Assembly: GCF_013344475.1 (NCBI RefSeq)
Contig: NZ_JABUOU010000002.1
Span: 310,001 to 374,000 of the forward strand
Origin: Martelella limonii
GTDB lineage: Bacteria; Pseudomonadota; Alphaproteobacteria; Rhizobiales; Rhizobiaceae
Direction: 5' to 3'
DNA length: 64,000 nucleotides
Below the pieces are notes generated by a model that did not search any database, was not told the origin of the DNA, and worked only from the letters and a program-made list of their open reading frames with translations. Every line of letters starts with the position of its first letter. Within the stretch, counting starts at the first letter, position 1. Made by a program: the position numbers and the translations under genes. Below, in pieces: positions 1-64,000 of the stretch.

Positions 1-1
1 G

Positions 2-568
2 CCGTTTGCCAGAGCATGGCCGCGTTTCACCGGCCTGCCGCGCTCGGCTTTTGGCGCAGCGCTTGCACATCTCGGGCTGGGCGTGAGCGTACTTGGCATC
101 ATGGCCGTGTCGCTCTACGAAACCGAAACCGTACTCGAAATGTCACCGGGTGAAACGGTTGTGCTCAGCGGTTACACGGTCCGGTTCGACGGAACCCAAG
201 AGGTGCGTGGTCCGAATTACATCGACGATCAGGGCGGGTTCTCGATCAAGCGGGGAGAGGGCGACTGGATTGCGCAAACGCAGTCGGCAAAGCGTGTTTA
301 CGTCTCCAGCAACATGCCGACGACCGAGGCCGGCATCATCACATTCGGGCTGAGCCAACTTTACATTTCGCTTGGCGATCCGCGCGATGATGGCTCCTGG
401 GTCGTGCGGGTTTGGTGGAAGCCGTTCATCCTTTGCATCTGGCTCGGTTGCGTGTCGATGGCAGCTGGCGGCGCGCTTTCGCTTTCCGACCGGCGTTTGC
501 GGGTTGGCGTTCCCACCCGCAGCCGCAGGCCTATGCCTTCGGCACCCCGCGTGGAGGCAGCGGAGTGA
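2..568 (+). CDS. ccmF: Cytochrome c-type biogenesis protein CcmF (CycK), 3' end
   Basis: The reading frame is already open at base 2 and ends at the TGA at 566-568, so only about the last 188 residues are present. CcmF is the large membrane subunit of the haem lyase that attaches haem to apocytochromes c on the periplasmic side. The visible part holds a periplasmic-type stretch followed by one hydrophobic segment ([20 protein letters not shown]) and a basic cytoplasmic tail, as at CcmF C-termini. The assignment rests strongly on the next gene, ccmH, which overlaps this stop by one base; in rhizobia these genes form cycHJKL. Confidence 0.85.
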
Positions 569-1023
569 TGCGCGCCGTGCTTTCGCTTCTGGTTCTGCTG
601 TTGCCGTTCGCTGCCGCTGCGGTGGAACCGGACGAGATGCTTGCCGATCCTTCGCTGGAGGCGCGCGCGCGCGAAATTTCCAGCGAGTTGCGCTGCATGG
701 TTTGCCAGAACCAGTCGATAGACGATTCGAACGCCGATCTTGCCCGCGATCTGCGCCTTCTCGTGCGCAACCGGCTGTCTGCGGGTGATAGCAATGCGGA
801 AGTGATCGACTATGTCGTTTCCAGATATGGCGAGTTCGTCCTGCTGAGACCGCGTCTTTCGATGCGGACCTATCTTCTCTGGGGCGCTCCTATCCTTCTG
901 ATCGTGCTCGGCGTGTGCGGTCTCTGGGTGCTTTCCCGGTCGCGCGGAAATACGGAAAAGCCGCTTACGCAGGAAGAAGAAGAGCGGCTCGAACGGCTTC
1001 TTTCCGATGGCAAAGACCATTAA
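568..1023 (+). CDS. ccmH: Cytochrome c-type biogenesis protein CcmH (CycL)
   Basis: The protein has 151 residues and starts at an ATG that shares one base with the ccmF stop, indicating translational coupling. It opens with a signal peptide (about residues 1-18), then the hallmark [10 protein letters not shown] motif with redox cysteines C43 and C46. A transmembrane helix lies near residues 100-120 and the tail is acidic. CcmH is the periplasmic-facing thiol oxidoreductase that keeps the CXXCH motif of apocytochrome c reduced for haem ligation. A longer in-frame open stretch exists upstream, but it overlaps ccmF and would bury the signal peptide. Family length and motif fit a complete gene. 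Confidence 0.95.
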
Positions 1024-1124
1024 CAATCCGTCATTTAGCGGAAAGAGCGCTGTAAGGTACGGTCTTTTAAGCTCCCCTCTATTCGATTTGACTACCCTCA
1101 ACCATCGACCCTAGAGGATACCCC

Positions 1125-2663
1125 ATGTTCCATCAGTCCACCGGACCGAATAAGTACAGGTCACTTCTGAAAGCCTCTGTCGCTGCTGGTTTTGCCGCTG
1201 CGCTGTTTACTGCCAGCGTTCCGCTGACAGCGACGGAAGCGCTTGCTGACCCGGTTCATGTTCAGGCGCCCGAGATTCCGGGCTTTGCAGACGTCGTGGA
1301 AGCTGTGTCGCCGGCGGTCGTGTCTGTCGTCGTCGAAAGCAATGTCCAGCCAGTGGCGCAGCAGGATGGCAGCTTCGGCTTCGGTTTCGGTGGACGCGGA
1401 TTCGACAACCTTCCCGATGACCACCCCCTCAAGCGTTTCTTCAAGGATTTCGGCGCTCCGAATGAGCCGGCTCCCCCTCCGCAGGCCCGCAAGGGTGGCC
1501 CGCGTCCTGTTGCTCAGGGATCGGGCTTCTTCGTATCCGAAGACGGCTACCTCGTCACCAACAACCACGTTGTTCGCGAAGGCGACGCATTCTCGGTGCG
1601 CATGGACGATGGCACTGAATACGATGCCAAGCTGATCGGAACCGACCCGCGGACAGATCTGGCCGTCCTGAAGGTCGATGCCGACCGCGAGTTCACCTAT
1701 GTGAAATTTGCCGATGATTCCAATCTGCGTGTCGGCGACTGGGTCGTCGCAGTCGGCAATCCGTTTGGCCTCGGCGGTACTGTGACCTCGGGCATCGTTT
1801 CGGCGCTCGGCCGCGATATCTCTTCTGGTCCCTATGACGACTATATTCAGGTCGATGCTGCCGTGAACCACGGCAATTCGGGTGGCCCGACGTTCGATCT
1901 GAGTGGAGAGGTCGTTGGCGTCAACACCGCGATCTTCTCGCCGTCTGGCGGCAATGTCGGTATCGCCTTTGCAATTCCGTCGCATCTCGCCCAGGACGTG
2001 GTCACGGATCTCATTCAGGATGGCGCCGTCGAGCGCGGCTGGCTCGGCGTCCGCATTCAGCCGGTCACCGAAGATATTGCCGAATCGATCGGTCTCGCAA
2101 AGCCGGAAGGCGCGCTCATTTCCGAGCCGACCAACGATAGCCCCGGAGCAAAGGCCGGCCTCAAGCAGGGCGATGTCATCACCGCCGTGAACGGCGACGT
2201 GATCGAGGACGCGCGTTCACTCTCCCGCATGATCGGCATGATGGAGCCTGGCCAGACCGTTGATCTGTCTGTCTGGCGCGACGGCAAGTCGCAGACCATC
2301 GAGGTAAAGCTCGGCGAGTTCCCGGCTGATGAAGACATCGCGTCTGCAGAAGGTACGGGCGGGCCTGTCGAAAGCTCTCTTATGAAGCAGCTTGGCTTTG
2401 AAGTCCGTCCCGCCGATGACGGCAAGGGCGTGACCGTCACGGCTGTTGACCCTGACTCGGCCGCCGCCACGAAGGGTCTGACGGAAGGTCAGAAGATCCT
2501 GAGCGTCAACAACCAGGAGGTCAGCTCCGCCGAGGACATCCTCAAGCAGGTGAAGGACGCCGCCGATAAGGGTCGCAAACAGGCGCTGTTCCAGGTCGAG
2601 ACCGAGAATGGCAACATGTTCACCGCCCTGCCGACGGAAACCGAAACCGAGGACGCCGGCTAA
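1125..2663 (+). CDS. degP: Periplasmic serine protease DegP/HtrA (Do family)
   Basis: This 512-residue protein has an N-terminal signal segment (about 1-42), a trypsin-like protease domain and two PDZ domains (about 290-380 and 410-505). The catalytic triad is visible: H148 in TNNHVV, D178 in RTDLAVL and S252 in GNSGGP. DegP degrades or refolds damaged envelope proteins. A GAGGAT element precedes the ATG by a normal distance. It follows the cytochrome c maturation genes and precedes a two-component pair, an order shared with other rhizobia. The 101-base leader shows no GGAAC-type stress promoter, so regulation is unclear from sequence. Confidence 0.95.
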   Translation: MFHQSTGPNKYRSLLKASVAAGFAAALFTASVPLTATEALADPVHVQAPEIPGFADVVEAVSPAVVSVVVESNVQPVAQQDGSFGFGFGGRGFDNLPDDHPLKRFFKDFGAPNEPAPPPQARKGGPRPVAQGSGFFVSEDGYLVTNNHVVREGDAFSVRMDDGTEYDAKLIGTDPRTDLAVLKVDADREFTYVKFADDSNLRVGDWVVAVGNPFGLGGTVTSGIVSALGRDISSGPYDDYIQVDAAVNHGNSGGPTFDLSGEVVGVNTAIFSPSGGNVGIAFAIPSHLAQDVVTDLIQDGAVERGWLGVRIQPVTEDIAESIGLAKPEGALISEPTNDSPGAKAGLKQGDVITAVNGDVIEDARSLSRMIGMMEPGQTVDLSVWRDGKSQTIEVKLGEFPADEDIASAEGTGGPVESSLMKQLGFEVRPADDGKGVTVTAVDPDSAAATKGLTEGQKILSVNNQEVSSAEDILKQVKDAADKGRKQALFQVETENGNMFTALPTETETEDAG

Positions 2664-2728
2664 TTCCGCCCGGCATTCAGGAGGCGCATGCGCAAGCATG
2701 CGCTTCTCTGGCTTCGAGGAGATCCCCA

Positions 2729-3472
2729 ATGCTTTCGCACGTGCCGTCAGAGCCTGCTTGTCACGCGGATGCCAATGGCGATATGGTCGCCGCCATGCGC
2801 GTTCTTGTAATCGAAGATGACCTCGAGGCTGCGGCCTACCTGACCAAGGCTTTTCGCGAGTCCGGGATTTCCTGCGAACATGCGGGCGATGGCGAAAGCG
2901 GTTTGTTCATGGCGAGCGAGAACGAGTATGACGTTTTGATCGTCGACCGCATGTTGCCGCGCCGCGACGGACTTTCGGTGATTTCGGCGCTGCGCGCCCG
3001 CTCGATCAACACGCCTGTCCTGATTCTCTCGGCTCTGGGGCAGGTGGATGACAGGGTCACGGGCCTGAGGGCCGGAGGTGACGACTATTTGCCGAAGCCC
3101 TATGCATTCAGTGAGCTTCTTGCACGGGTGGAAGTGTTGGGTCGGCGCAAGGGTGCGCCTGATCAGGATGTGCTCTACAAGGTCGGCGATCTTGAGCTTG
3201 ATCGCCTGTCGCATGAAGTGCGCCGAGCCGGCCGCGAGATCACGCTTCAGCCGCGCGAATACCGGCTGCTTGAATATCTGATGAAAAATGCCGGCCAGGT
3301 GGTGACGCGAACCATGCTTCTGGAAAATGTCTGGGATTATCACTTCGATCCACAGACGAATGTCATCGACGTCCACGTGTCGAGGCTGCGCGCGAAGATC
3401 GAGAAGGACTTCGACAAGCCGCTGCTCAAGACCATCCGCGGTTCCGGCTACATGATCAAGCACGATGGTTAG
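2729..3472 (+). CDS. OmpR-type two-component response regulator
   Basis: The receiver domain begins at MRVLVIEDD (residue 23 of the form given), with the acidic pocket E29, D30, D31 and phosphoacceptor D73 in VLIVDRMLP. A winged-helix DNA-binding domain follows (about residues 150-245), including the typical NVIDVHVSRLRAKIE recognition region. The chosen start has a strong GAGGAG (2716-2721) seven bases upstream. A start at 2795 would give exactly the usual family N-terminus but has no good ribosome site. The partner kinase begins 10 bases after the stop. The DNA targets are not evident; the position beside degP suggests envelope-related control, which is inference. Confidence 0.92.
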   Translation: MLSHVPSEPACHADANGDMVAAMRVLVIEDDLEAAAYLTKAFRESGISCEHAGDGESGLFMASENEYDVLIVDRMLPRRDGLSVISALRARSINTPVLILSALGQVDDRVTGLRAGGDDYLPKPYAFSELLARVEVLGRRKGAPDQDVLYKVGDLELDRLSHEVRRAGREITLQPREYRLLEYLMKNAGQVVTRTMLLENVWDYHFDPQTNVIDVHVSRLRAKIEKDFDKPLLKTIRGSGYMIKHDG

Positions 3473-3482
3473 CGTTTAGCGG

Positions 3483-4907
3483 ATGAAGGGACGGCTGAGG
3501 CTTCTTTTGAAATCGACGGCGGTTCGGCTTTCAGCGGTCTATATCCTGCTGTTCGGCCTCTGCGCGGCGGTCATGGTTTTCTATGTTACCACCGTCTCGG
3601 AGAAACTCGTTGAGCGCCAGATGGAACAGTCGCTCCATCACGAGATCGCGCAGCTTGACCAGGCTTTCGAAAAGGGCGGGATCAGGCTGCTGTTTAACAT
3701 GATCGAGCGGCGCGCCCGCCAGCCCGGCGCCAACCTCTATGTCATCGCCAGCCCGCAAGGCGAAATCCTGGCAAGCAATGTCGCCTCGCTGCAGCCTGGA
3801 ATACTCGAAGAAACCGGCTGGCTGGACAAGCCGTTTCGCTATGAGGGCTTTGCCGAAACCAACGGCGGCGACCGCTTCAGCCATGCCATCGGTTATGTGA
3901 TCGAACTCGACAATGGCATGAAGCTGCTGATCGGACGGGATCTTGGCGACCCTCAACGGCTCCATAAGATCGTCCGTCAGGCTTTGCTGCTTGCGCTTTT
4001 GATCATGGGCGTGGGGGCGCTCGTGATCTGGTTTGCCATCGGTCGCAATGCACTCAACCGCATCGACCGCATGTCTGCTGCCAGTAGCAAGATCATGGCC
4101 GGCGATCTGTCTCAGCGCCTGCCGGTTGCCGGTTCCGGCGACGAATTCGACCGCCTGTCCAATTCGCTCAATCTCATGCTCGATCGCATCGTCAGGCTGA
4201 ACGAGGGATTGCGTCAGGTCTCCGACAATATCGCGCACGATCTCAAGACGCCGCTCACGCGCCTCCGCAACAAGGCTGCCGATGCTGCTGCTGCCGAGGA
4301 TCCGGAAGAGCGTCGCGCATCGCTTGAGGGCATCATTGCTGAATCCGATCAGCTGATCCGCACCTTCAATGCGCTGCTGATGATCTCGCGGGTCGAGGCG
4401 GGCGCCGTGGCGGCGGAAATGTCCCCACTCAATCTGTCTGCCATTGTCGAGGACAGCGCGGAACTTTACGGACCTGTGGCAGAGGAGGCGGGCATGGTTC
4501 TCGATGTCGAGAACGAACCGGACCTTTTCGTCCACGGCAATCGCGAACTGATCGGCCAGGCGCTTTTCAACCTCCTCGACAACGCCATCAAATATGCTTC
4601 CGACAAGGAGGACCAACCGCGCATCTTTCTTTCGCTCAAACGCGAGGGAAGCGACGTGGTGGTCACGGTCGCCGACAATGGACCAGGCATTCCCGCCAAC
4701 CGGATGGATGACGTGAAACAGCGGTTTTTCCGGCTGGATGAAAGCCGTTCGAAGCCCGGAACCGGGCTTGGCCTTTCCATGGTCGAGGCCGTTACCGATA
4801 TGCATGGCGGCACTTTCGTCCTCGCCGAGGCGGAGAACCATGTTCCCGGATACAGCGGCCTTGCCGCCCTTCTTCGTTTTCCGCTCGCCAGCAACCGCAA
4901 GCGTTGA
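3483..4907 (+). CDS. Membrane sensor histidine kinase, partner of the upstream regulator
   Basis: This 474-residue protein has two transmembrane helices (about 15-37 and 163-185) bracketing a periplasmic sensor of roughly 125 residues. A HAMP linker follows, then a HisKA domain with phosphoacceptor H252 in NIAHDLKTPL. The ATPase domain shows the N-box (NLLDNAIKYA), the G1 box (DNGPGIP) and the G2 box (GTGLGLS), so catalysis looks intact. It would autophosphorylate and transfer phosphate to the regulator encoded 10 bases upstream. The signal sensed cannot be read from sequence. It sits between degP and glnE, as in other rhizobial genomes. Confidence 0.93.
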   Translation: MKGRLRLLLKSTAVRLSAVYILLFGLCAAVMVFYVTTVSEKLVERQMEQSLHHEIAQLDQAFEKGGIRLLFNMIERRARQPGANLYVIASPQGEILASNVASLQPGILEETGWLDKPFRYEGFAETNGGDRFSHAIGYVIELDNGMKLLIGRDLGDPQRLHKIVRQALLLALLIMGVGALVIWFAIGRNALNRIDRMSAASSKIMAGDLSQRLPVAGSGDEFDRLSNSLNLMLDRIVRLNEGLRQVSDNIAHDLKTPLTRLRNKAADAAAAEDPEERRASLEGIIAESDQLIRTFNALLMISRVEAGAVAAEMSPLNLSAIVEDSAELYGPVAEEAGMVLDVENEPDLFVHGNRELIGQALFNLLDNAIKYASDKEDQPRIFLSLKREGSDVVVTVADNGPGIPANRMDDVKQRFFRLDESRSKPGTGLGLSMVEAVTDMHGGTFVLAEAENHVPGYSGLAALLRFPLASNRKR

Positions 4908-4970
4908 GCAGCTTTTGCTGCCGCCTCTTCGATGCTAAGCCGGAGAAAACAACATGCGGTGGAGGAAAAG

Positions 4971-7928
4971 ATGGAGGAGATCAGCAGGCGACTGGCTGAC
5001 ATAGGCGAAGGGCGGATTTCTGCTCTCGGCGATGCCGAGGCCGCAGGCGCCAGTCGGGATATTGCGGATGCCGTGACCGCTCACAACCTTCCGGCCATAT
5101 TAACCGATGACATGGCGCCGCTGGCCGGCTTCCTGGCGGCAGCATTCACCTTGTCGCCCTTCCTCCATGATACCTTCCGCTCTCATCCCGCCTTGCTCGC
5201 GGATGTCGAAAAGCCGGTTTTGCCGGAGATCGAGACCGAGATCGAAAGGGCGCGCACCGCCTGGATAACGGAAAACGGGCCCGGCCGTGACGATGTGATC
5301 ATGAAGCGGCTTCGCGATGCCAAGCGCCGGATTGCCTTTCTGGCGGGGCTTGCCGACCTTGGCGGCATCCTGTCCGCCGAGACCATCACCAAGCTGCTCA
5401 GCCGTTTTGCAGGCGCTGCGGTTGCCGCCACGCTTGATCACCTTCTTGCCTCCGCGGCGAGCGAGGGCAAGATCCGGCTCGTCTCGCAGGAGCATCCTTC
5501 CGAGCGTTCCGGAATCGTCGTGCTTGGCATGGGCAAGCTCGGCGCCTGCGAGCTCAACTATTCCTCCGACATCGACATTGTCGTGTTCTTCGATGCGCAG
5601 GCAGAGATCATTACCGATCCCGACGATGCGCGCGAACTCTTCCCGCGGCTCATGCGCCGGCTGGTGCGTATCCTTCAGGAGCGGACCGGCGATGGCTATG
5701 TCTTCAGGACAGATTTGCGGCTGAGGCCCGATCCTGGATCCACGGCGCTCGCCATCCCGGTCGAAGCCGCCCTGATCTATTACGAAAGCCGCGGACAGAA
5801 CTGGGAACGTGCAGCCTACATCAAGGCCCGGCCGATAGCCGGTGACATTGCCGCAGGCGAGGCGTTTCTGTCCGAAATGGTGCCCTTCATTTTCCGCAAA
5901 TACCTGGATTATGCGGCGATTTCCGACATTCACGCGATCAAGCGACAGATCCATGCCCACAAGGGCTTCGGGCTGGTGGCCGTTCATGGCCATAACGTCA
6001 AGCTCGGCCGTGGCGGCATTCGCGAAATCGAGTTCTTTGCCCAGACCCAGCAGCTGATTGCCGGCGGACGCATGCCGCACCTGCGCTGCCGTCGCACGGT
6101 GGATGCGCTCGACGCGCTTTACCAGGCGCAATGGATCGATCAGGTTACCGCCGAGGAGCTGAAATCGGCCTACTGGTTCCTGCGCAATGTGGAACATCGC
6201 ATCCAGATGGTGCGGGACGAACAGACCCACACGCTGCCGGACGACGACGGCGAACTGCTGCGGATCGCACGGATGAGCGGATATCAAAGCGTCGAGGACT
6301 TCGCCGCAGCGCTCGTCAAAACACTCAAGACGGTCGAGAAACGTTATGCGCGCCTGTTCGAGCGCGAGCTGACGCTTTCGGGTGAAACCGGCAATCTGGT
6401 GTTTACCGGCGAAGACGATGATCCAGGCACGCTCGAGACACTTTCCAAGCTCGGCTTCGAGCGCCCCGCCGATATCGCCCGTATCATCCGCACCTGGCAT
6501 TACGGTCGTTACCGCGCCACTCAGAGCACCAAGGCCAGGCAGCGCCTGACAGAAATCATGCCCGATCTTCTCGCCGCTTTCGGCGCCAGCCGGCGGGCGG
6601 ATGAGGCGCTTTTGCGCTTCGACCGTTTTCTTGCCGGTCTGCCGGCCGGTATTCAGCTGTTTTCGCTTCTGAGAAGCAATCCCAACCTTCTGCTTCTGTT
6701 CGTCGAGATCATGTCGGCGGCTCCGCGCCTTGCGGAGATCATTGCAGCGCGGGCCCATATCGTCGATGGCATGCTTGATCCGGCGCTGATGACGGAAATC
6801 CCGACGCGGGAGTACCTCAAGCAGCGCCTCGATGCCTTCCTGAGCGGTGCCGAACTCTACGAGGAAAGGCTCGACAGGCTTCGGATATTCGCGGCCGAAC
6901 AGCGGTTTCTCATCGGTATCCGCCTGCTGACCGGCTCGATTGGCGGCTTCGTTGCGGGCAGGGCGCTGACCCTTCTTGCAACGCTCGTCATCGACGAGGC
7001 GCTGGAGGGCGTGGTTTCCGAAATCGCGCAGGCTCATGGCAAGCTGTCCGGCCAGCGCGTTTGCGTATTGGCCATGGGCAAGCTCGGCAGCGCCGAACTC
7101 ACCGCCGGGTCCGATGTCGATGTGATCGTGCTCTACGATTGCGACGACCCCCACGGTTCTTCCGATGGCCAGAGGTCGCTTGATGCGCCGCGCTATTTCG
7201 CGCGCGTCACGCAGCGTCTTGTGGCAGCGCTGAGCGCACCGACGGCGGAGGGCGTGCTTTACGAGGTCGACATGCGCCTCCGGCCTTCCGGAAATGCGGG
7301 GCCGCTTGCCACGCGGCTTGCGGCCTTCGAGAAGTATCAGACCAATGATGCCTGGACGTGGGAGCATATGGCGCTATCGCGGGCCCATCCGCTGTGCGGC
7401 GACGCATCGCTGATGGACGATGTCGGCGGTGTGATCGACCGGGCGCTTGTAAATCCGCGCGATCGCACCGTGCTCGCGCGCGAGATTGCGGAGATGAGGG
7501 CGCGCATCGAGCGCGACAAGCCTGCAAAAAGCATATGGGATCTGAAGCTGATACCTGGTGGTCTGGTCGATATCGAGTTTCTCGCCCAATTCTGCCATCT
7601 CGCATCGGGACAACCGCGTGAAAAGTGCGGCGGCAGGGAGACCATGACAACGGATGATGTTCTGGCCCGGTTCGGACCGGATCTGCTGGGGCCGGGCGAG
7701 TTGGAGACATGCCGGCGGGCGCTTGCGCTTTACACCGATATTGCCCAGCTGACACGGGCCTGCCTGACCATCGGGTTCGAGCCGGGATCTGCGCCTGCAG
7801 GCCTGCTCGATCGCCTCTGCAAGCTTGCGGACTGCCCTGACATCGAAACCCTTGAAGCCCTGATTGCCGACACGGCGAGTGGCGTTCGTTCGATATTCCA
7901 GACGCTGCTGCCGGTTGAGGGCGAATAG
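4971..7928 (+). CDS. glnE: Bifunctional glutamine synthetase adenylyltransferase/deadenylase
   Basis: GlnE covalently adenylylates glutamine synthetase and removes the AMP in response to PII, linking nitrogen status to ammonium assimilation. The 985-residue protein has two nucleotidyltransferase modules, each opening with a GMGKLG/AMGKLG motif (about residues 186 and 701). The catalytic aspartates follow in SDIDIVVFFD and SDVDVIVLYD. The first is the deadenylylase half, the second the adenylylase half. I chose the ATG at 4971 because GGAGG lies five bases upstream; an in-frame ATG at 4932 lacks such a site. Length matches the family. The gene converges on the PAS gene, with three bases between the stops. 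Confidence 0.95.
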   Translation: MEEISRRLADIGEGRISALGDAEAAGASRDIADAVTAHNLPAILTDDMAPLAGFLAAAFTLSPFLHDTFRSHPALLADVEKPVLPEIETEIERARTAWITENGPGRDDVIMKRLRDAKRRIAFLAGLADLGGILSAETITKLLSRFAGAAVAATLDHLLASAASEGKIRLVSQEHPSERSGIVVLGMGKLGACELNYSSDIDIVVFFDAQAEIITDPDDARELFPRLMRRLVRILQERTGDGYVFRTDLRLRPDPGSTALAIPVEAALIYYESRGQNWERAAYIKARPIAGDIAAGEAFLSEMVPFIFRKYLDYAAISDIHAIKRQIHAHKGFGLVAVHGHNVKLGRGGIREIEFFAQTQQLIAGGRMPHLRCRRTVDALDALYQAQWIDQVTAEELKSAYWFLRNVEHRIQMVRDEQTHTLPDDDGELLRIARMSGYQSVEDFAAALVKTLKTVEKRYARLFERELTLSGETGNLVFTGEDDDPGTLETLSKLGFERPADIARIIRTWHYGRYRATQSTKARQRLTEIMPDLLAAFGASRRADEALLRFDRFLAGLPAGIQLFSLLRSNPNLLLLFVEIMSAAPRLAEIIAARAHIVDGMLDPALMTEIPTREYLKQRLDAFLSGAELYEERLDRLRIFAAEQRFLIGIRLLTGSIGGFVAGRALTLLATLVIDEALEGVVSEIAQAHGKLSGQRVCVLAMGKLGSAELTAGSDVDVIVLYDCDDPHGSSDGQRSLDAPRYFARVTQRLVAALSAPTAEGVLYEVDMRLRPSGNAGPLATRLAAFEKYQTNDAWTWEHMALSRAHPLCGDASLMDDVGGVIDRALVNPRDRTVLAREIAEMRARIERDKPAKSIWDLKLIPGGLVDIEFLAQFCHLASGQPREKCGGRETMTTDDVLARFGPDLLGPGELETCRRALALYTDIAQLTRACLTIGFEPGSAPAGLLDRLCKLADCPDIETLEALIADTASGVRSIFQTLLPVEGE

Positions 7929-7931
7929 CCC

Positions 7932-9575
7932 TCAGGCGACTGTCTTGCGAATGATGGTGCCCTGGCGCGGCGCGTCCTTCTCTCCGGCCGGCAAGAGCGC
8001 GTTTTGATGCTCTTCGACCGGTGCAAAGCCGAGCGCGCGGTGCAGGGCTGCGCATTTCAGCTCGAGCCGCCGGCGCGCGGCCGAGAGTGCAGCGATCTTC
8101 TCGCGCAGCCGAGCCTGTTCGCCCTGCAGGTGGCACTCGTGGGTCTTGAAGGGGGTGATGTCCGTGCTGACCGTCAGCAGCAAACCGCTGCCGAACTGGT
8201 TTTCGCTGACCGACTGCCACTGGCCGAGCGGTGTCCGGATTTCGCTTGCAACGGCATCGTCATTCCAGGTGCGGCGCACCACGATGGCATCGTCTTCCGT
8301 CAGGCTGTCGCGCCGTCCGCCCTCGCCAAGACCGTAGGCGGAGGTAAAGCTGGCATTGGCGAGTTCCAGACGGCCATCCTTGTTCCAGACTGCCAGCCCA
8401 TGCGGCATGGCGTCGAATGCCGCCTGATAAAGGCTTGCCCGCCGGGTTGCCGTCTCGATCTCGCGTCGGCTTTCGCTCGCCGTGCGAATTGCAATGCCGC
8501 TGACAGTGATGCGGTCACCGGTGAAGCCGGCATGGGCGCGGATATCGACGCGCATATACTGGCCGTCGCGCTTGCGGATGCGGGCGCTGGCCTCGATCAA
8601 TCCGGTCTCGGCGGGATGAAGCCGCCGGAAGAAGCCGGCGCGGTCATCGGGATGCACGAGCGCCAGCAACTGGCGAAGGCTGAGCTGCCGCGGTGCTGCG
8701 CCGAAGCCGAGCGAGGATGAAGAAGAGCCGTCCAGCAGGGCAAACCTTCCGCGCGGATCGAATGACCAGAGGCCGGTTTCACCGTTGGCGAGCATCGCCT
8801 CGCGGCGGGCTTCGGCCTCGGCCATCACGTCGGCTGTCGCATCGGCGCGGTTAAGCTGGGCGTAATAGGCATAGACCACCACCAGCAGTAGAAGCGCCAT
8901 CGCCGCGAACAGCGTCACGTTGAGGTTGATCTCGGCCCGCCACAGCGCATTCATCTTCTTCATGGAATGGAGCGCGATTACCATGCCGCCTTCATTGCCG
9001 GCCAGATGCATCGACACCAGATACGGAACGCCGTCGATCTGCGTTTCGACCACGCCGTTGGTGGAGGGGTGATGCCGTGCGGAGGTCAGCTGCGGGAAGA
9101 CCGAGGCGAGCGACCGGCCGGTCAGCGTCGCGCTGTCGCCGGTTGCGGCCAGCACGGCGCCCTGCGTGTCGATGACGACAAGATCGGTATCCGCGCCTGC
9201 CGCTGCGAGTGTCACAAGCCGATCGCGCGTCGCCGTCGCGCTTTCCGGGGAAAACAGCTGCGGCTCATCTTCCAGCGCCGCAAGGCCCAGCGCGGCGGTC
9301 AACTCCGTGGCCTGCCGGACGGCATCTTCCATCCGGGCGTGGGTCGACATCAGCGAAAGGCCGCGCGCTGCTGCAACGCTGATGAGGAAGGCTATGATCA
9401 GGAGCGGGATGGACTTCTTGAGGACCCTTTCGATCATCGGTCTGTTGATGCTGGCGAAGCCATCAAGGCCGGTGAAACCCGCCTGATGTGCCGCTGCGAC
9501 AGCCTGTTGCGCGGTTGCTTGAGCGCGCAACTTCCCGTTGACTGCGGGATGATCCCGCATGTCCGATCTGTTCAT
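7932..9575 (-). CDS. Membrane PAS-domain protein without a kinase domain, in the PleC-like position
   Basis: This 547-residue protein has a transmembrane helix at about 51-70, a periplasmic sensor of about 135 residues, a second helix at about 208-228 and two PAS-like domains (about 240-360 and 370-480). It then has a short coiled coil (LREKIAALSAARRRLE) and a polar tail. At the point where related sensors enter a HisKA domain the reading frame ends, four bases from the glnE stop, so no kinase can follow. In Sinorhizobium the gene beside glnE is, to my recollection, the PleC-like kinase. A GAGGGA precedes the start. Whether the loss is ancestral or recent cannot be told here. Confidence 0.75.
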   Translation of the reverse strand: MNRSDMRDHPAVNGKLRAQATAQQAVAAAHQAGFTGLDGFASINRPMIERVLKKSIPLLIIAFLISVAAARGLSLMSTHARMEDAVRQATELTAALGLAALEDEPQLFSPESATATRDRLVTLAAAGADTDLVVIDTQGAVLAATGDSATLTGRSLASVFPQLTSARHHPSTNGVVETQIDGVPYLVSMHLAGNEGGMVIALHSMKKMNALWRAEINLNVTLFAAMALLLLVVVYAYYAQLNRADATADVMAEAEARREAMLANGETGLWSFDPRGRFALLDGSSSSSLGFGAAPRQLSLRQLLALVHPDDRAGFFRRLHPAETGLIEASARIRKRDGQYMRVDIRAHAGFTGDRITVSGIAIRTASESRREIETATRRASLYQAAFDAMPHGLAVWNKDGRLELANASFTSAYGLGEGGRRDSLTEDDAIVVRRTWNDDAVASEIRTPLGQWQSVSENQFGSGLLLTVSTDITPFKTHECHLQGEQARLREKIAALSAARRRLELKCAALHRALGFAPVEEHQNALLPAGEKDAPRQGTIIRKTVA

Positions 9576-9581
9576 TGGTCT

Positions 9582-9645
9582 GATTCCCTCGTCTGATTCG
9601 GCAAACCGCCTTTGCGAATCTGCCCTAGTGAATCAAACGTGATTC
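9582..9645. promoter_or_regulatory. Cluster of five GANTC sites upstream of the PAS gene
   Basis: GANTC, the site methylated by CcrM in Alphaproteobacteria, occurs at 9582, 9595, 9616, 9630 and 9641. The last two form the inverted repeat GAATCA-4-TGATTC. The cluster begins seven bases upstream of the PAS-protein start codon, so it lies in its leader or promoter. Such sites can couple transcription to replication. The remaining bases up to the pepN stop at 9802 hold only A/T-rich tracts and no gene that I can support. Confidence 0.6.
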
Positions 9646-9801
9646 GCGTTGTCCAGCACCCGGCCGGAACCTTTTGTTAACCATAAGGAGAAAAAGACTT
9701 TTTTGTGATCAGGCCTGGAAGGCCCTGCCGAAAACGGCGGCCGCTGACAACGGAAGCCGAAAAGGCAAGGACTCCAAATGCTTTTTTTTGCAAGTCCGCG
9801 A

Positions 9802-12447
9802 TCAGCTTTTCAACATGCGATCAACGATATCCCTCAGGTTGCGAGACAGGTCTTCGTGCTCCGCTATGCGTTCAATCTCAGCGCGGGCCAGTTTGCGGCG
9901 GCCGGGCTCAAGCGCCTCGAATGAGCGCATCGCCGTCATCATCCGCGCGGTCAGCGTGGCGTTGCGCGGGTCGGTGGCGAGGATGAAGTTTGCGAAGAAC
10001 CGGAACCCCGCGCCATCGGGGCGGTTGAACCCTGTCGGGTTGCCCGTCGCGAAGGCGCCAACGAGGGCGCGCACGCGGTTCGGATTGCCTTCGTCGAAGC
10101 CCGGATCGCCCATCAACTCGGCGACACGGTCAAGCGTCTTTGCGCCGGGTATCGTCGCCTGCACGGTGAACCACTTGTCGAGCACCAGTGGCTCGCCATC
10201 GAAGCGCTTGCGGAAGTTCGAAAGCGCCTCCACGGCTTCCGTGCTGTCGGGGAACTGATGGGCCAGGATGCGAAGTGCTGCGATCATGTCCGTCATGTTG
10301 GTCGCTGATCGATAGGCGTCGTCCGCAGCCTTCGGAGATTGATCGGCAACGGTCAGATAGGCCAGCGCCGCGTTGCGCAGCGCGCGGCGGCCGGCACTGT
10401 CCGCGTCCGGGCTGAAGGGGCCATCTTCCCGCAAGCTTTCCACAAGTCGCTGGAAGGTCGCGCGACCCGATGATGCGATCGCGGAGAACACCGCGTTGCG
10501 GGCGAGGTGAATGGCCTCGGGATCGACGTCGCTCGCGATCTCCCGGCCGATATCGAGCTCGCTTGGCAGGGTCAGGGCAAGAGCGCGGAACGCCGGTTCC
10601 AGGCGCTCGTCTTCTGCCGTGGCGATCAGGATATCGCTGAGTTCGGAATCGGTGTCGACCGGGTCTCCGGCCTGAATGGCGGCCGTGGCACGGCTCAGCA
10701 CCTCCAGCGCCAAGGCGTTGATCGTGTCCCATCTGGCCACCAGATCGCTTTCCGCACCGGCGATCCGCAGCCGGTTCTCGCGCGATTGATCGAAGCGCAC
10801 CCTGACCGGCGCCGAAAAGTCGCGGTTGAGCGAGATCGCAGGTGCTGCGCCGATCCCTTCGAACACGAAGGTCTGCTCCGTATCGGTCAGGTGCAGCACA
10901 TCGCCCGTGCGCTCGCCGCCGCTTGACGATGACGGTTCCATGTCATCGCCATTCGGGCTGATGAGGCCGACGCGCAGCGGAATGTGGAGCGGCTTCTTTA
11001 CCCGCTCGCCAGGCGTCGGCGGCGTGGTCTGGGAAAGCGTCAGCGACAGCCGTCCCGAAGCTTCGTCATAGGCGCTGCTTGCGGCAATGAGAGGCGTTCC
11101 GGCCTGATGATACCATAGCGAGAAGTGCGAAAGATCGCGGCCCGTCGCATCCTCGAAGCACGTCAGATAGTCCTCGATCGTCACCGCGCCGCCGTCATGG
11201 CGTTCGAAGAACAGGTCGAGCCCCTTGCGGAAACCCTCTTCGCCCAGCACTGTCGCGATCATGCGCGAGACTTCGGAGCCCTTTTCGTAAACGGTCGTGG
11301 TGTAGAAATTGTCGATCTCGAGATACTGGGTCGGCCGCACCGGATGGGCAAGCGGTCCGCCATCCTCGGGAAATTGATGCGCGCGCAGAAACTTCACCTC
11401 GTCCACCCTGACCACCGGCCTGGAACGCTGGTCGGCGGAAAATTCGTGCTCGCGGAAAACCGTCAGGCCTTCTTTCAGGCTCAGCTGGAACCAGTCGCGG
11501 CAGGTAATCCTGTTTCCGGTCCAGTTGTGGAAATATTCGTGTGCCACGACGGCTTCGATGCGGGCATAGTCGTCATCGGTCGCGGTCTCGGGATCGGCGA
11601 GGATGAGCCGGTCGTTGAAGATGTTGAGGCCCTTGTTCTCCATCGCGCCCATGTTGAAATCGGATACGGCGACAATCATGAAGATATCGAGGTCGTATTC
11701 GCGCCCGAAGCGCTCTTCGTCCCATTTCATCGACCGCTTCAGCGAGTCCATCGCATAGCCGGCGCGCCCGGCCTTGCCGTGTTCGACATAGATGCGCAAC
11801 GTCACATCGCGTCCGGACATCGTGGTGAAATGATCCTCGATCATCGCCAGATCGCCGGCCACCAGCGCAAACAGGTAGGAGGGCTTGCGGAAGGGATCGT
11901 CCCACTTCGCCATGTGCCGTCCGTCGCCCAGATCGCGCTCTTCCACGAGATTTCCATTGGACAGGAGCAGCGGGTTGCGCGCCTTGTCGGCGATGATTGT
12001 CACGCTGTAGACGGCAAGCACGTCGGGCCGGTCGTAGAAATAGGTGATCCGGCGAAAACCTTCGGCCTCGCATTGGGTCGAGTAGATGCCGTTGGTGCGG
12101 TAGAGCCCCAGAAGCTGGGTATTGGCCGTCGGATTGATATGCGTCCTGATCGTGAGCGTGAATTCGTCTTCGGCCGGAAGGTCGAGGATTTTCAGGTGAT
12201 CGGAGGTGCACTCGTAGCGCTCCGGCAGAAGTGGCCTGCCGTCCAGCGCAAGCCCCGCGAGTTGCAGACCGTCGCCGACAAGCTCGAGTGGGGCATCTGC
12301 GCCTGCACCCGGGCGGCGCTTCATCCTGATTTCGCTTGCAACCGTCGTCAGCGTCTCACCCAGCTCGAAAGCCAGATCCACGGTTTCGATGATGAAATCG
12401 GTGGGACGGTAATCTTTCAGATAGACGGTTCGGTCTTTGCGCATCAT
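9802..12447 (-). CDS. pepN: Aminopeptidase N, M1 zinc metallopeptidase
   Basis: PepN trims N-terminal residues from peptides in the cytoplasm. The 881-residue protein carries the exopeptidase motif GAMEN at 267-271. The zinc site is HEYFH at 303-307 with the third ligand E326 in SLKEGLTVF. The order and length fit the gammaproteobacterial-type M1 aminopeptidase: an N-terminal beta domain, the catalytic domain, a small beta domain and a C-terminal helical domain. The gene is divergent from the DMT transporter that starts at 12611, with a shared 163-base intergenic region. Nothing suggests truncation. Confidence 0.95.
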   Translation of the reverse strand: MMRKDRTVYLKDYRPTDFIIETVDLAFELGETLTTVASEIRMKRRPGAGADAPLELVGDGLQLAGLALDGRPLLPERYECTSDHLKILDLPAEDEFTLTIRTHINPTANTQLLGLYRTNGIYSTQCEAEGFRRITYFYDRPDVLAVYSVTIIADKARNPLLLSNGNLVEERDLGDGRHMAKWDDPFRKPSYLFALVAGDLAMIEDHFTTMSGRDVTLRIYVEHGKAGRAGYAMDSLKRSMKWDEERFGREYDLDIFMIVAVSDFNMGAMENKGLNIFNDRLILADPETATDDDYARIEAVVAHEYFHNWTGNRITCRDWFQLSLKEGLTVFREHEFSADQRSRPVVRVDEVKFLRAHQFPEDGGPLAHPVRPTQYLEIDNFYTTTVYEKGSEVSRMIATVLGEEGFRKGLDLFFERHDGGAVTIEDYLTCFEDATGRDLSHFSLWYHQAGTPLIAASSAYDEASGRLSLTLSQTTPPTPGERVKKPLHIPLRVGLISPNGDDMEPSSSSGGERTGDVLHLTDTEQTFVFEGIGAAPAISLNRDFSAPVRVRFDQSRENRLRIAGAESDLVARWDTINALALEVLSRATAAIQAGDPVDTDSELSDILIATAEDERLEPAFRALALTLPSELDIGREIASDVDPEAIHLARNAVFSAIASSGRATFQRLVESLREDGPFSPDADSAGRRALRNAALAYLTVADQSPKAADDAYRSATNMTDMIAALRILAHQFPDSTEAVEALSNFRKRFDGEPLVLDKWFTVQATIPGAKTLDRVAELMGDPGFDEGNPNRVRALVGAFATGNPTGFNRPDGAGFRFFANFILATDPRNATLTARMMTAMRSFEALEPGRRKLARAEIERIAEHEDLSRNLRDIVDRMLKS

Positions 12448-12610
12448 AGCCTCTTCGCTTGGTCGCGCGCCTGCGCGAATTCGAGCGCTAAGAAAGCGCC
12501 GAATGCCCGAAAATGCAAATTTTCTCGGCGCACAGAGAGAAGTTGTGCATTGGCGCCCTATCTGGCTTATGGAGCCCGCTATGTCATCTCAACCCTGAAG
12601 AACCCTGTGA

Positions 12611-13555
12611 ATGCCCCACCAGACTGACGATCCCCTGCGCGGAATTCTCCTCAAGCTCTCGTCCATTCTCGCCTTTCTCTGCATGCAGACCTGCATCAAG
12701 CTCGCAGGGAGCGGCATTGCGCCGGGGCAGGTGACCTTCTACCGATCGCTTTTCGGGATCGTGCCGATCATCGTTTTTCTGGCCTGGCGGCGTGAACTGA
12801 AGGGGGCTTACAAGACCAGCCGGCCCTTCGGACACTTCGTGCGCAGCCTGATCGGCATCACCTCCATGGGCATGGGCTTTTACGGCCTCATGCATCTTCC
12901 CCTGCCGGAGGTGATCGCTCTTGGCTATGCCATGCCGTTGATGTCGGTCGTTCTCGCAGCCATTCTTCTGGGTGAGGTTGTCAGGGTCTACCGGTGGTCG
13001 GCCGTTGCCATCGGTCTCTTCGGGGTGCTGATCATCTCCTGGCCGAAGCTGACGCTGTTCCGGCAGGGAGGGTTCGGCGAAACCGAGGCGCTCGCCGTTG
13101 TCATGGTGCTTGGCGGCGCCTGTCTCGGCGGCCTCGCCATGGTGCAGGTGCGCAGGCTTCTCGTCACCGAAAACGGCCCCACGATCGTGCTTTACTTTTC
13201 CACCTTCGCCGCGCTGATCTCGCTTGCAACGCTGCCATTCGGCTGGGCAGATCTTGGGATGAAACCGCTCCTGCTGCTCATCGTCGCCGGCCTGTTCGGG
13301 GGCGTCGGGCAGATCATGATGACGGAATCCTACCGCTTCGCCGATGCATCCACCATCGCACCGTTCGAATATAGCTCGATCCTGTTCGGGATCGTCATTT
13401 CGTACTTCGTCTTCGGAGAAGTGCCGTCGCTGAACACGCTTGCCGGATCGGTCTTCGTTGTCGGCGCCGGCATATTCATCATCTTTCGCGAGCACCGCCT
13501 CGGGCTTGAGCGCCGCCGACTGCGCCGCGTCACGACCACGCAGAACCCGAACTGA
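12611..13555 (+). CDS. EamA/DMT-family membrane transporter
   Basis: A 314-residue protein of about ten transmembrane helices arranged as two EamA repeats of five. The second repeat begins near residue 160, with the typical SILFGIVISYFVFGE pattern close to its end. Family members usually export metabolites or amino acids; the substrate here is unknown. The start is ATG with only a weak purine-rich ribosome site upstream. It is divergent from pepN and converges on the MFS gene. A second, only distantly similar DMT gene lies at 49261. Confidence 0.88.
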   Translation: MPHQTDDPLRGILLKLSSILAFLCMQTCIKLAGSGIAPGQVTFYRSLFGIVPIIVFLAWRRELKGAYKTSRPFGHFVRSLIGITSMGMGFYGLMHLPLPEVIALGYAMPLMSVVLAAILLGEVVRVYRWSAVAIGLFGVLIISWPKLTLFRQGGFGETEALAVVMVLGGACLGGLAMVQVRRLLVTENGPTIVLYFSTFAALISLATLPFGWADLGMKPLLLLIVAGLFGGVGQIMMTESYRFADASTIAPFEYSSILFGIVISYFVFGEVPSLNTLAGSVFVVGAGIFIIFREHRLGLERRRLRRVTTTQNPN

Positions 13556-13590
13556 CGCCCGGCCATCGGCTGTCGGGAACGGGCTGACCC

Positions 13591-14874
13591 TCAGCCTGTT
13601 CTGGCATGGTCGTCATGGGTCGAGGGCGCGCTGTATTCCTCGTCATAATCCACCGCCAGGCTGCCGGCGGGGTCCGTACCCCGCATCGGAACGGCGATCG
13701 CGTGGAAGTCGGAGCGCTCTTCTGCGGTGACCATCGGATTGCCGCGCCAGACACGCCATGCGGCATAGGCGGCGTAAATGGCAAAGCCGACGGAAAGGTA
13801 GAGCATCAGCCCGTTCGGTCCTGCAATTTCCATGGCGGAGCCGCCGATCAGCGGTCCCGCCACCGTTCCCAGCCCGTAAAGCACCATCAGCGAACTCGAA
13901 ATGGTGACATATTCGCTGGGATCGGCACGGTCGTTCGCGTGCGCGACGTTGAGCGCATAGATCGGGTAGAGCATCGATCCGACGATGAATGCGGTGAAAT
14001 AGAGAAGGTTCGGCGTTGCCGGGCTCATGAAGAACATCGCGAAAGCGGCAATCAGGCCTGCGACGCCGCATGCAATCATCACATAGCGGCGGTCGGTCAT
14101 GTCGGAAATCTTGCCGATCGGGATCTGTCCCAGCGCGCCACCCGCGAGAACGGCGGCGAGCAGGGTTGCGCCCTGCGCCGTTGATAGCCCGCTGCCGGTC
14201 GTGTAGACGCCGCCCAGGCTGCTCCACGTGCCCGACAAGATCCCGGCGAGAATTGCGCCGATGAAGGAAACCGGCGACCGGCGATAGAGCTTGCCAAGGC
14301 CGAGCTGGACCTGCGCGATCGGTGCGGGCGACTGGGCCGTCGAAAGCGCCGTGGGCAGGATCGAGATCGCAAACACGATGCCGCAGACGATGAACAGCGT
14401 CGTCGTTTCCGGATCGCCGAGCGGCACGAGATACTGTCCGCCGATAGCGCCGGAAAGCGTCACGATCATGTAGACCGAGAACATCGATCCGCGGCTTTCA
14501 TTGGTGACGCGCTCGTTGAGCCAGCTTTCGATCACCAGGTAGCAACCTGCCACGGCAAAGCCGGCGATGGCGCGGAACACCGCCCATGCCTGCCATACGA
14601 CAACCAGCGAGCTTGCCAGGATCGCCGCCGTCAGCAGCGTGATCAGGGCGCCGAACACGCGCACATGGCCGACGCGCAACACAAGCGTCGGCGTGACGAT
14701 GCAGGACAGTGTGAAGCCGACGGTGTAGCCGGTCGCGATCAGCGAGATCAGCAGCGGCGACCAGCCTTCGGCAACCGAGCGCACGGGCACGAGATAATTC
14801 ATCAGGCCATAGCCGACCATCATCAGGAAGGTCGAGAGCATGAGGCTGGCGATGGAGAAGAGGCTGGCAAACAT
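13591..14874 (-). CDS. Major facilitator superfamily transporter (YcaD-like)
   Basis: A 427-residue protein of twelve predicted helices. The loop between helices 2 and 3 carries LRVGHVRVFG, and the second half carries GKISDMTDRRYVM, both typical of the YcaD-like MFS group. A paralogue at 53511-54803 shares these motifs and much of the architecture, including an IESWLNERV segment. The substrate is unknown. The gene is divergent from the unrecognised regulator at 15093, with about 220 bases between them, so that regulator could act on it; this is only positional. Confidence 0.9.
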   Translation of the reverse strand: MFASLFSIASLMLSTFLMMVGYGLMNYLVPVRSVAEGWSPLLISLIATGYTVGFTLSCIVTPTLVLRVGHVRVFGALITLLTAAILASSLVVVWQAWAVFRAIAGFAVAGCYLVIESWLNERVTNESRGSMFSVYMIVTLSGAIGGQYLVPLGDPETTTLFIVCGIVFAISILPTALSTAQSPAPIAQVQLGLGKLYRRSPVSFIGAILAGILSGTWSSLGGVYTTGSGLSTAQGATLLAAVLAGGALGQIPIGKISDMTDRRYVMIACGVAGLIAAFAMFFMSPATPNLLYFTAFIVGSMLYPIYALNVAHANDRADPSEYVTISSSLMVLYGLGTVAGPLIGGSAMEIAGPNGLMLYLSVGFAIYAAYAAWRVWRGNPMVTAEERSDFHAIAVPMRGTDPAGSLAVDYDEEYSAPSTHDDHARTG

Positions 14875-15092
14875 GATCGTCGTGCTCCGATCGTGACAGG
14901 GTACGGTGGCTCTCCTTGGAGACCGGCCCGTGGCTTAGCCCGGCCCTATAGGGTGTTCTGCCCTGACCCGCAACCGCCAGCCCGTAAATTGCGGTTGACG
15001 CCTTGCGCATGTTATCTTTCGGAGACCAAAAATAACGATCGATTTCGTAATTGTCCCATGATTCGGGGCGAAGGCTCTGAACTTGGATACCC

Positions 15093-15935
15093 ATGCCGCT
15101 TGCAATAGATACCATCGCCACCCATCCGAGCTTTCTGCCTTCTCTCGCAGATTATGGTGAGGCTCTTGCCGGAGTCTATCATGAAAATCAGAGGCTTGGC
15201 GTAAACCTTGCGTCACAGCGCAAATGGCTGATCTCGCAAATGGCGATGGCGCTTTACTGGGGCGGCGAGGACGGTCTCACCGTCAATGGCCTGATCGATG
15301 TTCTGTCTGTCTACAATGTCGCCAGCCCCAACACCATTCGCGCCTTCATGGAGGAGTCCTTCAAATACGGTTTCCTGCGCGTCGACCCGGCCAGCCGCCG
15401 GCTGCGTCCGCGCTACTGGCAGCCAACCGAGATCGTGATTGGCGCGCTGGCCGTGTGGATGACGCTGAACCTGCAGCTGCTCGACCGGATCGATGGACAG
15501 AACCGCGCGCAGGTGCTGACGGAGAAGCCGGAGCTCCTGTTTGCGCTCCAGCCACCTCTTGCAAGGGCCTGCCTTCACGACGTCGGCTGGCGCGAGCCGC
15601 CAAAGCGTCTGGCTTTGCTGCAGAACACGATTTCGGGCGGGATGGTCATGGACCATATCGTCTCGCAGATCGGCGACAAGCTGCCCTCGGGCGATCACTA
15701 TCTGATTGCGCCGATCAATGCGCGCCGGTTGTCCGAGCAGATGTTCATATCGCGCACGCATCTGCAGCGCATTCTGCACAAGGCCGCGGAGATCGGCGTG
15801 CTTGGCTGGCAGGTGCGTCCCTTCGAAGGCGAGATGAGCGTGGATCGGAGCTTTATCAGCGAGTATTGCCGCTGGCAGGCCGTGAAGTCGCATCATCTTG
15901 ACGTTGTGTTTCAAGCCGTGGGGCGGTCGCGCTAA
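15093..15935 (+). CDS. Unrecognised protein with winged-helix features, putative regulator
   Basis: I do not recognise a named family. The 280-residue product is soluble, with no signal peptide or membrane segment. Around residues 55-100 it has a pattern resembling a winged helix (LTVNGLIDVLSVYNVASPNT followed by FKYGFLRVDPASRRLRPRYW). Near residues 208-235 a second helix-turn-helix-like stretch reads LSEQMFISRTHLQRILHKA. This suggests a DNA-binding regulator with two reader modules, but no effector domain is obvious. It lies divergent from an MFS carrier and 214 bases before the decayed kinase gene. Confidence 0.6.
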   Translation: MPLAIDTIATHPSFLPSLADYGEALAGVYHENQRLGVNLASQRKWLISQMAMALYWGGEDGLTVNGLIDVLSVYNVASPNTIRAFMEESFKYGFLRVDPASRRLRPRYWQPTEIVIGALAVWMTLNLQLLDRIDGQNRAQVLTEKPELLFALQPPLARACLHDVGWREPPKRLALLQNTISGGMVMDHIVSQIGDKLPSGDHYLIAPINARRLSEQMFISRTHLQRILHKAAEIGVLGWQVRPFEGEMSVDRSFISEYCRWQAVKSHHLDVVFQAVGRSR

Positions 15936-16010
15936 CCTGAATTGCCGCTGCCTGCCCTCTCGTCAGGAGCACGCGATACTAAAAAACCGCATTTCCACGG
16001 CAAACACTGG

Positions 16011-16025
16011 TTAAGACACGATTTA
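16011..16025. promoter_or_regulatory. Imperfect CtrA-like motif TTAA-N7-TTTA
   Basis: TTAA, seven bases, then TTTA, one mismatch from the CtrA consensus TTAA-N7-TTAA. It lies about 125 bases upstream of the PAS/degenerate-ATPase gene at 16150. On its own this is weak evidence. Confidence 0.3.
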
Positions 16026-16149
16026 CCCAATCCTTCTAATGTAATAGAAATAGTTTGGGTTTTGCTTTTGGTATTTCCTGCATGAAGCGGGTGCCGATCA
16101 GGTCGGGCCAGTGTTTGACCGGCAATACACGACAGGCGGGTGCGCATAA

Positions 16150-17460
16150 ATGAATTCCGAGTTCTCGCGCAAGGCGAAAATGACACCGGTGGCGCAGACG
16201 CTGAACCAGGCGCCTGAGAGCGTCCTGCTGCTTGATTCTGCCGGTATGATCGAACTCGCGAACGGTCCTGCTCTTGCACTGTTTGACAGGGATGAGGCTG
16301 GCCTCTTCGGCTGTCGTATCACCAGCCTGTTCGGGGCCGATGCAGCGGCCGGCATCGATGTCGCGATCGCGCGTGTCGTTGCCGATGAGCCCGGAAACCG
16401 TCTTGAGGAAGTCCGGTCCGTCGTCCCGGCAGGCAAGGTGTTGCCGATCAATCTCTCCTTCGCCCGCATGCGCAATCGTGACGGCATTTGCGTGGTCGCA
16501 ACACCAGCGGTTGCTGCCGTCAGCCCGGCGCGTCCGCGCATGCCGAGGGTTGACGACGCGCCCGTGACGCCTGCTCCCGCGAAAGCGCCCGAAGATGCGG
16601 TTCCTGACGCCGTGTCACGCCATCCTGCAAGGCCAGTCCCAACTGAGCCATCGGCGCCATCTCCGCCGCAGGCAGCGTCGCCCCTTGCCGGCAGCATGCC
16701 GTGGAACAATCATGCCCGTCGCGCCGCCGCGAAATCATCGAGGCAGGAGGATCGTCAGAAGGCGGAGATCAATGAGGCCCTGCGCACGCCGGCCCCGGCC
16801 GCTGAAGCTTTGATTGCGCCGGGCGTGTCAGCGGTAGCTGCACGGACGGAAACCGCGAAACCTGTCGCGACGTCCCAGCCACAAAATTCTGACAGCGCTA
16901 ACATGAATTCCGTGAAGCCGGGAACGGTTGAGGCGCGCCCGCGCATCAGCTTCGATCCGGCGCGTCGCGATATCTATGCAGAATTCCAGTCGGCACGCGA
17001 AAGCAAGGAGCGGCACCAGGACCTGCCGCAGATCTCGCCGGCGAAATGCCTGATATCGGCTATCCAGCGCTATCGCGACGAGGCTTTGGCTGAAAGCCTG
17101 CTTCTGGCGACGGAGGTCGAGGACACGGGCCTGCTGGTCGACCTTGATGAAGACATGCTGACCTTGATGTTCGTGAAGCTCGTCAAACGCACCATCGCCG
17201 TAACGCCACCCTATTGCGAGGCGCGTATCACGCTGGCGCCGATGGGGCCCGGCGGGTTCGTCGCGCGATTCGCCGATATCGGTCGCGGTCTTGGCGAACA
17301 GGAACTTGAGTCCGTCTTCCGTCAGCCTGAACTTGCGCTTGGCATTTCCCATACCGGGCTCGTGGAGGCCCAGCAGGCAGCGGCAGCGCTCGGCCTGGGC
17401 TTTGCCATCGATACTGCCATATCCGCAGGCACGACCGTCGAAATCACTTTCGAGGGCTAG
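16150..17460 (+). CDS. PAS protein with a degenerate histidine-kinase ATPase domain
   Basis: The 436-residue product opens with a PAS domain (about 15-110). A low-complexity linker rich in alanine and proline spans roughly 120-270. The C-terminal part (about 290-436) resembles a histidine-kinase core, but its motifs have decayed. No H-box with a phosphoacceptor histidine is visible. The N-box position reads KLVKRTIAVTP, without the asparagines. The G1-like DIGRGL starts at D376. A final GTTVEITFEG matches the usual last strand. Such pseudokinases can act as allosteric partners, as DivL does in Caulobacter. The function here is unknown. Confidence 0.7.
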   Translation: MNSEFSRKAKMTPVAQTLNQAPESVLLLDSAGMIELANGPALALFDRDEAGLFGCRITSLFGADAAAGIDVAIARVVADEPGNRLEEVRSVVPAGKVLPINLSFARMRNRDGICVVATPAVAAVSPARPRMPRVDDAPVTPAPAKAPEDAVPDAVSRHPARPVPTEPSAPSPPQAASPLAGSMPWNNHARRAAAKSSRQEDRQKAEINEALRTPAPAAEALIAPGVSAVAARTETAKPVATSQPQNSDSANMNSVKPGTVEARPRISFDPARRDIYAEFQSARESKERHQDLPQISPAKCLISAIQRYRDEALAESLLLATEVEDTGLLVDLDEDMLTLMFVKLVKRTIAVTPPYCEARITLAPMGPGGFVARFADIGRGLGEQELESVFRQPELALGISHTGLVEAQQAAAALGLGFAIDTAISAGTTVEITFEG

Positions 17461-17466
17461 CCGGAC

Positions 17467-17495
17467 AAAAAAAGAGCCGGCTGTTACACCGGCTC
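17467..17495 (-). terminator. Rho-independent terminator of the small minus-strand gene
   Basis: Stem GAGCCGG (17474-17480) and CCGGCTC (17489-17495) with an eight-base loop. Read on the minus strand it is followed by a run of seven T (plus-strand A at 17467-17473). It lies 47 bases past the stop of the gene at 17542. Confidence 0.8.
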
Positions 17496-17541
17496 GTTCA
17501 TCATCAAAATCGCTAAAATATTCGCTTTGAAGCTTGTCGCC

Positions 17542-17733
17542 TTAAGCACCGAGCGCGCGCGACGTCGGACGCAGCGTGCGGGCATCGTGGTGGCCGATGA
17601 ACTTGGAGAAGCCCTTGGCAATTGCCCGGTCAATGCCGCGCTGGCCGTGATAGCCATTGGTCGAACGTCCGAGCTCGAGAGAAAGGCGTGTATTCTGCAT
17701 CAGAGTGGCGTCCATATCGTCTGAGGGTTTCAT
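17542..17733 (-). CDS. Small uncharacterised protein of 63 residues
   Basis: I do not recognise a family. The product is basic and polar, with a central Gly/Ser/Asn/His-rich part (LGRSTNGYHGQRGID) and no membrane segment. It has an ATG at 17733 with AAGGAA nine bases upstream; an alternative ATG at 17766 lacks a ribosome site. The strong intrinsic terminator just after its stop supports a real, separately transcribed gene. It converges on the pseudokinase gene. Confidence 0.6.
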   Translation of the reverse strand: MKPSDDMDATLMQNTRLSLELGRSTNGYHGQRGIDRAIAKGFSKFIGHHDARTLRPTSRALGA

Positions 17734-17878
17734 CTGCCTTGGTTCCTTATGGTCCTCCCAAGACATGTTTTTTTATCTCAGACTCGCGCTTCGGCAGCAA
17801 TGGGGGCGGCTGGTGGGCTGCTATGCGTTTTGTGCATGTCGGCGTTAACCGGAAATAAACTGATCAGGATTTGAGCAT

Positions 17879-18703
17879 TCACCCTATGCGCTCGCGCAGC
17901 GCCTGCAGGTCGAGCCACGCTGCTTTCTTGTTCATCGGCGCAGCAAGAAGTTCCGAAGGCGAAAAGGTGACGAGCGTTTCGAAACTCTGCCCTGTGATCT
18001 CCTTGTGATGCCAGCTTCCGCGCAGGTCGAACACCGTCTTGCTTGGATCGATCACCATCCGACAGGCAAAATTGCCGAGGGTTATCAGAAGTTTGGGCTC
18101 AGCGAGCGCGATCTGGCGTTCGAGGAATGGCTGGCAGATCTGGGTCTCTGAGACGGTCGGCGCCCGGTCGCCGGGCGTGCGCCAGGGAAGGGCGGTCGTC
18201 ACGCCGACATCATCGCGGGAGAGACCGATGGCGGCCAGCATGCGCTCGAACAGCGCGCCTGCCGGGCCGGACAGCGGCTGACCGGCCTTGTCATCCTCAC
18301 CGGTCGGGAATCCGCAGACGACCATGATGCCGGTTTCGGGCATTTTCTGCAGAACGATGGTTGAACGGGCATTGTGTCTGAGATTGCAGCCTGAAAAGTT
18401 CTGGACGGTCTCGGCGAGTTCACTGAGTGAACGTGCGCTTCCAGCCGCAAAGCCCGCCTCGGAGACCGCCTTGTCGTCGGGAATGGCGGCCTGCACCGTG
18501 CGGGAAGGTTCTGGCGCGCGCGTCTTGGCTTCCGCCTTCGCCTGCGGGCGGGGCGCTGCGGCGGCCGCTTTTTCCCGCTCCATGGCTGCGGCCGTCAGGT
18601 CGACGGCACTGTCCTCCAGAAGCACGTCCACGCCCGCATCGGCGTAGAAGGCAAGGAGGGCGGCAGCTTCCCGCGCTGTCAGGCTGTTGGCGATCGTCAT
18701 CAT
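17879..18703 (-). CDS. Uracil-DNA glycosylase-like protein with altered motifs
   Basis: The 274-residue product has a low-complexity Ala/Glu/Lys-rich segment near residues 45-75 and a C-terminal domain resembling family 4 uracil-DNA glycosylases. The parallels are PLSGPAGALFERML for the PFVG-AG motif, CQPFLERQIALAEPKLLITLG for the core, and TFSPSELL where the catalytic HPxxLL motif normally sits. In that last motif serine replaces histidine. Cysteines are present, but the classic CxxC of the iron-sulfur cluster is not clear. The gene starts 12 bases after the SDR stop, so the two are probably co-transcribed. It may be a glycosylase with a divergent active site or an inactive relative. Confidence 0.7.
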   Translation of the reverse strand: MMTIANSLTAREAAALLAFYADAGVDVLLEDSAVDLTAAAMEREKAAAAAPRPQAKAEAKTRAPEPSRTVQAAIPDDKAVSEAGFAAGSARSLSELAETVQNFSGCNLRHNARSTIVLQKMPETGIMVVCGFPTGEDDKAGQPLSGPAGALFERMLAAIGLSRDDVGVTTALPWRTPGDRAPTVSETQICQPFLERQIALAEPKLLITLGNFACRMVIDPSKTVFDLRGSWHHKEITGQSFETLVTFSPSELLAAPMNKKAAWLDLQALRERIG

Positions 18704-18714
18704 GCTTTCGCCCG

Positions 18715-19503
18715 CTATACGCTCTTGGTCGCCCCGCCATCGCAGCGGATCAGGCTGCCCGTGACATAGCTTGCGGGCTGCGAGCACAGAAAAGCAGCCA
18801 CCGCCGCAAATTCTTCCACGCGGCCCAGGCGGCCTGCGGGAATCGAGCCCAGCGACTGGGCGCGAACCTCCGACAGGCTCTTGCCGCTGCGTTCGGCATT
18901 GGCGTGGTCGAGTTCGTCGATCCGGTCTGTATGGATGCGTCCCGGCAGCAACAGGTTGGCGGTGATGCCGGAAGAGGCCACCTCGGTTGCCAGCGTCTTG
19001 TTCCAGCCGACAAGGGCCGAGCGCAGGGTGTTGGAAAGCGCGAGATTGGCAATCGGTTCCTGCACGCCGCCGGAAGCCACGGTCAGGATCCGGCCCCAAC
19101 CCTTCTCTTTCATGCGCGGCACCAGCCGGCTGGTCAGGGCGATGATGGGTGCGACCATGGAATTGAAGAACCGGTCAAGTTTTTCCGGCGTCATGTCGGC
19201 AACGCCGCCAGGCGTTGGGCCGCCCGAATTGTTGACGAGGATATCGACCCCGCCCAGCTTCTCGTCGATGGCAGCCAGAAGCGTTTCCACCACGTTTTCA
19301 TCCGCAAGGTCTGCGATCACGTAATCCGCCTTTCCGGGCGTCGTCTCGTTGATCACCCTGCAGTTCTGGGCAAGGCGGTCTTCGGTGCGCCCGCACAGCA
19401 GAACATGGGCGCCTTCCTTGGCCAGCGCCTCGGCAATCCCTGCGCCAAGTCCGCGCGATGAGGCGAGTATGACGGCTTTCTTGTCGGCGATACCGAGATC
19501 CAT
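18715..19503 (-). CDS. Atypical short-chain dehydrogenase/reductase (BKR-like)
   Basis: A 262-residue Rossmann protein with a nucleotide-binding ASSRGLGAGIAEAL segment and the NNSGG motif. At the catalytic YxxxK position it reads SNTLR, so tyrosine and lysine are both missing. This matches the known subgroup of beta-ketoacyl-reductase-like SDRs that lack a proper NAD motif and catalytic tetrad. The ATG at 19503 is preceded by AAGGAG at six bases, which rules out the longer upstream start. It is divergent from the ETF-QO gene and leads into the UDG-like gene. Enzyme activity is uncertain. Confidence 0.85.
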   Translation of the reverse strand: MDLGIADKKAVILASSRGLGAGIAEALAKEGAHVLLCGRTEDRLAQNCRVINETTPGKADYVIADLADENVVETLLAAIDEKLGGVDILVNNSGGPTPGGVADMTPEKLDRFFNSMVAPIIALTSRLVPRMKEKGWGRILTVASGGVQEPIANLALSNTLRSALVGWNKTLATEVASSGITANLLLPGRIHTDRIDELDHANAERSGKSLSEVRAQSLGSIPAGRLGRVEEFAAVAAFLCSQPASYVTGSLIRCDGGATKSV

Positions 19504-19563
19504 GGTGAACTCCTTTTGATCTGCCTTGGGGCGGGCCGGCGCACCATAGCCTTTCGCGCGGCC

Positions 19564-19576
19564 GTGATTCAATCAC
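19564..19576. promoter_or_regulatory. Perfect palindrome in the SDR / ETF-QO intergenic region
   Basis: GTGATT-C-AATCAC is a perfect 6-1-6 inverted repeat 61 bases upstream of the SDR start and 170 bases upstream of the ETF-QO start. A second inverted repeat, GCGCCA-12-TGGCGC, follows within about 10 bases. Both could be operators for a dimeric repressor; the regulator is unknown. Confidence 0.4.
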
Positions 19577-19746
19577 TATCGGGCGCCATCAGGCAATGTC
19601 TGGCGCTATGTGGAACGCGCCGGCGCAGGACGCCCGCTCTCCTGAATCGGTTTTATTCGGATTTCAGCGAATTGCTGCTGGAAAATCCGGCAATCGTTAC
19701 GATACTTTGTGCCACTGGCCATTGTCAGCAGGGAAAGAGGAAACGC

Positions 19747-21405
19747 ATGACCGAAGAACTGCCCGAACGCGAGAGCATGGAATTTGACGTTGTCATCGTC
19801 GGCGCCGGCCCCGCCGGACTTGCTGCCGCGATCCGGCTCAAGCAGATCGACGAGGCGCTGAGCGTTGTCGTTCTGGAGAAGGGGGCAGAGGTTGGTGCGC
19901 ATATTCTCTCGGGCGCTGTGGTGGATCCCTCCGGCATCGACAAGCTCCTGCCGGGTTGGCGAGAGGAGGAGGGGCATCCCTTCAAGACGCCGGTAACCAG
20001 GGATCAGTTCCTGTTGCTCGGCCCTGCAGGCTCGATATCGCTTCCGAACTTTCTGATGCCGCCGCTCATGAGCAATCACGGCAATTACGTGGTCTCCCTC
20101 GGCAATGTCTGTCGCTGGCTTGCCGAAAAGGCAGAGGCGCTTGGCGTCGAGATCTATCCGGGCTTTGCCGCAGCCGAGGTCCTCTACGATGAAAGCGGCG
20201 CTGTCCGGGGCGTTGCCACGGGCGACATGGGCGTCGAACGCGACGGCAGCCATGGTCCGAACTTCACCCGCGGCATGGAGCTTCTCGGCAAATATGTGCT
20301 GATCGGGGAAGGCGTTCGCGGATCGCTTGCCAAGCAGATCATCGATAAATACCGGCTCGATGCGGATCGCGAGCCCCAGAAATACGGAATCGGGCTCAAG
20401 GAGCTCTGGCAGGTCAAGCCGGAGAACCACAGGCCCGGCCTGGTCCAGCATTCCTTTGGCTGGCCGCTCGATGGCAAGACCGGCGGCGGCTCTTTCCTCT
20501 ACCACCTTGAAGACAATCAGGTCGCGGTCGGCTTCGTCGTGCACCTCAATTACAAGAACCCCTACCTCTATCCCTTCGAGGAGTTTCAGCGGTTCAAGAC
20601 CCATCAGGCGATCGCGCCGACCTTCGAGGGGGCCAAGCGGCTTTCCTATGGCGCCAGGGCGATCTCGGAAGGCGGCTATCAGTCAGTGCCGAAACTGTCC
20701 TTCCCGGGCGGCGCGCTGATCGGCTGTTCGGCCGGTCTCGTCAACGTTCCCCGCATCAAGGGCTCGCACAATGCGGTCCATTCCGGCATTCTGGCCGCAG
20801 AGCGCCTGGCGGAGGCCCTTGCTGCCGGCCGCAGCAACGACGAGGTCGCGGAGATCGAAGCGGACTGGCGCGGAAGCATCATCGGCAAGGATCTGAAGCG
20901 CGTCCGCAACGTCAAGCCGCTCTGGTCGAAATTCGGAACCTTTGTGGGGATCGCGCTTGGCGGTTTCGACATGTGGATGAACTCCATCTTCGGTCTTTCG
21001 CTGTTCGGCACGGTCAAGCATGGCAAGACCGACGCGGAGGCGCTGGAGCCTGCCTCACGACACAAGCCGATCGACTACCCGAAGCCGGACGGCGTGCTGA
21101 CCTTCGACCGGCTGTCCTCCGTGTTCCTGTCAAACACCAATCACGAGGAGGATCAGCCCTGCCACCTCAAGGTGCGCGACATGGCGCTTCAGAAGCGTTC
21201 GGAGCTCGAGGTCTATGCCGGTCCTTCCACGCGCTACTGTCCGGCCGGCGTCTATGAGTGGGTCGAGAAGGAAGGCGAGCAGACCTTCGTCATCAACGCC
21301 CAGAACTGCGTCCACTGCAAGACCTGCGACATCAAGGACCCGAACCAGAACATCGTGTGGACGCCGCCCCAGGGCGGCGAGGGGCCTGTCTACCCCAACA
21401 TGTGA
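19747..21405 (+). CDS. Electron transfer flavoprotein-ubiquinone oxidoreductase
   Basis: ETF-QO passes electrons from electron-transfer flavoprotein, reduced by acyl-CoA and related dehydrogenases, to the quinone pool at the inner membrane. The 552-residue protein has an N-terminal FAD motif (VIVGAGPAGLAAA, about 15-27). C-terminal cysteines C498, C521, C524 and C527 (CPAGVYEW and NCVHCKTC) ligate the single 4Fe-4S cluster. The ATG at 19747 is preceded by GAGGAAA; a longer open frame upstream has no family similarity. It is a single gene divergent from the SDR. ETF subunits are not in the window. Confidence 0.95.
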   Translation: MTEELPERESMEFDVVIVGAGPAGLAAAIRLKQIDEALSVVVLEKGAEVGAHILSGAVVDPSGIDKLLPGWREEEGHPFKTPVTRDQFLLLGPAGSISLPNFLMPPLMSNHGNYVVSLGNVCRWLAEKAEALGVEIYPGFAAAEVLYDESGAVRGVATGDMGVERDGSHGPNFTRGMELLGKYVLIGEGVRGSLAKQIIDKYRLDADREPQKYGIGLKELWQVKPENHRPGLVQHSFGWPLDGKTGGGSFLYHLEDNQVAVGFVVHLNYKNPYLYPFEEFQRFKTHQAIAPTFEGAKRLSYGARAISEGGYQSVPKLSFPGGALIGCSAGLVNVPRIKGSHNAVHSGILAAERLAEALAAGRSNDEVAEIEADWRGSIIGKDLKRVRNVKPLWSKFGTFVGIALGGFDMWMNSIFGLSLFGTVKHGKTDAEALEPASRHKPIDYPKPDGVLTFDRLSSVFLSNTNHEEDQPCHLKVRDMALQKRSELEVYAGPSTRYCPAGVYEWVEKEGEQTFVINAQNCVHCKTCDIKDPNQNIVWTPPQGGEGPVYPNM

Positions 21406-21445
21406 TCGCAGTCTTCCAATCGGACTGCTGCTTTTGCGCCGGGCA

Positions 21446-21471
21446 GGAACCATAGTGTTGCGCCCGGCGTT
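21446..21471 (+). promoter_or_regulatory. EcfG-type general stress promoter for the lipid kinase gene
   Basis: GGAAC (21446-21450), a 17-base spacer, then CGTT (21468-21471) match the alphaproteobacterial EcfG consensus GGAAC-N16/17-CGTT. The start codon at 21502 leaves a leader of about 25 bases. The inverted repeat CGCCGGGC/GCCCGGCG overlapping it may also help end ETF-QO transcription. Confidence 0.7.
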
Positions 21472-21501
21472 TAATGGCTGCAACCTTTTCAAGGAAAAAC
21501 C

Positions 21502-22407
21502 ATGCGCCTCAAGGGCATCTTCAACCGCGATGGCGGAACGTTCAAGACGACCGACATGGACGCGTTTCACGCGCTGGCGAAAACCATCTTCGAGGATGCC
21601 GGCCATCAGTTCGATTGCGAGATCGTGAAGGGCAGCGAGGTCAAGAAGGCGATCGAGAAAACCGCCGAGACGCCGGACTTTGATGGCATGATCGTCGGCG
21701 GCGGCGATGGCACCGTCTCGCTTGCTGCCGGATTTCTCCATGGCAGGGAGAAGCTTCTCGGCGTCGTGCCCGCCGGCACGATGAACCTCTTTGCCCGCAG
21801 CCTCGACATCTCGCTCGACATTGAGGAAGCGCTTTACGAGCTTGCGAATGGCAAGACGGCGCGGGTCGACATGCCGACGATCAACGGTCGCCCCTTCATT
21901 CATCAGTTTTCCGCCGGTCTTCATGCCACGATGATCAAGAACCGCGAAAAGATCGATTACGATTCGCGTCTCGGAAAGATTTCGGCAAGCACCCGGGCCT
22001 GGTTCGACACGATGCGGGAATTGTCCGAGCTCAAGGTCACCTATGAGAGCGAGCGCGGGAAGGGCGAGGGCGAATATGCGCTTCTCGGCATTTCAAACAA
22101 CCGCATTCATCACAACGCCGTGCCGTTTTCGGACCGTCCGCAAGGCGGCAAGCTCGGCGTCTATCTGGTCAAGGCAAGCGAGTTCGACAATGTGGTCGGC
22201 GTCGCCTTCGACTATCTGACCGGTCATCTCGAAGAGCGCGACAACACCATCCTGTTCGAAGTCGACAGGATCACCATCGATTTTTCGGATACCAACATGG
22301 ACCAGTCGCTTGATGGCGATCTGATGGACGTCATCGACCATGCCGTGATCGAACAGCATCCGCGCGCGCTGCACGTTCTGGTGCCTCAGCACAGCACCCT
22401 CATCTGA
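21502..22407 (+). CDS. Diacylglycerol kinase-family lipid kinase
   Basis: The 301-residue protein matches the DAGK catalytic family (YegS/BmrU type). The nucleotide-binding GGGDGTVSLAAG lies at about residues 69-80 and VVPAGTMNLFARSL at about 90-103, corresponding to the GTxNDFAR motif. Members phosphorylate diacylglycerol, sphingosine or other lipids at the membrane surface. An AAGGAAA element precedes the ATG. It sits behind an EcfG-type promoter, so induction in the general stress response is likely. The gene converges on amn. Confidence 0.9.
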   Translation: MRLKGIFNRDGGTFKTTDMDAFHALAKTIFEDAGHQFDCEIVKGSEVKKAIEKTAETPDFDGMIVGGGDGTVSLAAGFLHGREKLLGVVPAGTMNLFARSLDISLDIEEALYELANGKTARVDMPTINGRPFIHQFSAGLHATMIKNREKIDYDSRLGKISASTRAWFDTMRELSELKVTYESERGKGEGEYALLGISNNRIHHNAVPFSDRPQGGKLGVYLVKASEFDNVVGVAFDYLTGHLEERDNTILFEVDRITIDFSDTNMDQSLDGDLMDVIDHAVIEQHPRALHVLVPQHSTLI

Positions 22408-22464
22408 GAGGCTTCCGAGCGGATGGGAGCCACACGCGCCACAACGGCCCGCGTGGCGTTTTCC

Positions 22465-23955
22465 TCACTGAAATGCGGTCTCGTAAAAGCTTCGGAGCTT
22501 GCGTGAATGCAGCCTTTCGGGCGGCATGGATGACAGCTTTTGCACGGCCTTTATGCCGATATGGAGGTGCTGACGGACCTGCGTGGTGTAAAAGGCCGTC
22601 GCCATGCCCGGCAGCTTCAGCTCGCCATGGAGCGGGCGGTCTGAAACGCACAGCAGCGTGCCATAGGGCACCCGGAAGCGGAAGCCGTTGGCCGCGATCG
22701 TTGCCGATTCCATGTCGAGCGCGATCGCCCGCGATTGCGACAGCCGTTTGACCGGGCCGCTCTGGGGCGACAGCTCCCAGTTTCGGTTGTCGATGGTGGC
22801 GACCGTACCGGTCCGCATCACCCGCTTCAACTCGTAACCTTCCAGCCCGGTGACTTCCGCCACCGCTTCCTCGAGCGCCAGCTGAACCTCTGCGAGAGCG
22901 GGGATCGGCACCCATACCGGCAGATCGTCGTCGAGCACGTGGTCCTCGCGGACATAGGCATGGGCAAGCACATAGTCGCCGAGTTTCTGGCTGTTGCGCA
23001 GCCCGGCGCAATGGCCGAGCATCAGCCATGCATGCGGGCGCAGCACCGCAATATGATCGGTGATCGTCTTGGCGTTGGATGGGCCGACGCCGATATTGAC
23101 CAGGGTGATCCCGGAATTGTCGTCGCGCTTCAGATGGTAGGCCGGCATTTGCGGCATGCGGCGGCTGCCTTCGTCAGGCTCGATCGCGCCCGCGCGGGTG
23201 ATCACATTGCCGGGTTCGACGAAGGCGGTGTAGCCATCGCCGCCATTCGCCATCGCCTCGCGGGCGAAGGCGCAGAACTCGTCGACATAGAACTGGTAGT
23301 TGGTAAACAGCACGAAATTCTGGAAATGGGACGCGCTCGTTGCCGTGTAATGGCTGAGGCGGGCGAGCGAATAATCGACGCGCTGTGCGGTGAACGGCGC
23401 CAGCGGCTGCGGTTTGCCGGGTTCCGGCTCAAAGTCGCCATTTGCGATCATGTCGTCGGTGGTCGAAAGGTCGGGCGTGTCGAAAATGTCGCGCAGCGGC
23501 ACGTCGGACAGCGCTGCGAGATCGGCCTCCACATGGGTGTTTTCGCCAAAGGCGAAGTGGAGCGGGATTGGCGTCTCGGATTCGCCGACGGTAACAGCGA
23601 CGCCATGATTCTTGATCAGCAGCGACAACTGGGTAACGAGGTAGTCCTCGAACAGGTCCGGACGGCTGATCGCCGTGGCATATTCGCCAGGCGTGGTGAC
23701 ATGACCGTATGAAAGCCGGGAATCGGTCAGGCCGTAGCTGCCGGTTTCGATGCTCACCTGCGGATAGAAGGCGCGGTAGCGGCCTTCGATCGGCGCGCCG
23801 CCGGCAAGCGCCACGAAGGCGTCGATCAGGAATCGGGTGTTGCGTGCATAAAGCGCCTTCAGCGCCTCGACGGCTTCCCGCGCATCAGTAAAGCTCTGCG
23901 GCTGCTGGCGCTCTGGGCTGATGATCCTTGCTGCCAGCGGTTCGTAGTCCTGCAT
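22465..23955 (-). CDS. amn: AMP nucleosidase
   Basis: AMP nucleosidase splits AMP into adenine and ribose 5-phosphate, adjusting adenylate pools. The 496-residue length matches Amn. The C-terminal half is a purine nucleoside phosphorylase fold with INIGVGPSNAKTITDH and HAWLMLGHCAGLRNSQ (about residues 285-325). A late IALDMESATIAANGFRFR carries the ribose-binding Met-Glu-Ser. The N-terminal half is the regulatory domain of this family. The gene is monocistronic as far as can be seen, with 188 bases to the next minus-strand stop. Confidence 0.94.
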   Translation of the reverse strand: MQDYEPLAARIISPERQQPQSFTDAREAVEALKALYARNTRFLIDAFVALAGGAPIEGRYRAFYPQVSIETGSYGLTDSRLSYGHVTTPGEYATAISRPDLFEDYLVTQLSLLIKNHGVAVTVGESETPIPLHFAFGENTHVEADLAALSDVPLRDIFDTPDLSTTDDMIANGDFEPEPGKPQPLAPFTAQRVDYSLARLSHYTATSASHFQNFVLFTNYQFYVDEFCAFAREAMANGGDGYTAFVEPGNVITRAGAIEPDEGSRRMPQMPAYHLKRDDNSGITLVNIGVGPSNAKTITDHIAVLRPHAWLMLGHCAGLRNSQKLGDYVLAHAYVREDHVLDDDLPVWVPIPALAEVQLALEEAVAEVTGLEGYELKRVMRTGTVATIDNRNWELSPQSGPVKRLSQSRAIALDMESATIAANGFRFRVPYGTLLCVSDRPLHGELKLPGMATAFYTTQVRQHLHIGIKAVQKLSSMPPERLHSRKLRSFYETAFQ

Positions 23956-24143
23956 GTTTCCACCCTTGCATCTGCCGGTCTTGCGGCTCCCGCTTGCGCC
24001 GGACCCGCGACCTTTTCACTGCTTCAGTTCGATCTATATCGTCTGGAACAGTGTTTTACGACACGAACACCATGAATGTCATGACCTTGCAGGTGTCGCC
24101 GATCCAAAACGCTGGCCGATGCCATCAGGAGCGTATCCCGGTT

Positions 24144-25256
24144 TCAGCCGAGCGCGCTCAGGACGGCCGGCAACTCTTCTGCCAGCAGTTGCATGTCGCG
24201 GTGTGGACCGGTCGAAATCCGGATGCAGCGGTTCAGCGGCGACACGCCGGGCATGCGGATGAAGATGCCGCGGGCGCCGAGCGCGTCAACGATCGCGCGC
24301 GCGTAAGTCCCGTCGCGGCCGCAGTCGACGGAGACGAAATTGGTGGCGGACGCGAGCGGGTTGAGCCCGTTTTCCGTGGCAATGGCCGAAATCTCTTCAC
24401 GCGATGTGCGGATGCGACCGATGACGGCCTGGAGATAGGCCTGGTCGGCAAGCGCTGCTTCGGCCGCGACAAGGCTCAGGATCGGCATGCCGAAATGGTT
24501 CCGGATCTTGTCAAAGGCGCGGACCGTCTGCGGCGCGCCGATGGCGTAGCCGACGCGCGCGCCTGCCAGCCCGTAGGCCTTCGAGAACGTGCGGAAACGC
24601 AGGATGTTGGGCCGGTCCAGGAATTGATCGATCTCGGGGAAGGCTTCGACCGGGCCGCATTCGCAATAGGCCTCATCGAGCACCAGCATGCAGGTTTCCG
24701 GCAGCGCTTGCGCAAAGCGGATGACATCGTCCCTGTGCCAGAAACTGCCCATCGGATTATCGGGATTGGCGAAATAGACCATGGTCGCATCATGGGCCTT
24801 CACGGCGGCAAGCAGTCCGTCCAGGTCTTCGCGATCGCCGGTATAGGGCACGTTGATGCGCGCTCCGCCGTAACCGTCCACGTGATAGTTGAAGGTCGGG
24901 TAGCCGCCGAGAGAGGTCACGACAGTCGTTCCCGGCGAAACGATCAGGCGCACCGTCATGCCCAGAAGACCGTCCACGCCTTCGCCGACGACGATATTGT
25001 CGACGCTGCAGCCGTGATGGTGTGCAAGCGCCTGGCGCAGCGAAAGATGTTCGGGATCGGAATATTTCCAGACTTCGCCGGCGGCCTCGCGCATTGCGGC
25101 AAGCACGGTGGAGGAGGGCCCGAACCCGCTTTCATTGGCACCCAGCCGCGCAATGATCGGATAGTTGCGTGTGCGTTCCAGCGCTTCCGGTCCTACAAAG
25201 GGAACGGTGGCGGGCAGGTTTTTGGCAAGCTCGGTGAAGCGCGGGAAATCGGTCAT
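24144..25256 (-). CDS. PLP-dependent aminotransferase, HisC-like
   Basis: A 370-residue fold-type I aminotransferase. The PLP lysine lies in FRTFSKAYGLAGARVGYA. The substrate-side LGANESGFGPS near residue 40 and YFANPDNPMGS near residue 160 are the usual histidinol-phosphate or aromatic aminotransferase landmarks. The ATG at 25256 begins exactly at the family N-terminus; an open frame further upstream carries no similarity. Other histidine genes are absent from the window, so an aromatic or general amino-acid role is as likely as histidinol-phosphate transamination. Confidence 0.88.
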   Translation of the reverse strand: MTDFPRFTELAKNLPATVPFVGPEALERTRNYPIIARLGANESGFGPSSTVLAAMREAAGEVWKYSDPEHLSLRQALAHHHGCSVDNIVVGEGVDGLLGMTVRLIVSPGTTVVTSLGGYPTFNYHVDGYGGARINVPYTGDREDLDGLLAAVKAHDATMVYFANPDNPMGSFWHRDDVIRFAQALPETCMLVLDEAYCECGPVEAFPEIDQFLDRPNILRFRTFSKAYGLAGARVGYAIGAPQTVRAFDKIRNHFGMPILSLVAAEAALADQAYLQAVIGRIRTSREEISAIATENGLNPLASATNFVSVDCGRDGTYARAIVDALGARGIFIRMPGVSPLNRCIRISTGPHRDMQLLAEELPAVLSALG

Positions 25257-25352
25257 GGATACGTTCCGGTTTGAAATCCGCACAAACATAATCGGTTGCC
25301 GGACAATGGCAAGCAAGGCCGCGTCCGAGGCGGTACGCCCCTGAAACGCAAA

Positions 25353-25370
25353 CGGCGCCCGAAGGCGCCG
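25353..25370 (-). terminator. Terminator downstream of the DUF1127 gene
   Basis: Stem CGGCGCC (25353-25359) and GGCGCCG (25364-25370) with loop CGAA. On the minus strand it is followed by TTTGCGTTT. It lies 27 bases past the DUF1127 stop. Confidence 0.7.
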
Positions 25371-25396
25371 CAAAACAGGGCTGTTCGCTCTGCCGC

Positions 25397-25540
25397 TTAG
25401 CGGAAAGCGCGCGCCGAAACGCGATCGATATCGGACGGCAGAAGGCCGATATCCTTGAGTTCTGCTTCCGACAGGTTGCGCAGCTGAGCGCGGGTGCGTC
25501 GGTAGGAGAACCATTTCATGGTGAATTCGAAGGGATGCAT
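25397..25540 (-). CDS. DUF1127 family small protein
   Basis: A 47-residue basic protein matching DUF1127, seen in RAQLRNLSEAELKDIGLLPSDI. Rhizobial members of this arginine-rich family have been linked to RNA binding and to phosphate or stress physiology. The chosen ATG has GAGGAA six bases upstream; a longer frame to 25630 has no ribosome site. It has its own terminator. The roughly 300 bases between its start and the small RNA at 25840 show no further gene that I can support. Confidence 0.9.
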   Translation of the reverse strand: MHPFEFTMKWFSYRRTRAQLRNLSEAELKDIGLLPSDIDRVSARAFR

Positions 25541-25839
25541 GGGTGTTTCCTCGGCAATCATTGGGAGCTTTTGCCCCGAATTTGTTGTGTGATGCCGATA
25601 TAGCGGATTTGGCCATATATTGTTGTGCAAGTTTTATGCAACTGCCATGCATTTGTGCGCGGTGTTGCTCATTGTACGAGCAGCCGATCTCTGTGCGTAA
25701 TTTTGAGGCTGTCGAGATAGTGCCCGTACAGGGAGAGCCACCGCAACAGACTTGCGGAACCGCAGGCACAGAATGCGCCATCGAGCAGAGCTCGCGTGCA
25801 ATTGGGAAAAGAAGGATTGGAAGCGGTTGAGTTTCGCGC

Positions 25840-25962
25840 AAAAAAATAACGCCCACCGGGGGAGGAGGATCCGGTGAGCGTCATTTGCGTTGGCTGACGA
25901 CTGGGAGGAGGAGCGTCATCAGCCCATCGAAGCGCGTTTGGGAGGAGGAGGACGCGGCTTCG
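25840..25962 (-). ncRNA. nfeR1: Trans-acting small RNA with three anti-Shine-Dalgarno loops (alpha-r14 / NfeR1-like)
   Basis: Read on the minus strand, three hairpins follow one another. The stems are 25928-25937 with 25952-25962, 25892-25899 with 25914-25924 (bulged), and 25850-25859 with 25871-25880. Each loop carries CCTCCTCCC, complementary to the ribosome-binding consensus. The last hairpin is followed by TTATTTTTTT, an intrinsic terminator. This architecture and the length of about 120 bases match the alphaproteobacterial alpha-r14 family, whose Sinorhizobium member is NfeR1. The 5' end is uncertain: a CTATAT-like -10 box lies at 26035-26040, which would give a longer transcript. No protein is encoded. 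Confidence 0.8.
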
Positions 25963-26149
25963 AATTTCTTGCCCGTTTCCGGGCCGGTGAGGATCAGTTC
26001 GTTTCGAACTTTCTCAATCACCGTGTTGATGAATATATAGCGCGACCTTGATCATTTGGGGAGTGCGAACTCGGCATGGAAGGTATGCGCGTGACGCATA
26101 TCTCGACTTCAACAATTCTGGTGTGCTTCTTTGGAGGCCGATCTGGCTG

Positions 26150-28729
26150 TCAACGCTGGTTTTGCGCGAGGAATTCAACGATCTGGCGCTCATCCATGGG
26201 CCGCGAGAAGTGGAAGCCCTGCTGAATATGGCAGCCGATCATGTCGAGCTTTTCACGATGCTCTTTGGAAAGCACGCCTTCACAGATCACGTCGATGCCG
26301 AAGGATTCGGCAATCTGGACGATCGTTTCGACGATCAGAAGGCTTTCGGGCGAACGCAGGATCGGCTCGATCAGCTGACCTGCGATCTTGAGCCGGTCCG
26401 GTCGCACCTGGGTCAACCCCACAAGCGAGGCGTAGCCGGAGCCGAAATCGTCGAGATCGATGCCGAAGCCCTTTGCCCGGATCATGTTCACGACCTTCAG
26501 GAGCGCATTGTCGCCATCGTCGAAGGGAATCGATTCCAGCAGTTCGAAATGAAACCGGCCTGCCGGCAGGTCGATCGCGTCGAGCGCGCTGATCAGGCCT
26601 GGGTCCTGCAGGCGCTGCGCGGACACATTTGCCGAGAGAACCGGCAGCGCTATCCCCTCAGCCTCGCAGCGGCGCATCATGCAGATCGCCTTGCCGAACA
26701 CGATATCGTCTATGCGATGCAGAAGCCCCATCTGCTCGGCAACGTCGATGAAACCCTTGGGTTCCATCAGGCCGCGCTTGGGGTGGTGCCACCGCGCCAG
26801 AGCCTCCACCCCGATGATCTTCATGTCCCTGGTGTCGAAAATGGGCTGGTAGAATGCCGTGATCTGGTCCCGGTCGAGCGCTTCGTGCAGGTCGTCCGCA
26901 AGCTGTTTCAGAGCGAAGGTCTGCTCCATCAGCTCATGGGTGTAGCGCACCGTGCGGCCGCGACCTCTGTTCTTCGCCTCGTAAAGCGCGAGATCGGCTT
27001 TCACGAGGAGGTCGCGCGCGGATGCGGTATCGTCATCGGCTTCGGCGATACCGATGCTGACGCCGACCCGGCAGACGCGGTCGTCGATCTGGACCGGTCT
27101 TGCAAAAACCGTCGCCAGGTCCCGAGAAAACTGATCGACATCGCTTCCGGGCGGCATCATGATCACGAATTCGTCGCCGCCGGTGCGTGCAAGGAAAGAG
27201 CCCGGACCGAGCTTCTCGCAGAATGTCCCGGCTGCGAAACGCAAGACTTCATCGCCGAAAAGATGGCCCATCGTGTCGTTCAGCGTCTTGAAGCCGTCGA
27301 GGTCGATCAGGATGATCGTCGTTCCCGGCACAATATGCCCTTCGGCCTGAAGCGTATCGAGTTTCTCTTCGAAATGCCGCCGATTGGCGACATTTGTCAG
27401 CGGATCCTCGAGCGCGATCTTTTCCATCTGCTGTCGCGCCTGCTCCAGTTCGAGGTTCTGCGCTTCAGCCTTGGCGCGCGCTTCCTCCAACGCTGCCTGC
27501 AATTTCTTGTCGCGCGAAAAGTCCCAGTTCACGCCGACGAATTTTCTGTGGCCTCTGGCATCGCGAAACGAGTTTCCAGCCGAGCGTATCGTCTTTTCAA
27601 CGCCCGCTGGCGTGATGATACGATATTCGTGGTGAAAGCCTGTTTCGCCGTCCTCGATCCATTTGAAGGTTCGGAAACGCGGACGGTCATCGGGATGCAG
27701 GAAGGTCAGCCATTGGTCGAAGCTGTAGACATGTCCTTTGCCCTCGATGCCGTAGATCCTCAAAATTTGGTCGTCCCAGATCTGCTGGCCCGTTTCCAGA
27801 TCATGTTCCCAAAGCCCGATATTCGAGGCCTGGAGGGCGACGTCGAGCTGGCGTGACAGATCATCAATTGCCTTCATGCTATCATTCAGGCGCCGCTCGT
27901 CCCGCAGGCGCGCCCTGAGCAGCAGGATGAGACCGATGAACGGCGTCAGGAACGCCAGCGCCAGGACGGCGGCGAACATCAACAGAATCTGGATCCAGTC
28001 ATTCGGCCCTTCATCGAGAGGCGCAGGGCGGACGCGTATCGTCCATTTCGAATTGCCGATGTCGAAGCTCGAGCCGACTGTCTCGTCCTCTTCGAGGTTC
28101 GCATTGCCGGCAACCGCCGTGTCCGTTGCTGTGCCGTCGGTGTGCACGGACAGCTGCGTCGAGCCGCCGAGCTCCAGCAGGCCGACTTCCTTCACGAGCG
28201 ATCTTACGCCGATCACCAGTTCGAGGATGTCGCTTCCCGCCCGGATCCGGTAGATCAGCCCCTCTTCGCCGTCAGCCAGAGTGTAAGGGCCGAAAAATTT
28301 GGCGTCGTTGACGTCGCCGGGAGGGACCGGAAGCCCGAGCATGTCTTCGCTGGCGTCTTGCGGTATGACGAAAGACTGTTCCGGGCGCCGCAGGATGATT
28401 GCCTTCGTCCAGGGGGACGCGGCCAGAAAGGTTGCCGCCTGTCGCTTGAAACGGGCGATATCCGGGCCGTTATTGTTCTCCAGCGATGTCGTCAGCGTTT
28501 CTGCGCCATGTGCGGTAAACTGGAAGATGGTCTCCAGCGCCTTCGAGAAATTCTCGATGCGATCATGGGCGAGCGCACGCCGCTCCTCCTTGATGGATTC
28601 GCGCAGGAACAGGCCCGCTGCACCTGTGCCGATCACAAGCGTCGCAAAGAAAAGAACAGTCAGGATCGTCAGCAGCCGTATATTCGGCTCCGGATCGCGC
28701 TGTTTATAAACGTCGCTCAGCCTGCCCAT
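26150..28729 (-). CDS. Membrane GGDEF-EAL protein with periplasmic sensor and PAS domain
   Basis: An 859-residue cyclic-di-GMP enzyme. It has an N-terminal helix (about 19-42), a periplasmic sensor of about 200 residues, a second helix (about 242-265) and a PAS domain (about 300-410). A GGDEF domain (motif 517-521) and an EAL domain (motif 642-644) follow. The signature residues for both diguanylate cyclase and phosphodiesterase are present, so either or both activities are possible. The start has no clear stress promoter. It lies downstream of the small RNA on the map, but both are read leftward, and the RNA has its own terminator. Confidence 0.93.
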   Translation of the reverse strand: MGRLSDVYKQRDPEPNIRLLTILTVLFFATLVIGTGAAGLFLRESIKEERRALAHDRIENFSKALETIFQFTAHGAETLTTSLENNNGPDIARFKRQAATFLAASPWTKAIILRRPEQSFVIPQDASEDMLGLPVPPGDVNDAKFFGPYTLADGEEGLIYRIRAGSDILELVIGVRSLVKEVGLLELGGSTQLSVHTDGTATDTAVAGNANLEEDETVGSSFDIGNSKWTIRVRPAPLDEGPNDWIQILLMFAAVLALAFLTPFIGLILLLRARLRDERRLNDSMKAIDDLSRQLDVALQASNIGLWEHDLETGQQIWDDQILRIYGIEGKGHVYSFDQWLTFLHPDDRPRFRTFKWIEDGETGFHHEYRIITPAGVEKTIRSAGNSFRDARGHRKFVGVNWDFSRDKKLQAALEEARAKAEAQNLELEQARQQMEKIALEDPLTNVANRRHFEEKLDTLQAEGHIVPGTTIILIDLDGFKTLNDTMGHLFGDEVLRFAAGTFCEKLGPGSFLARTGGDEFVIMMPPGSDVDQFSRDLATVFARPVQIDDRVCRVGVSIGIAEADDDTASARDLLVKADLALYEAKNRGRGRTVRYTHELMEQTFALKQLADDLHEALDRDQITAFYQPIFDTRDMKIIGVEALARWHHPKRGLMEPKGFIDVAEQMGLLHRIDDIVFGKAICMMRRCEAEGIALPVLSANVSAQRLQDPGLISALDAIDLPAGRFHFELLESIPFDDGDNALLKVVNMIRAKGFGIDLDDFGSGYASLVGLTQVRPDRLKIAGQLIEPILRSPESLLIVETIVQIAESFGIDVICEGVLSKEHREKLDMIGCHIQQGFHFSRPMDERQIVEFLAQNQR

Positions 28730-28925
28730 GGGGGTGCTGTCCGCTCAAACGCATCGGCACTCACTCGCATTTTGATACCCCTGTCGTGCACGCGCCCCCG
28801 TAAGGCAGCCAAAATGGCCGCTCGCTTCAGTATCGTCCCTGATCCCGCGAGGGGGCGCATCCCTCGAATTTGAATTTTTTGACCCACCCTCTGATAAGTT
28901 CGCGTCGGGTCTTAGTCAAACCCCA

Positions 28926-29240
28926 TCATTCTAAGGTATTGCTTGCTTTAAAATCGTTAAGCGCTTTCATCGCCAGGATTGTCGGGACGTAGTGCTGCCG
29001 CATCGTGCGCTGGTCGCGGGCCCTGAGATCGAGCAGCGCAGGCTCTGCGGCAAGCGTCGTTACCGCTCTCAGCACCAGTGCGTGGGCGCTCTCTGCAAGG
29101 CGGGCAGCCGTGCGGCTGTCGCGCGCCAGATCAAGCAGCGCCAATGCGAGAACCGTTGCCGCCAACCGGTCACCGGCAAGCCGCTCCCCTGCGCAAAGCC
29201 GCTCGGCAAGGGCCATGGCCTCCTGCGGCATGGATGGCAT
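28926..29240 (-). CDS. Uncharacterised small protein coupled to the molybdopterin oxidoreductase
   Basis: I do not recognise this 104-residue protein. It is helical, rich in alanine, leucine and arginine, and has no cysteine cluster or membrane segment. Its ATG shares one base with the oxidoreductase stop codon (TGATG), so the two are almost certainly translated together. A chaperone or assembly role for the molybdoenzyme is plausible from context only; FdhD is not evident nearby. The 196 bases between its upstream partner's other neighbour at 28730 and this gene's stop hold no recognisable feature. Confidence 0.7.
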   Translation of the reverse strand: MPSMPQEAMALAERLCAGERLAGDRLAATVLALALLDLARDSRTAARLAESAHALVLRAVTTLAAEPALLDLRARDQRTMRQHYVPTILAMKALNDFKASNTLE

Positions 29241-31540
29241 CAGGCGATCTCTCCCGGGCGGCTCAGGGAGAGCCGGACGGGTATCGATTTCGACGTCGGC
29301 GTTCCGCTTTCATCGCCATAGCTTGAAAGCGGAACCAGCACGTTGAGTTCGGGGAAATAGCCCGCAACACAACCGCGTGGTATGTCGTAGGGGATCAGCT
29401 TGAAGCCCTTCGCCACCCGGGTGACGCCGCCGGTGTCCGGTCCGGCAATGTCCACTCGCTGATGCGCCGCAGCGCCAAGGCCGCGGATATCGTCCGGGTG
29501 CACGAACACCACCCGTCTTTCGCCGTAGACCCCGCGATATCGGTCATCCATGCCGTAGACGGTGGTGTTGTACTGGTCGTGGCTGCGCATCGTCTGCAGG
29601 ACGAAGCGGTCGGGCGCATCCGCGCGCGCCTGATATTCGGTCTTTTCCGGCAGGGCGCCGGTGAAGAAATTGGCGCGGCCGTTTTGGGTGTTCCATTCCC
29701 GCCTCGCGGCCGCGTTCCCGAGATCGAAGCCGCGCGGCTTGCGCACCCGATTATTGAAATCGTGAAAGCCCGGGATCGTCCTTTCGATCAGGTCGCGGAT
29801 CCGGTCGTAATCCTCGGCAAGCGCCAGCCAGTCGACGATCGCAGAGCCGACGGTCGCGTTTGCGATGCCGGCGATGATTGCGATTTCGGAGCGCAGTTGC
29901 TCACCCGCCGGCGGATTGATCCCGGCAGAGCCGTGCACCATGCTCATCGAATCCTCGACCGTGACCAGTTGCGGCTCTTTCTTGCCGTTGAGGTCGATTT
30001 CCGTGCGCCCGAGACAGGGGAGGAGATAGGCATTCTTTCCCGGCATCGTGTGGCTCGCATTGAGCTTGGTCGCGATCTGCACCGTCAGGGTCTGACCGTC
30101 CAGCGCCTCCTCGATCAGCCCGCTGTCAGGCACCGCACGGGCGAAATTGCCGCCAAGGCCGATGAAGGCCTTCGACCGCCCTGAGATCATCGCCCCGATT
30201 GCCTCGATCGTGCTGTTGCCGTGCTTGCGGGGCGGGTTGAAGCCGAATTCGCGTTGCAGCGAATCGAGAAAGGTTGCCGGCGGCTTTTCGTTGATGCCCA
30301 TGGTGCGGTCGCCCTGGACATTGGAATGGCCGCGCACCGGGCAGAGCCCCGCACCCTTGCGGCCGATATGGCCGCGCAGCATCATGAAGCTTGCAATCTC
30401 GCGGATCGTGATCACCGAATGGCGGTGCTGGGTGATGCCCATCGCCCAAGTGCAGATCACCTTGTCTGCCGACAGATAGATCGCAGCCGCCTTCTCGATC
30501 TCCGCGCGGGACAGGCCGGACTGATCCTCGATCGCTTCCCATGTCGTGGCATCGACGGCTGCGACATAGGCGTCGAAACCCTCCGTATGGTCGGCAATGA
30601 AGGCATCGTTGATCAGCGGCTTGCTGCCCTCGGCGCGCGCCTTGCGGTCAGCCGCAAGCACGGCCTTCGCCATGCCGCGGAACACGGCCATGTCACCGCC
30701 GAGACGGGGCTGGAAATAGTCGCTGGCGATGGCCGCGCTGCCGTTGACGATCATCTCTCGCTTGCGCTGCGGGTCGGCAAATCGCTCCAGCCCGCGCTCC
30801 TTCAGCGTGTTGAAGACCACGATCCGAGCGCCGCGCTCGGCCGCACGGCGGAGATCACCGAGCATGCGCGGATGGTTGGTGCCGGGGTTCTGGCCGACGA
30901 CGAAGATTGCGTCGGCTTCCTCGAAATCCTCAAGCCGCACCGTGCCCTTGCCAACCCCGATCGCCTGGCCGAGCGCTACGCCGGAGGCCTCGTGGCACAT
31001 GTTGGAACAGTCCGGCATGTTGTTGGTGCCGAAGATCCGCACGAACAGCTGATAGAGATAGGCGGCCTCGTTGCTCGCCCGGCCGGACGTATAGAACTGG
31101 GCCTCGTCGGGGCTTGAGAGAGCCTTGAGATGCGCGCCGATCTCGGCGAAGGCCACATCCCAGGAGACCGGCTCATAGTGATCGGTCGCGCGATTGTAGC
31201 GCATCGGGTGAACGAGACGTCCATGGTTTTCGAGCGTATAGTCGTCGAGCTTGCGCAGTTCGCGAACGCTCATCTTCCGGAACAGTTCAGGGTCCGCCCG
31301 CCGTTCGGTGGCCTCCCAGGAGACTGCCTTCACCCCGTTTTCGCAGAATTCGAAGGAGGAGCCATGCTCTGGATCGCCCCAGGCGCAGCCGGGACAGTCG
31401 AAGCCATCCGGCTGGTTGGCCTTCGACAACGCTCGTACGCCCGAAAGCGGCGCACCGCTCGACAGCAATGACCTGCCGGACGCAATCAGAGCCGGCCAGC
31501 CACCGGCTGCCTTCGAGGCGCGTTTTTCCTTCTGATCCAT
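29240..31540 (-). CDS. FdhF/YdeP-family molybdopterin-dependent oxidoreductase
   Basis: A 766-residue member of the formate dehydrogenase-like family. Near the N-terminus DCPGCAWGD and FEFCENG show a few cysteines but not the full ferredoxin-type cluster of true formate dehydrogenase. DCSNMCHEASGVALGQAIG and IVFNTLKERGLERF match the YdeP group. The C-terminus holds the molybdopterin dinucleotide domain (VFVHPDDIRGLG). In enterobacteria YdeP is linked to acid resistance; the substrate here is unknown. The ATG at 31540 has GGGAG eight bases upstream, which excludes a longer form. The next gene overlaps its stop. Confidence 0.9.
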   Translation of the reverse strand: MDQKEKRASKAAGGWPALIASGRSLLSSGAPLSGVRALSKANQPDGFDCPGCAWGDPEHGSSFEFCENGVKAVSWEATERRADPELFRKMSVRELRKLDDYTLENHGRLVHPMRYNRATDHYEPVSWDVAFAEIGAHLKALSSPDEAQFYTSGRASNEAAYLYQLFVRIFGTNNMPDCSNMCHEASGVALGQAIGVGKGTVRLEDFEEADAIFVVGQNPGTNHPRMLGDLRRAAERGARIVVFNTLKERGLERFADPQRKREMIVNGSAAIASDYFQPRLGGDMAVFRGMAKAVLAADRKARAEGSKPLINDAFIADHTEGFDAYVAAVDATTWEAIEDQSGLSRAEIEKAAAIYLSADKVICTWAMGITQHRHSVITIREIASFMMLRGHIGRKGAGLCPVRGHSNVQGDRTMGINEKPPATFLDSLQREFGFNPPRKHGNSTIEAIGAMISGRSKAFIGLGGNFARAVPDSGLIEEALDGQTLTVQIATKLNASHTMPGKNAYLLPCLGRTEIDLNGKKEPQLVTVEDSMSMVHGSAGINPPAGEQLRSEIAIIAGIANATVGSAIVDWLALAEDYDRIRDLIERTIPGFHDFNNRVRKPRGFDLGNAAARREWNTQNGRANFFTGALPEKTEYQARADAPDRFVLQTMRSHDQYNTTVYGMDDRYRGVYGERRVVFVHPDDIRGLGAAAHQRVDIAGPDTGGVTRVAKGFKLIPYDIPRGCVAGYFPELNVLVPLSSYGDESGTPTSKSIPVRLSLSRPGEIA

Positions 31541-31690
31541 CCGGATGTCTCCCTTGTCGCCGGAGCTTAGCAAATATCCGATTTGCCGTTCAATCGATTC
31601 TCCGACCCAAGATTTCACATCGGCGTCATCAAAAGGTTGTCAGTCAACGTTTCCATTTCGCTGTGAAACCCACTAAGAGATGGGCGCCGG

Positions 31691-31715
31691 GGAACCGCAT
31701 CGGCAGGGCAGCGTT
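31691..31715 (+). promoter_or_regulatory. EcfG-type stress promoter upstream of mgtE
   Basis: GGAAC (31691-31695), a 16-base spacer, then CGTT (31712-31715) fit the EcfG consensus. The mgtE ATG at 31739 follows 23 bases later. I looked for an M-box magnesium riboswitch in this leader and saw none. Confidence 0.6.
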
Positions 31716-31738
31716 GCAGACAGAAAGGTCATCCAAAA

Positions 31739-33154
31739 ATGAGCCATCTGGACGAAGTATTGCCGGGGCAGTCCGAACCCCGTGAAGCGCTGCTGGAAAT
31801 CTATAACGAGGAAGGCGCCGTCAGTGCCGACTTCATCGCCCGCGTGGAGCAGGCGATCGACGATTCCGACATCGACTTCCTGCGCGAGCAGATCGCCGGC
31901 CGCCACGAATCCGAAACCGGCCACCTCATCGAGGCGCTGCCCTACGAGAGCCGCCCCGAGCTCGTCCGCCTGCTTGGCGCCGACTTCGACCTGACCGCGC
32001 TGACCGAGGTCGACGAGGCCATCCGTCTCGACATCATCGAATCGCTGCCGGCAGACCAACTCGCCAACGCGCTGACCGAACTTGATTCGGACGACGCCGT
32101 CTACATTCTGGAAGACCTTGCCGATGAGGAGCGGGAGGAAATCCTCTCCAAGCTCCCCTTCACCGAGCGTATCCGCCTTGCCCGTTCGCTGGACTATCCC
32201 GAAAGCTCGGCCGGCCGGCGCATGCAGACCGAGTTCGTGGCCGTGCCGCCCTTCTGGACCGTCGGCCAGACCATCGACTACATGCGCGAGGATGAGGAAC
32301 TGCCTGACAGTTTCTCCCAGATCTTCGTCGTCGATCCGACCTTCCGCCTGCTCGGCGCCGTCTATCTCGACCAGATCCTGCGCACCAAGCGTCAGGTCAA
32401 GATCGAAACCATCATGCACGATACCAACCACCCGATCGCAGCCGAGCTCGATCAGGAAGAGGCCGCGCAGGTATTCGAGCAGTACGACCTTCTCTCCGCC
32501 GCCGTGGTCGACAACAATGACCGCCTCGTCGGCGTGCTCACCATCGATGACGTCGTCGACGTGATCCATGAGGAGGCCGATGAAGACATCAAGCGCATGG
32601 GCGGCGTCGGCGACGAAGAGCTCTCGGACAATATCCTGCGCGCCGTCAGGTCCCGCTTCGGCTGGCTGCTGATCAACATGTTCACAGCCTTCCTGTCGGC
32701 AAGCGTGATCGGCCTGTTCGACGAATCGATCGGCCAGATGATCGCGCTCGCGGTGTTGATGCCGGTGGTCGCTTCCATGGGCGGCAATGCAGGCACGCAG
32801 ACCATGACGGTGACGGTGCGCGCGCTTGCGACCCGCGATCTCGACATCTACAATGCCGCACGGATCATCCGAAGGGAGGCGGGCGTCGGGATTTTCAACG
32901 GCATCGCCTTCGCGATCCTGATTGCAATTGCTGCCGGTTACTGGTTCGACAATCCGCAGCTCGGCGGCGTCGTGGCGGCCGCGATGATCATCAACATGTT
33001 TGCCGCCGCCATGGCCGGCATCCTCATTCCGCTGCTGCTCGACCGCGCCGGCGCCGACCCTGCCATATCATCGTCCGTTTTTGTGACCACGACTACGGAT
33101 GTGATAGGGTTTTTCTCGTTTTTGGGTATCGCCACGTGGTGGTTTAACATCTAA
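31739..33154 (+). CDS. mgtE: Magnesium transporter MgtE
   Basis: MgtE is a dimeric Mg2+ channel of the inner membrane gated by cytoplasmic magnesium. The 471-residue protein has the acidic N domain (about 30-150), two CBS domains (about 155-275) and a C-terminal five-helix pore. The pore includes the conserved PVVASMGGNAGTQT selectivity region (about 342-355) and a final DVIGFFSFLGIA helix. The start has an AAAGG-type ribosome site. A stress-type promoter precedes it. A MerR regulator follows 32 bases after the stop, in the same direction. Confidence 0.95.
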   Translation: MSHLDEVLPGQSEPREALLEIYNEEGAVSADFIARVEQAIDDSDIDFLREQIAGRHESETGHLIEALPYESRPELVRLLGADFDLTALTEVDEAIRLDIIESLPADQLANALTELDSDDAVYILEDLADEEREEILSKLPFTERIRLARSLDYPESSAGRRMQTEFVAVPPFWTVGQTIDYMREDEELPDSFSQIFVVDPTFRLLGAVYLDQILRTKRQVKIETIMHDTNHPIAAELDQEEAAQVFEQYDLLSAAVVDNNDRLVGVLTIDDVVDVIHEEADEDIKRMGGVGDEELSDNILRAVRSRFGWLLINMFTAFLSASVIGLFDESIGQMIALAVLMPVVASMGGNAGTQTMTVTVRALATRDLDIYNAARIIRREAGVGIFNGIAFAILIAIAAGYWFDNPQLGGVVAAAMIINMFAAAMAGILIPLLLDRAGADPAISSSVFVTTTTDVIGFFSFLGIATWWFNI

Positions 33155-33186
33155 TTATCTCTACACTTACATTTGAACCTGCTTAA

Positions 33187-33597
33187 ATGAATTTTTCGGG
33201 GCGCAACGTGCAGAGACGGCATTATTCAATTTCGGAATTGACGCGCGAATTCGGGGTCTCGACCCGAACCCTTCGCTTCTACGAGGACGAGGGGCTGCTG
33301 CAGCCCGAACGGCGCGGCCGCACGCGTCTCTACAGTGAGGGCGAGCGGCTGTTGATCCGGGAAATCCTGCGCAGCCGCCGCATTGGCCTGACACTTTCGG
33401 AAATCAAGGACGTGCTCAACCTGTTTCACACGCTTCCTGCGGAAACGGCCGAACTCAAGCGCACCATGGAAGCGATCAAGTCCTGGCGCGAGCAGTTGCG
33501 CCAGAAGCGCCGCGATATCGACGACATGATGGGTGCGCTCGACATGGCCGAGGAAAATTGTCTCGGCCGGCTTGCCGAAATCGGCGTCGGCACCTGA
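33187..33597 (+). CDS. MerR-family transcriptional regulator
   Basis: A 136-residue protein with the MerR winged-helix domain (YSISELTREFGVSTRTLRFY) and the second-wing segment RLYSEGERLLIREILRSR. A long dimerisation coiled coil follows. The metal-binding cysteine set of mercury or copper sensors is absent; the one late cysteine (C128) stands alone. The start could be ATG 33187 or GTG 33208; neither has a strong ribosome site. In this order many such short MerR proteins control branched-chain amino-acid or fatty-acid catabolism, but the target here is not evident. It may be co-transcribed with mgtE. Confidence 0.85.
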   Translation: MNFSGRNVQRRHYSISELTREFGVSTRTLRFYEDEGLLQPERRGRTRLYSEGERLLIREILRSRRIGLTLSEIKDVLNLFHTLPAETAELKRTMEAIKSWREQLRQKRRDIDDMMGALDMAEENCLGRLAEIGVGT

Positions 33598-33607
33598 TTT
33601 CCAGCGC

Positions 33608-34525
33608 CTACTGGATGCTGCACATCATCGAAATCCGGCCGAGTGCCACCGAGTCCTTCTCCGTCGTCTGATTGCGCATCAGCGGAATGAAAAGGCCTTC
33701 CTTCTTCAGCGTGTCGAGCGTGCAGGCGCAATAGGAGGTGCAGAATGCCGCATCTTCATTGCGCTCGCAGGTGACCTGGCAGCTCGAAAGATAGGACGGC
33801 GAAGCGTCGGGCGGCATCACCACGGCGGCAAGGTAGACCAGTCCGAACAGGATCGGCTGGTGCAGCAGATAGAAGATCAGGCTGTGGCGTCCGAGAAAGG
33901 TCAGAACATTCTCGTTCTGCGGCAGCTGACGTTGCCGTTTCAGCCAGGTGAGCGACAGTTTCGAGACTGCAATGCCGGCGAGGAACGGGCCGATCCAGGG
34001 CAGAAGGGGCACGTAGTCGTTTGATGACACCGGGTGCGCCGCCATGCCGATCCAGGCGAGATACCGGGGGTCGAGCGCATCGAACTTAACAAAATGCGGC
34101 AGAAGGACCGCGGCAAGCGCAACGATCAGCGTTATCGCCGCAGGCACGCGCAGGAACAACAGCCCGATCACAGAAGCGGCGGCTATGGCGTGCAGAATGC
34201 CGAAATAGATGACGGCGTCCGGCGTCGCAAACACCGATACAACCGTGATGGCGATGGCTGCGGCCACCAGAAGTGCAAGCCGCTTCAGGAATGACGGCAG
34301 GCGCAAATCCCGGCCATGCGCCATCCAGAGGCTGTAGCCGGCGAGAAACAGGAAGCTGCCGGCAATCATGTGCGCGAAGATCGCCCATCCGCCGGTCGTC
34401 GCCAGATCGGGCGCAACATAACCGAAATTGCCGAGGTCCCATGTGAAATGGTAGATCGCCATCGCCAGCAATGCGATGCCGCGGGCGGCATCGATGACGT
34501 GGATCCGGCGGGAACTGCTGTTCAA
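33608..34525 (-). CDS. DUF1624 / heparan-alpha-glucosaminide acetyltransferase-like membrane protein
   Basis: A 305-residue protein of about seven or eight helices. It opens with RRIHVIDAARGIALLAMAIYHFTWDL, the hallmark of the DUF1624/HGSNAT catalytic family of membrane acyltransferases. The histidine in AIYHFTWD is the likely functional residue of the family. A C-terminal soluble tail contains several cysteines (CQVTCERNEDAAFCTSYCAC), which is unusual and could form disulfides or bind metal. Its start overlaps the DUF599 stop by four bases. The substrate is unknown. Confidence 0.85.
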   Translation of the reverse strand: MNSSSRRIHVIDAARGIALLAMAIYHFTWDLGNFGYVAPDLATTGGWAIFAHMIAGSFLFLAGYSLWMAHGRDLRLPSFLKRLALLVAAAIAITVVSVFATPDAVIYFGILHAIAAASVIGLLFLRVPAAITLIVALAAVLLPHFVKFDALDPRYLAWIGMAAHPVSSNDYVPLLPWIGPFLAGIAVSKLSLTWLKRQRQLPQNENVLTFLGRHSLIFYLLHQPILFGLVYLAAVVMPPDASPSYLSSCQVTCERNEDAAFCTSYCACTLDTLKKEGLFIPLMRNQTTEKDSVALGRISMMCSIQ

Positions 34526-35232
34526 GATATTTCCTCCCCGCCCTCCAGGGCGGCAATGACTGTTTTGCGCGCGTCGGAGAAATACTGGCGGCGCGCGAGG
34601 ATCATAAACACGAATGCGGTGGTCGCAATGAAGACATAGGGGCCGAGGAACCAGCCGAGATAGCCGAGCGACAGGAAGATCGCCCGCAGGCCAGTGTTGA
34701 AGTGCCGGGCGGCGATGATGTTGAGCTCGGCGATTTTGACGGCAAGCCGTTCGGCCCGCCCTCTGTCCCGCTCGGTCTCCTCAGACATCGGCAGGGTGCC
34801 GAACAGGATGGTATTGTAGTTGAACAGCCGGTACGACCAGCCGAACTTGAAGAAGGAATAGCCGAAGATCACTGCCAGTCCGCCGGCCTTCATCTCGAAG
34901 GCGGCGCGCGTGCCGGAGGCGAGGAAGGGCAGGTCCCGAAACAGCGACTGCGCCTGATCGGCATTGCCCATCAGCGCGAAGCACCCGCCGATTGCAAAGA
35001 TCGATGTGGAGGCGAAGAAGGCAGTGCCGTTCTGCAGCCCGGCCATGATCTGGGTATCGATGATCTTCAGGTCGCGCGTCAGCGAGTTGATCATCCAGCG
35101 CTTGCGGTGGATCGAGATCACCTCGGTGAGGCTCTTGCGGGAAAACAGCCGGAACCTCCCGCTCACCACGCTGTCGAATACGAACCAGCAGGCCAGGAAG
35201 AAGATCAGGGCGTAGAAATCAAGTGTCGTCAT
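34522..35232 (-). CDS. DUF599 family membrane protein
   Basis: A 236-residue protein with four or five hydrophobic segments. It carries the family features IHRKRWMINSLTRDLKIIDTQI after the first helix and FFKFGWSYRLFNYNTILFG in the middle. DUF599 has no established function. The gene is the first of a two-gene unit with the DUF1624 gene, with a four-base overlap. The 210 bases upstream are shared with the divergent small ORF at 35446. Confidence 0.85.
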   Translation of the reverse strand: MTTLDFYALIFFLACWFVFDSVVSGRFRLFSRKSLTEVISIHRKRWMINSLTRDLKIIDTQIMAGLQNGTAFFASTSIFAIGGCFALMGNADQAQSLFRDLPFLASGTRAAFEMKAGGLAVIFGYSFFKFGWSYRLFNYNTILFGTLPMSEETERDRGRAERLAVKIAELNIIAARHFNTGLRAIFLSLGYLGWFLGPYVFIATTAFVFMILARRQYFSDARKTVIAALEGGEEIS

Positions 35233-35376
35233 TCACCCTCAGCCGGCGCTTGCCGATCGGTCCGCCCGCGGCAGCATTCTCGATCGCGACGTTATCGTTT
35301 TGGCTGCTGTCCTTAACCATTGCAAGCGGCCATTTCAGAAATTTCTTGCGATACCCATTGCAGTTTCTGTGACAGT

Positions 35377-35391
35377 TTAATAAAGCGGTAA
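35377..35391. promoter_or_regulatory. Near-consensus CtrA-like box TTAA-N7-GTAA
   Basis: TTAA (35377-35380), seven bases, GTAA followed by C. This is one base from the TTAA-N7-TTAAC consensus. It lies 54 bases before the 33-residue ORF and about 145 bases before the divergent DUF599 start. Confidence 0.35.
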
Positions 35392-35445
35392 CCATCCGCA
35401 CGCATCCTCCCAAGCGCGTGCCGGGATATGTCAATCGGAGTAATC

Positions 35446-35547
35446 ATGGAAGATACCGCACACAAATCCTGTTGGGGTGTAACCTTCAGGGCTGTAATCG
35501 GCTTTGGTGCTGTTCTCGGACTTGCCTATCTTATCCTCGCTGTCTGA
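35446..35547 (+). CDS. 33-residue putative membrane peptide
   Basis: The reading frame starts at ATG 35446 with CGGAG five bases upstream and ends at TGA 35545-35547. The product has a polar N-terminus (MEDTAHKSCW) and one hydrophobic helix (about residues 14-33) that runs to the C-terminus. A strong intrinsic terminator starts 18 bases after the stop, so this is a self-contained transcription unit. I do not recognise a family. It could instead be a structured RNA that happens to contain a short frame. Confidence 0.55.
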   Translation: MEDTAHKSCWGVTFRAVIGFGAVLGLAYLILAV

Positions 35548-35565
35548 TCGGCCCGGAATTTGAAG

Positions 35566-35603
35566 AAAACAACGGCGCTGCCCCACCGGGCCGCCGTTGT
35601 TTT
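35566..35603 (+). terminator. Strong intrinsic terminator after the small ORF
   Basis: A perfect 12-base stem, AAAACAACGGCG (35566-35577) with CGCCGTTGTTTT (35592-35603). The 3' arm ends in TTTT followed by CGTTT. It separates the small ORF from the serine dehydratase gene. Confidence 0.8.
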
Positions 35604-35745
35604 CGTTTCCGCTTCTTCCTATTCTTCTGTTCCTGAAGCTTGATGTCGTAGACGCATGGGGCCATGTCGGTCCGGAACATGCGCGGCGATCGCTGGTCGC
35701 CGAATATGGCATCCTGCCGGGCGCAGTGTGTTTGGAGGTAGCGGT

Positions 35746-37158
35746 TTGTTTCTTTCGGTTTTCGAGGTTTTCAAGATCGGGATCGGCCCTTCGAGCTCCC
35801 ACACCATGGGTCCGATGTCGGCTGCCAATCGGTTTCTTGAACTCATCGCCTCCAATGACTGGCCGCGGCCCGCCGGCGCCGTGGTGTCTGGCCTCAGGGT
35901 CAGCCTGCACGGCTCGCTCGCCTATACCGGCGTCGGGCATGCCAGCGACCGCGCGGTCATTCTGGGCCTTGCCGGCGAAAAGCCGGAAACCGTCGATCCC
36001 GATGCGATGGATCGGATCATCGGGGAAATCCGCGAAAGAGGCGCCGTCGAGCCGCCCGGCCACCCCGCCTATCGCTTCGATTGCGATGCGGATGTGATTT
36101 TCGAGAAGAAGGAAGCTCTCCCGGGGCACGCCAATGGCATGGCGTTTTATGCGCTCAACGCCGATGGCGCGGTGCTGCTCAGGCAGGTTTACTATTCGAT
36201 TGGCGGCGGCTTCGTCCTGACCGATACCGAGCTTCAGGCCTGGAAGGAGCAGAAGTCCTTTCCCGCGGCCGAGAAGGCGGAGGATGGTACGCCCTTTCCG
36301 TTCGCCTCGGCGAGGGAGATGCTGGAGATGGCGAACCGCTCCGGCCTCAGCATCGCCGCGATGAAGCGTGCCAACGAGGAAGCGCGGATGTCGCGGAGCG
36401 CGCTCGATGCCGGTCTTGACCAGATCTGGGACGCGATGGATGGCTGCATCGAGCGCGGTCTCAAGGGCGAGGGCGAGTTGCCGGGCGGGCTGAGGGTCAA
36501 GCGCCGCGCGGGGCGGCTTCACGAGAAGCTTTCCGAAGCGCGCCGCCTTAACCGTTTCGACCCGATGATGGCGAATGACTGGCTGTCGATGTTTGCGATG
36601 GCCGTCAACGAGGAAAATGCCGCCGGCGGGCGCGTTGTCACCGCGCCGACCAACGGCGCTGCCGGCGTGGTCCCTGCCACCCTTCGCTACCTTCTTGAGT
36701 TCGAACAGCCGATGGGCAAGGCCGCGATCCGAGATTTCCTGCTGACGGCTGCTGCGATCGGCGGCATCATCAAGACCAATGCCTCGATCTCCGGCGCCGA
36801 GGTCGGCTGTCAGGGGGAGGTCGGCTCCGCCTCCGCGATGGCGGCAGCGGGCCTTGCGGCCGCCATGGGCGGCACGCCGGAACAGGTGGAAAACGCCGCC
36901 GAGATCGCGCTTGAGCATCATCTCGGCATGACCTGCGATCCGATCGCGGGCCTCGTTCAGGTGCCGTGCATCGAGCGCAATGCGCTGGGCGCGGTCAAGG
37001 CCGTGACGGCGGCGTCGCTCGCGCTCAAGGGCGATGGCAGCCATTTCGTGCCGCTCGACAATTGCATCGAGACCATGCGCCAGACCGGCAACGACATGCA
37101 CGAGAAATACAAGGAAACCTCTACCGGCGGGCTTGCCGTCAATGTGGTGGATTGCTGA
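35746..37158 (+). CDS. sdaA: L-serine ammonia-lyase (serine dehydratase), single-chain type
   Basis: The enzyme deaminates L-serine to pyruvate and ammonia with a 4Fe-4S cluster. The 470-residue form begins at TTG 35746 with GGAGG seven bases upstream, giving [20 protein letters not shown], the family N-terminus. An upstream in-frame ATG would add about 30 unrelated residues. The substrate loop [25 protein letters not shown] and [18 protein letters not shown] carry the expected cysteines. The gene is followed 53 bases later by DUF1489. No serine-responsive element is visible upstream. Confidence 0.93.
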
Positions 37159-37211
37159 GAACCGCCGACATTCTGCCTTGACTGAGACCGCCGCTGGCGT
37201 TTGATGGAGGC

Positions 37212-37646
37212 ATGAGCCTCAACCTCCTCAAACTCTGCGTCGGTGCCACCGGCATCGATGATCTGCGCGAATGGGTGTCGCGCCGTTCTATGGCTGCCAT
37301 GGCGCTCGGCCAGGAGCCGCACAGCATTCACACCACACGCATGACGCCGAAGCGTCGCGATGAGTTGCTCGATGGCGGCTCGCTCTACTGGGTCATCAAC
37401 GGACAGATCCGGGCGCGTCAGGTTCTGCTCGATATCGCCAATCACACCGATGGCGAGGGCATTCAGCGTTGCGATCTGATCCTCGGCCCGCAGGTGATCG
37501 ACACCGCGCCGGTGCCGCGCAAACCCTTCCAGGGCTGGCGCTATCTCAATGCCGATGACGCCCCGCGCGACCTCGATTTCGGCGATGGCGGCAATGACAT
37601 GCCTGAGGATCTGCGCGCAGAACTTGCGGAGCTGGGATTGCTGTAG
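37212..37646 (+). CDS. DUF1489 family protein
   Basis: A 144-residue soluble protein with the family pattern LLKLCVGATGIDDLREW at the start. HTTRMTPKRRDELLDGGSLYWVI follows in the middle, and RPFQGWRYL-like KPFQGWRYLNADDAPRD comes later. DUF1489 is common in Alphaproteobacteria and has no assigned function. It follows sdaA in the same direction with a 53-base gap and could share its transcript. Confidence 0.85.
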   Translation: MSLNLLKLCVGATGIDDLREWVSRRSMAAMALGQEPHSIHTTRMTPKRRDELLDGGSLYWVINGQIRARQVLLDIANHTDGEGIQRCDLILGPQVIDTAPVPRKPFQGWRYLNADDAPRDLDFGDGGNDMPEDLRAELAELGLL

Positions 37647-37775
37647 GGGGCTCTGTTTATTGCGGAGGCCAGCAGCTTCCGGAAGCCCTTCCAGTCTCTC
37701 CGCAAAGCCAGTTGCAAGCCGCGCTGCAAAGAAACGCCGCCGCCAGTTTGCTGATAAATGTCTCCGCAGATTCCG

Positions 37776-37892
37776 CGTCATCCTCGTGCTTGACACGAGG
37801 ATCCAGGCTCACCGGCAGGGAGTCACTATAGCCCTTTACAAAGACAGTCACTTGAGCCGCCTGGATGCTCGGATCAAGTCCGAGCATGACAC
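37776..37892. repeat. Pair of intergenic palindromic repeats, locus 1
   Basis: Two related hairpin-forming units face each other: 37776-37808 (GTCATCCTCG...CGAGGATCCAGG) and 37859-37892 (CCTGGATGCTCGG...CCGAGCATGACA). Each is a palindrome of about 30 bases, and the two are in opposite orientation, 50 bases apart. The same arrangement recurs at 55250-55363. The rest of the 339-base gap between DUF1489 and pyk holds the pyk terminator and an extra small hairpin (37916-37931). Confidence 0.75.
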
Positions 37893-37954
37893 AAGGCGAC
37901 GGCACAATGACAAACGGAGGCCAAAGCCTCCTGCTTTGCCACCACGACAGTAAA

Positions 37955-37974
37955 CGGCGGCCTTAACGCCGCCG
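37955..37974 (-). terminator. Terminator of pyk
   Basis: Stem CGGCGGC (37955-37961) with GCCGCCG (37968-37974), loop CTTAAC. On the minus strand it is followed by TTTACTG. It lies 11 bases past the pyk stop codon. Confidence 0.65.
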
Positions 37975-37985
37975 CCTCAAGGGCA

Positions 37986-39428
37986 TCAGACGCCCGAACG
38001 GCCATCCATGCCGATATAGGCGATGCGCAGCATGTTGGTCGCGCCCGGCGTGCCAAGCGGAACGCCTGCGGAGATGATGATCCGGTCGCCCGGCTTGCCG
38101 ATATCCTCGTCAACCACGATCTGGCAGGCGCCATCGACCATGGATTCCAGATCCGTCGGCTCGTCCGCGACGACACAGTGCAGGCCCCAGACCACGGACA
38201 GGCGGCGGGCGGTCTTGACCACGGGCGACAGCGCGATGATCGGCACGTTTGGCCGCTCGCGTGCGGCGCGAAGGCCGGTGGTGCCAGATGCGGTGTAGCA
38301 GACCATCGCGGTCAGCTTCAGCGTTTCGGCAATCTCGCGCGAGGCGAGCGAAATCGCATCGGCGCCGGTTGCTTCCGGCTGCGGCCGCTGGGCGTAAAGG
38401 ATCTGCGGGTAAAGCTGCTCGCGCTCGATGGTGCGGGCGATCGAGGCCATGGTGGAGACCGCTTCCGACGGATAGTCACCGGCGGCCGATTCAGCCGACA
38501 GCATGATCGCATCGGCGCCTTCGAAGACGGCGGTGGCGACGTCGGAAACTTCCGCGCGGGTGGGAACCGGCGAGGTGATCATCGATTCCAGCATCTGGGT
38601 CGCGACCACCACCGGCTTGCCGGCGGCGCGGCAGAGACGAATCAGCTTCTTCTGCAGGCCCGGTACGGTCTCGAGCGGCATTTCGACGCCGAGATCGCCA
38701 CGGGCCACCATCAGCGCGTCGCTCATTTCGATGATTTCCTCGATGCGCTCGATTGCCTGGGGCTTTTCAATCTTCGACATCAGGCCCACCTGGCCGCGCG
38801 CAATCTTGCGCACTTCGGCAAGATCGTCCGGGCGCTGGACGAAGGAGAGCGCCACCCAGTCGGCATCGCCGGTTTCAAGAACGGCGTCGAGGTCGGCGCG
38901 GTCCTTTTCGGTCAGCGCGCCGACGGAGAGCAGCGTATCGGGCAGCGAAACGCCTTTGCGGTCGGAAATCGTGGTGCCGGCGATGACCGTGCATTCGATG
39001 CTCTTGCCGTCGCATTTTTCAGCGCGCAGCTGCAGCTTGCCGTCGTCGATCAGCAGGCGGTGGCCGGGCTGAACCGACTGCAGGATTTCCGGGTGCGGCA
39101 GGAAGACGCGCTTTTCATTGCCGGGTTCGTCGCGGTCGTCGAGCGTGAAGGTCTGTCCGATCTCGAGTTCGACCTTGCCGTCGAGAAACTTTCCGACGCG
39201 CAGCTTGGGGCCCTGCAGGTCGCAAAGAATGCCGATCGGACGGCCGCAGCGGGCCTCGACATTGCGGATGCGCTTCATCAGCGTTCGCATCAGGTCGTGG
39301 CTGGCATGGCTCATGTTGATTCGGAACAGATCGGCGCCTGCCTTGTGCAGCGCCTCGATCTGGTCTTCCTCGGATGAGGCCGGGCCAAGCGTGGCGAGGA
39401 TCTTTACTTTTCTGTGACGTCTCATCAA
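37986..39428 (-). CDS. pyk: Pyruvate kinase
   Basis: Pyruvate kinase makes pyruvate and ATP from phosphoenolpyruvate. The 480-residue length and motifs fit: ILATLGPAS at the start, FRINMSHAS for phosphate and substrate binding, the catalytic-lysine segment LMSKIEKPQAIERIEEI, and MVARGDLGVEMPLE. The C-terminal domain is complete. The ATG overlaps the DUF1036 stop by four bases (ATGA), so the two form an operon. An intrinsic terminator follows the stop. Confidence 0.96.
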   Translation of the reverse strand: MMRRHRKVKILATLGPASSEEDQIEALHKAGADLFRINMSHASHDLMRTLMKRIRNVEARCGRPIGILCDLQGPKLRVGKFLDGKVELEIGQTFTLDDRDEPGNEKRVFLPHPEILQSVQPGHRLLIDDGKLQLRAEKCDGKSIECTVIAGTTISDRKGVSLPDTLLSVGALTEKDRADLDAVLETGDADWVALSFVQRPDDLAEVRKIARGQVGLMSKIEKPQAIERIEEIIEMSDALMVARGDLGVEMPLETVPGLQKKLIRLCRAAGKPVVVATQMLESMITSPVPTRAEVSDVATAVFEGADAIMLSAESAAGDYPSEAVSTMASIARTIEREQLYPQILYAQRPQPEATGADAISLASREIAETLKLTAMVCYTASGTTGLRAARERPNVPIIALSPVVKTARRLSVVWGLHCVVADEPTDLESMVDGACQIVVDEDIGKPGDRIIISAGVPLGTPGATNMLRIAYIGMDGRSGV

Positions 39429-39928
39429 TTCTGGCTTTCCTGGGTGGAGGGCTTGTCGGAGAGCTGAACAGTCCAGCTTTCTTCCCGCCCTGTGTCGTAT
39501 TCGCTAAAACCCATCTGCTGGTAACCGCGCGCGAAACAGTCCTGGACTCCGGTGATATCGAATTCCTCTTCGGCGACGCACATATTGGTATAGCCGGTCC
39601 AGCGGCCGCTTCCGGACGCATCTTCAGCGTAGAGATAGTAATAGCGCGATTGAAGCGGTCCGGGCACGACGGTGGCACAGGTGGTGGCCGGGAGTTGCCA
39701 CCATCCTTCCGAGGTCCATCCCTCTTCCGCCCGGTAGCCGACGGCGACGCCGACCAGATTTGGCGTGTCGTTGCACACGCGAAATTCCGCATGCGCCTCA
39801 CCCGGTGACCAGAAGGCCGCGGCGACAAGACCGGTTGCGGCAATGCCGAATCCGGAAAGGAGCCGGCTGGCGGCTCGTCTTGTCTTGTGGGAGGTGGCAG
39901 CGGAAACGATATTCGGAAGTGACAGCAT
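39425..39928 (-). CDS. DUF1036 family exported protein
   Basis: A 167-residue protein with a long N-terminal signal region (hydrophobic core about 24-40, ending GEAHA). It is followed by the DUF1036 core FRVCNDTPNLVGVAVGYR and WWQLPATTCATVVPGPL. The conserved cysteines (C52, C84, C117, C130 by approximate count) suggest a disulfide-bonded periplasmic protein. DUF1036 is typically found before pyk in rhizobia, and here it overlaps pyk by four bases. Function is unknown. Confidence 0.88.
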   Translation of the reverse strand: MLSLPNIVSAATSHKTRRAASRLLSGFGIAATGLVAAAFWSPGEAHAEFRVCNDTPNLVGVAVGYRAEEGWTSEGWWQLPATTCATVVPGPLQSRYYYLYAEDASGSGRWTGYTNMCVAEEEFDITGVQDCFARGYQQMGFSEYDTGREESWTVQLSDKPSTQESQN

Positions 39929-40091
39929 GGGGGCCTGATCTCGTGGCGCGTCCCTTCAAGGTACGCATTCAATCGATTTGCAGCGTTATCATAGAGCCCC
40001 GCACGAGGCGAGGCAAATGGCAGCATACACGCTTGCCGACAGCGGGCGGTGTGTGCCATCACCCATTATCGCAAATTCCGACTGGATATCC

Positions 40092-40871
40092 ATGCCGAAC
40101 ATGCCAGCATTCCAAATTTTAGAAGGAAATTATGACAGTGGTATCGTGCTGCTGGCAGATCACGCCATGTCCGACGTGCCGGATGAATACGATGCCCTCG
40201 GCCTCGATCCCTCGGTTTTCGCGCGCCATGTCGCCTATGATATCGGGATTGCGGACCTGACGCGCCGCCTGTCCGAACAGCTCGGCTGTCCGGCGGTGAT
40301 GTCGACATTCTCGCGGCTTCTGATCGATCCCAACCGCGGCGAGGACGATCCGACGCTGATCATGAAAATCTCCGATGGCGCGATCATTCCGGCAAACCAC
40401 CCGCTTTCGCGCGAGGATCGCGCGCGGCGGATCGATCTTTTTCACCGTCCCTATCACAATGCCTGCGACGGTGTGATCGGGAAGGCGACTGCCGCTGCGG
40501 GCGGGCCGCCGCTGGTGCTTTCGCTTCATTCCTTCACCCCCCTCTGGAGGGGCGTGCCGCGGCCCTGGCATGCCGGTATTCTCTGGGATGGCGATTCGCG
40601 GGCGCCGAACGCGCTGATCGAAGCGCTTGCGAAGATCGATGGTATCATTGTTGGCGACAACGAACCCTATGACGGCGCATTGCGGGGGGATACGATGAAC
40701 CGGCACTGCATGACCAAGGGCATTGCCCATGCGCTGGTGGAAGTGCGCCAGGATCTGATCTGCGATCCTGAGGGTGTGTCGCTCTGGGCGAAGCGCCTTG
40801 CTCCTATTTTCGCCGCTTTGAATGCCGATGAGACAATGCATGTCCGGCAGCATTTCCCCTCGCGGGTATGA
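40092..40871 (+). CDS. N-formylglutamate amidohydrolase family protein
   Basis: A 259-residue protein of the FGase family, which hydrolyses N-formyl-L-glutamate or related compounds in the late histidine degradation pathway. Landmarks are IVLLADHAMSDVP near the start, SRLLIDPNRGEDD in the first third and SLHSFTP in the middle. The start at ATG 40092 gives the family N-terminus; open frame upstream of it shows no similarity. No hut genes are near, so a broader amidohydrolase role is possible. DUF1244 follows. Confidence 0.88.
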   Translation: MPNMPAFQILEGNYDSGIVLLADHAMSDVPDEYDALGLDPSVFARHVAYDIGIADLTRRLSEQLGCPAVMSTFSRLLIDPNRGEDDPTLIMKISDGAIIPANHPLSREDRARRIDLFHRPYHNACDGVIGKATAAAGGPPLVLSLHSFTPLWRGVPRPWHAGILWDGDSRAPNALIEALAKIDGIIVGDNEPYDGALRGDTMNRHCMTKGIAHALVEVRQDLICDPEGVSLWAKRLAPIFAALNADETMHVRQHFPSRV

Positions 40872-40890
40872 ACGAATGATGGAGAACAGC

Positions 40891-41196
40891 ATGGATAGGC
40901 TTGGCGAAGAGCAGAAGCGCGATCTGGAGGCGGCTGCGTTCCGCAGGCTTGTCGCCCATCTCGATGCGCGCAGCGACGTTCAGAATATCGACCTGATGAA
41001 CCTTGCGGGCTTCTGCCGCAACTGCCTTGCCAACTGGTATCGCGAGGCCGCTGCCGAGAACCATATCGAGATCAGCAAGGACGAGGCCCGGGAGATCATC
41101 TACGGCATGCCGTATGATGAGTGGAAGGCGCGCCATCAGGGCGAGGCGACGGCGGATCAGAAGGCCGTCTTCGAGAAGGCCAGGCCGCGCGATTAA
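40891..41196 (+). CDS. DUF1244 family protein
   Basis: A 101-residue soluble protein with the family signature VQNIDLMNLAGFCRNCLANW, containing a CxxC, and a later IIYGMPYDEWKAR. The ATG at 40891 has GGAG six bases upstream; the open frame to 40822 would overlap the preceding gene. DUF1244 has no assigned role. Its order between N-formylglutamate amidohydrolase and the GapR gene is, as I recall, conserved in rhizobia. Confidence 0.88.
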   Translation: MDRLGEEQKRDLEAAAFRRLVAHLDARSDVQNIDLMNLAGFCRNCLANWYREAAAENHIEISKDEAREIIYGMPYDEWKARHQGEATADQKAVFEKARPRD

Positions 41197-41294
41197 GCGA
41201 ACAACCGGGCATCCGCCAAAATCAGCCTTGACCTCACCCGTGGTTTTCGGCAGGCAGGGCCCAAGCATTTTTCAGTGACACGAAGGAGTTGAGC

Positions 41295-41561
41295 ATGGCC
41301 GACGACGCACACGGCATTGCGCGCGATCAGTTGCGTTCGATCATCGAGCGGATCGAGCGTCTTGAAGAAGAAAAGAAGACGATCGCCGACGATATCAAGG
41401 ACGTCTATGCCGAGGCCAAGGGCACCGGCTTCGATACCAAGGCGCTGCGCAAGATCATCGCACTGCGCAAGAAGGACGAGCAGGAGCGCATGGAAGAAGA
41501 GGCCGTGCTCGATACTTACATGATCGCGCTCGGCATGATCCGCGCGCCGGAAGACGAATAG
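41295..41561 (+). CDS. gapR: GapR-like nucleoid-associated protein (DUF2312)
   Basis: The 88-residue protein matches DUF2312, the GapR family. It has a long helix with [18 protein letters not shown], then [27 protein letters not shown], and an acidic C-terminus. In Caulobacter GapR binds AT-rich overtwisted DNA ahead of replication and transcription machinery and is important for chromosome replication. A near-perfect AAGGAG lies six bases upstream of the ATG; the alternative TTG two codons earlier is unnecessary. It stands alone, between DUF1244 and a minus-strand carrier. Confidence 0.9.
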
Positions 41562-41707
41562 CACCAAGCCTTTCCAACGCATCCTTTACTGCGGCATCGG
41601 CCGCCTCGATCCCCGGGGGCAGTTCCGGGGATCTGCCTATACAAGGCGCCATTTTACGGGGGCATTATATCCGCCGCCGGCCCGCCGCGTGAAGGCGACA
41701 AAGCTTC

Positions 41708-42466
41708 TCAAAAACCGTCGAACACAAGCTTGAGCCCGGCAAGGCCGGCCATGGCGTACATCAGCGGGTAGAACACATCCATCCGCATGCGCTTGATGAT
41801 CATTGCGCCCAGAATGGTGGCGATCACCGCGAAGGGCAGCAGGCTTGCGGATGCCGCGAGATTGGGCGCCGCAAGCTCCCCCAGAAGATAATAGGGCGGC
41901 AGCTTGATGAAGTTCACGATCGCGAAGAACCGCACGCTGGTGCCGGTATAGGTGCGCGGGTCTAGCTTCAGGGGAAGGGCGTAGATCTGAAAGGGCGGGC
42001 CGCCGGAGTGCGAGATGAAGCTGGTGTAACCCGAAATCGTGCCCCAGAAGGTTGCCGCGACGGGGCGCTGTGGCGCAGGCGGCTTTTCGATCTTCTCGCC
42101 CGGCTTGAAACGGTCATAGAAATATTTTCCGGCAAACACCACGGTTGCAAGCCCGACCAGCATGCGGGTAAGCGCAAAGGGTACGGTTGAAAAGGTGATC
42201 CAGCCGAGCGCCGTGCCGATCAGCGCGCCAGGCAGGAGCACGGCGAGCGTCGGCAAGTGATTGTGCTGGCGCCAGGTCCAGAGCGCCACGATATCCATCA
42301 TGATCAGGATCGGGAGCATGATCGCCGCGGCTGTGGCAGGCTCGACCACGAAGGTGAGAATCGGAACGCCGAGAAGCGAGAGCGCGCCGCCCATGCCGCC
42401 CTTGGCAAGGCCAACGAGAATAACGGCCGGGATGGCCGCCGCATAAAAGATCGGATCGGGAAGCAT
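41708..42466 (-). CDS. TSUP-family (TauE/SafE) membrane transporter
   Basis: A 252-residue protein of seven to eight helices from the sulfite/sulfonate exporter superfamily. The motifs VGLAKGGMGGALSLLGVPIL near the start and GTISGYTSFISHSGGPPFQIY in the middle represent its internal repeat. Substrates of the family include sulfite, sulfoacetate and other small organosulfur anions; none can be chosen here. It is divergent from the ThiE-like gene, with 89 bases between starts. Confidence 0.9.
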   Translation of the reverse strand: MLPDPIFYAAAIPAVILVGLAKGGMGGALSLLGVPILTFVVEPATAAAIMLPILIMMDIVALWTWRQHNHLPTLAVLLPGALIGTALGWITFSTVPFALTRMLVGLATVVFAGKYFYDRFKPGEKIEKPPAPQRPVAATFWGTISGYTSFISHSGGPPFQIYALPLKLDPRTYTGTSVRFFAIVNFIKLPPYYLLGELAAPNLAASASLLPFAVIATILGAMIIKRMRMDVFYPLMYAMAGLAGLKLVFDGF

Positions 42467-42555
42467 GAAAGCAAAGCACCTGTTGAAACTGAGCTTTAAC
42501 GGATTTATCCCAAATTGGCGAGGCCCGGCTCCGGGCCTGAAAAGGATCGAATGAC

Positions 42556-43203
42556 ATGACTGATGAACAGGATCGCTGCCGGCTGGTGCTGATCGTGCCG
42601 CAAATCGAAGACGTCGCCGAACAGGCCGAGCAACTGTCCCAGGCGTTGCGCGGCGGCGATGTCGCTTCGGTCATCATCCCGCAATACGGGGAGAATGTTG
42701 AAGATTTCCAGAAGCGCGCGGAAAAGCTCGTGCCGATCATCCAGGATCATGGCGCCGCAGCGCTCGTTGCGGGCGACACCCGGGTGGCGGGCCGTGCGAA
42801 GGCCGATGGCGTTCATGTGGACGCCGGCGAGCTTGCCGATGCCATGGAACGGTTTTCCCCGCGCATGATCGTGGGCGGCGGCGATTTCAAGGATCGCCAT
42901 TCCGCACTCGATGCCGGTGAGGCGAACCCCGACTACGTGTTCTTCGGCAAGCTCGACGGCGATACCCATGGCGCGCCGCATCCGAAAAACCTCGATCTTG
43001 GCGAGTGGTGGGCGTCGATGATCGAGATTCCCTGTATCGTCATGGCCGGTACTGACCCTCAGGGTGTCGTCGATGCTGCGTTGACCTCTGCCGAGTTCGT
43101 GGCCGTCGGAAAGGCCGTTTTCGATGCGCCGTCCGGCCCTGCGGCCATGGTGGCCGAACTCAACGCACTGCTCGACGAAAAAGCGCCACGGTTGGATTAT
43201 TAG
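42556..43203 (+). CDS. ThiE/TenI-like thiamine phosphate synthase family protein
   Basis: A 215-residue TIM-barrel protein with ThiE-like order: VAGDTRVAGRAKADGVHVDAG (compare the DGVHLG motif), DYVFFGKL (compare the DYxxxGPxFPT motif) and a phosphate-loop region FVAVGKAVFDA. The GPxFPTxTK substrate loop is replaced by GKLDGDTHGAPHPK, so true thiamine phosphate synthase activity is doubtful. No TPP riboswitch precedes it and no other thi genes are nearby. It leads into the Sel1-repeat gene, seven bases downstream. Confidence 0.8.
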   Translation: MTDEQDRCRLVLIVPQIEDVAEQAEQLSQALRGGDVASVIIPQYGENVEDFQKRAEKLVPIIQDHGAAALVAGDTRVAGRAKADGVHVDAGELADAMERFSPRMIVGGGDFKDRHSALDAGEANPDYVFFGKLDGDTHGAPHPKNLDLGEWWASMIEIPCIVMAGTDPQGVVDAALTSAEFVAVGKAVFDAPSGPAAMVAELNALLDEKAPRLDY

Positions 43204-43210
43204 AAGGGGC

Positions 43211-44293
43211 ATGACCTTGCGTCCGCTCGTCACCGCCATCATTCTCCTGTCGCTTGCACCCGGCATCAGCCATGCCTCGGCGCTTGGGCGGTTTGCGACA
43301 GATCCGGAACTTGTGTCCGGCGACCGGTCGTCGCTGTTCGGCGGCGGACGGCTGTTGCCGCCGGGCATCGCGCCGGAACGGCCGGCGCCCTACCATCTCC
43401 AGCCTGCCGGTGCCAAGGTTGGCGATCTTCCCGATCCTCCGCCTGAACCTGCCTATGACGGGCCTGTCGATCTGGCCTATGGCGCCTACCAGCGCGGGCT
43501 TTACAACGCCGCCTACGAGGCTGCGCTCGCGCGTGCCGGTCGGGGTGATGCGCGCGCCGAAACGCTAGTCGGTGAGCTCGTCGAGCGGCGGTTGATTGCC
43601 GAGAGCAGGGCAGGGACGGCGCTTGAGTGGTATCGAATGGCGGCTGAAAGCGGGTTGCCCTTCGCGCTCAACCGCTATGGCATGGCGCTTCTGACCTCTG
43701 GAGAAGAGGCCGACCACGACAAGGGTGCTGATCTGATCCGCCAGGCGGCCGAGGCCGGCGATCCGCTCGCCGCCTTCAATTATGGAAGCCTGCTGATCGA
43801 CGAAAACCCCGGCAAGGAAGGCCTTACCCGCGCCCTGCCATGGTTCGAGGCGTCCGCCGAAGCCGACATTGCCGACGCGCAATATGCGCTGTCGCAGCTC
43901 TATCCGGCTCTGGAAGACGTGCCTGAGGAAAAGAAGGCGCTTTCCGTTTTCTGGTTGAGGCGCGCGGCCGAAGGCGATCACGATACCGCCCAGCTCGATC
44001 TCGCCCTTGCCCTGATCAATGGCCAGGGCATGCCGCGCAACCTCGAAAAGGGCATTGACTGGCTGCGCCGCGCGGCACTCAACGGCAATGTCGCAGCCGC
44101 AAGCCGGCTTGCTTATCTCTATAGCAAGGGCATTGGCGTCGAGGCCGACCCCGAAACCGCGGCCACCTTTTATCTGAGCGCCCGCCGACTTGGCCTTGTC
44201 GAGCCCGACATGGAGGCCGTCCTCGACGGGCTGGATCCGGACATGCGCACTTCCGCAGTGCGGCGCTCGCGTGCGTTGGCGCAGCGCTACTGA
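43211..44293 (+). CDS. Exported Sel1-like repeat protein
   Basis: A 360-residue protein with a signal peptide (about 1-20, ending SHASA) followed by a proline-rich spacer and five or more Sel1-like helical repeats. These are visible as ALEWYRMAAESGLPFALNRYG, LIRQAAEAGDPLAAFNYG and WLRRAAEGDHDTAQLDLALA. Such repeats mediate protein contacts in the periplasm; ExoR of rhizobia is a related example but shorter. The start has GAAGGGG upstream and lies seven bases after the ThiE-like stop, so the pair forms an operon. Function is unknown. Confidence 0.85.
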   Translation: MTLRPLVTAIILLSLAPGISHASALGRFATDPELVSGDRSSLFGGGRLLPPGIAPERPAPYHLQPAGAKVGDLPDPPPEPAYDGPVDLAYGAYQRGLYNAAYEAALARAGRGDARAETLVGELVERRLIAESRAGTALEWYRMAAESGLPFALNRYGMALLTSGEEADHDKGADLIRQAAEAGDPLAAFNYGSLLIDENPGKEGLTRALPWFEASAEADIADAQYALSQLYPALEDVPEEKKALSVFWLRRAAEGDHDTAQLDLALALINGQGMPRNLEKGIDWLRRAALNGNVAAASRLAYLYSKGIGVEADPETAATFYLSARRLGLVEPDMEAVLDGLDPDMRTSAVRRSRALAQRY

Positions 44294-44421
44294 AGCTCTT
44301 CCGTAGCGTGTGACTAACGCAGGCAATTTAACTATGCCTTGCGCCGGGGATTGTGTATTTTCCGCTCTGAGTGTTGCGACCGCAGAACGAGCTTGCGACA
44401 GCAATCGCCGGAGGATCTTGC

Positions 44422-45561
44422 TTGGGGCAGCTTAATATCGTCAGCGATCTGATCGCCAGCCTCGGGCTCGGCGCGCTAATCGTGCTCGGATACAACTTCA
44501 TTCTACGCCGCATACACGCGGTCCGTTTTCGCGGACTTGCTAGCGCTATCGTGTTTTCTTGCGGCGCCATCGCCGCGATGGCCAATACGATCGAACCGCA
44601 GACCGGCTATGTGTTCGATGCCCGTGCAATTTTCCTGACCTTGGCTGCGCCTTTCGGCGGGCCGATCGCCGGGGTCATTACGATACTCTGCGTTGCCGCC
44701 GTAAGGATTGCGATCGGCGGAGAGGGTATGGTTTCCGGCGTCATCGGCATCGCGATCGCCGGCGGCGTCGGCATTCTCTTTTCGCTGTTCGGGCCGAAAA
44801 AGCTGAACTTTCGTTCGCTCGTGCTGCTGGGTGCGTTGTGTACGCTGCATCTTCTGTCCGTCATGGCCACCGGTTCGGAGCGTGCGCTTGAACTTTTCCG
44901 GATCATCGGCATGCCGCTTCTGGCGATCCAGTTCGTCGGCACGATCCTGCTGGGCGCAGCGCTGGAATCGACCCGGCGCGCCACCTTCTATCTCCAGGAT
45001 GTGGAATTCATCGCCAGCAGGGATCCGTTGACGGGCCTCTTCAACCGCAGGGCGCTGGCCGGGCTCGAATACACGATCGATCGGGATACTTCCTCTGAAA
45101 AGAAGGAGGGCTGTGTGATCATGATCGACATCGACCGGTTCAAGGCGGTCAATGACCGCTTCGGTCACCGGCGCGGCGACGAAGTTCTGAAAAAAGTCGC
45201 GGCCACCGTTCTCAGCCGCATCCGCCGTTCCGATTTTGCAGTTCGTTATGGAGGCGAGGAGATCGCCGTCATCCTGTTGTCGACGGGATGCGCTGACGGG
45301 CGCAGGGTTGCCGAGCAGATCCGCATGTCGATCGAAAAGCTGGAATTTGCCTTTGAAGGCGAGGTCTTTTCCGTGACGGTCAGTGCGGGCGTCGCCGGTT
45401 ATTCGGTTGGCGAAACGGGACTTTCCGCAGCGCTTGATTGCGCTGACAGGGCTCTCTACAAGGCCAAGAATGCCGGGCGGAACCGGACAGAGGTACTCTC
45501 TGTTCCCGCCAGAGCGGCTGATCGAAGCGGCGATCAGGCCATGTCCGGTGATGCCATTTAG
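44422..45561 (+). CDS. Membrane diguanylate cyclase with LytS-like five-helix sensor
   Basis: A 379-residue protein with five to six helices in the first 190 residues, resembling the 5TM-LYT sensor (GGPIAGVITILCVAAVRIAIGG). It is followed by a GGDEF domain with RDPLTGLFNRRAL, DIDRFKAVNDRFGH and the active-site variant GGEEI. Cyclic-di-GMP synthesis is expected. I place the start at TTG 44422, because CGGAGG ends seven bases upstream and the product then begins at the first helix. A GTG at 44371 would add 17 unrelated residues. The gene appears monocistronic. Confidence 0.88.
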   Translation: MGQLNIVSDLIASLGLGALIVLGYNFILRRIHAVRFRGLASAIVFSCGAIAAMANTIEPQTGYVFDARAIFLTLAAPFGGPIAGVITILCVAAVRIAIGGEGMVSGVIGIAIAGGVGILFSLFGPKKLNFRSLVLLGALCTLHLLSVMATGSERALELFRIIGMPLLAIQFVGTILLGAALESTRRATFYLQDVEFIASRDPLTGLFNRRALAGLEYTIDRDTSSEKKEGCVIMIDIDRFKAVNDRFGHRRGDEVLKKVAATVLSRIRRSDFAVRYGGEEIAVILLSTGCADGRRVAEQIRMSIEKLEFAFEGEVFSVTVSAGVAGYSVGETGLSAALDCADRALYKAKNAGRNRTEVLSVPARAADRSGDQAMSGDAI

Positions 45562-45670
45562 CACTACAGGCCTTGAATTTCACCGCATTCTGTGATCATG
45601 AACCGCCGTGTCATAAAAGCACCATGCGCCGATTGAGGCGCGTGGCGTCAAGAACCAAGGAAATTGCCCG

Positions 45671-46468
45671 ATGGCTCGTTCAGCTCTTCTCAACGTCATG
45701 GTGCAGGCAGCGCTCAAGGCCGGCCGCTCTTTGACGCGTGACTTCGGGGAGGTTCAGAACTTGCAGGTGTCGGTCAAGGGACCTTCCGATTTCGTGTCTC
45801 AGGCAGACATGAAGGCCGAGAAGATCGTTCATACCGAATTGATGCGCGCCCGCCCCACCTATGGATTCCTCGGTGAGGAAAGCGGCGAGGAAAAGGGCAC
45901 GGACGGCCAGCACCGCTGGATCGTCGATCCGCTCGATGGCACCACAAACTTCCTGCATGGCATTCCGCAGTTCGCGGTATCGATCGCGCTTGAGCGCTCG
46001 GGCGAGATCGTTGCCGGCGTCGTCTACAATCCCGCGATCGATGAATTGTTCGTTGCGGAAAAGGGCGGCGGCGCGTTTTGCAACGACCGTCGCATCCGCG
46101 TTTCGGCGCGCCGCAAGCTCACCGATGCCGTCATCGGCTGCGGCGTTCCCCATCTCGGCCGCGGCCACCACGGCAAGTTCCTTGTCGAACTGCGCCATGT
46201 CATGGGCGAGGTTGCCGGCATTCGCCGTCTGGGCGCCGCCTCTCTCGATCTTGCCTATGTTGCATCGGGCCGGATGGACGGTTTCTGGGAAGAGGGTCTC
46301 AATTCCTGGGACATGGCCGCAGGCCTGATCCTGGTGCGCGAGGCAGGCGGTTTCGTGTCCGACATGAAGGGCGGCCAGCAGTGCCTGGAAACCGGAAGCG
46401 TCATCGCGGGGAACGAGATGATGCGCATCGCACTCTACGACCAGTTGCAGCGCCGCCTCGAAACGTGA
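45671..46468 (+). CDS. suhB: Inositol monophosphatase family protein
   Basis: A 265-residue Mg2+-dependent phosphatase. The metal-binding residues are visible: E69/E70 in GEES, D86 and D89 in DPLDGTTNF, and the late NSWDMAAG. SuhB-type enzymes dephosphorylate inositol 1-phosphate; in enterobacteria SuhB also takes part in rRNA transcription, and other substrates are possible. An AAGGAAA element precedes the ATG. It is followed by the MotA/MotB-like pair, with about 185 bases between. Confidence 0.9.
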   Translation: MARSALLNVMVQAALKAGRSLTRDFGEVQNLQVSVKGPSDFVSQADMKAEKIVHTELMRARPTYGFLGEESGEEKGTDGQHRWIVDPLDGTTNFLHGIPQFAVSIALERSGEIVAGVVYNPAIDELFVAEKGGGAFCNDRRIRVSARRKLTDAVIGCGVPHLGRGHHGKFLVELRHVMGEVAGIRRLGAASLDLAYVASGRMDGFWEEGLNSWDMAAGLILVREAGGFVSDMKGGQQCLETGSVIAGNEMMRIALYDQLQRRLET

Positions 46469-46653
46469 TGCTGCGCGGTTTTGCGCGCCGCACCCTTCAA
46501 ATCGCCGCCGTTTTCGAATAGAGCTTTGCAGAGCCCGCTGCTGTTCGCCACCGTTTGACGTCTGTTCGAGCGGGGCCGCGCATGGCGGGACTGAAGGAAA
46601 AGCCGCTTTCGGGCAAGCCGGAGTCTGGCGTTAAGCGGAAGGATTTGGCGACT

Positions 46654-47679
46654 ATGTCGGATTTCGAACTCGAGCATGATGACCACCGCGCACCGAAGCG
46701 CAAGGTCCACGCGTTGAAGATGTCGAGCCCGATGACCTTCGTCTGGACGATGGTCATCTTCCTGATCCTGATCGGGTTCTGCGTCGCGATCCTCTATCGC
46801 CAGGCCCATACCGCCTTCATGACCAATCCGGGCCTCAACGGCCTGATCCTTGGCGTCCTGCTGATCGGCATCCTGATGGTGTTCTCCCAGGTGCTGGCGC
46901 TGCGCCGCGAAGTCACGTGGCTCAACTCCTTCCGCGCGGCAGGCAGTGCCGATCGTATCGGCCAGGATCCGAAGCTGCTGGCGCCGATGCGCGCGCTGAT
47001 CGGCAGCCGCCAGACCATGGCGCTTTCCACTACATCGCTCCGCTCGATCCTCGATTCGGTGGCGACGCGTCTTGACGAACAACGCGACACCTCGCGCTAT
47101 CTTGTTGGGCTGCTGGTGTTTCTCGGCCTTCTCGGCACGTTCTGGGGCCTTCTCAACACCATCGGCTCGATCGGCGACATCATTCAGAACCTCGATCCGA
47201 ATTCCGGCGATTCCTCCGATGTGCTCGATGCGCTGAAGGAAGGCCTTGCCGGCCCGCTTTCGGGCATGGGCACGGCATTCTCCTCCTCGCTTCTGGGTCT
47301 GTCCGGTTCGCTGGTGCTCGGCTTTCTCGATCTTCAGGCAGGCCGCGCCCAGAACCGTTTCTACATGGAGCTGGAGAACTGGTTGTCGTCGATGACCGAT
47401 GTGACGTCCGACCTCGCGCCCGCCCTTGAGGGCGTTGCCGGCGGCTCGAGCGAGCAGATCGAAATCATCGTTGAAGAACTTCGGCGGATTGCTGAAAACG
47501 GCGCCGGCAACAGCTCCGTTCCGGCGATGGCACAGCTTGCCGAAGGCATTCAGGGCGTCGTCAAGAACATGCGCAACGAACAGCAGATGCTGCGCGACTG
47601 GATCGAGGCACAGCAGGAAGAAGCCCAGGAGCTGCGCCGCACCCTGCAGCGCCTGACAGACAAGCTCGGGGACCGCTGA
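46654..47679 (+). CDS. MotA/TolQ/ExbB-type membrane protein
   Basis: A 341-residue protein with helices at about 27-50, 57-77, 148-170 and 196-218. The late LVGLLVFLGLLGTFWGLLNTIGSIG and GMGTAFSSSLLGLSGSLVLGF are typical of proton-driven stator proteins. A C-terminal coiled coil follows. With the next gene, two bases downstream, it forms a stator-like pair. The absence of flagellar genes and the OmpA-type partner suggest an envelope machine rather than a flagellar motor. The ATG at 46654 has GGAAGGA ten bases upstream; a longer form from 46582 is possible. Confidence 0.88.
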   Translation: MSDFELEHDDHRAPKRKVHALKMSSPMTFVWTMVIFLILIGFCVAILYRQAHTAFMTNPGLNGLILGVLLIGILMVFSQVLALRREVTWLNSFRAAGSADRIGQDPKLLAPMRALIGSRQTMALSTTSLRSILDSVATRLDEQRDTSRYLVGLLVFLGLLGTFWGLLNTIGSIGDIIQNLDPNSGDSSDVLDALKEGLAGPLSGMGTAFSSSLLGLSGSLVLGFLDLQAGRAQNRFYMELENWLSSMTDVTSDLAPALEGVAGGSSEQIEIIVEELRRIAENGAGNSSVPAMAQLAEGIQGVVKNMRNEQQMLRDWIEAQQEEAQELRRTLQRLTDKLGDR

Positions 47680-47681
47680 TC

Positions 47682-48713
47682 ATGGCGCTTGCCCGCAACC
47701 GCCGATCCAATCGCACCGTCGATTACTGGCCGGGCTTTGTGGACGCGCTCGCCACGCTGCTGCTCGCGATCATGTTCCTGCTCACCGTGTTCGTGATCGG
47801 GCAGTTCATCCTCACGCGCGAGATTTCCGGCAAGGATGAGGTGCTGAACCGGCTCAACAGCCAGATCGCCGAACTCACGCAGCTGCTCGCGCTTGAAAAG
47901 GGCAATAATCAGGATGCTGACGACCTGATTGCCTCGCTGCAGGCCTCGCTCACTTCCGCCCAGGCGGAGCGGACGCGGCTTCAGGCGCTTCTCGATGCCG
48001 GAGCCGGTGCGAGCGACAGCGCCCAGGCGCAGATCGGCTCGCTATCGCAGGACCTCGAGGCCGAACGCCAGCTTTCTGCCCGCGCCCAGAACCAGATCGC
48101 GCTGTTGAACCAGCAGATCGCAGCGCTCCGCGCCCAGCTTGCCGCTGTCGAGGAGGCGCTCGACGTGTCCGAGGCGAAGGACGAGGCCTCCCAGGCCCGT
48201 ATCGCCGATCTCGGTCGCAGGCTGAATGTGGCGCTTGCCCAGAAGGTTCAGGAGCTCAACCGCTATCGGTCGGACTTTTTCGGGCGGCTGCGCCAGATTC
48301 TCTCCGACCGCGAAAATATCCGCATTGTCGGCGACCGCTTCGTTTTCCAGTCTGAGGTCCTGTTCACCTCGGGGTCCGACGAGCTCAACGATGACGGCCG
48401 GGTGGAGCTTGGCAAGCTTGCGACCGCGCTTCTGGAGATCGTTCCGGAAATTCCGGACGACATCAACTGGGTGCTGCGCGTCGACGGCCACACCGATGAT
48501 GTGCCGATCAGACCCGGCGGAAAGTTTGCAGACAACTGGGAGCTTTCCAGTGCCCGCGCCAATGCGGTGGTGCGCTACCTGATCTCGCAGGGCGTTCCGG
48601 CGAACCGTCTCGTTGCCGCAGGCTTTGCCGAATATCAGCCGATCGCAAGCGGCGAAGATGCCGAGGCCCGCGCCCAGAACCGCCGCATCGAGTTCAAGCT
48701 GACCGAGCGATAG
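47682..48713 (+). CDS. MotB/OmpA-like peptidoglycan-binding protein
   Basis: A 343-residue protein with one N-terminal helix (about 20-42) carrying the aspartate of stator-type proteins just before it (YWPGFVDALATLLLAIMF). A long coiled coil spans about 50-175 and the OmpA-like domain lies at about 210-343, with the peptidoglycan-contact segment DGHTDDVPI and NRRIEFKL. It would anchor the upstream MotA-like channel to the cell wall. The start lies two bases after the partner stop. A strong terminator ends the unit. Confidence 0.9.
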   Translation: MALARNRRSNRTVDYWPGFVDALATLLLAIMFLLTVFVIGQFILTREISGKDEVLNRLNSQIAELTQLLALEKGNNQDADDLIASLQASLTSAQAERTRLQALLDAGAGASDSAQAQIGSLSQDLEAERQLSARAQNQIALLNQQIAALRAQLAAVEEALDVSEAKDEASQARIADLGRRLNVALAQKVQELNRYRSDFFGRLRQILSDRENIRIVGDRFVFQSEVLFTSGSDELNDDGRVELGKLATALLEIVPEIPDDINWVLRVDGHTDDVPIRPGGKFADNWELSSARANAVVRYLISQGVPANRLVAAGFAEYQPIASGEDAEARAQNRRIEFKLTER

Positions 48714-48742
48714 CGCGGCGGTTCAGGCTGCTCCAGAAAAGC

Positions 48743-48778
48743 GAAAACCCGCAGTTCCGGCAGGAACTACGGGTTTTC
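48743..48778. terminator. Bidirectional terminator between the stator-like pair and csbD
   Basis: A 16-base stem, GAAAACCCGCAGTTCC (48743-48758) with GGAACTACGGGTTTTC (48763-48778), one C/A mismatch, loop GGCA. T-rich on both strands. It ends the plus-strand pair (stop 48713) and the minus-strand csbD (stop 48798). Confidence 0.8.
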
Positions 48779-48797
48779 ATTTGAAAGGCTGTCGGGC

Positions 48798-48989
48798 TCA
48801 GGCCTTGTCGACGACCTTCTTTACGGTGTCCTTGGTCTTGCCTTTGGCCTGCTGGGCATGGCCCTTGGCTTCCTGTGCGGCGCCCTTGGCCTTGGTTTCC
48901 TTGTTGCCGGTGGCTTCGCCAACACTCTGGCGCGCCTTGCCGGCTACTTCGTTTGCCTTGCCCTTGATCTTGTCTGACGTGCTGCTCAT
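48798..48989 (-). CDS. CsbD-like general stress protein
   Basis: A 63-residue hydrophilic protein with the CsbD pattern SSTSDKIKGKANEVAGKARQ and repeated Lys/Ala/Gly/Glu segments, probably disordered. CsbD proteins accumulate in stationary phase and osmotic stress; the mechanism is unknown. The ATG at 48989 has GGAGG eight bases upstream; a longer frame to 49067 would run through the promoter. An EcfG-type promoter lies 39 bases upstream of the start. Confidence 0.93.
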   Translation of the reverse strand: MSSTSDKIKGKANEVAGKARQSVGEATGNKETKAKGAAQEAKGHAQQAKGKTKDTVKKVVDKA

Positions 48990-49027
48990 GATGTGTTCCT
49001 CCGGAACATGATCGTTCCGCCGATAAA

Positions 49028-49053
49028 AACGGATATGGGCGCCACACGGTTCC
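49028..49053 (-). promoter_or_regulatory. EcfG-type stress promoter of csbD
   Basis: On the minus strand, GGAAC (49053-49049), a 17-base spacer, then CGTT (49031-49028) followed by TTT. This is a perfect match to GGAAC-N17-CGTT, and the target is a classic general stress gene. Confidence 0.8.
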
Positions 49054-49260
49054 CTGGCCTTGAACAAATCACATTTCTCCTCGGGTGAAGCGTGGTGCGG
49101 AAGCCTTGCCTTCCGGACGACGCTTTTCTATTCTCAAGCTTCCGCAAGGATGGCGAGGCGCGTGCGCCCTGCCGTCGCGCTTCTTCTGCGCTGTTCTTCC
49201 TGCCAAGCGGACGAGGGCTCCTCTAGGAAGCATTTGAAAACAGCTCTGACAGGAGAAGCC

Positions 49261-50124
49261 ATGTCCTCCGGACACCAGCACAACCGACTTGTCGCGATCT
49301 TTCTGATGATCGGCGGCGTTATCGCCTTCACTCTGGTGGATACCTTTGCAAAAACGCTCACAGACCGCCACGCGCCGGTGGTGGTGATGTTCATGCAATA
49401 CGGACTTTCTTGCCTGATGATGTTGCCGGTCGCCTTCAGCCAGGGGAAGGCAGGGTTCACGATCCGCGCGCCGCGGCTTCTTCTCCTGCGCGCGCTGATC
49501 GGCGTCGTCGTCAGCTTCCTGATCGTGACGTCGCTGTCGCTGCTGCCATTCACGGTTGCCGCCTCGTTGCTGCAGCTCGAGACCTTCTTCTTCATTCCGC
49601 TGGCGATCTTCATTCTGAAGGAAAGGGCCGACTGGCGGCGTTGGCTCGCCGTCGGCCTCGGCTTGTGCGGCGCTTTCCTGATTCTCCGGCCCGGCACGGA
49701 GGCATTCCAGCTTGCCGGTCTCGTGGCGATCGGCGGCGCGGTTGCGCTTGCGCTCAAGAATGTCGTGCTGAAGCAGGTGGCGATGAGCGAGGCGACCGTC
49801 CCGGCGTTGTTCTGGATGTATGCGCTGATGGCCGCGATCGCGGCTGTTCCGGCGGCATGGATGTGGCAGGGCATGAGCCTTGAGGATTTTGGCCTGTTCC
49901 TCATCTCTGCAGCGCTCGTCAATGTCAGCAATTACTGCATGCTGCGGGCGTTCTCGATGGCGGATGCGGTGGAGTTGACGCCAGCGCTCCATACCGCACT
50001 GCCGATGGCGGTGCTGATCGGCCTCGTGGTTTTCGGCGAGTGGCCCGCGCCGCTGGTATGGGCGGGGATCGCGCTGATCTTTCTGGCGACCTTCATGCCA
50101 TCGGCGCCGCGCAGGAAAGCGTAG
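49261..50124 (+). CDS. EamA/DMT-family membrane transporter
   Basis: A 287-residue protein of ten helices in two EamA repeats. The end of the first repeat shows LQLETFFFIPLAIFILKER and the second repeat shows LTPALHTALPMAVLIGLVVFGEW. The ATG at 49261 has AGGAG upstream; the open frame to 49060 overlaps the csbD promoter region and lacks similarity. Substrate unknown. It converges on the ABC exporter with one base between the stops. Confidence 0.88.
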   Translation: MSSGHQHNRLVAIFLMIGGVIAFTLVDTFAKTLTDRHAPVVVMFMQYGLSCLMMLPVAFSQGKAGFTIRAPRLLLLRALIGVVVSFLIVTSLSLLPFTVAASLLQLETFFFIPLAIFILKERADWRRWLAVGLGLCGAFLILRPGTEAFQLAGLVAIGGAVALALKNVVLKQVAMSEATVPALFWMYALMAAIAAVPAAWMWQGMSLEDFGLFLISAALVNVSNYCMLRAFSMADAVELTPALHTALPMAVLIGLVVFGEWPAPLVWAGIALIFLATFMPSAPRRKA

Positions 50125-50125
50125 C

Positions 50126-51922
50126 CTAGCCTGCACGCCGTTCCGGCGTCGCATTGAACTGAAGGCGGGCGAGGCGGGCATAAAGGCCGTTCTTCTGCAC
50201 CAGCGCCTCGTGACGGCCTTCCTCCACGATCCGGCCCTCATCCATGACCACGATCCGGTCGGCGGAGAGAACGGTCGCGAGCCGGTGGGCGATCACCAGC
50301 GTGGTGCGCCCCTCCATCAGCGTGCCGAGCGCCTGCTGCACCAGCGTCTCGCTTTCGGCATCGAGCGCGGAGGTCGCCTCGTCGAGCAGCAACACCGGCG
50401 CATCACGCAGGATCGCGCGTGCAATCGCGATCCGCTGTCGCTGGCCGCCGGAAAGGGTGATGCCGCGTTCGCCCGCCATGGTGTCGTAGCCAGCCTCGAG
50501 CTTCTCGATGAAGCTATCGGCCTGGGCGGCGATGGCGGCGGCGCGTACCTCGTCACGGGTCGCATCGGGACGGCCGAGGGCGATGTTGTCGTGGATGCTG
50601 GCGGCGAAGATCGCGAGATCCTGCGGGACGAGCGCAAAGCGTTCGCGCAGCGCTTCCGGGTCGACATCGCGCAGGTCGACGCCATCGAGTGTGATGGTCC
50701 CTTTGTCGGGGTCGTAGAAGCGCAGGAGCAGCGAAAACAGCGTGCTCTTGCCCGCACCCGAGGGGCCGACAACCGCAACGGTTTCTCCGGGAGCGACGGC
50801 AAGCGTGACGCCGGACAGCGCGCCGGCCTTCGCCCCGCCGCTTGGATAGCGGAAGGCGATGTCGTTCACCTGGATAGCGCCGTTTGCCGGGAAGGGCAGG
50901 GCAACCGGGTTTTCCGGCGGCGCGATCTGGCGCTGTTCGTGCAGCAACTCGCCCAGCCGTTCGGCAGCGCCTGCCGCCAGCGAAAGCTCGCCCCAGACTT
51001 CGGACAACTGGCCGAGCGCGCCGGCAGCGAGCACCGAATAGAGCAGGAACTGACCGAGCGTGCCACCGGACATGGTGCCGGCCAGCACCGACTGCGCGCC
51101 GAACCACAAAATGGCGGTGATCGAGCAGAAAACGAGGCTGATCGCGACGGCGGTGAGGCCCGCACGCGCCTTCAGCGTCTTTCGCACGGCGGCGAACGCG
51201 TTCTCCACCGCAGCGCCGTAGCGCCGGCCGGCCATGTCCTCGGCGGTGAAGGCCTGGAGCGTGCGGGTGGCGCCGATCGCTTCCCCGGCAAAGGCGGTTG
51301 CATCGGCGAGCTCGTCCTGCGCCATCCGCGAGCGGGAGCGGACATTGCGGCCAGCCGCAATCAGCGGCAGCACCACGATCGGGATTGCGGCGATCACCAT
51401 CACCGAGAGCTTGGGCGAGGTGTAGACCATCATCGCCAGCGCGCCGAGGCCCATGATCATGTTGCGCAGCGCGATCGACGCTGTGGCGCCGAAGGCCGAC
51501 TTGATCTGCACCGTATCGGCCGTCAGCCGCGAAACGATCTCGCCGGACTGGTTGACGTCGAAGAAGGCGGGCGAAAGCCGGATGACATTGTTGAAGACGT
51601 CGCGGCGAAGGTCCGTCACCACGCGCTCGCCGAGAATCATCACGAAGAAGTAGCGAAGCGCGCTCGAAATCCCGAGCGCAAGCGCCATCAGGCCGAGAAC
51701 GATGAAGTAGTTGTTGATCAGCTGGGCATCCGAATCGGAAAATCCGTGGTCGATCACCCGGCGCACGGCGATCGGCAGGGCGAGCGTGACGAGGGAGGCG
51801 GTGAGCAGGAAGGTCAGTGCGCCTGCAACAAGCCCGCGATAGGCCTTGATGTAGGGAAACAGATTGGCAAGCGGGCTGAGCGCCCGCATTTGGCGGCTGC
51901 CTTCAGGCTCATTTCGGCTCAA
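50126..51922 (-). CDS. ABC exporter, fused membrane and ATPase domains (MsbA-like)
   Basis: A 598-residue half-exporter with six helices (about 35-330) and a C-terminal ATPase. The Walker A is GPSGAGKST, the signature LSGGQRQRIAIARA and the Walker B VLLLDEATSALD, all intact. The homodimer would export lipid, peptide or drug. I chose TTG 51922 because GAGGAA lies six bases upstream and the product then fits the family. The longer open frame to 52039 has no support. It is divergent from rpmE. Confidence 0.9.
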   Translation of the reverse strand: MSRNEPEGSRQMRALSPLANLFPYIKAYRGLVAGALTFLLTASLVTLALPIAVRRVIDHGFSDSDAQLINNYFIVLGLMALALGISSALRYFFVMILGERVVTDLRRDVFNNVIRLSPAFFDVNQSGEIVSRLTADTVQIKSAFGATASIALRNMIMGLGALAMMVYTSPKLSVMVIAAIPIVVLPLIAAGRNVRSRSRMAQDELADATAFAGEAIGATRTLQAFTAEDMAGRRYGAAVENAFAAVRKTLKARAGLTAVAISLVFCSITAILWFGAQSVLAGTMSGGTLGQFLLYSVLAAGALGQLSEVWGELSLAAGAAERLGELLHEQRQIAPPENPVALPFPANGAIQVNDIAFRYPSGGAKAGALSGVTLAVAPGETVAVVGPSGAGKSTLFSLLLRFYDPDKGTITLDGVDLRDVDPEALRERFALVPQDLAIFAASIHDNIALGRPDATRDEVRAAAIAAQADSFIEKLEAGYDTMAGERGITLSGGQRQRIAIARAILRDAPVLLLDEATSALDAESETLVQQALGTLMEGRTTLVIAHRLATVLSADRIVVMDEGRIVEEGRHEALVQKNGLYARLARLQFNATPERRAG

Positions 51923-52113
51923 TGGAATTTCCTCGTTTGCGCGCACGCAGATTATGATTTCGGCGGCTCTTGTTATTCGCCTCACGTTCCTGTATAGCGA
52001 CCGCAACCTTTCGACAGCCGTGGCCTTTTGAGGTCTCACGGCTTTGTTTATTCAATAGGCCCGGCCGGCGCAATGGCTGCCAGACCTGAAACGAGCTTGC
52101 AGGAACGAGAGTT

Positions 52114-52335
52114 ATGAAGGCTGATATTCATCCCGATTATCACACGATCAAGGTCGTCATGACCGACGGCACCGAATACGAGACCCGCTCCACCTGGGGC
52201 AAGGAAGGCGATGTCCTGAACCTCGACATCGACCCGACCTCGCACCCGGCATGGACCGGCGGCTCGCAGCAGATGCTCGACCGCGGTGGCCGCGTGTCGA
52301 AGTTCAACAAGCGCTTCGGCGGTCTCGGCATCTGA
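52114..52335 (+). CDS. rpmE: 50S ribosomal protein L31
   Basis: A 73-residue basic protein matching L31 throughout ([20 protein letters not shown] and [12 protein letters not shown]). It contains no cysteine, so it is the zinc-free form usual in Alphaproteobacteria. It has its own strong terminator and stands between the ABC exporter and the rcdA gene. Confidence 0.97.
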
Positions 52336-52362
52336 TTGCTGCCCGAGAAATTGTTTCGAAAG

Positions 52363-52387
52363 ACCCGGTGCTTGCGCCGGGTTTTTT
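52363..52387 (+). terminator. Intrinsic terminator of rpmE
   Basis: Stem ACCCGG (52363-52368) with CCGGGT (52377-52382) followed by TTTTT. Confidence 0.85.
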
Positions 52388-52542
52388 GTTGTCTGGCCGA
52401 TGGGTGTGACGAAGGGCCGCAGCCTTTTCAACGCACAGCGACCCTCTATCACATCATTGTCTTGGTGGGCTTTTGCCGCATGAGTGGCGGCTTCCGGGTC
52501 GTAGCCCGGCGTCAAAGATATCTGACAGGGGCAGCGCTCTGC

Positions 52543-53061
52543 TTAACGGCGCGCGAAAGCCGTCTGCAACAGGTCGATCTGGGCGATCACCTGGTTTTCG
52601 GGCATCGCCGGCGTTTCGGCGGCCGCCCGCTTCATCAGGCTGTCATCAAGCTTGCGCACACGCGCTTCCAGACGCTCGGTCTGTACGGCGAGATCGCGGA
52701 AGCCGGGGGGCAGTTCGTTCCAGCCCTGGGGCAGGCGGTCCTCGCCATCGCCAAGGCGCAGCTTGCGGCGCTCCTGCACCACCTGATCGAGCGACATTTC
52801 GCCGGTGTTGAGCGAGCGCTGCAGCAGAAGCCAGGAGGCAAGCTGCATCAGTCGGGTCGTCAGCCGGATCGATTCCGTCGAATAGAGTGCAGACCCGAGC
52901 GGGCTCAGCATTTTCGATGCGGCGCGGCCCGGACCATCGAGATAGGCGGCCGTTGTTTCCACAAGCTTCATGCCTTCGGCATAAAGCGCGTAAAACTGCG
53001 GGGAGCTCGCCGCTCGTCCTGCAAAATCGATGGGTTTCGCACCGGAACTGGTCATCAACAT
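52543..53061 (-). CDS. rcdA: RcdA family protein (DUF1465), regulator of CtrA proteolysis
   Basis: A 172-residue, mostly helical protein with the DUF1465 pattern INFAxRAASS-like PIDFAGRAASSPQFYALYAEGM, then ESIRLTTRLMQLASWLLLQR and a charged C-terminus. In Caulobacter and Sinorhizobium RcdA is the adaptor that delivers the cell-cycle regulator CtrA to ClpXP. Several possible starts lie close together (53061, 53055, and an upstream ATG at 53103); none has a strong ribosome site. A perfect CtrA box lies 88 bases upstream, consistent with CtrA control of its own degradation factor. Confidence 0.85.
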   Translation of the reverse strand: MLMTSSGAKPIDFAGRAASSPQFYALYAEGMKLVETTAAYLDGPGRAASKMLSPLGSALYSTESIRLTTRLMQLASWLLLQRSLNTGEMSLDQVVQERRKLRLGDGEDRLPQGWNELPPGFRDLAVQTERLEARVRKLDDSLMKRAAAETPAMPENQVIAQIDLLQTAFARR

Positions 53062-53148
53062 ACTCAAACTACACAGCCTGCATGATTGGCAGGTCTTGGA
53101 CACTGCTCAAAACAATTATACCCGTAGCTGAAATCCGCAAGGCGTTTC

Positions 53149-53163
53149 TTAATAAAGGGTTAA
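53149..53163. promoter_or_regulatory. Perfect CtrA box upstream of rcdA
   Basis: TTAA (53149-53152), seven bases, TTAA (53160-53163): an exact TTAA-N7-TTAA. A weaker copy, TTAA-N7-TTAC, occurs near 53298. CtrA is known to bind the rcdA promoter in Sinorhizobium. Confidence 0.7.
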
Positions 53164-53191
53164 TACCCACCGCCAATGTGCCCCCGGGCAG

Positions 53192-53219
53192 AAAAAAAGA
53201 GCCGCGAAGGGGCGGCTCT
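53192..53219 (-). terminator. Terminator of the MFS-DUF1192 unit
   Basis: Stem AGAGCCGC (53198-53205) with GCGGCTCT (53212-53219). On the minus strand it is followed by seven T. It lies 111 bases past the DUF1192 stop and insulates rcdA. Confidence 0.75.
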
Positions 53220-53329
53220 GGAGTCAGAGGGTGATGATCGGAATAAAGACAGAGGTTCCGATACCGCATTGCGGCTATCCCCAATAAAACACCGGAAAGG
53301 TTAACAAACCGTTACCGGCGCCGGACCGG

Positions 53330-53521
53330 CTATTTCCGGAAGAAGCTTTCGGCCGCCTGCCGGTCGCTGCCCTTCTGCCGGATTGCGGTCTGGATCCGTT
53401 CGATCTCGGCTTCCAGTTCGCCGATAAAACCCTTCAGCGCCTCGATGGAATGGGGTTCCAGATCGGTGCCGATGATGTAGCTCTCCTTCTTGCGCGCGGC
53501 GCGACCGTCGTCATCCCACAT
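53330..53521 (-). CDS. DUF1192 family small protein
   Basis: A 63-residue protein with the family pattern near its end (LEPHSIEALKGFIGELEAEIERIQ), mostly one long charged helix suited to a coiled coil. It starts inside the end of the MFS gene (11-base overlap) with GGAGGAG seven bases upstream, so it is translated as part of that unit. DUF1192 is restricted mainly to Rhizobiales and has no known role. Confidence 0.85.
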   Translation of the reverse strand: MWDDDGRAARKKESYIIGTDLEPHSIEALKGFIGELEAEIERIQTAIRQKGSDRQAAESFFRK

Positions 53522-54803
53522 TCTTCTGCTCCTCCTTTTCACCCTGGTTTTCGTCGTCCTGATAATCCCGGGTGGGCGTGCGCAGCGCAACCCCCTCACG
53601 GGTGGAGACCGGCGTACCGGCATCCGGCATCGCCATGAAGGCCTCGCGGTCTGCGAGCGGGACCGGCGCACGCAGGCGCGAACGCAGCAGCGCATAGGCG
53701 AGGATCAGGACATGGGCGGATGCGGTGATGATGAAGAGCGCGTAGGGGCCATAGGCAGACATGATCGGGCCGCCGAGCGTCGGGCCGATGATCGTGCCGA
53801 TGCCGAACAGGAACAGCAGCCCGCTCGAAATCTTCACATAGTCTTCCGGCCGGGCGAAGTCGTTGGCATGAGACGCGGTGACGGGGTAGAGCACGTTGGC
53901 CGTTGCGCCGTAGATCACGACGAGACCGATCAGGATCTGCGCACCGGGCTTGAAGAGGAAGATCGAGAGGGCTGCAAGGGCAGCCGCACCGGCAAGGCCC
54001 ATGATCACGTAGCGGCGATCGGTCATGTCCGAAATCTTGCCGAAGGGCACCTGGGCAATCGCGCCGGCCAGGATGGCGCCCGTCACCAGAAACGCGACTT
54101 CGGCATCCGGAAGCCCCGCACGGGTGGCGAACACGGCAACCAGCGTGCCGAAGGCGCCATTGGCAATGCCGGTCAGGAGAACGCCGATGCAGGCCACGGG
54201 CGAGTTCCGGTAAAGCAGCTTGATGTCGATCTTGACGGCCTGCAGGGGGCGGGGGGAGGCGGCATTGGAGATCGTTGTCGGCAACATGGCGATGCAGTAG
54301 AAAATCCCCGCGACCATGAACAGGATCGGCGTGTTCGGGTTGCCGAAGCCGACCACGAGCTGACCGCCCACGACACCAAATAGGGTGATGCCGGTGTAGA
54401 AGGTAAAGATCACGCCGCGGCTCGAATTGTCGACCCGCTCGTTGAGCCAGCTCTCGATGATCATCTGCGTGCCGGCCATGGCGAAGCCGGTGGCGGCTCT
54501 GAGCGCGATCCAGGCATATTCATCGACGAAGATGCCCGTCGTCAGTGCGACCATGCAGATGATCGCGATGAAGCCGGAAAAGGCGCGGACATGGCCAATC
54601 CGCATGATCAGCCGCGGCGCAAACATGCAACCGAGAACGAAGCCGGACGCCCATGACGTACCGATAAAGCCGAGCGCGGTGTCGCTGTAGCCCTCTGCTG
54701 CGCCGCGAAGCGGAAGGAGAAGGCCGTGCAGTCCGTTGCCCAGAAACAGGAAGAGCGTGCCAAGGAGCAACGCGAAAACCGGAAAGAGATTTCGTTTCAT
54801 CAA
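53511..54803 (-). CDS. Major facilitator superfamily transporter (YcaD-like), second copy
   Basis: A 430-residue twelve-helix carrier, a paralogue of the one at 13591. Shared features are RIGHVRAFSG in the 2-3 loop, IIESWLNERVDNSSRG and GKISDMTDRRYVIMG. The C-terminal tail is charged (GEKEEQKNVG) and overlaps the DUF1192 start. Substrate unknown. An EcfG-type promoter lies about 42 bases before the start, so it may belong to the general stress regulon. The first two codons are both ATG. Confidence 0.9.
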   Translation of the reverse strand: MMKRNLFPVFALLLGTLFLFLGNGLHGLLLPLRGAAEGYSDTALGFIGTSWASGFVLGCMFAPRLIMRIGHVRAFSGFIAIICMVALTTGIFVDEYAWIALRAATGFAMAGTQMIIESWLNERVDNSSRGVIFTFYTGITLFGVVGGQLVVGFGNPNTPILFMVAGIFYCIAMLPTTISNAASPRPLQAVKIDIKLLYRNSPVACIGVLLTGIANGAFGTLVAVFATRAGLPDAEVAFLVTGAILAGAIAQVPFGKISDMTDRRYVIMGLAGAAALAALSIFLFKPGAQILIGLVVIYGATANVLYPVTASHANDFARPEDYVKISSGLLFLFGIGTIIGPTLGGPIMSAYGPYALFIITASAHVLILAYALLRSRLRAPVPLADREAFMAMPDAGTPVSTREGVALRTPTRDYQDDENQGEKEEQKNVG

Positions 54804-54844
54804 ATCGCCTGGTCATTCAAAATTGATTTGTCAGATAAGGTTGC

Positions 54845-54869
54845 AACGCAACATCACCGCACTTGTTCC
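54845..54869 (-). promoter_or_regulatory. EcfG-type stress promoter of the MFS-DUF1192 unit
   Basis: On the minus strand, GGAAC (54869-54865), a 16-base spacer, then CGTT (54848-54845). The start codon at 54803 leaves a leader of about 35 bases. Confidence 0.6.
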
Positions 54870-54990
54870 GATCCGATTTTATCACTTGCGCTGCAAAATG
54901 CACCGAACAAATGTGCCCGCGGCGGGTGACGCAGCAGGGCTGCCATTGTAAGAGGGATGAGCCCGCCGAAACCGGCGGACAGGGAGAGAC

Positions 54991-55149
54991 ATGGCAAAGC
55001 TGATATCGCTGCTTCTGATTGCCGCCATGGCGGTGCAGATCATCAAACCGCTCGGGCTGCCCGGTCTGAAGAAGCGCATGGATTTCTGGAAGATCGCGGT
55101 TTTCGCGCTGGCCATGACCGCGCTTGTGGTGGCGATCCGACCGTCTTGA
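54991..55149 (+). CDS. 52-residue two-helix membrane protein
   Basis: The frame runs from ATG 54991, with GGGAGAGAC just upstream, to TGA at 55147-55149. The product has two hydrophobic helices (about 3-16 and 33-49) separated by a conserved-looking loop, IKPLGLPGLKKRMDFWK. Similar short proteins occur in other rhizobia to my recollection, but no function is known. It is divergent from the MFS gene. The 293 bases downstream hold only the repeat pair at 55250. Confidence 0.7.
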   Translation: MAKLISLLLIAAMAVQIIKPLGLPGLKKRMDFWKIAVFALAMTALVVAIRPS

Positions 55150-55249
55150 GGCGAAGGCAGTCACGCGCCCGCCAAAGGGTAGGCCGCAGAGGCCGTCTCA
55201 GACCAGCCGGAGACGCGCGGCTTGTTGGATGCATCGGCCTCGCCACCAG

Positions 55250-55363
55250 GGTCATGCTCGGACTTGATCCGAGCATCCAGGCGGATTAGGGCCTTGATCG
55301 ACAAGACCCTTTGACATTCACCCGTCGTGTTTCCTGGATCCTCGGGTCGAGCCCGAGGATGAC
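55250..55363. repeat. Pair of intergenic palindromic repeats, locus 2
   Basis: Two hairpin units, 55250-55283 (GTCATGCTCGG...CCGAGCATCCAGG) and 55332-55363 (CCTGGATCCTCGGG...CCCGAGGATGACG), face each other as at 37776-37892. The consensus is GTCAT-(C/G)CTCGG-loop-CCGAG-(C/G)AT-CCAGG. Confidence 0.75.
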
Positions 55364-55442
55364 GCTGAATGCGAGGATGGACTGGGCACCGCTTTGAGGC
55401 AGGGCGCTAGGTCGGCCTTCACCATCATCCCTTTGCCCGAAC

Positions 55443-56225
55443 CTAGTGCAGGATCTGGCTCAGGAACAGCTTGGTGCGCTCGTGCTGCGGATTGTCGAAG
55501 AACTCGGCCGGCGCGTTCTGCTCGACGATCTGGCCCTGGTCCATGAAGATCACGCGGTTGGCGACCTGGCGGGCAAAGCCCATTTCGTGGGTCACGCACA
55601 GCATGGTCATGCCTTCCTCGGCAAGGCCCACCATGGTGTCGAGCACTTCCTTGATCATTTCCGGGTCGAGCGCGGAGGTCGGCTCGTCGAACAGCATGAT
55701 CTTTGGGCTCATGCAGAGCGAGCGGGCAATCGCCACGCGCTGCTGCTGGCCGCCCGACAGCTGCCCCGGATATTTGTTGGCCTGATCGGGAATTTTCACC
55801 CGCGTCAGGTAGTGCATCGCGATTTCTTCCGCTTCCTTCTTCGGCATCTTGCGCACCCAGATCGGCGCGAGCGTGCAGTTCTCCAGGATCGTCAGATGCG
55901 GGAACAGGTTGAAGTGCTGGAACACCATGCCGACTTCGCGGCGGATCTCGTCGATCTTCTTCAGGTCGTCGGTGAGCTCGATGTTGTCGACGACGATCTT
56001 GCCCTTCTGGTGTTCCTCCAGCCGGTTGATGCAGCGGATCATGGTCGACTTGCCGGAGCCTGACGGCCCGGCGATGACGATGCGCTCGCCCTTCATCACC
56101 TTGAGGTTGATGTCACGCAGCACGTGGAAGTCGCCATACCACTTGTTGACATTGATCATCTCGACCGCAACCTCGGTATCCGAGATGGTCATGTGAGGGG
56201 TTTCGACGGTGTCTACATTTGTCAT
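55443..56225 (-). CDS. aapP: General L-amino acid ABC transporter, ATP-binding protein AapP
   Basis: A 260-residue ATPase with Walker [10 protein letters not shown], the Q-loop [10 protein letters not shown], signature [14 protein letters not shown], Walker [13 protein letters not shown] and the switch histidine in VTHEMGFA. It powers uptake of a wide range of L-amino acids through AapQ and AapM. The gene is the last of aapJQMP, 18 bases after aapM. The intergenic DNA after it holds the palindromic repeats at 55250. Confidence 0.96.
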
Positions 56226-56243
56226 GATTGCGCCCTTGATAAG

Positions 56244-57398
56244 CTAGCTTCTGTGTCCGGTGTCGAGATGGCGCTCCATGAAGCTGGAATAGCGCGACAT
56301 GCCGAAGCAGAAGACCCAGAAGACGAGACCGGCAAAGATCAGACCGGTGATCGGGGTGACGGGCGAAGCCCAGGTGGAATCGGTGAAGTTGAACTTGATG
56401 ATGCCGAGCAGGTCGAACATGCCGATGATCGAGACCAGGGACGTGTCCTTGAAGATCGAGATGAACTGGTTGACGATCGCCGGGATGACCAGCTTGATCG
56501 CCTGCGGCAGGATGATCAGCCGCATGGTCTGCCAGTAGCCGAGGCCGAGCGAGGCGGCCCCCTCGAACTGTCCCTTCGGCATCGCCTGAAGACCGCCGCG
56601 GATGACCTCGGCCATATAGGCGGAGATGAACAGCGACACGCCGACGATCGCGCGCAGGAACTTGTTGATGGTCATGCCTTCCGGCAGGAACAGCGGCAGC
56701 ATCACGCTTGCCATGAACAGGATGGTGATCAGCGGAACGCCGCGCACCACCTCGATGAAGATGATCGAGAGCGTGCGCACCACCGGCAGCTTCGACCGGC
56801 GCCCGAGCGCCAGAAGAATGCCGAGCGGCAGCGATACGGCGATGGCGAAGTAGGACAGGATCAGCGTGACCATCAGCCCGCCCCAGTCCGACGTGTCGAC
56901 AACCGGAAGGCCGAATACGCCGCCATAGATGATGAAGAAGCCGACGATGGGCAGGATGATGAACAGCGCCAGCGCGTTCCAGCCCTTGTGCGGCGCCTTC
57001 GGCATCAGCATCGGGATCAGAAGTGCGGTAAAGATCACCGCCACCAGAACCGGACGCCAGAGCCACGGATCGGGATAGCGGCCGAACAGGATCTGGTCCA
57101 TTTTGTTGCCGATAAAAGCCCAGCACGCGCCGCTCCAGCCATCAGGGCGCACCCCGCCCTGGGCAATCGTGGCGCAGGTTGCGCGGTCGGTGCCGGTCCA
57201 GGCGGCATTGATCAGCAGCCACTCGACCATGGGCGGGATCGCCCACACGAGGAAGATGATGGCGAAGATCGAAAGCAGCGCATCTTTCGGCGTGGCGAAG
57301 AGATTGGCCTTCACCCACTGAAACGCCGTCCCTTCCTTCTTTGGCGCAGGTTTCTGCTCCTGCATTTCGGTGCGGACATAAGCGAGATCTTGCGCCAT
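56244..57398 (-). CDS. aapM: General L-amino acid ABC transporter, permease AapM
   Basis: A 384-residue permease with about eight helices. The C-terminal inner-membrane domain has the EAA-type coupling loop ([20 protein letters not shown]) that docks on AapP, and [20 protein letters not shown] before it. The long N-terminal extension with a periplasmic loop is typical of AapM. It starts one base from the aapQ stop, so translation is coupled. Confidence 0.95.
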
Positions 57399-57399
57399 C

Positions 57400-58593
57400 T
57401 TATCTCTCCACCAGTGCCATCTTGGCGTTGAACCAGTTCATGAAGATCGATGTCAGGATCGACAGCGTCAGATAGATGATCATCCAGATCACCACGACTT
57501 CCACGGCCTGACCGGTCTGGTTGAGCACGGTCTTGCCGACGGCGACGATATCGGCGTAACCGATCGCAACCGCGAGCGAGGAGTTCTTGGTAAGGCTCAG
57601 ATATTCCGAGGTCATCGGCGGAATGATGATGCGCATCGCTTGCGGAACCACCACGAGGCGCGTGACCTTGCGCGGATGAAGACCCAGCGCGTTGGCGGCT
57701 TCGGTCTGGCCCTTGGCAACGCCCAGAATGCCGCCGCGGATGATTTCCGCCATGAAGGCTGCGGTATAAAGCGACAGCGCCAGGTAGAGCGACATGAATT
57801 CCGGGCCGATCACGGTGCCGCCGGAGAGGTTGAACCGTCCCTTTTCAGGAATGTCCAGGGTGACGGGCATGCCCGAGACGAAATAGGCGATGAGCGGCAG
57901 AAGGATCAGGATCAGGATGCCGGTGCGCACCACCGGAAACTGCTGGCCGGTGGCCATCTGGCGCTTGCGGGCCCAGATGGAGAGGCCGATGACAGCGGCG
58001 ATCGCTGCAAGCAGGGCCACGCCCATCAGCCAGGATCCGGGTCCGAAGACGGCCTTGGGGAAGGCGACACCGCGATTGTTCAGGTAGATGTCGAAGGGCA
58101 GCTCGAGCGAGTCGCGCGCCGATGGCAGCAGCGACAGGACGCCCGTGTAGAAGAAGAAGATGACCAGGAGCGGCGGAATGTTGCGGAAGATTTCGACATA
58201 GACCTGGCTCAGCTTGGCGACGAGCCAGTTCGAGGAGAGCCGTCCGACACCGACGAGGAAGCCGACAATGGTGGCCGTGATGATCCCTGCAACCGACACG
58301 AAGATCGTGTTGATAATGCCGACGACAAGCGCGCGGCCGTAGGTCATGTCGTTGTTATAGGCGATCGGCGTCTGGGCAATATCGAAGCCGGCGCGGCTGT
58401 CGAGGAAGCCGAAGCCGGAAGCGATGCCGGCGTTCTGAAGGTTGGTGGTGGTATTGTGGATCACCCACAAGACGAAAAGCACGACCAGAATGACCGTTAC
58501 CGCCTGATAGACGATACCCCGGAAGGTCGGATTGTACAGAAGTGCGGCAGCCCGCGACTCCCCAAAGGAAGCGTTGCTTGTCGTGTCAGCCAT
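57400..58593 (-). CDS. aapQ: General L-amino acid ABC transporter, permease AapQ
   Basis: A 397-residue permease paired with AapM. It shows [20 protein letters not shown] and the coupling loop [21 protein letters not shown]. The N-terminal region has the extra helices of this family. It lies 108 bases after aapJ, with a strong hairpin between. Confidence 0.95.
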
Positions 58594-58647
58594 GTGTTCC
58601 CCGGTTTACCCGAAAGGTTGATGCCCAGATGGGTTCTTATTTTATTT

Positions 58648-58675
58648 GGCGCACGGCGGATAACCGCCATGCGCC
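58648..58675. repeat. Intercistronic hairpin between aapJ and aapQ
   Basis: Stem GGCGCACGGCGG (58648-58659) with CCGCCATGCGCC (58664-58675), loop ATAA, a single C/A mismatch. No T-run follows on the minus strand, so it is likely a 3' stabiliser or attenuator that favours expression of the binding protein over the permease genes. Confidence 0.65.
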
Positions 58676-58701
58676 TGATTTTTCAAGTTCAGATGTCCGG
58701 C

Positions 58702-59730
58702 TTAGCGGATCGGCGGGCCGTACTGCAGGCCGCCATTGGTCCAAAGCGCGTTCAGGCCACGCTCGATCTTCAGCGGGCTGCCAGCGCCCACGTCCTTGTC
58801 GAAGATTTCGCCGTAATTGCCGACGTGCTTGATGACGTTGTACGCCCACTTCTCATCAAGGCCGAGGTCGGCGCCGAGCTTGCTGTCGGTTTCCGTGCCG
58901 AGCAGACGCTTGATGTTGGGGTTGTCCGAGGTCTCAGCCATCTCATCGACGTTTTCGGACGTGATGCCGAATTCTTCGGCGTTCAGCATGGCGTAGTGAA
59001 CCCACGACACGATGTCGCCCCACTGGTCGTCGCCCTGGCGAACGGCCGGGCCGAGCGGCTCCTTGGAGATGATTTCCGGAAGAATGATATAGTTGTCCGG
59101 ATCAGTCAGCGTCAGGCGGATCGCATAAAGGCCGGACTGGTCGGTGGTGTAAACGTCGCAACGGCCCTGGTTGAAGGCGTTGTTGACGTCTTCGAGCTGT
59201 TCGTAAACAACCGGGTTGTATTCCATGCCGTTGGCCGAGAAGTAGTCGGCAAGGTTCAGCTCGGTGGTGGTGCCGGACTGGACGCAGACGGCAGCGCCCG
59301 ACAGTTCCTTGGCCGACGATACGCCGAGATCCTTCGGGACCATGAAGCCCTGGCCGTCATAATAGTTGACGGTGCGGAAATCGAGGCCGAGCGAAGTGTC
59401 GCGCGAAAGCGTCCAGGTTGTGTTGCGGCTCAGAACGTCGACTTCGCCGGACTGCAGCGCCGGGAATCGGTCGGTTGCGGTCAGCGCTACGAAGTTCACC
59501 TTGGAGGCATCGCCGAAGATCGCTGCAGCGATGGCGCGGCAATAATCGACGTCCAGACCGGACCAGTTCCCCTCATTGTCGGGCGCGGAAAAGCCCTGCA
59601 GACCCGTGCTCACGCCGCAGGTCAGAGTTCCCTTCGACTTGACGTCCTCAAGTGTCGTGGCCGATGCGCCCTGTGCGCCGAGGCCGAAGACTACTGCGCC
59701 GATCGCGGCTGACAGAATCGTCTTTTTCAT
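58702..59730 (-). CDS. aapJ: General L-amino acid ABC transporter, periplasmic binding protein AapJ
   Basis: A 342-residue family 3 solute-binding protein with a cleavable signal peptide (about 1-24, ending GASA). The ligand-binding landmarks are TLTCGVSTGLQGFSAPDNEG and GAAVCVQSGTTTELNLADYF. It captures amino acids for AapQM-P. As first gene of the operon it has its own leader of over 100 bases containing a GC-rich hairpin (59806-59829). It is divergent from metC. Confidence 0.95.
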   Translation of the reverse strand: MKKTILSAAIGAVVFGLGAQGASATTLEDVKSKGTLTCGVSTGLQGFSAPDNEGNWSGLDVDYCRAIAAAIFGDASKVNFVALTATDRFPALQSGEVDVLSRNTTWTLSRDTSLGLDFRTVNYYDGQGFMVPKDLGVSSAKELSGAAVCVQSGTTTELNLADYFSANGMEYNPVVYEQLEDVNNAFNQGRCDVYTTDQSGLYAIRLTLTDPDNYIILPEIISKEPLGPAVRQGDDQWGDIVSWVHYAMLNAEEFGITSENVDEMAETSDNPNIKRLLGTETDSKLGADLGLDEKWAYNVIKHVGNYGEIFDKDVGAGSPLKIERGLNALWTNGGLQYGPPIR

Positions 59731-60082
59731 TTTCCCAACCTTTGTTTATCGTTGAAATCTTAAGTTGCCGCCCGCCCAGTTCAGCAACAGGCAGAAGCGA
59801 CCACTGCCCGCAGTCCCCTCGGGGCGGGCGCACTTATCTCAGTCGTTATTTTCCGTATGGTCAATACTCGGGTTTCAAAAATGGGCGGTTTTCGGGGAAA
59901 ACGTCCACTTTAGTCTAATATTTAAGCAGTGGAATAAAATCTGGGCGCATGATTGCTGGCTAATAGGGCAGTCGAATCCGCTATTTGTTGGTCGCGTCGA
60001 GTATAGGCGGCAGGGGGATTTGCATCTTGACCGCCGATGCTCAACCTTCCAAAACAACGGGAGAATTTTGAAAAAGCCGCGA
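59731..60082. other. Divergent aapJ / metC intergenic region
   Basis: This 352-base region must hold both promoters. I see a GC-rich hairpin in the aapJ leader (59806-59829) and an AT-rich stretch at about 59890-59950. I found no -24/-12 sigma-54 site and no SAM-type riboswitch in front of metC. Confidence 0.5.
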
Positions 60083-61279
60083 ATGGACAACATGGCCCGA
60101 AAAAACCACGAAGCGCCGCAAAGCGGAGACAATACCACGCTCGCCCATTGCGGGCATGACCCGCATTCCTTCCACGGTTTCGTCAATCCGCCCGTGGTGC
60201 ACGCATCGACCGTGCTGTTTCCCGATGCGAAGACGACGGTGGAAGGCTTCCAGAAATACACCTACGGCACCCACGGCACCCCAACCACCGATGCCGCAAC
60301 GGCCGCTTTCACGATGCTGGAAAATGCGGCGGGCACGTTGCTCTATCCCTCGGGCCTAGCCTCGATCACAATGCCCTGGCTTGCATTCCTCCGGCCTGGC
60401 GATCATCTGCTGATCGTTGATTCCGTCTATGATCCCGCCCGCCGCTTCGCCGACAAGGTGCTTTCGGCGATGGGGATCGAGGTCGAGTATTACGATCCCG
60501 CGATCGGTGCCGAGATCGAGACCCGGTTCAAGCCCAACACCCGGCTCCTGCATACCGAATCGCCGGGTTCCAACACCTTCGAGATCCAGGATATCCGGAT
60601 GCTGTCCGACATCGCCCACGCCCGGGGCGCGCTGGTTTCGATGGACAATACCTGGGCGACGCCGCTCTATTTCAAGCCGCTCGATTTCGGTGTCGATCTC
60701 TCGCTCGGGGCCGCCACGAAATATCCCTCCGGCCATTCCGATATCCTGATGGGCACGGCCTCGGCCAATGAACGATGCTACGAACAGCTCCTCGATCACT
60801 ATACCTGGACCGGCATGTGCGCGGCGCCGGATGACAGCTACCAGATCCTGCGCGGTCTGCGCACCATGGGCGTTCGCCTTGCCCAGCACCAGAAGAGCGC
60901 ACTTGCGATCGCATCCTGGCTGGAAGGTCAGCCGGGCGTTTCGCGCGTTCTCCATCCGGGTCTGCCGTCCTTTCCGGGGCATGATCTCTGGAAGCGCGAC
61001 TTCAAGGGCGCAAGCGGGCTGTTTTCCATCGTGCTCTCCGCCAAGGAAGGCGATTTCCGCAAGCGTCAGCATGCATTTCTCGATGCGCTTGAACTGTTCG
61101 GGATCGGCTATTCCTGGGGCGGGTACGAGTCGCTCGCCGTGCCGGTCAACCTGTCCGGCCGCACCGTCAGCAAGGCACCGTCGGACGGTCCGCTGATCCG
61201 GCTTCAGATCGGCCTCGAAGATGTCGAGGATCTGATGGCCGACCTTGAGAAGGGGCTTGCGGCCGCCCGCGCTGCCTAG
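60083..61279 (+). CDS. metC: Cystathionine beta-lyase
   Basis: A 398-residue PLP enzyme of the Cys/Met metabolism family that cleaves cystathionine to homocysteine, ammonia and pyruvate. The PLP lysine is in GAATKYPSGHSD. FVNPPVVHASTVLFPDA near residue 35 and YGTHGTPTTDA are typical of the beta-lyase branch. The start could be 60083 or 60092; neither has a close ribosome site, and a TTG at 60068 is also conceivable. Gene order beside aapJ is common in rhizobia, and metC is thought to be a single gene. Confidence 0.93.
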   Translation: MDNMARKNHEAPQSGDNTTLAHCGHDPHSFHGFVNPPVVHASTVLFPDAKTTVEGFQKYTYGTHGTPTTDAATAAFTMLENAAGTLLYPSGLASITMPWLAFLRPGDHLLIVDSVYDPARRFADKVLSAMGIEVEYYDPAIGAEIETRFKPNTRLLHTESPGSNTFEIQDIRMLSDIAHARGALVSMDNTWATPLYFKPLDFGVDLSLGAATKYPSGHSDILMGTASANERCYEQLLDHYTWTGMCAAPDDSYQILRGLRTMGVRLAQHQKSALAIASWLEGQPGVSRVLHPGLPSFPGHDLWKRDFKGASGLFSIVLSAKEGDFRKRQHAFLDALELFGIGYSWGGYESLAVPVNLSGRTVSKAPSDGPLIRLQIGLEDVEDLMADLEKGLAAARAA

Positions 61280-61379
61280 AGCGTTTGCACGTTTCATCGA
61301 ATCAGGGAACTGGCCTGTCGATTCGTTTGGCGCGTTTATTCGGGCATCGGGTGATTCCGCCTGACGTTCAAAATGCTCT
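61278..61379. repeat. Possible MITE-like intergenic element
   Basis: A segment of about 102 bases bounded by near-perfect terminal inverted repeats, AGAGCGTTT (61278-61286) and AAATGCTCT (61371-61379). It contains three GANTC sites. It overlaps the metC stop codon by two bases. No second copy is seen in this window, so the call is tentative. Confidence 0.4.
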
Positions 61380-61418
61380 CGCCTTGCGCCTGTCGCGGTC
61401 AAGCATCTGACATGAAGA

Positions 61419-61446
61419 AGCCGGCGATCGTTCCCGATCGCCGGCT
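61419..61446. terminator. Terminator of the SH3-domain protein gene
   Basis: Perfect 12-base stem AGCCGGCGATCG (61419-61430) with CGATCGCCGGCT (61435-61446), loop TTCC. It lies eight bases past the minus-strand stop at 61455 and could also stop metC transcripts. Confidence 0.75.
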
Positions 61447-61454
61447 TTGCTGTT

Positions 61455-62141
61455 TCAACGCCGTTCCATCCGCGGACCACCGCCATGATAGTCAGGCATC
61501 GGCGGACGCTGATAGTCCGGACGCGGACCGCCATGGTAACCGGGCGGCGGGGGTCGGTAGCCCGGACGGTTGACCGGCGGGGGCCGGTATGCCGGCGGTG
61601 GCGGCCGATAGGCCGGCGGCGGCGGCGCACCCCAGGACGGACGATAACCGGGCGGCGCCCTCCAGCCGGGTGGCGGGCCACCCCAGCCGGGCGGGGCGCG
61701 CCAGCCGGGTGGCGGATAATAGGGGCGCACCGGCGGGTAGGGCGGATAGCGGCCCCAGGTATTGTACCAGGGATAGCTCCGGTAATAATTGTTCCAGTAG
61801 GACTGGGTGAAGGCCGTGATCGCAACGCCCGAGGCAAAGGCGATCGCAGGCGAGAGCGTCTGGCGCTGGTTCTGGTACACCACCTGCATGTACTGCGAAG
61901 CGAGCCAGCCGCGATAATTCGCATAGGAAACGTCGCACCAGCTGTAATCGGCAAGGCAGCCATTGTTCACAAGGCTCGCGCCCGCCGGAACCAGGGTGAT
62001 GCTGGGATAGGATGTTGAAGGTCCGGCGCGCAGGTTGACGTTGGACGTGGCGAAGGCGGAATTGGCCGCATGCGCCTGAACCGACATCAACGCCGCCACC
62101 AGCGCAATGCCGGCGGATTTCAAAACGGCGCTTGCTCTCAT
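61455..62141 (-). CDS. Exported SH3-domain protein with proline-rich C-terminus
   Basis: A 228-residue protein with a signal peptide (about 1-25, ending AHAAN) and one bacterial SH3 domain (about 30-90; VNLRAGPSTSYPSITLVPAG). The remaining 120 residues are rich in proline, tyrosine, glycine and arginine, with repeats such as AYRPPPP and PPPGYHGG. Such proteins probably sit in the periplasm or envelope and bind peptidoglycan or other proteins. The ATG at 62141 has GGGGAG five bases upstream. It stands alone, with its own terminator. Confidence 0.85.
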   Translation of the reverse strand: MRASAVLKSAGIALVAALMSVQAHAANSAFATSNVNLRAGPSTSYPSITLVPAGASLVNNGCLADYSWCDVSYANYRGWLASQYMQVVYQNQRQTLSPAIAFASGVAITAFTQSYWNNYYRSYPWYNTWGRYPPYPPVRPYYPPPGWRAPPGWGGPPPGWRAPPGYRPSWGAPPPPAYRPPPPAYRPPPVNRPGYRPPPPGYHGGPRPDYQRPPMPDYHGGGPRMERR

Positions 62142-62265
62142 GTTTGCTCCCCGAATGAGTGTTGAGGCCACAGCTAACGCAAAGGTAATGGCAAAATGAA
62201 GTCTATCGTTCCCTGGCTGAAGGCGAGATGAACAAACCGCGTCATGGAGCTTCTAAATTAGCTTT

Positions 62266-63429
62266 TCATCCGTTGCCGAGGCCATAGGCCTCGTAACCGT
62301 AGAGCCAGTCCAGTTCGCTTGCAAGCGATGCGGGAGAACGCAGCGACAATACAACATCGCGCCCAACCCGGAACGGGCCGCGTGCATGATAGGCGAACTT
62401 GTTGAGGCCGGTGCGGCGCGCAAGTCTTTGCAGGCGCGGCCGGCGGTGCGCTTCGAAGGCCGTGAATGCCTCTGCGGCCGGGCGCTCCGCAAGAAAGGCT
62501 GCAAGCTCGAATGCGTCTTCGATGGCCATCGCAGCGCCCTGCGCCGAAAACGGCATCATGGCGTGAAGGGCATCGCCGATGAGCACGGTGTCGCGGCCAT
62601 TGTGCCAGCGCCCGTTGCCCACCTCGTAGAGCGGCCAGACGACCGGATCGACGCTTGCAAACAGCCGTTGAAGCGCAGGGTGCCAGTCAGAGAAATAGCT
62701 GTCGATCGCGCGGCGCCAGCTGCCATGCGCCTCCCCCGTCCAGGTCTTGCCCGGATTGCTGCCGGAGGCGATTGCCACGATGTTGAAACCGCCGACATCG
62801 CGCAACGGATAGGCCACCACATGGGCCATCGGGCCCATCAGCGCACTGACATGGTCCCGGTTGAAGAATGCGGGCATGTCTTCCGCCGAAACGACGAAGC
62901 GCCAGGCGACATTGCCGGAAAACTGCGCCTTTGGCGCGCCTTCAATCCAGTTGCGGCTTCTGGACCACACCCCGTCGGCACAGATGATCACATCCGGGGC
63001 GCGCTCGGCGTTGTGCCGGAGCGCTGCCGGCGATTCTATCCGCTGGCCAAGCCTCAGCGTCACGAGCTCGGCGTCGGCGGCGGCCTTCGTCAGCGCTGTC
63101 TGCAGGGTGGCGCGGTGGAGAACGCCGTAAGGGGCCTTCCAGCGCCGGCGGGCTTCTCCGACCGGCACACCGGTAATCGTCCGAAGGCTGATGCCGGAAG
63201 CCAGTGTCACCTGTTGCGGTTCACGCCACTGGCTTTCCAGAAGGGCAAGCACGCCAAGCCTGTCGAGGCAGCGCGCGGCGTTGGGCGAAATCTGCAGCCC
63301 GGCGCCAACTTCGGCAAGCGTTTCAGCCTGTTCGAATATTTCGCTGGAAATGCCGTGCCTGGCCAGCGCGAGCGCTGCGGTCAGCCCCGCAATCCCCGCG
63401 CCGATAATGGCGACATGATCAACAGACAT
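62266..63429 (-). CDS. FAD-dependent aromatic monooxygenase (salicylate hydroxylase-like)
   Basis: A 387-residue flavoprotein monooxygenase. The dinucleotide motif is VAIIGAGIAGLTAALAL. The DG motif appears as DVIICADGVWS, and VLIGDALHAMMPFSAQGAAMAIEDA is the GD motif that binds the FAD ribose and active site. Members hydroxylate salicylate, 6-hydroxynicotinate and similar ring acids; the substrate is open. It is followed by a wide plus-strand-free gap on one side and the zinc-finger gene on the other. Confidence 0.92.
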   Translation of the reverse strand: MSVDHVAIIGAGIAGLTAALALARHGISSEIFEQAETLAEVGAGLQISPNAARCLDRLGVLALLESQWREPQQVTLASGISLRTITGVPVGEARRRWKAPYGVLHRATLQTALTKAAADAELVTLRLGQRIESPAALRHNAERAPDVIICADGVWSRSRNWIEGAPKAQFSGNVAWRFVVSAEDMPAFFNRDHVSALMGPMAHVVAYPLRDVGGFNIVAIASGSNPGKTWTGEAHGSWRRAIDSYFSDWHPALQRLFASVDPVVWPLYEVGNGRWHNGRDTVLIGDALHAMMPFSAQGAAMAIEDAFELAAFLAERPAAEAFTAFEAHRRPRLQRLARRTGLNKFAYHARGPFRVGRDVVLSLRSPASLASELDWLYGYEAYGLGNG

Positions 63430-63477
63430 GGCACTCTCCGGTCGCGTCGCCCGTTGCGGCGCGCGACGGGCTTGGCC

Positions 63478-63723
63478 TCAGGCGGCGTCGACCTGATAGG
63501 CGCAGCCGGGCGGGTTGGTCTCTTCGCCGTGCAGGGCAGGGGAGAAGCGGTAGAGCGTCGAGCAGTAGGAACAGACGGCTTCGCTGTCATCACCCATGTC
63601 GATGAAGATGTGCGGATGGTCGAAGGGCGCCGATGCGCCGACGCACATGAATTCCTTCACCCCGATCTCGATGGAGCGATGTCCCTCGTCGTTCTTGAAA
63701 TGCGCGATCGCGTGACCAGCCAT
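63478..63723 (-). CDS. zf-CHCC zinc-finger domain protein (NDUFS6-like)
   Basis: An 81-residue protein with the C-H-C-C zinc site: FMCVG, FDHPHIFIDMG and CSYCSTLY. The family is related to the NDUFS6 accessory subunit of mitochondrial complex I and is common in Alphaproteobacteria. It ends with a cysteine-containing tail. It lies 48 bases upstream of the FAD monooxygenase in the same direction and could be co-transcribed with it. Confidence 0.9.
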   Translation of the reverse strand: MAGHAIAHFKNDEGHRSIEIGVKEFMCVGASAPFDHPHIFIDMGDDSEAVCSYCSTLYRFSPALHGEETNPPGCAYQVDAA

Positions 63724-63854
63724 AATTGTCTCCGGTTCCTTGAGCTTTCGGCGCGGACACTATAACTCTTTGCCGCAAATGTGTAGTACCCGATTGGCTG
63801 CTTCAGCGGCTTTTCGCGGGGCTCTTCCTGACAATGATCAGCCGCGGTGCAGCC

Positions 63855-64000
63855 ATGAATTTCAATCTTCCCGATTTCGCCAGTTTCACGCATGACGGAC
63901 TGGAACTTGCCTATTTCGATGTCGGCGAGGGCGAACCGATTCTCCTGATCCATGGCTTTGCCTCAACGGCCTCGGTCAACTGGGTGCATCCGGGCTGGCT
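63855..64000 (+). CDS. Alpha/beta hydrolase, 5' end only
   Basis: The frame from ATG 63855 runs to the window end. It shows the alpha/beta hydrolase opening, with LAYFDVGEGEPILLIHGFAS (the oxyanion-hole HGFAS motif). An in-frame ATG at 63834 would add seven residues; neither start has a strong ribosome site. The catalytic residues lie beyond the window. Confidence 0.85.
   Translation, partial: MNFNLPDFASFTHDGLELAYFDVGEGEPILLIHGFASTASVNWVHPGW

Follow-up and report, generated by a model that had tools for sequence, protein, structure and literature searches.

A PleC orthologue apparently reduced to its sensor half beside glnE in Martelella, with putatively non-enzymatic PdhS1/CbrA and PleD in the same genus

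The window analysed here, a stretch of 64,000 nucleotides of the Martelella limonii genome (4.54 Mb, 40 contigs, completeness 100), lies within contig C12 of that assembly (G000). On its reverse strand it carries an open reading frame of 547 aa with an ATG start, situated between a gene for an M1-family aminopeptidase and the convergent glnE (Table 1). The product of the latter was confirmed as GlnE with Pfam, and the two stop codons that face each other are 3 bp apart (7929-7931), exactly as the original prediction had described. Just upstream of glnE are a response regulator and a HAMP sensor kinase (2729-3472 and 3483-4907), and ahead of this pair is a DegP-like protease (1125-2663).

Table 1. 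Features at the pleC locus; positions are those of the window.
Feature	Position	Strand	Basis or remark
Kinase-less PleC orthologue, 547 aa	7932..9575	-	Open reading frame; homology to canonical PleC
Membrane anchor, periplasmic sensor and second membrane helix, approximately residues 51-241	8853..9425	-	dN/dS; low-confidence model
First PAS domain, residues ~254-375	8451..8816	-	Weak Pfam PAS_3 match; alignment to canonical PleC
Second PAS domain, residues ~380-478	8142..8438	-	Pfam PAS_4/PAS
Predicted helix, residues 479-515	8031..8141	-	Aligned with the pre-DHp coiled coil of canonical PleC; model
Variable linker and conserved C-terminal tail	7935..8030	-	Occupies the place expected for DHp and HATPase
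glnE, convergent neighbour	4932..7928	+	Pfam; the two stops are 3 bp apart
M1-family aminopeptidase gene, upstream of pleC	9802..12447	-	Pfam; neighbour in other loci

Pfam gave weak PAS matches in the 547-aa protein and, at E <= 0.01, no HisKA or HATPase_c. There was no match in NCBIfam at E <= 1e-5, and a sequence search of the PDB returned two weak matches (E = 0.01 and 0.04), both covering the first PAS region. The description from which we started, of a protein that keeps its membrane sensor and PAS domains and ends where a HisKA domain would be expected, is borne out by these searches. The structure model of the protein (two sequences, mean pLDDT 48) is good for rough helix and strand limits only. 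The last nine codons encode GTIIRKTVA, and two hydrophobic residues followed by R-R or R-K were recognised by eye in the tail of PleC from 13 of 13 Martelella genomes. Judged by this shared motif, the C-terminus is not a bare truncation: it carries a conserved tail.

Over residues ~49-511, the window protein has 27-33% identity (E from 4e-30 to 1e-64) to all 17 full-length canonical PleC proteins compared, and its sensor-PAS-PAS region is homologous to that of full-length PleC. A homologue of the M1 peptidase adjoins pleC at 13 of 13 loci of the genus and at 16 of the 17 loci of other genera (no match at L047). On the other side of pleC, glnE, which we take to be its neighbour in Sinorhizobium as well, is present at 12 of the 13 Martelella loci. 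It adjoins pleC at 6 of the 17 other-genus loci, read with flanks of ~0.7 kb, and lies ~1.8 kb away in G029. The exception within the genus is G012, where the gene order around pleC is broken: no glnE match was found in the 16 kb around the gene (L087), though the M1 peptidase is present. By sequence and neighbours, the window protein is an orthologue of PleC, and its locus is that of the PleC-type kinase in other genera of the family. The PleC-like identity proposed for it has therefore held up, on the identity to all 17 full-length proteins and on the shared M1 peptidase neighbour. An objection raised beforehand, that close homologues at this locus might all be equally short and unrelated to PleC, was right about the length (13/13 in the genus) and wrong about the kinship, given the 27-33% identity to PleC. 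A single named relative came up, in Martelella mediterranea IOP_24, with 70% identity. The name PleC is a putative one for the other-genus yardstick genes, given by elimination among the four PdhS-type kinases of Agrobacterium tumefaciens, for which sizes and membrane topology (PMC3577659) and locus tags (PMC7003649) are reported; no PleC model was among the best NCBIfam matches to a canonical PleC. With PleC of Caulobacter, Sinorhizobium (SMc02369) and Agrobacterium (Atu0982), the window protein would share a homologous membrane sensor and two PAS domains. Unlike them, PleC has no CA domain in any of the 13 Martelella genomes and no DHp domain in the clade of the window genome.

Each of the 13 Martelella genomes has one short copy of PleC, of 547 aa in G000, G001, G005 and G006 and of 612-630 aa in the other nine. 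Outside the genus, 41 of 48 genomes gave a PleC match at E <= 0.001, and in each of the 37 that matched at E <= 1e-13 the open frame measures 774-945 aa. The 17 of these long proteins that were read all contain HELRTPLNA and the invariant N, G1 and G2 residues, and Pfam found HisKA and HATPase_c in 4 of 4 other-genus PleC scanned. A profile of 17 PleC kinase domains (E <= 1e-95) detected the canonical domain in 279 of 296 genomes of the family, representing 97 of 99 genera, and in none of the six Martelella sampled. The other misses of this profile were six genomes of genus g21, three genomes of 0.9-1.1 Mb (G018, G201, G310), and two single genomes (G149, G227) in genera with other positives. 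Those of g21 likely reflect divergence rather than loss, because one of its members (G032) has a PleC frame of 810 aa. Checked in this way, the short form occurs throughout Martelella and, within this sample, is confined to it. A kinase domain hidden behind a frameshift or an assembly error, against which the original prediction had warned, is unlikely: the same 547-aa end recurs in 4 of the 13 genomes, the other nine also end early at 612-630 aa, and the adjacent glnE leaves no space for such a domain in the window.

The extent of the reduction differs within the genus. HATPase_c was absent from 7 of 7 further Martelella PleC scanned with Pfam, and the six scanned proteins with a remnant of the DHp domain reached 15-24 bits for HisKA, below the cut-off of 26.9. 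This remnant, without HATPase, occurs in nine genomes, and in each of the nine the phospho-accepting His or the Glu next to it has gone. The His is replaced by Ala in seven of them (boxes PAEIRTAL, SAEIRTSL and SADLRTSL); G004 and G007 keep the His and have Ala in place of the Glu. The Thr at His+4 is kept in eight of the nine (Glu in G004), and the Pro that follows it is lost in all nine (Ala, Ser or Glu). The alignment shows no DHp domain at all in the four genomes of the window clade, which is one group in the PdhS2 tree (100/99). Since the ATP-binding (CA) domain is, by the same comparisons, absent from PleC in 13 of 13 Martelella, the loss of the kinase most simply predates the genus. The loss of catalysis in Martelella PleC is strongly supported on sequence grounds, and the window protein, as a retained histidine-kinase relative without catalysis, fits the description of a pseudo-histidine kinase.

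In the window genome, the profile of 17 PleC kinase domains gave five matches at E <= 1e-40, one of which is of the PdhS type (G000:C12:380869-381570), and a single one of the 22 HisKA matches at E <= 0.001 has a PdhS-like box by eye. With the PleC profile, each of the 13 Martelella genomes has one kinase at 217-245 bits, and other long kinases follow at 157-189 bits; six genomes of other genera have PleC at 410-420 bits and further PdhS-type kinases. Three lines of evidence bear on the identity of the sole PdhS-type kinase of Martelella: 1) it groups with PdhS2 (95/89 support) in a midpoint-drawn tree that carries a warning of long branches among kinases outside the PdhS family; 2) the best five outside-genus matches of its N-terminus were PdhS2 for each of the 13 queries; and 3) in 5 of 5 Martelella genomes examined it sits among the genes that flank pdhS2 in two other genera. 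All three identify the remaining kinase as the PdhS2 orthologue. It replaced DivJ, which had been considered for this role from its position near pleC, once these three comparisons had been made. The H, N and G1 boxes of PdhS2 are kept in 13 of 13 genomes, with Asp instead of Glu beside the His, and the G2 box was seen in 5 of 5 proteins read. About 100 residues follow the HATPase domain in the five Martelella PdhS2 read (~100 versus ~25 in the two read from other genera), at the loci L161 (G000:C12, ~380-382 kb), L154, L156, L164 and L166. This C-terminal extension could be a dock for the dead kinases.

PleC is not the only member of the pathway to have degenerated in Martelella, a fact out of reach of the original prediction, which had just the window to go on. 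PdhS1/CbrA is present with an intact reading frame in 13 of 13 genomes, and its His position is occupied by Tyr in nine, Leu in two and His in two (G003, G012). Both Asn of the N box and the G2 box are lost in all 13, and the G1 motif in 12, with DxGxG kept in G003. HATPase_c and HisKA were absent or below the Pfam cut-offs in 4 of 4 proteins tested (76 and 63 bits in a canonical PdhS1), and the NCBIfam PdhS model gave 501 bits for the two PdhS1 tested versus 990 for a canonical one from another genus. By its motifs, PdhS1/CbrA of Martelella is a full-length pseudokinase. A canonical PleD query at E <= 1e-40 had matches in 43 of the 48 genomes outside the genus and in none of the 13 Martelella. 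A plain loss of PleD was considered and rejected, the gene that adjoins divK in all 13 being a degenerate PleD. Its product has REC-REC-GGDEF homology over its length (23-25% identity in 6 of 6 aligned). The NCBIfam PleD model (NF007135) is its best model in 6 of 6, with 60-86 bits (cut-off 474; canonical 678), and its best solved relative in a PDB search is Caulobacter PleD (E = 1.8e-18; next other protein at 6e-5). In 13 of 13 genomes the acidic pair of the receiver has become GG and the Lys has become Leu, GGEEF is lost save for the F, Arg or Gln takes the place of the metal-binding Asp, and a deletion removes the substrate Asn-Asp. The phospho-acceptor Asp had also been thought lost, an idea we rejected, since an Asp (Glu in G003) still aligns at that site. 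From these substitutions, the divK-linked PleD is a pseudo-receiver/pseudo-cyclase. In the window genome divK and its pleD neighbour overlap by 8 bp (L142:4347-6186); in G029 divK and pleD lie 15 bp apart (L121).

Outside the genus, G017 and G053 gave no PleD match at E <= 1e-40 and keep a long PleC frame, so the loss of PleD alone does not bring that of PleC. An N-terminal DivJ profile had no match in 12 of the 13 Martelella and one linker-only match (E = 0.007) in the remaining genome. This profile is of limited sensitivity (it found nothing in 4 of 24 other genomes of the family and only matches at E > 1e-5 in five more), and the DivJ-like kinase of G031 reached a mere 148 bits with the PleC kinase profile; DivJ is therefore best described as not detected in Martelella, a strongly altered DivJ being possible. 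DivK is kept, with 64-72% identity to the query versus 75-98% in the other family genomes having it, and its receiver motifs were intact by eye in the seven proteins read. The CckA candidate of the window genome, named from a motif, has HisKA, HATPase_c and receiver domains above the Pfam cut-offs. The same genome encodes a long PAS-HisKA-HATPase-like protein (L193; G000:C4:41500-46000), a possible DivL, albeit with His at the acceptor position.

The genes that have lost their catalytic motifs seem nonetheless to be constrained. Simple Nei-Gojobori estimates of dN/dS over nine pairs, with dS from 0.03 to ~1.1, were 0.12-0.30 for pleC, 0.12-0.37 for pdhS1 and 0.05-0.10 for the degenerate pleD; the corresponding values were 0-0.10 for divK and 0.14-0.26 for the intact pdhS2. 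When pleC was divided into regions for three pairs of the window clade, the estimate was 0.07-0.14 for the membrane-periplasmic part and 0.22-0.77 for the linker and tail. The DHp remnant gave 0.14-0.22 (four pairs). Values of 0.05-0.37 imply that the dead pleC, pdhS1 and pleD are still under selection.

The explanation that we favour, and consider probable, is that the control of DivK has come to rest on PdhS2, and that PleC, PdhS1 and PleD live on in a non-enzymatic role, as sensors or scaffolds. PleC would have been reduced to a sensor, with the sensor itself, the PAS domains, the coiled coil and the tail common to all 13 genomes. Both the phosphorylation and the dephosphorylation of DivK would now depend on PdhS2 as the one PdhS-type enzyme, since DivJ was not detected. 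PleC would keep sensing and pass its signal on by contact, with the PAS domains, the coiled coil and the conserved tail as the parts that bind partners. Candidate partners, borrowed by analogy from Caulobacter, might be a PodJ-like polar scaffold, PdhS2, or DivL/CckA. Caulobacter PleC is described as having two outputs, being a phosphatase on DivK and briefly a kinase on PleD, and its PAS domains as binding the scaffold PodJ and setting polar localisation (PMC10790692). The phosphatase activity of PdhS2 is reported to be dominant in A. tumefaciens, where PdhS2 complements with H271A and not with T275A (PMC7003649). In Martelella, the kinase step from PleC to PleD has lost both its donor and its target, a pattern in keeping with joint loss. 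Because the Thr at His+4 is kept in eight of the nine genomes with a DHp remnant, PleC may there have first become a phosphatase-only regulator of DivK. The window clade has no DHp, and the selected function of PleC in it would therefore be non-enzymatic. Of the two options offered by the original prediction, signalling by protein contact is thus, in our inference, a better reading than a relocated kinase half. The more specific claim that the whole branch of PleC, PdhS1/CbrA and PleD turned non-enzymatic in the ancestor of the genus and is still under selection, with PdhS2 as the sole kinase and phosphatase of DivK, we put at slightly below an even chance. Some residues speak against a non-enzymatic reading: the DxGxG of PdhS1 in G003, its His in G003 and G012, and the Asp or Glu aligned at the acceptor site of PleD. 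Life without PleC is not unheard of, since pleC is reported to be dispensable in A. tumefaciens (PMC3577659).

Could PleC still take part in catalysis? It might be the sensor subunit of a mixed complex, whose coiled coils or DHp remnants pair with PdhS2 and leave catalysis to it. PdhS2 being the only intact PdhS-type kinase found, and having in Martelella a long C-terminal extension unlike the two other-genus PdhS2 read, this arrangement deserves serious thought, but it is on the whole unlikely, as PdhS2 carries a membrane domain of its own. It might also be that only the kinase activity was lost and that the DHp domain still dephosphorylates DivK~P, PleC thereby keeping its main job as an enzyme. 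In HisKA proteins, the Glu is described as serving the kinase reaction and the Thr or Asn the phosphatase reaction, with the Thr/Asn required for phosphatase activity and the Glu not required for it in four such proteins (PMC3510030). The pattern in Martelella, with the Thr at His+4 in eight of the nine DHp-bearing genomes and the His or Glu lost in all nine, agrees with such a division of labour, as does the dN/dS of 0.14-0.22 in the remnant (four pairs). Yet the same work describes the His as helpful, if not required, and the Pro as important for the phosphatase: the equivalent Pro-to-Ala change in CrdS cost much of this activity and His-to-Ala part of it (PMC3510030). The loss of this Pro in nine of nine remnants (Ala, Ser, Glu) lowers the odds of a phosphatase-only PleC, which we judge rather improbable. 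The Thr itself is replaced by Glu in G004, PleC lacks the CA domain in every one of the 13 genomes, and the sections cited of a survey of pseudo-histidine kinases argue against phosphatase activity as their general function (PMC12632262). This mechanism is impossible for the window protein and the three relatives nearest to it, none of which has a DHp.

Two further accounts were weighed. If pleC, pdhS1 and pleD were decaying relics heading for loss and without present function, lost catalytic motifs and a clade with a deleted DHp domain would be expected, as observed; but their reading frames are intact in 13 of 13 genomes, the losses are common to the whole genus, and dN/dS stays at 0.05-0.37 over nine pairs, with the constraint on pleD nearly that on divK. 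Such a decay is very improbable. Scarcely credible is a kinase half that was separated from PleC and now works in trans, encoded at another locus. Split two-component proteins do exist in general, but no other PleC-type DHp-CA module was found genome-wide at E <= 1e-40, and just one of the 22 HisKA matches (E <= 0.001) has a PdhS-like box by eye. The kinase in question is PdhS2, which other genera also have, at a locus of its own, so that a kinase half moved elsewhere, as the original prediction had allowed, is not supported. We retain as probable the reading in which PleC, PdhS1 and PleD serve as non-enzymatic sensors or scaffolds beside PdhS2.

Several known systems resemble this proposed state in part. 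Caulobacter DivL is a pseudokinase of the same pathway, a histidine-kinase relative that works without kinase activity as we propose for PleC; it is reported to keep the DHp and CA folds as a docking site for DivK~P, whereas the window PleC has neither (PMC4211667). DivL without a kinase domain is described in Rhodobacterales (PMC2877005; PMC9430884), with the sensor and PAS kept and the kinase absent, like the window PleC. According to these accounts, DivK is absent there too, while Martelella keeps DivK and one PdhS kinase. A receiver-like inhibitor of CckA is also on record (PMC9430884). The H271A variant of A. tumefaciens PdhS2 combines a His-to-Ala change with a retained Thr, as do seven of the nine DHp-bearing Martelella PleC, but it was made in the laboratory, in a different protein whose CA domain is intact (PMC7003649). 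Pseudo-receivers and pseudo-histidine kinases at large lack catalytic residues and keep their place in the network, like the Martelella proteins. They are treated singly in the sections cited of PMC12632262; in Martelella three members of one pathway would be concerned within one genus. As far as we found in the parts of the literature cited, pseudokinases and kinase-less sensors of this pathway were previously known one at a time, as in the DivL examples. The loss of catalysis by three members of the branch in one genus under continued selection is, as far as found in open-licence papers, new. Among the papers found there, none appears, judged by title and abstract, to treat this pathway in Martelella.

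The requirement for these proteins is reported to vary among relatives of Martelella: PleC is essential in Sinorhizobium meliloti (PMC4254191, PMC11500502), where DivJ and CbrA are synthetically lethal (PMC11500502), and in A. tumefaciens pleC can be deleted and divJ cannot (PMC3577659). Martelella gets by with catalytically dead PleC and CbrA and with no DivJ detected, and so offers a natural experiment that separates the enzyme roles of PleC and CbrA from their sensor or scaffold roles, and two stages of the reduction of PleC, with the DHp domain present and with it absent, are preserved in sequenced species. That all three genes are nevertheless well maintained suggests that an enzyme, once dead, can continue purely as a sensor or scaffold. 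If the whole branch did turn non-enzymatic in the ancestor of the genus, with PdhS2 left as the sole enzyme for DivK, this would show that polar cell-fate information can travel by protein contacts among dead enzymes.
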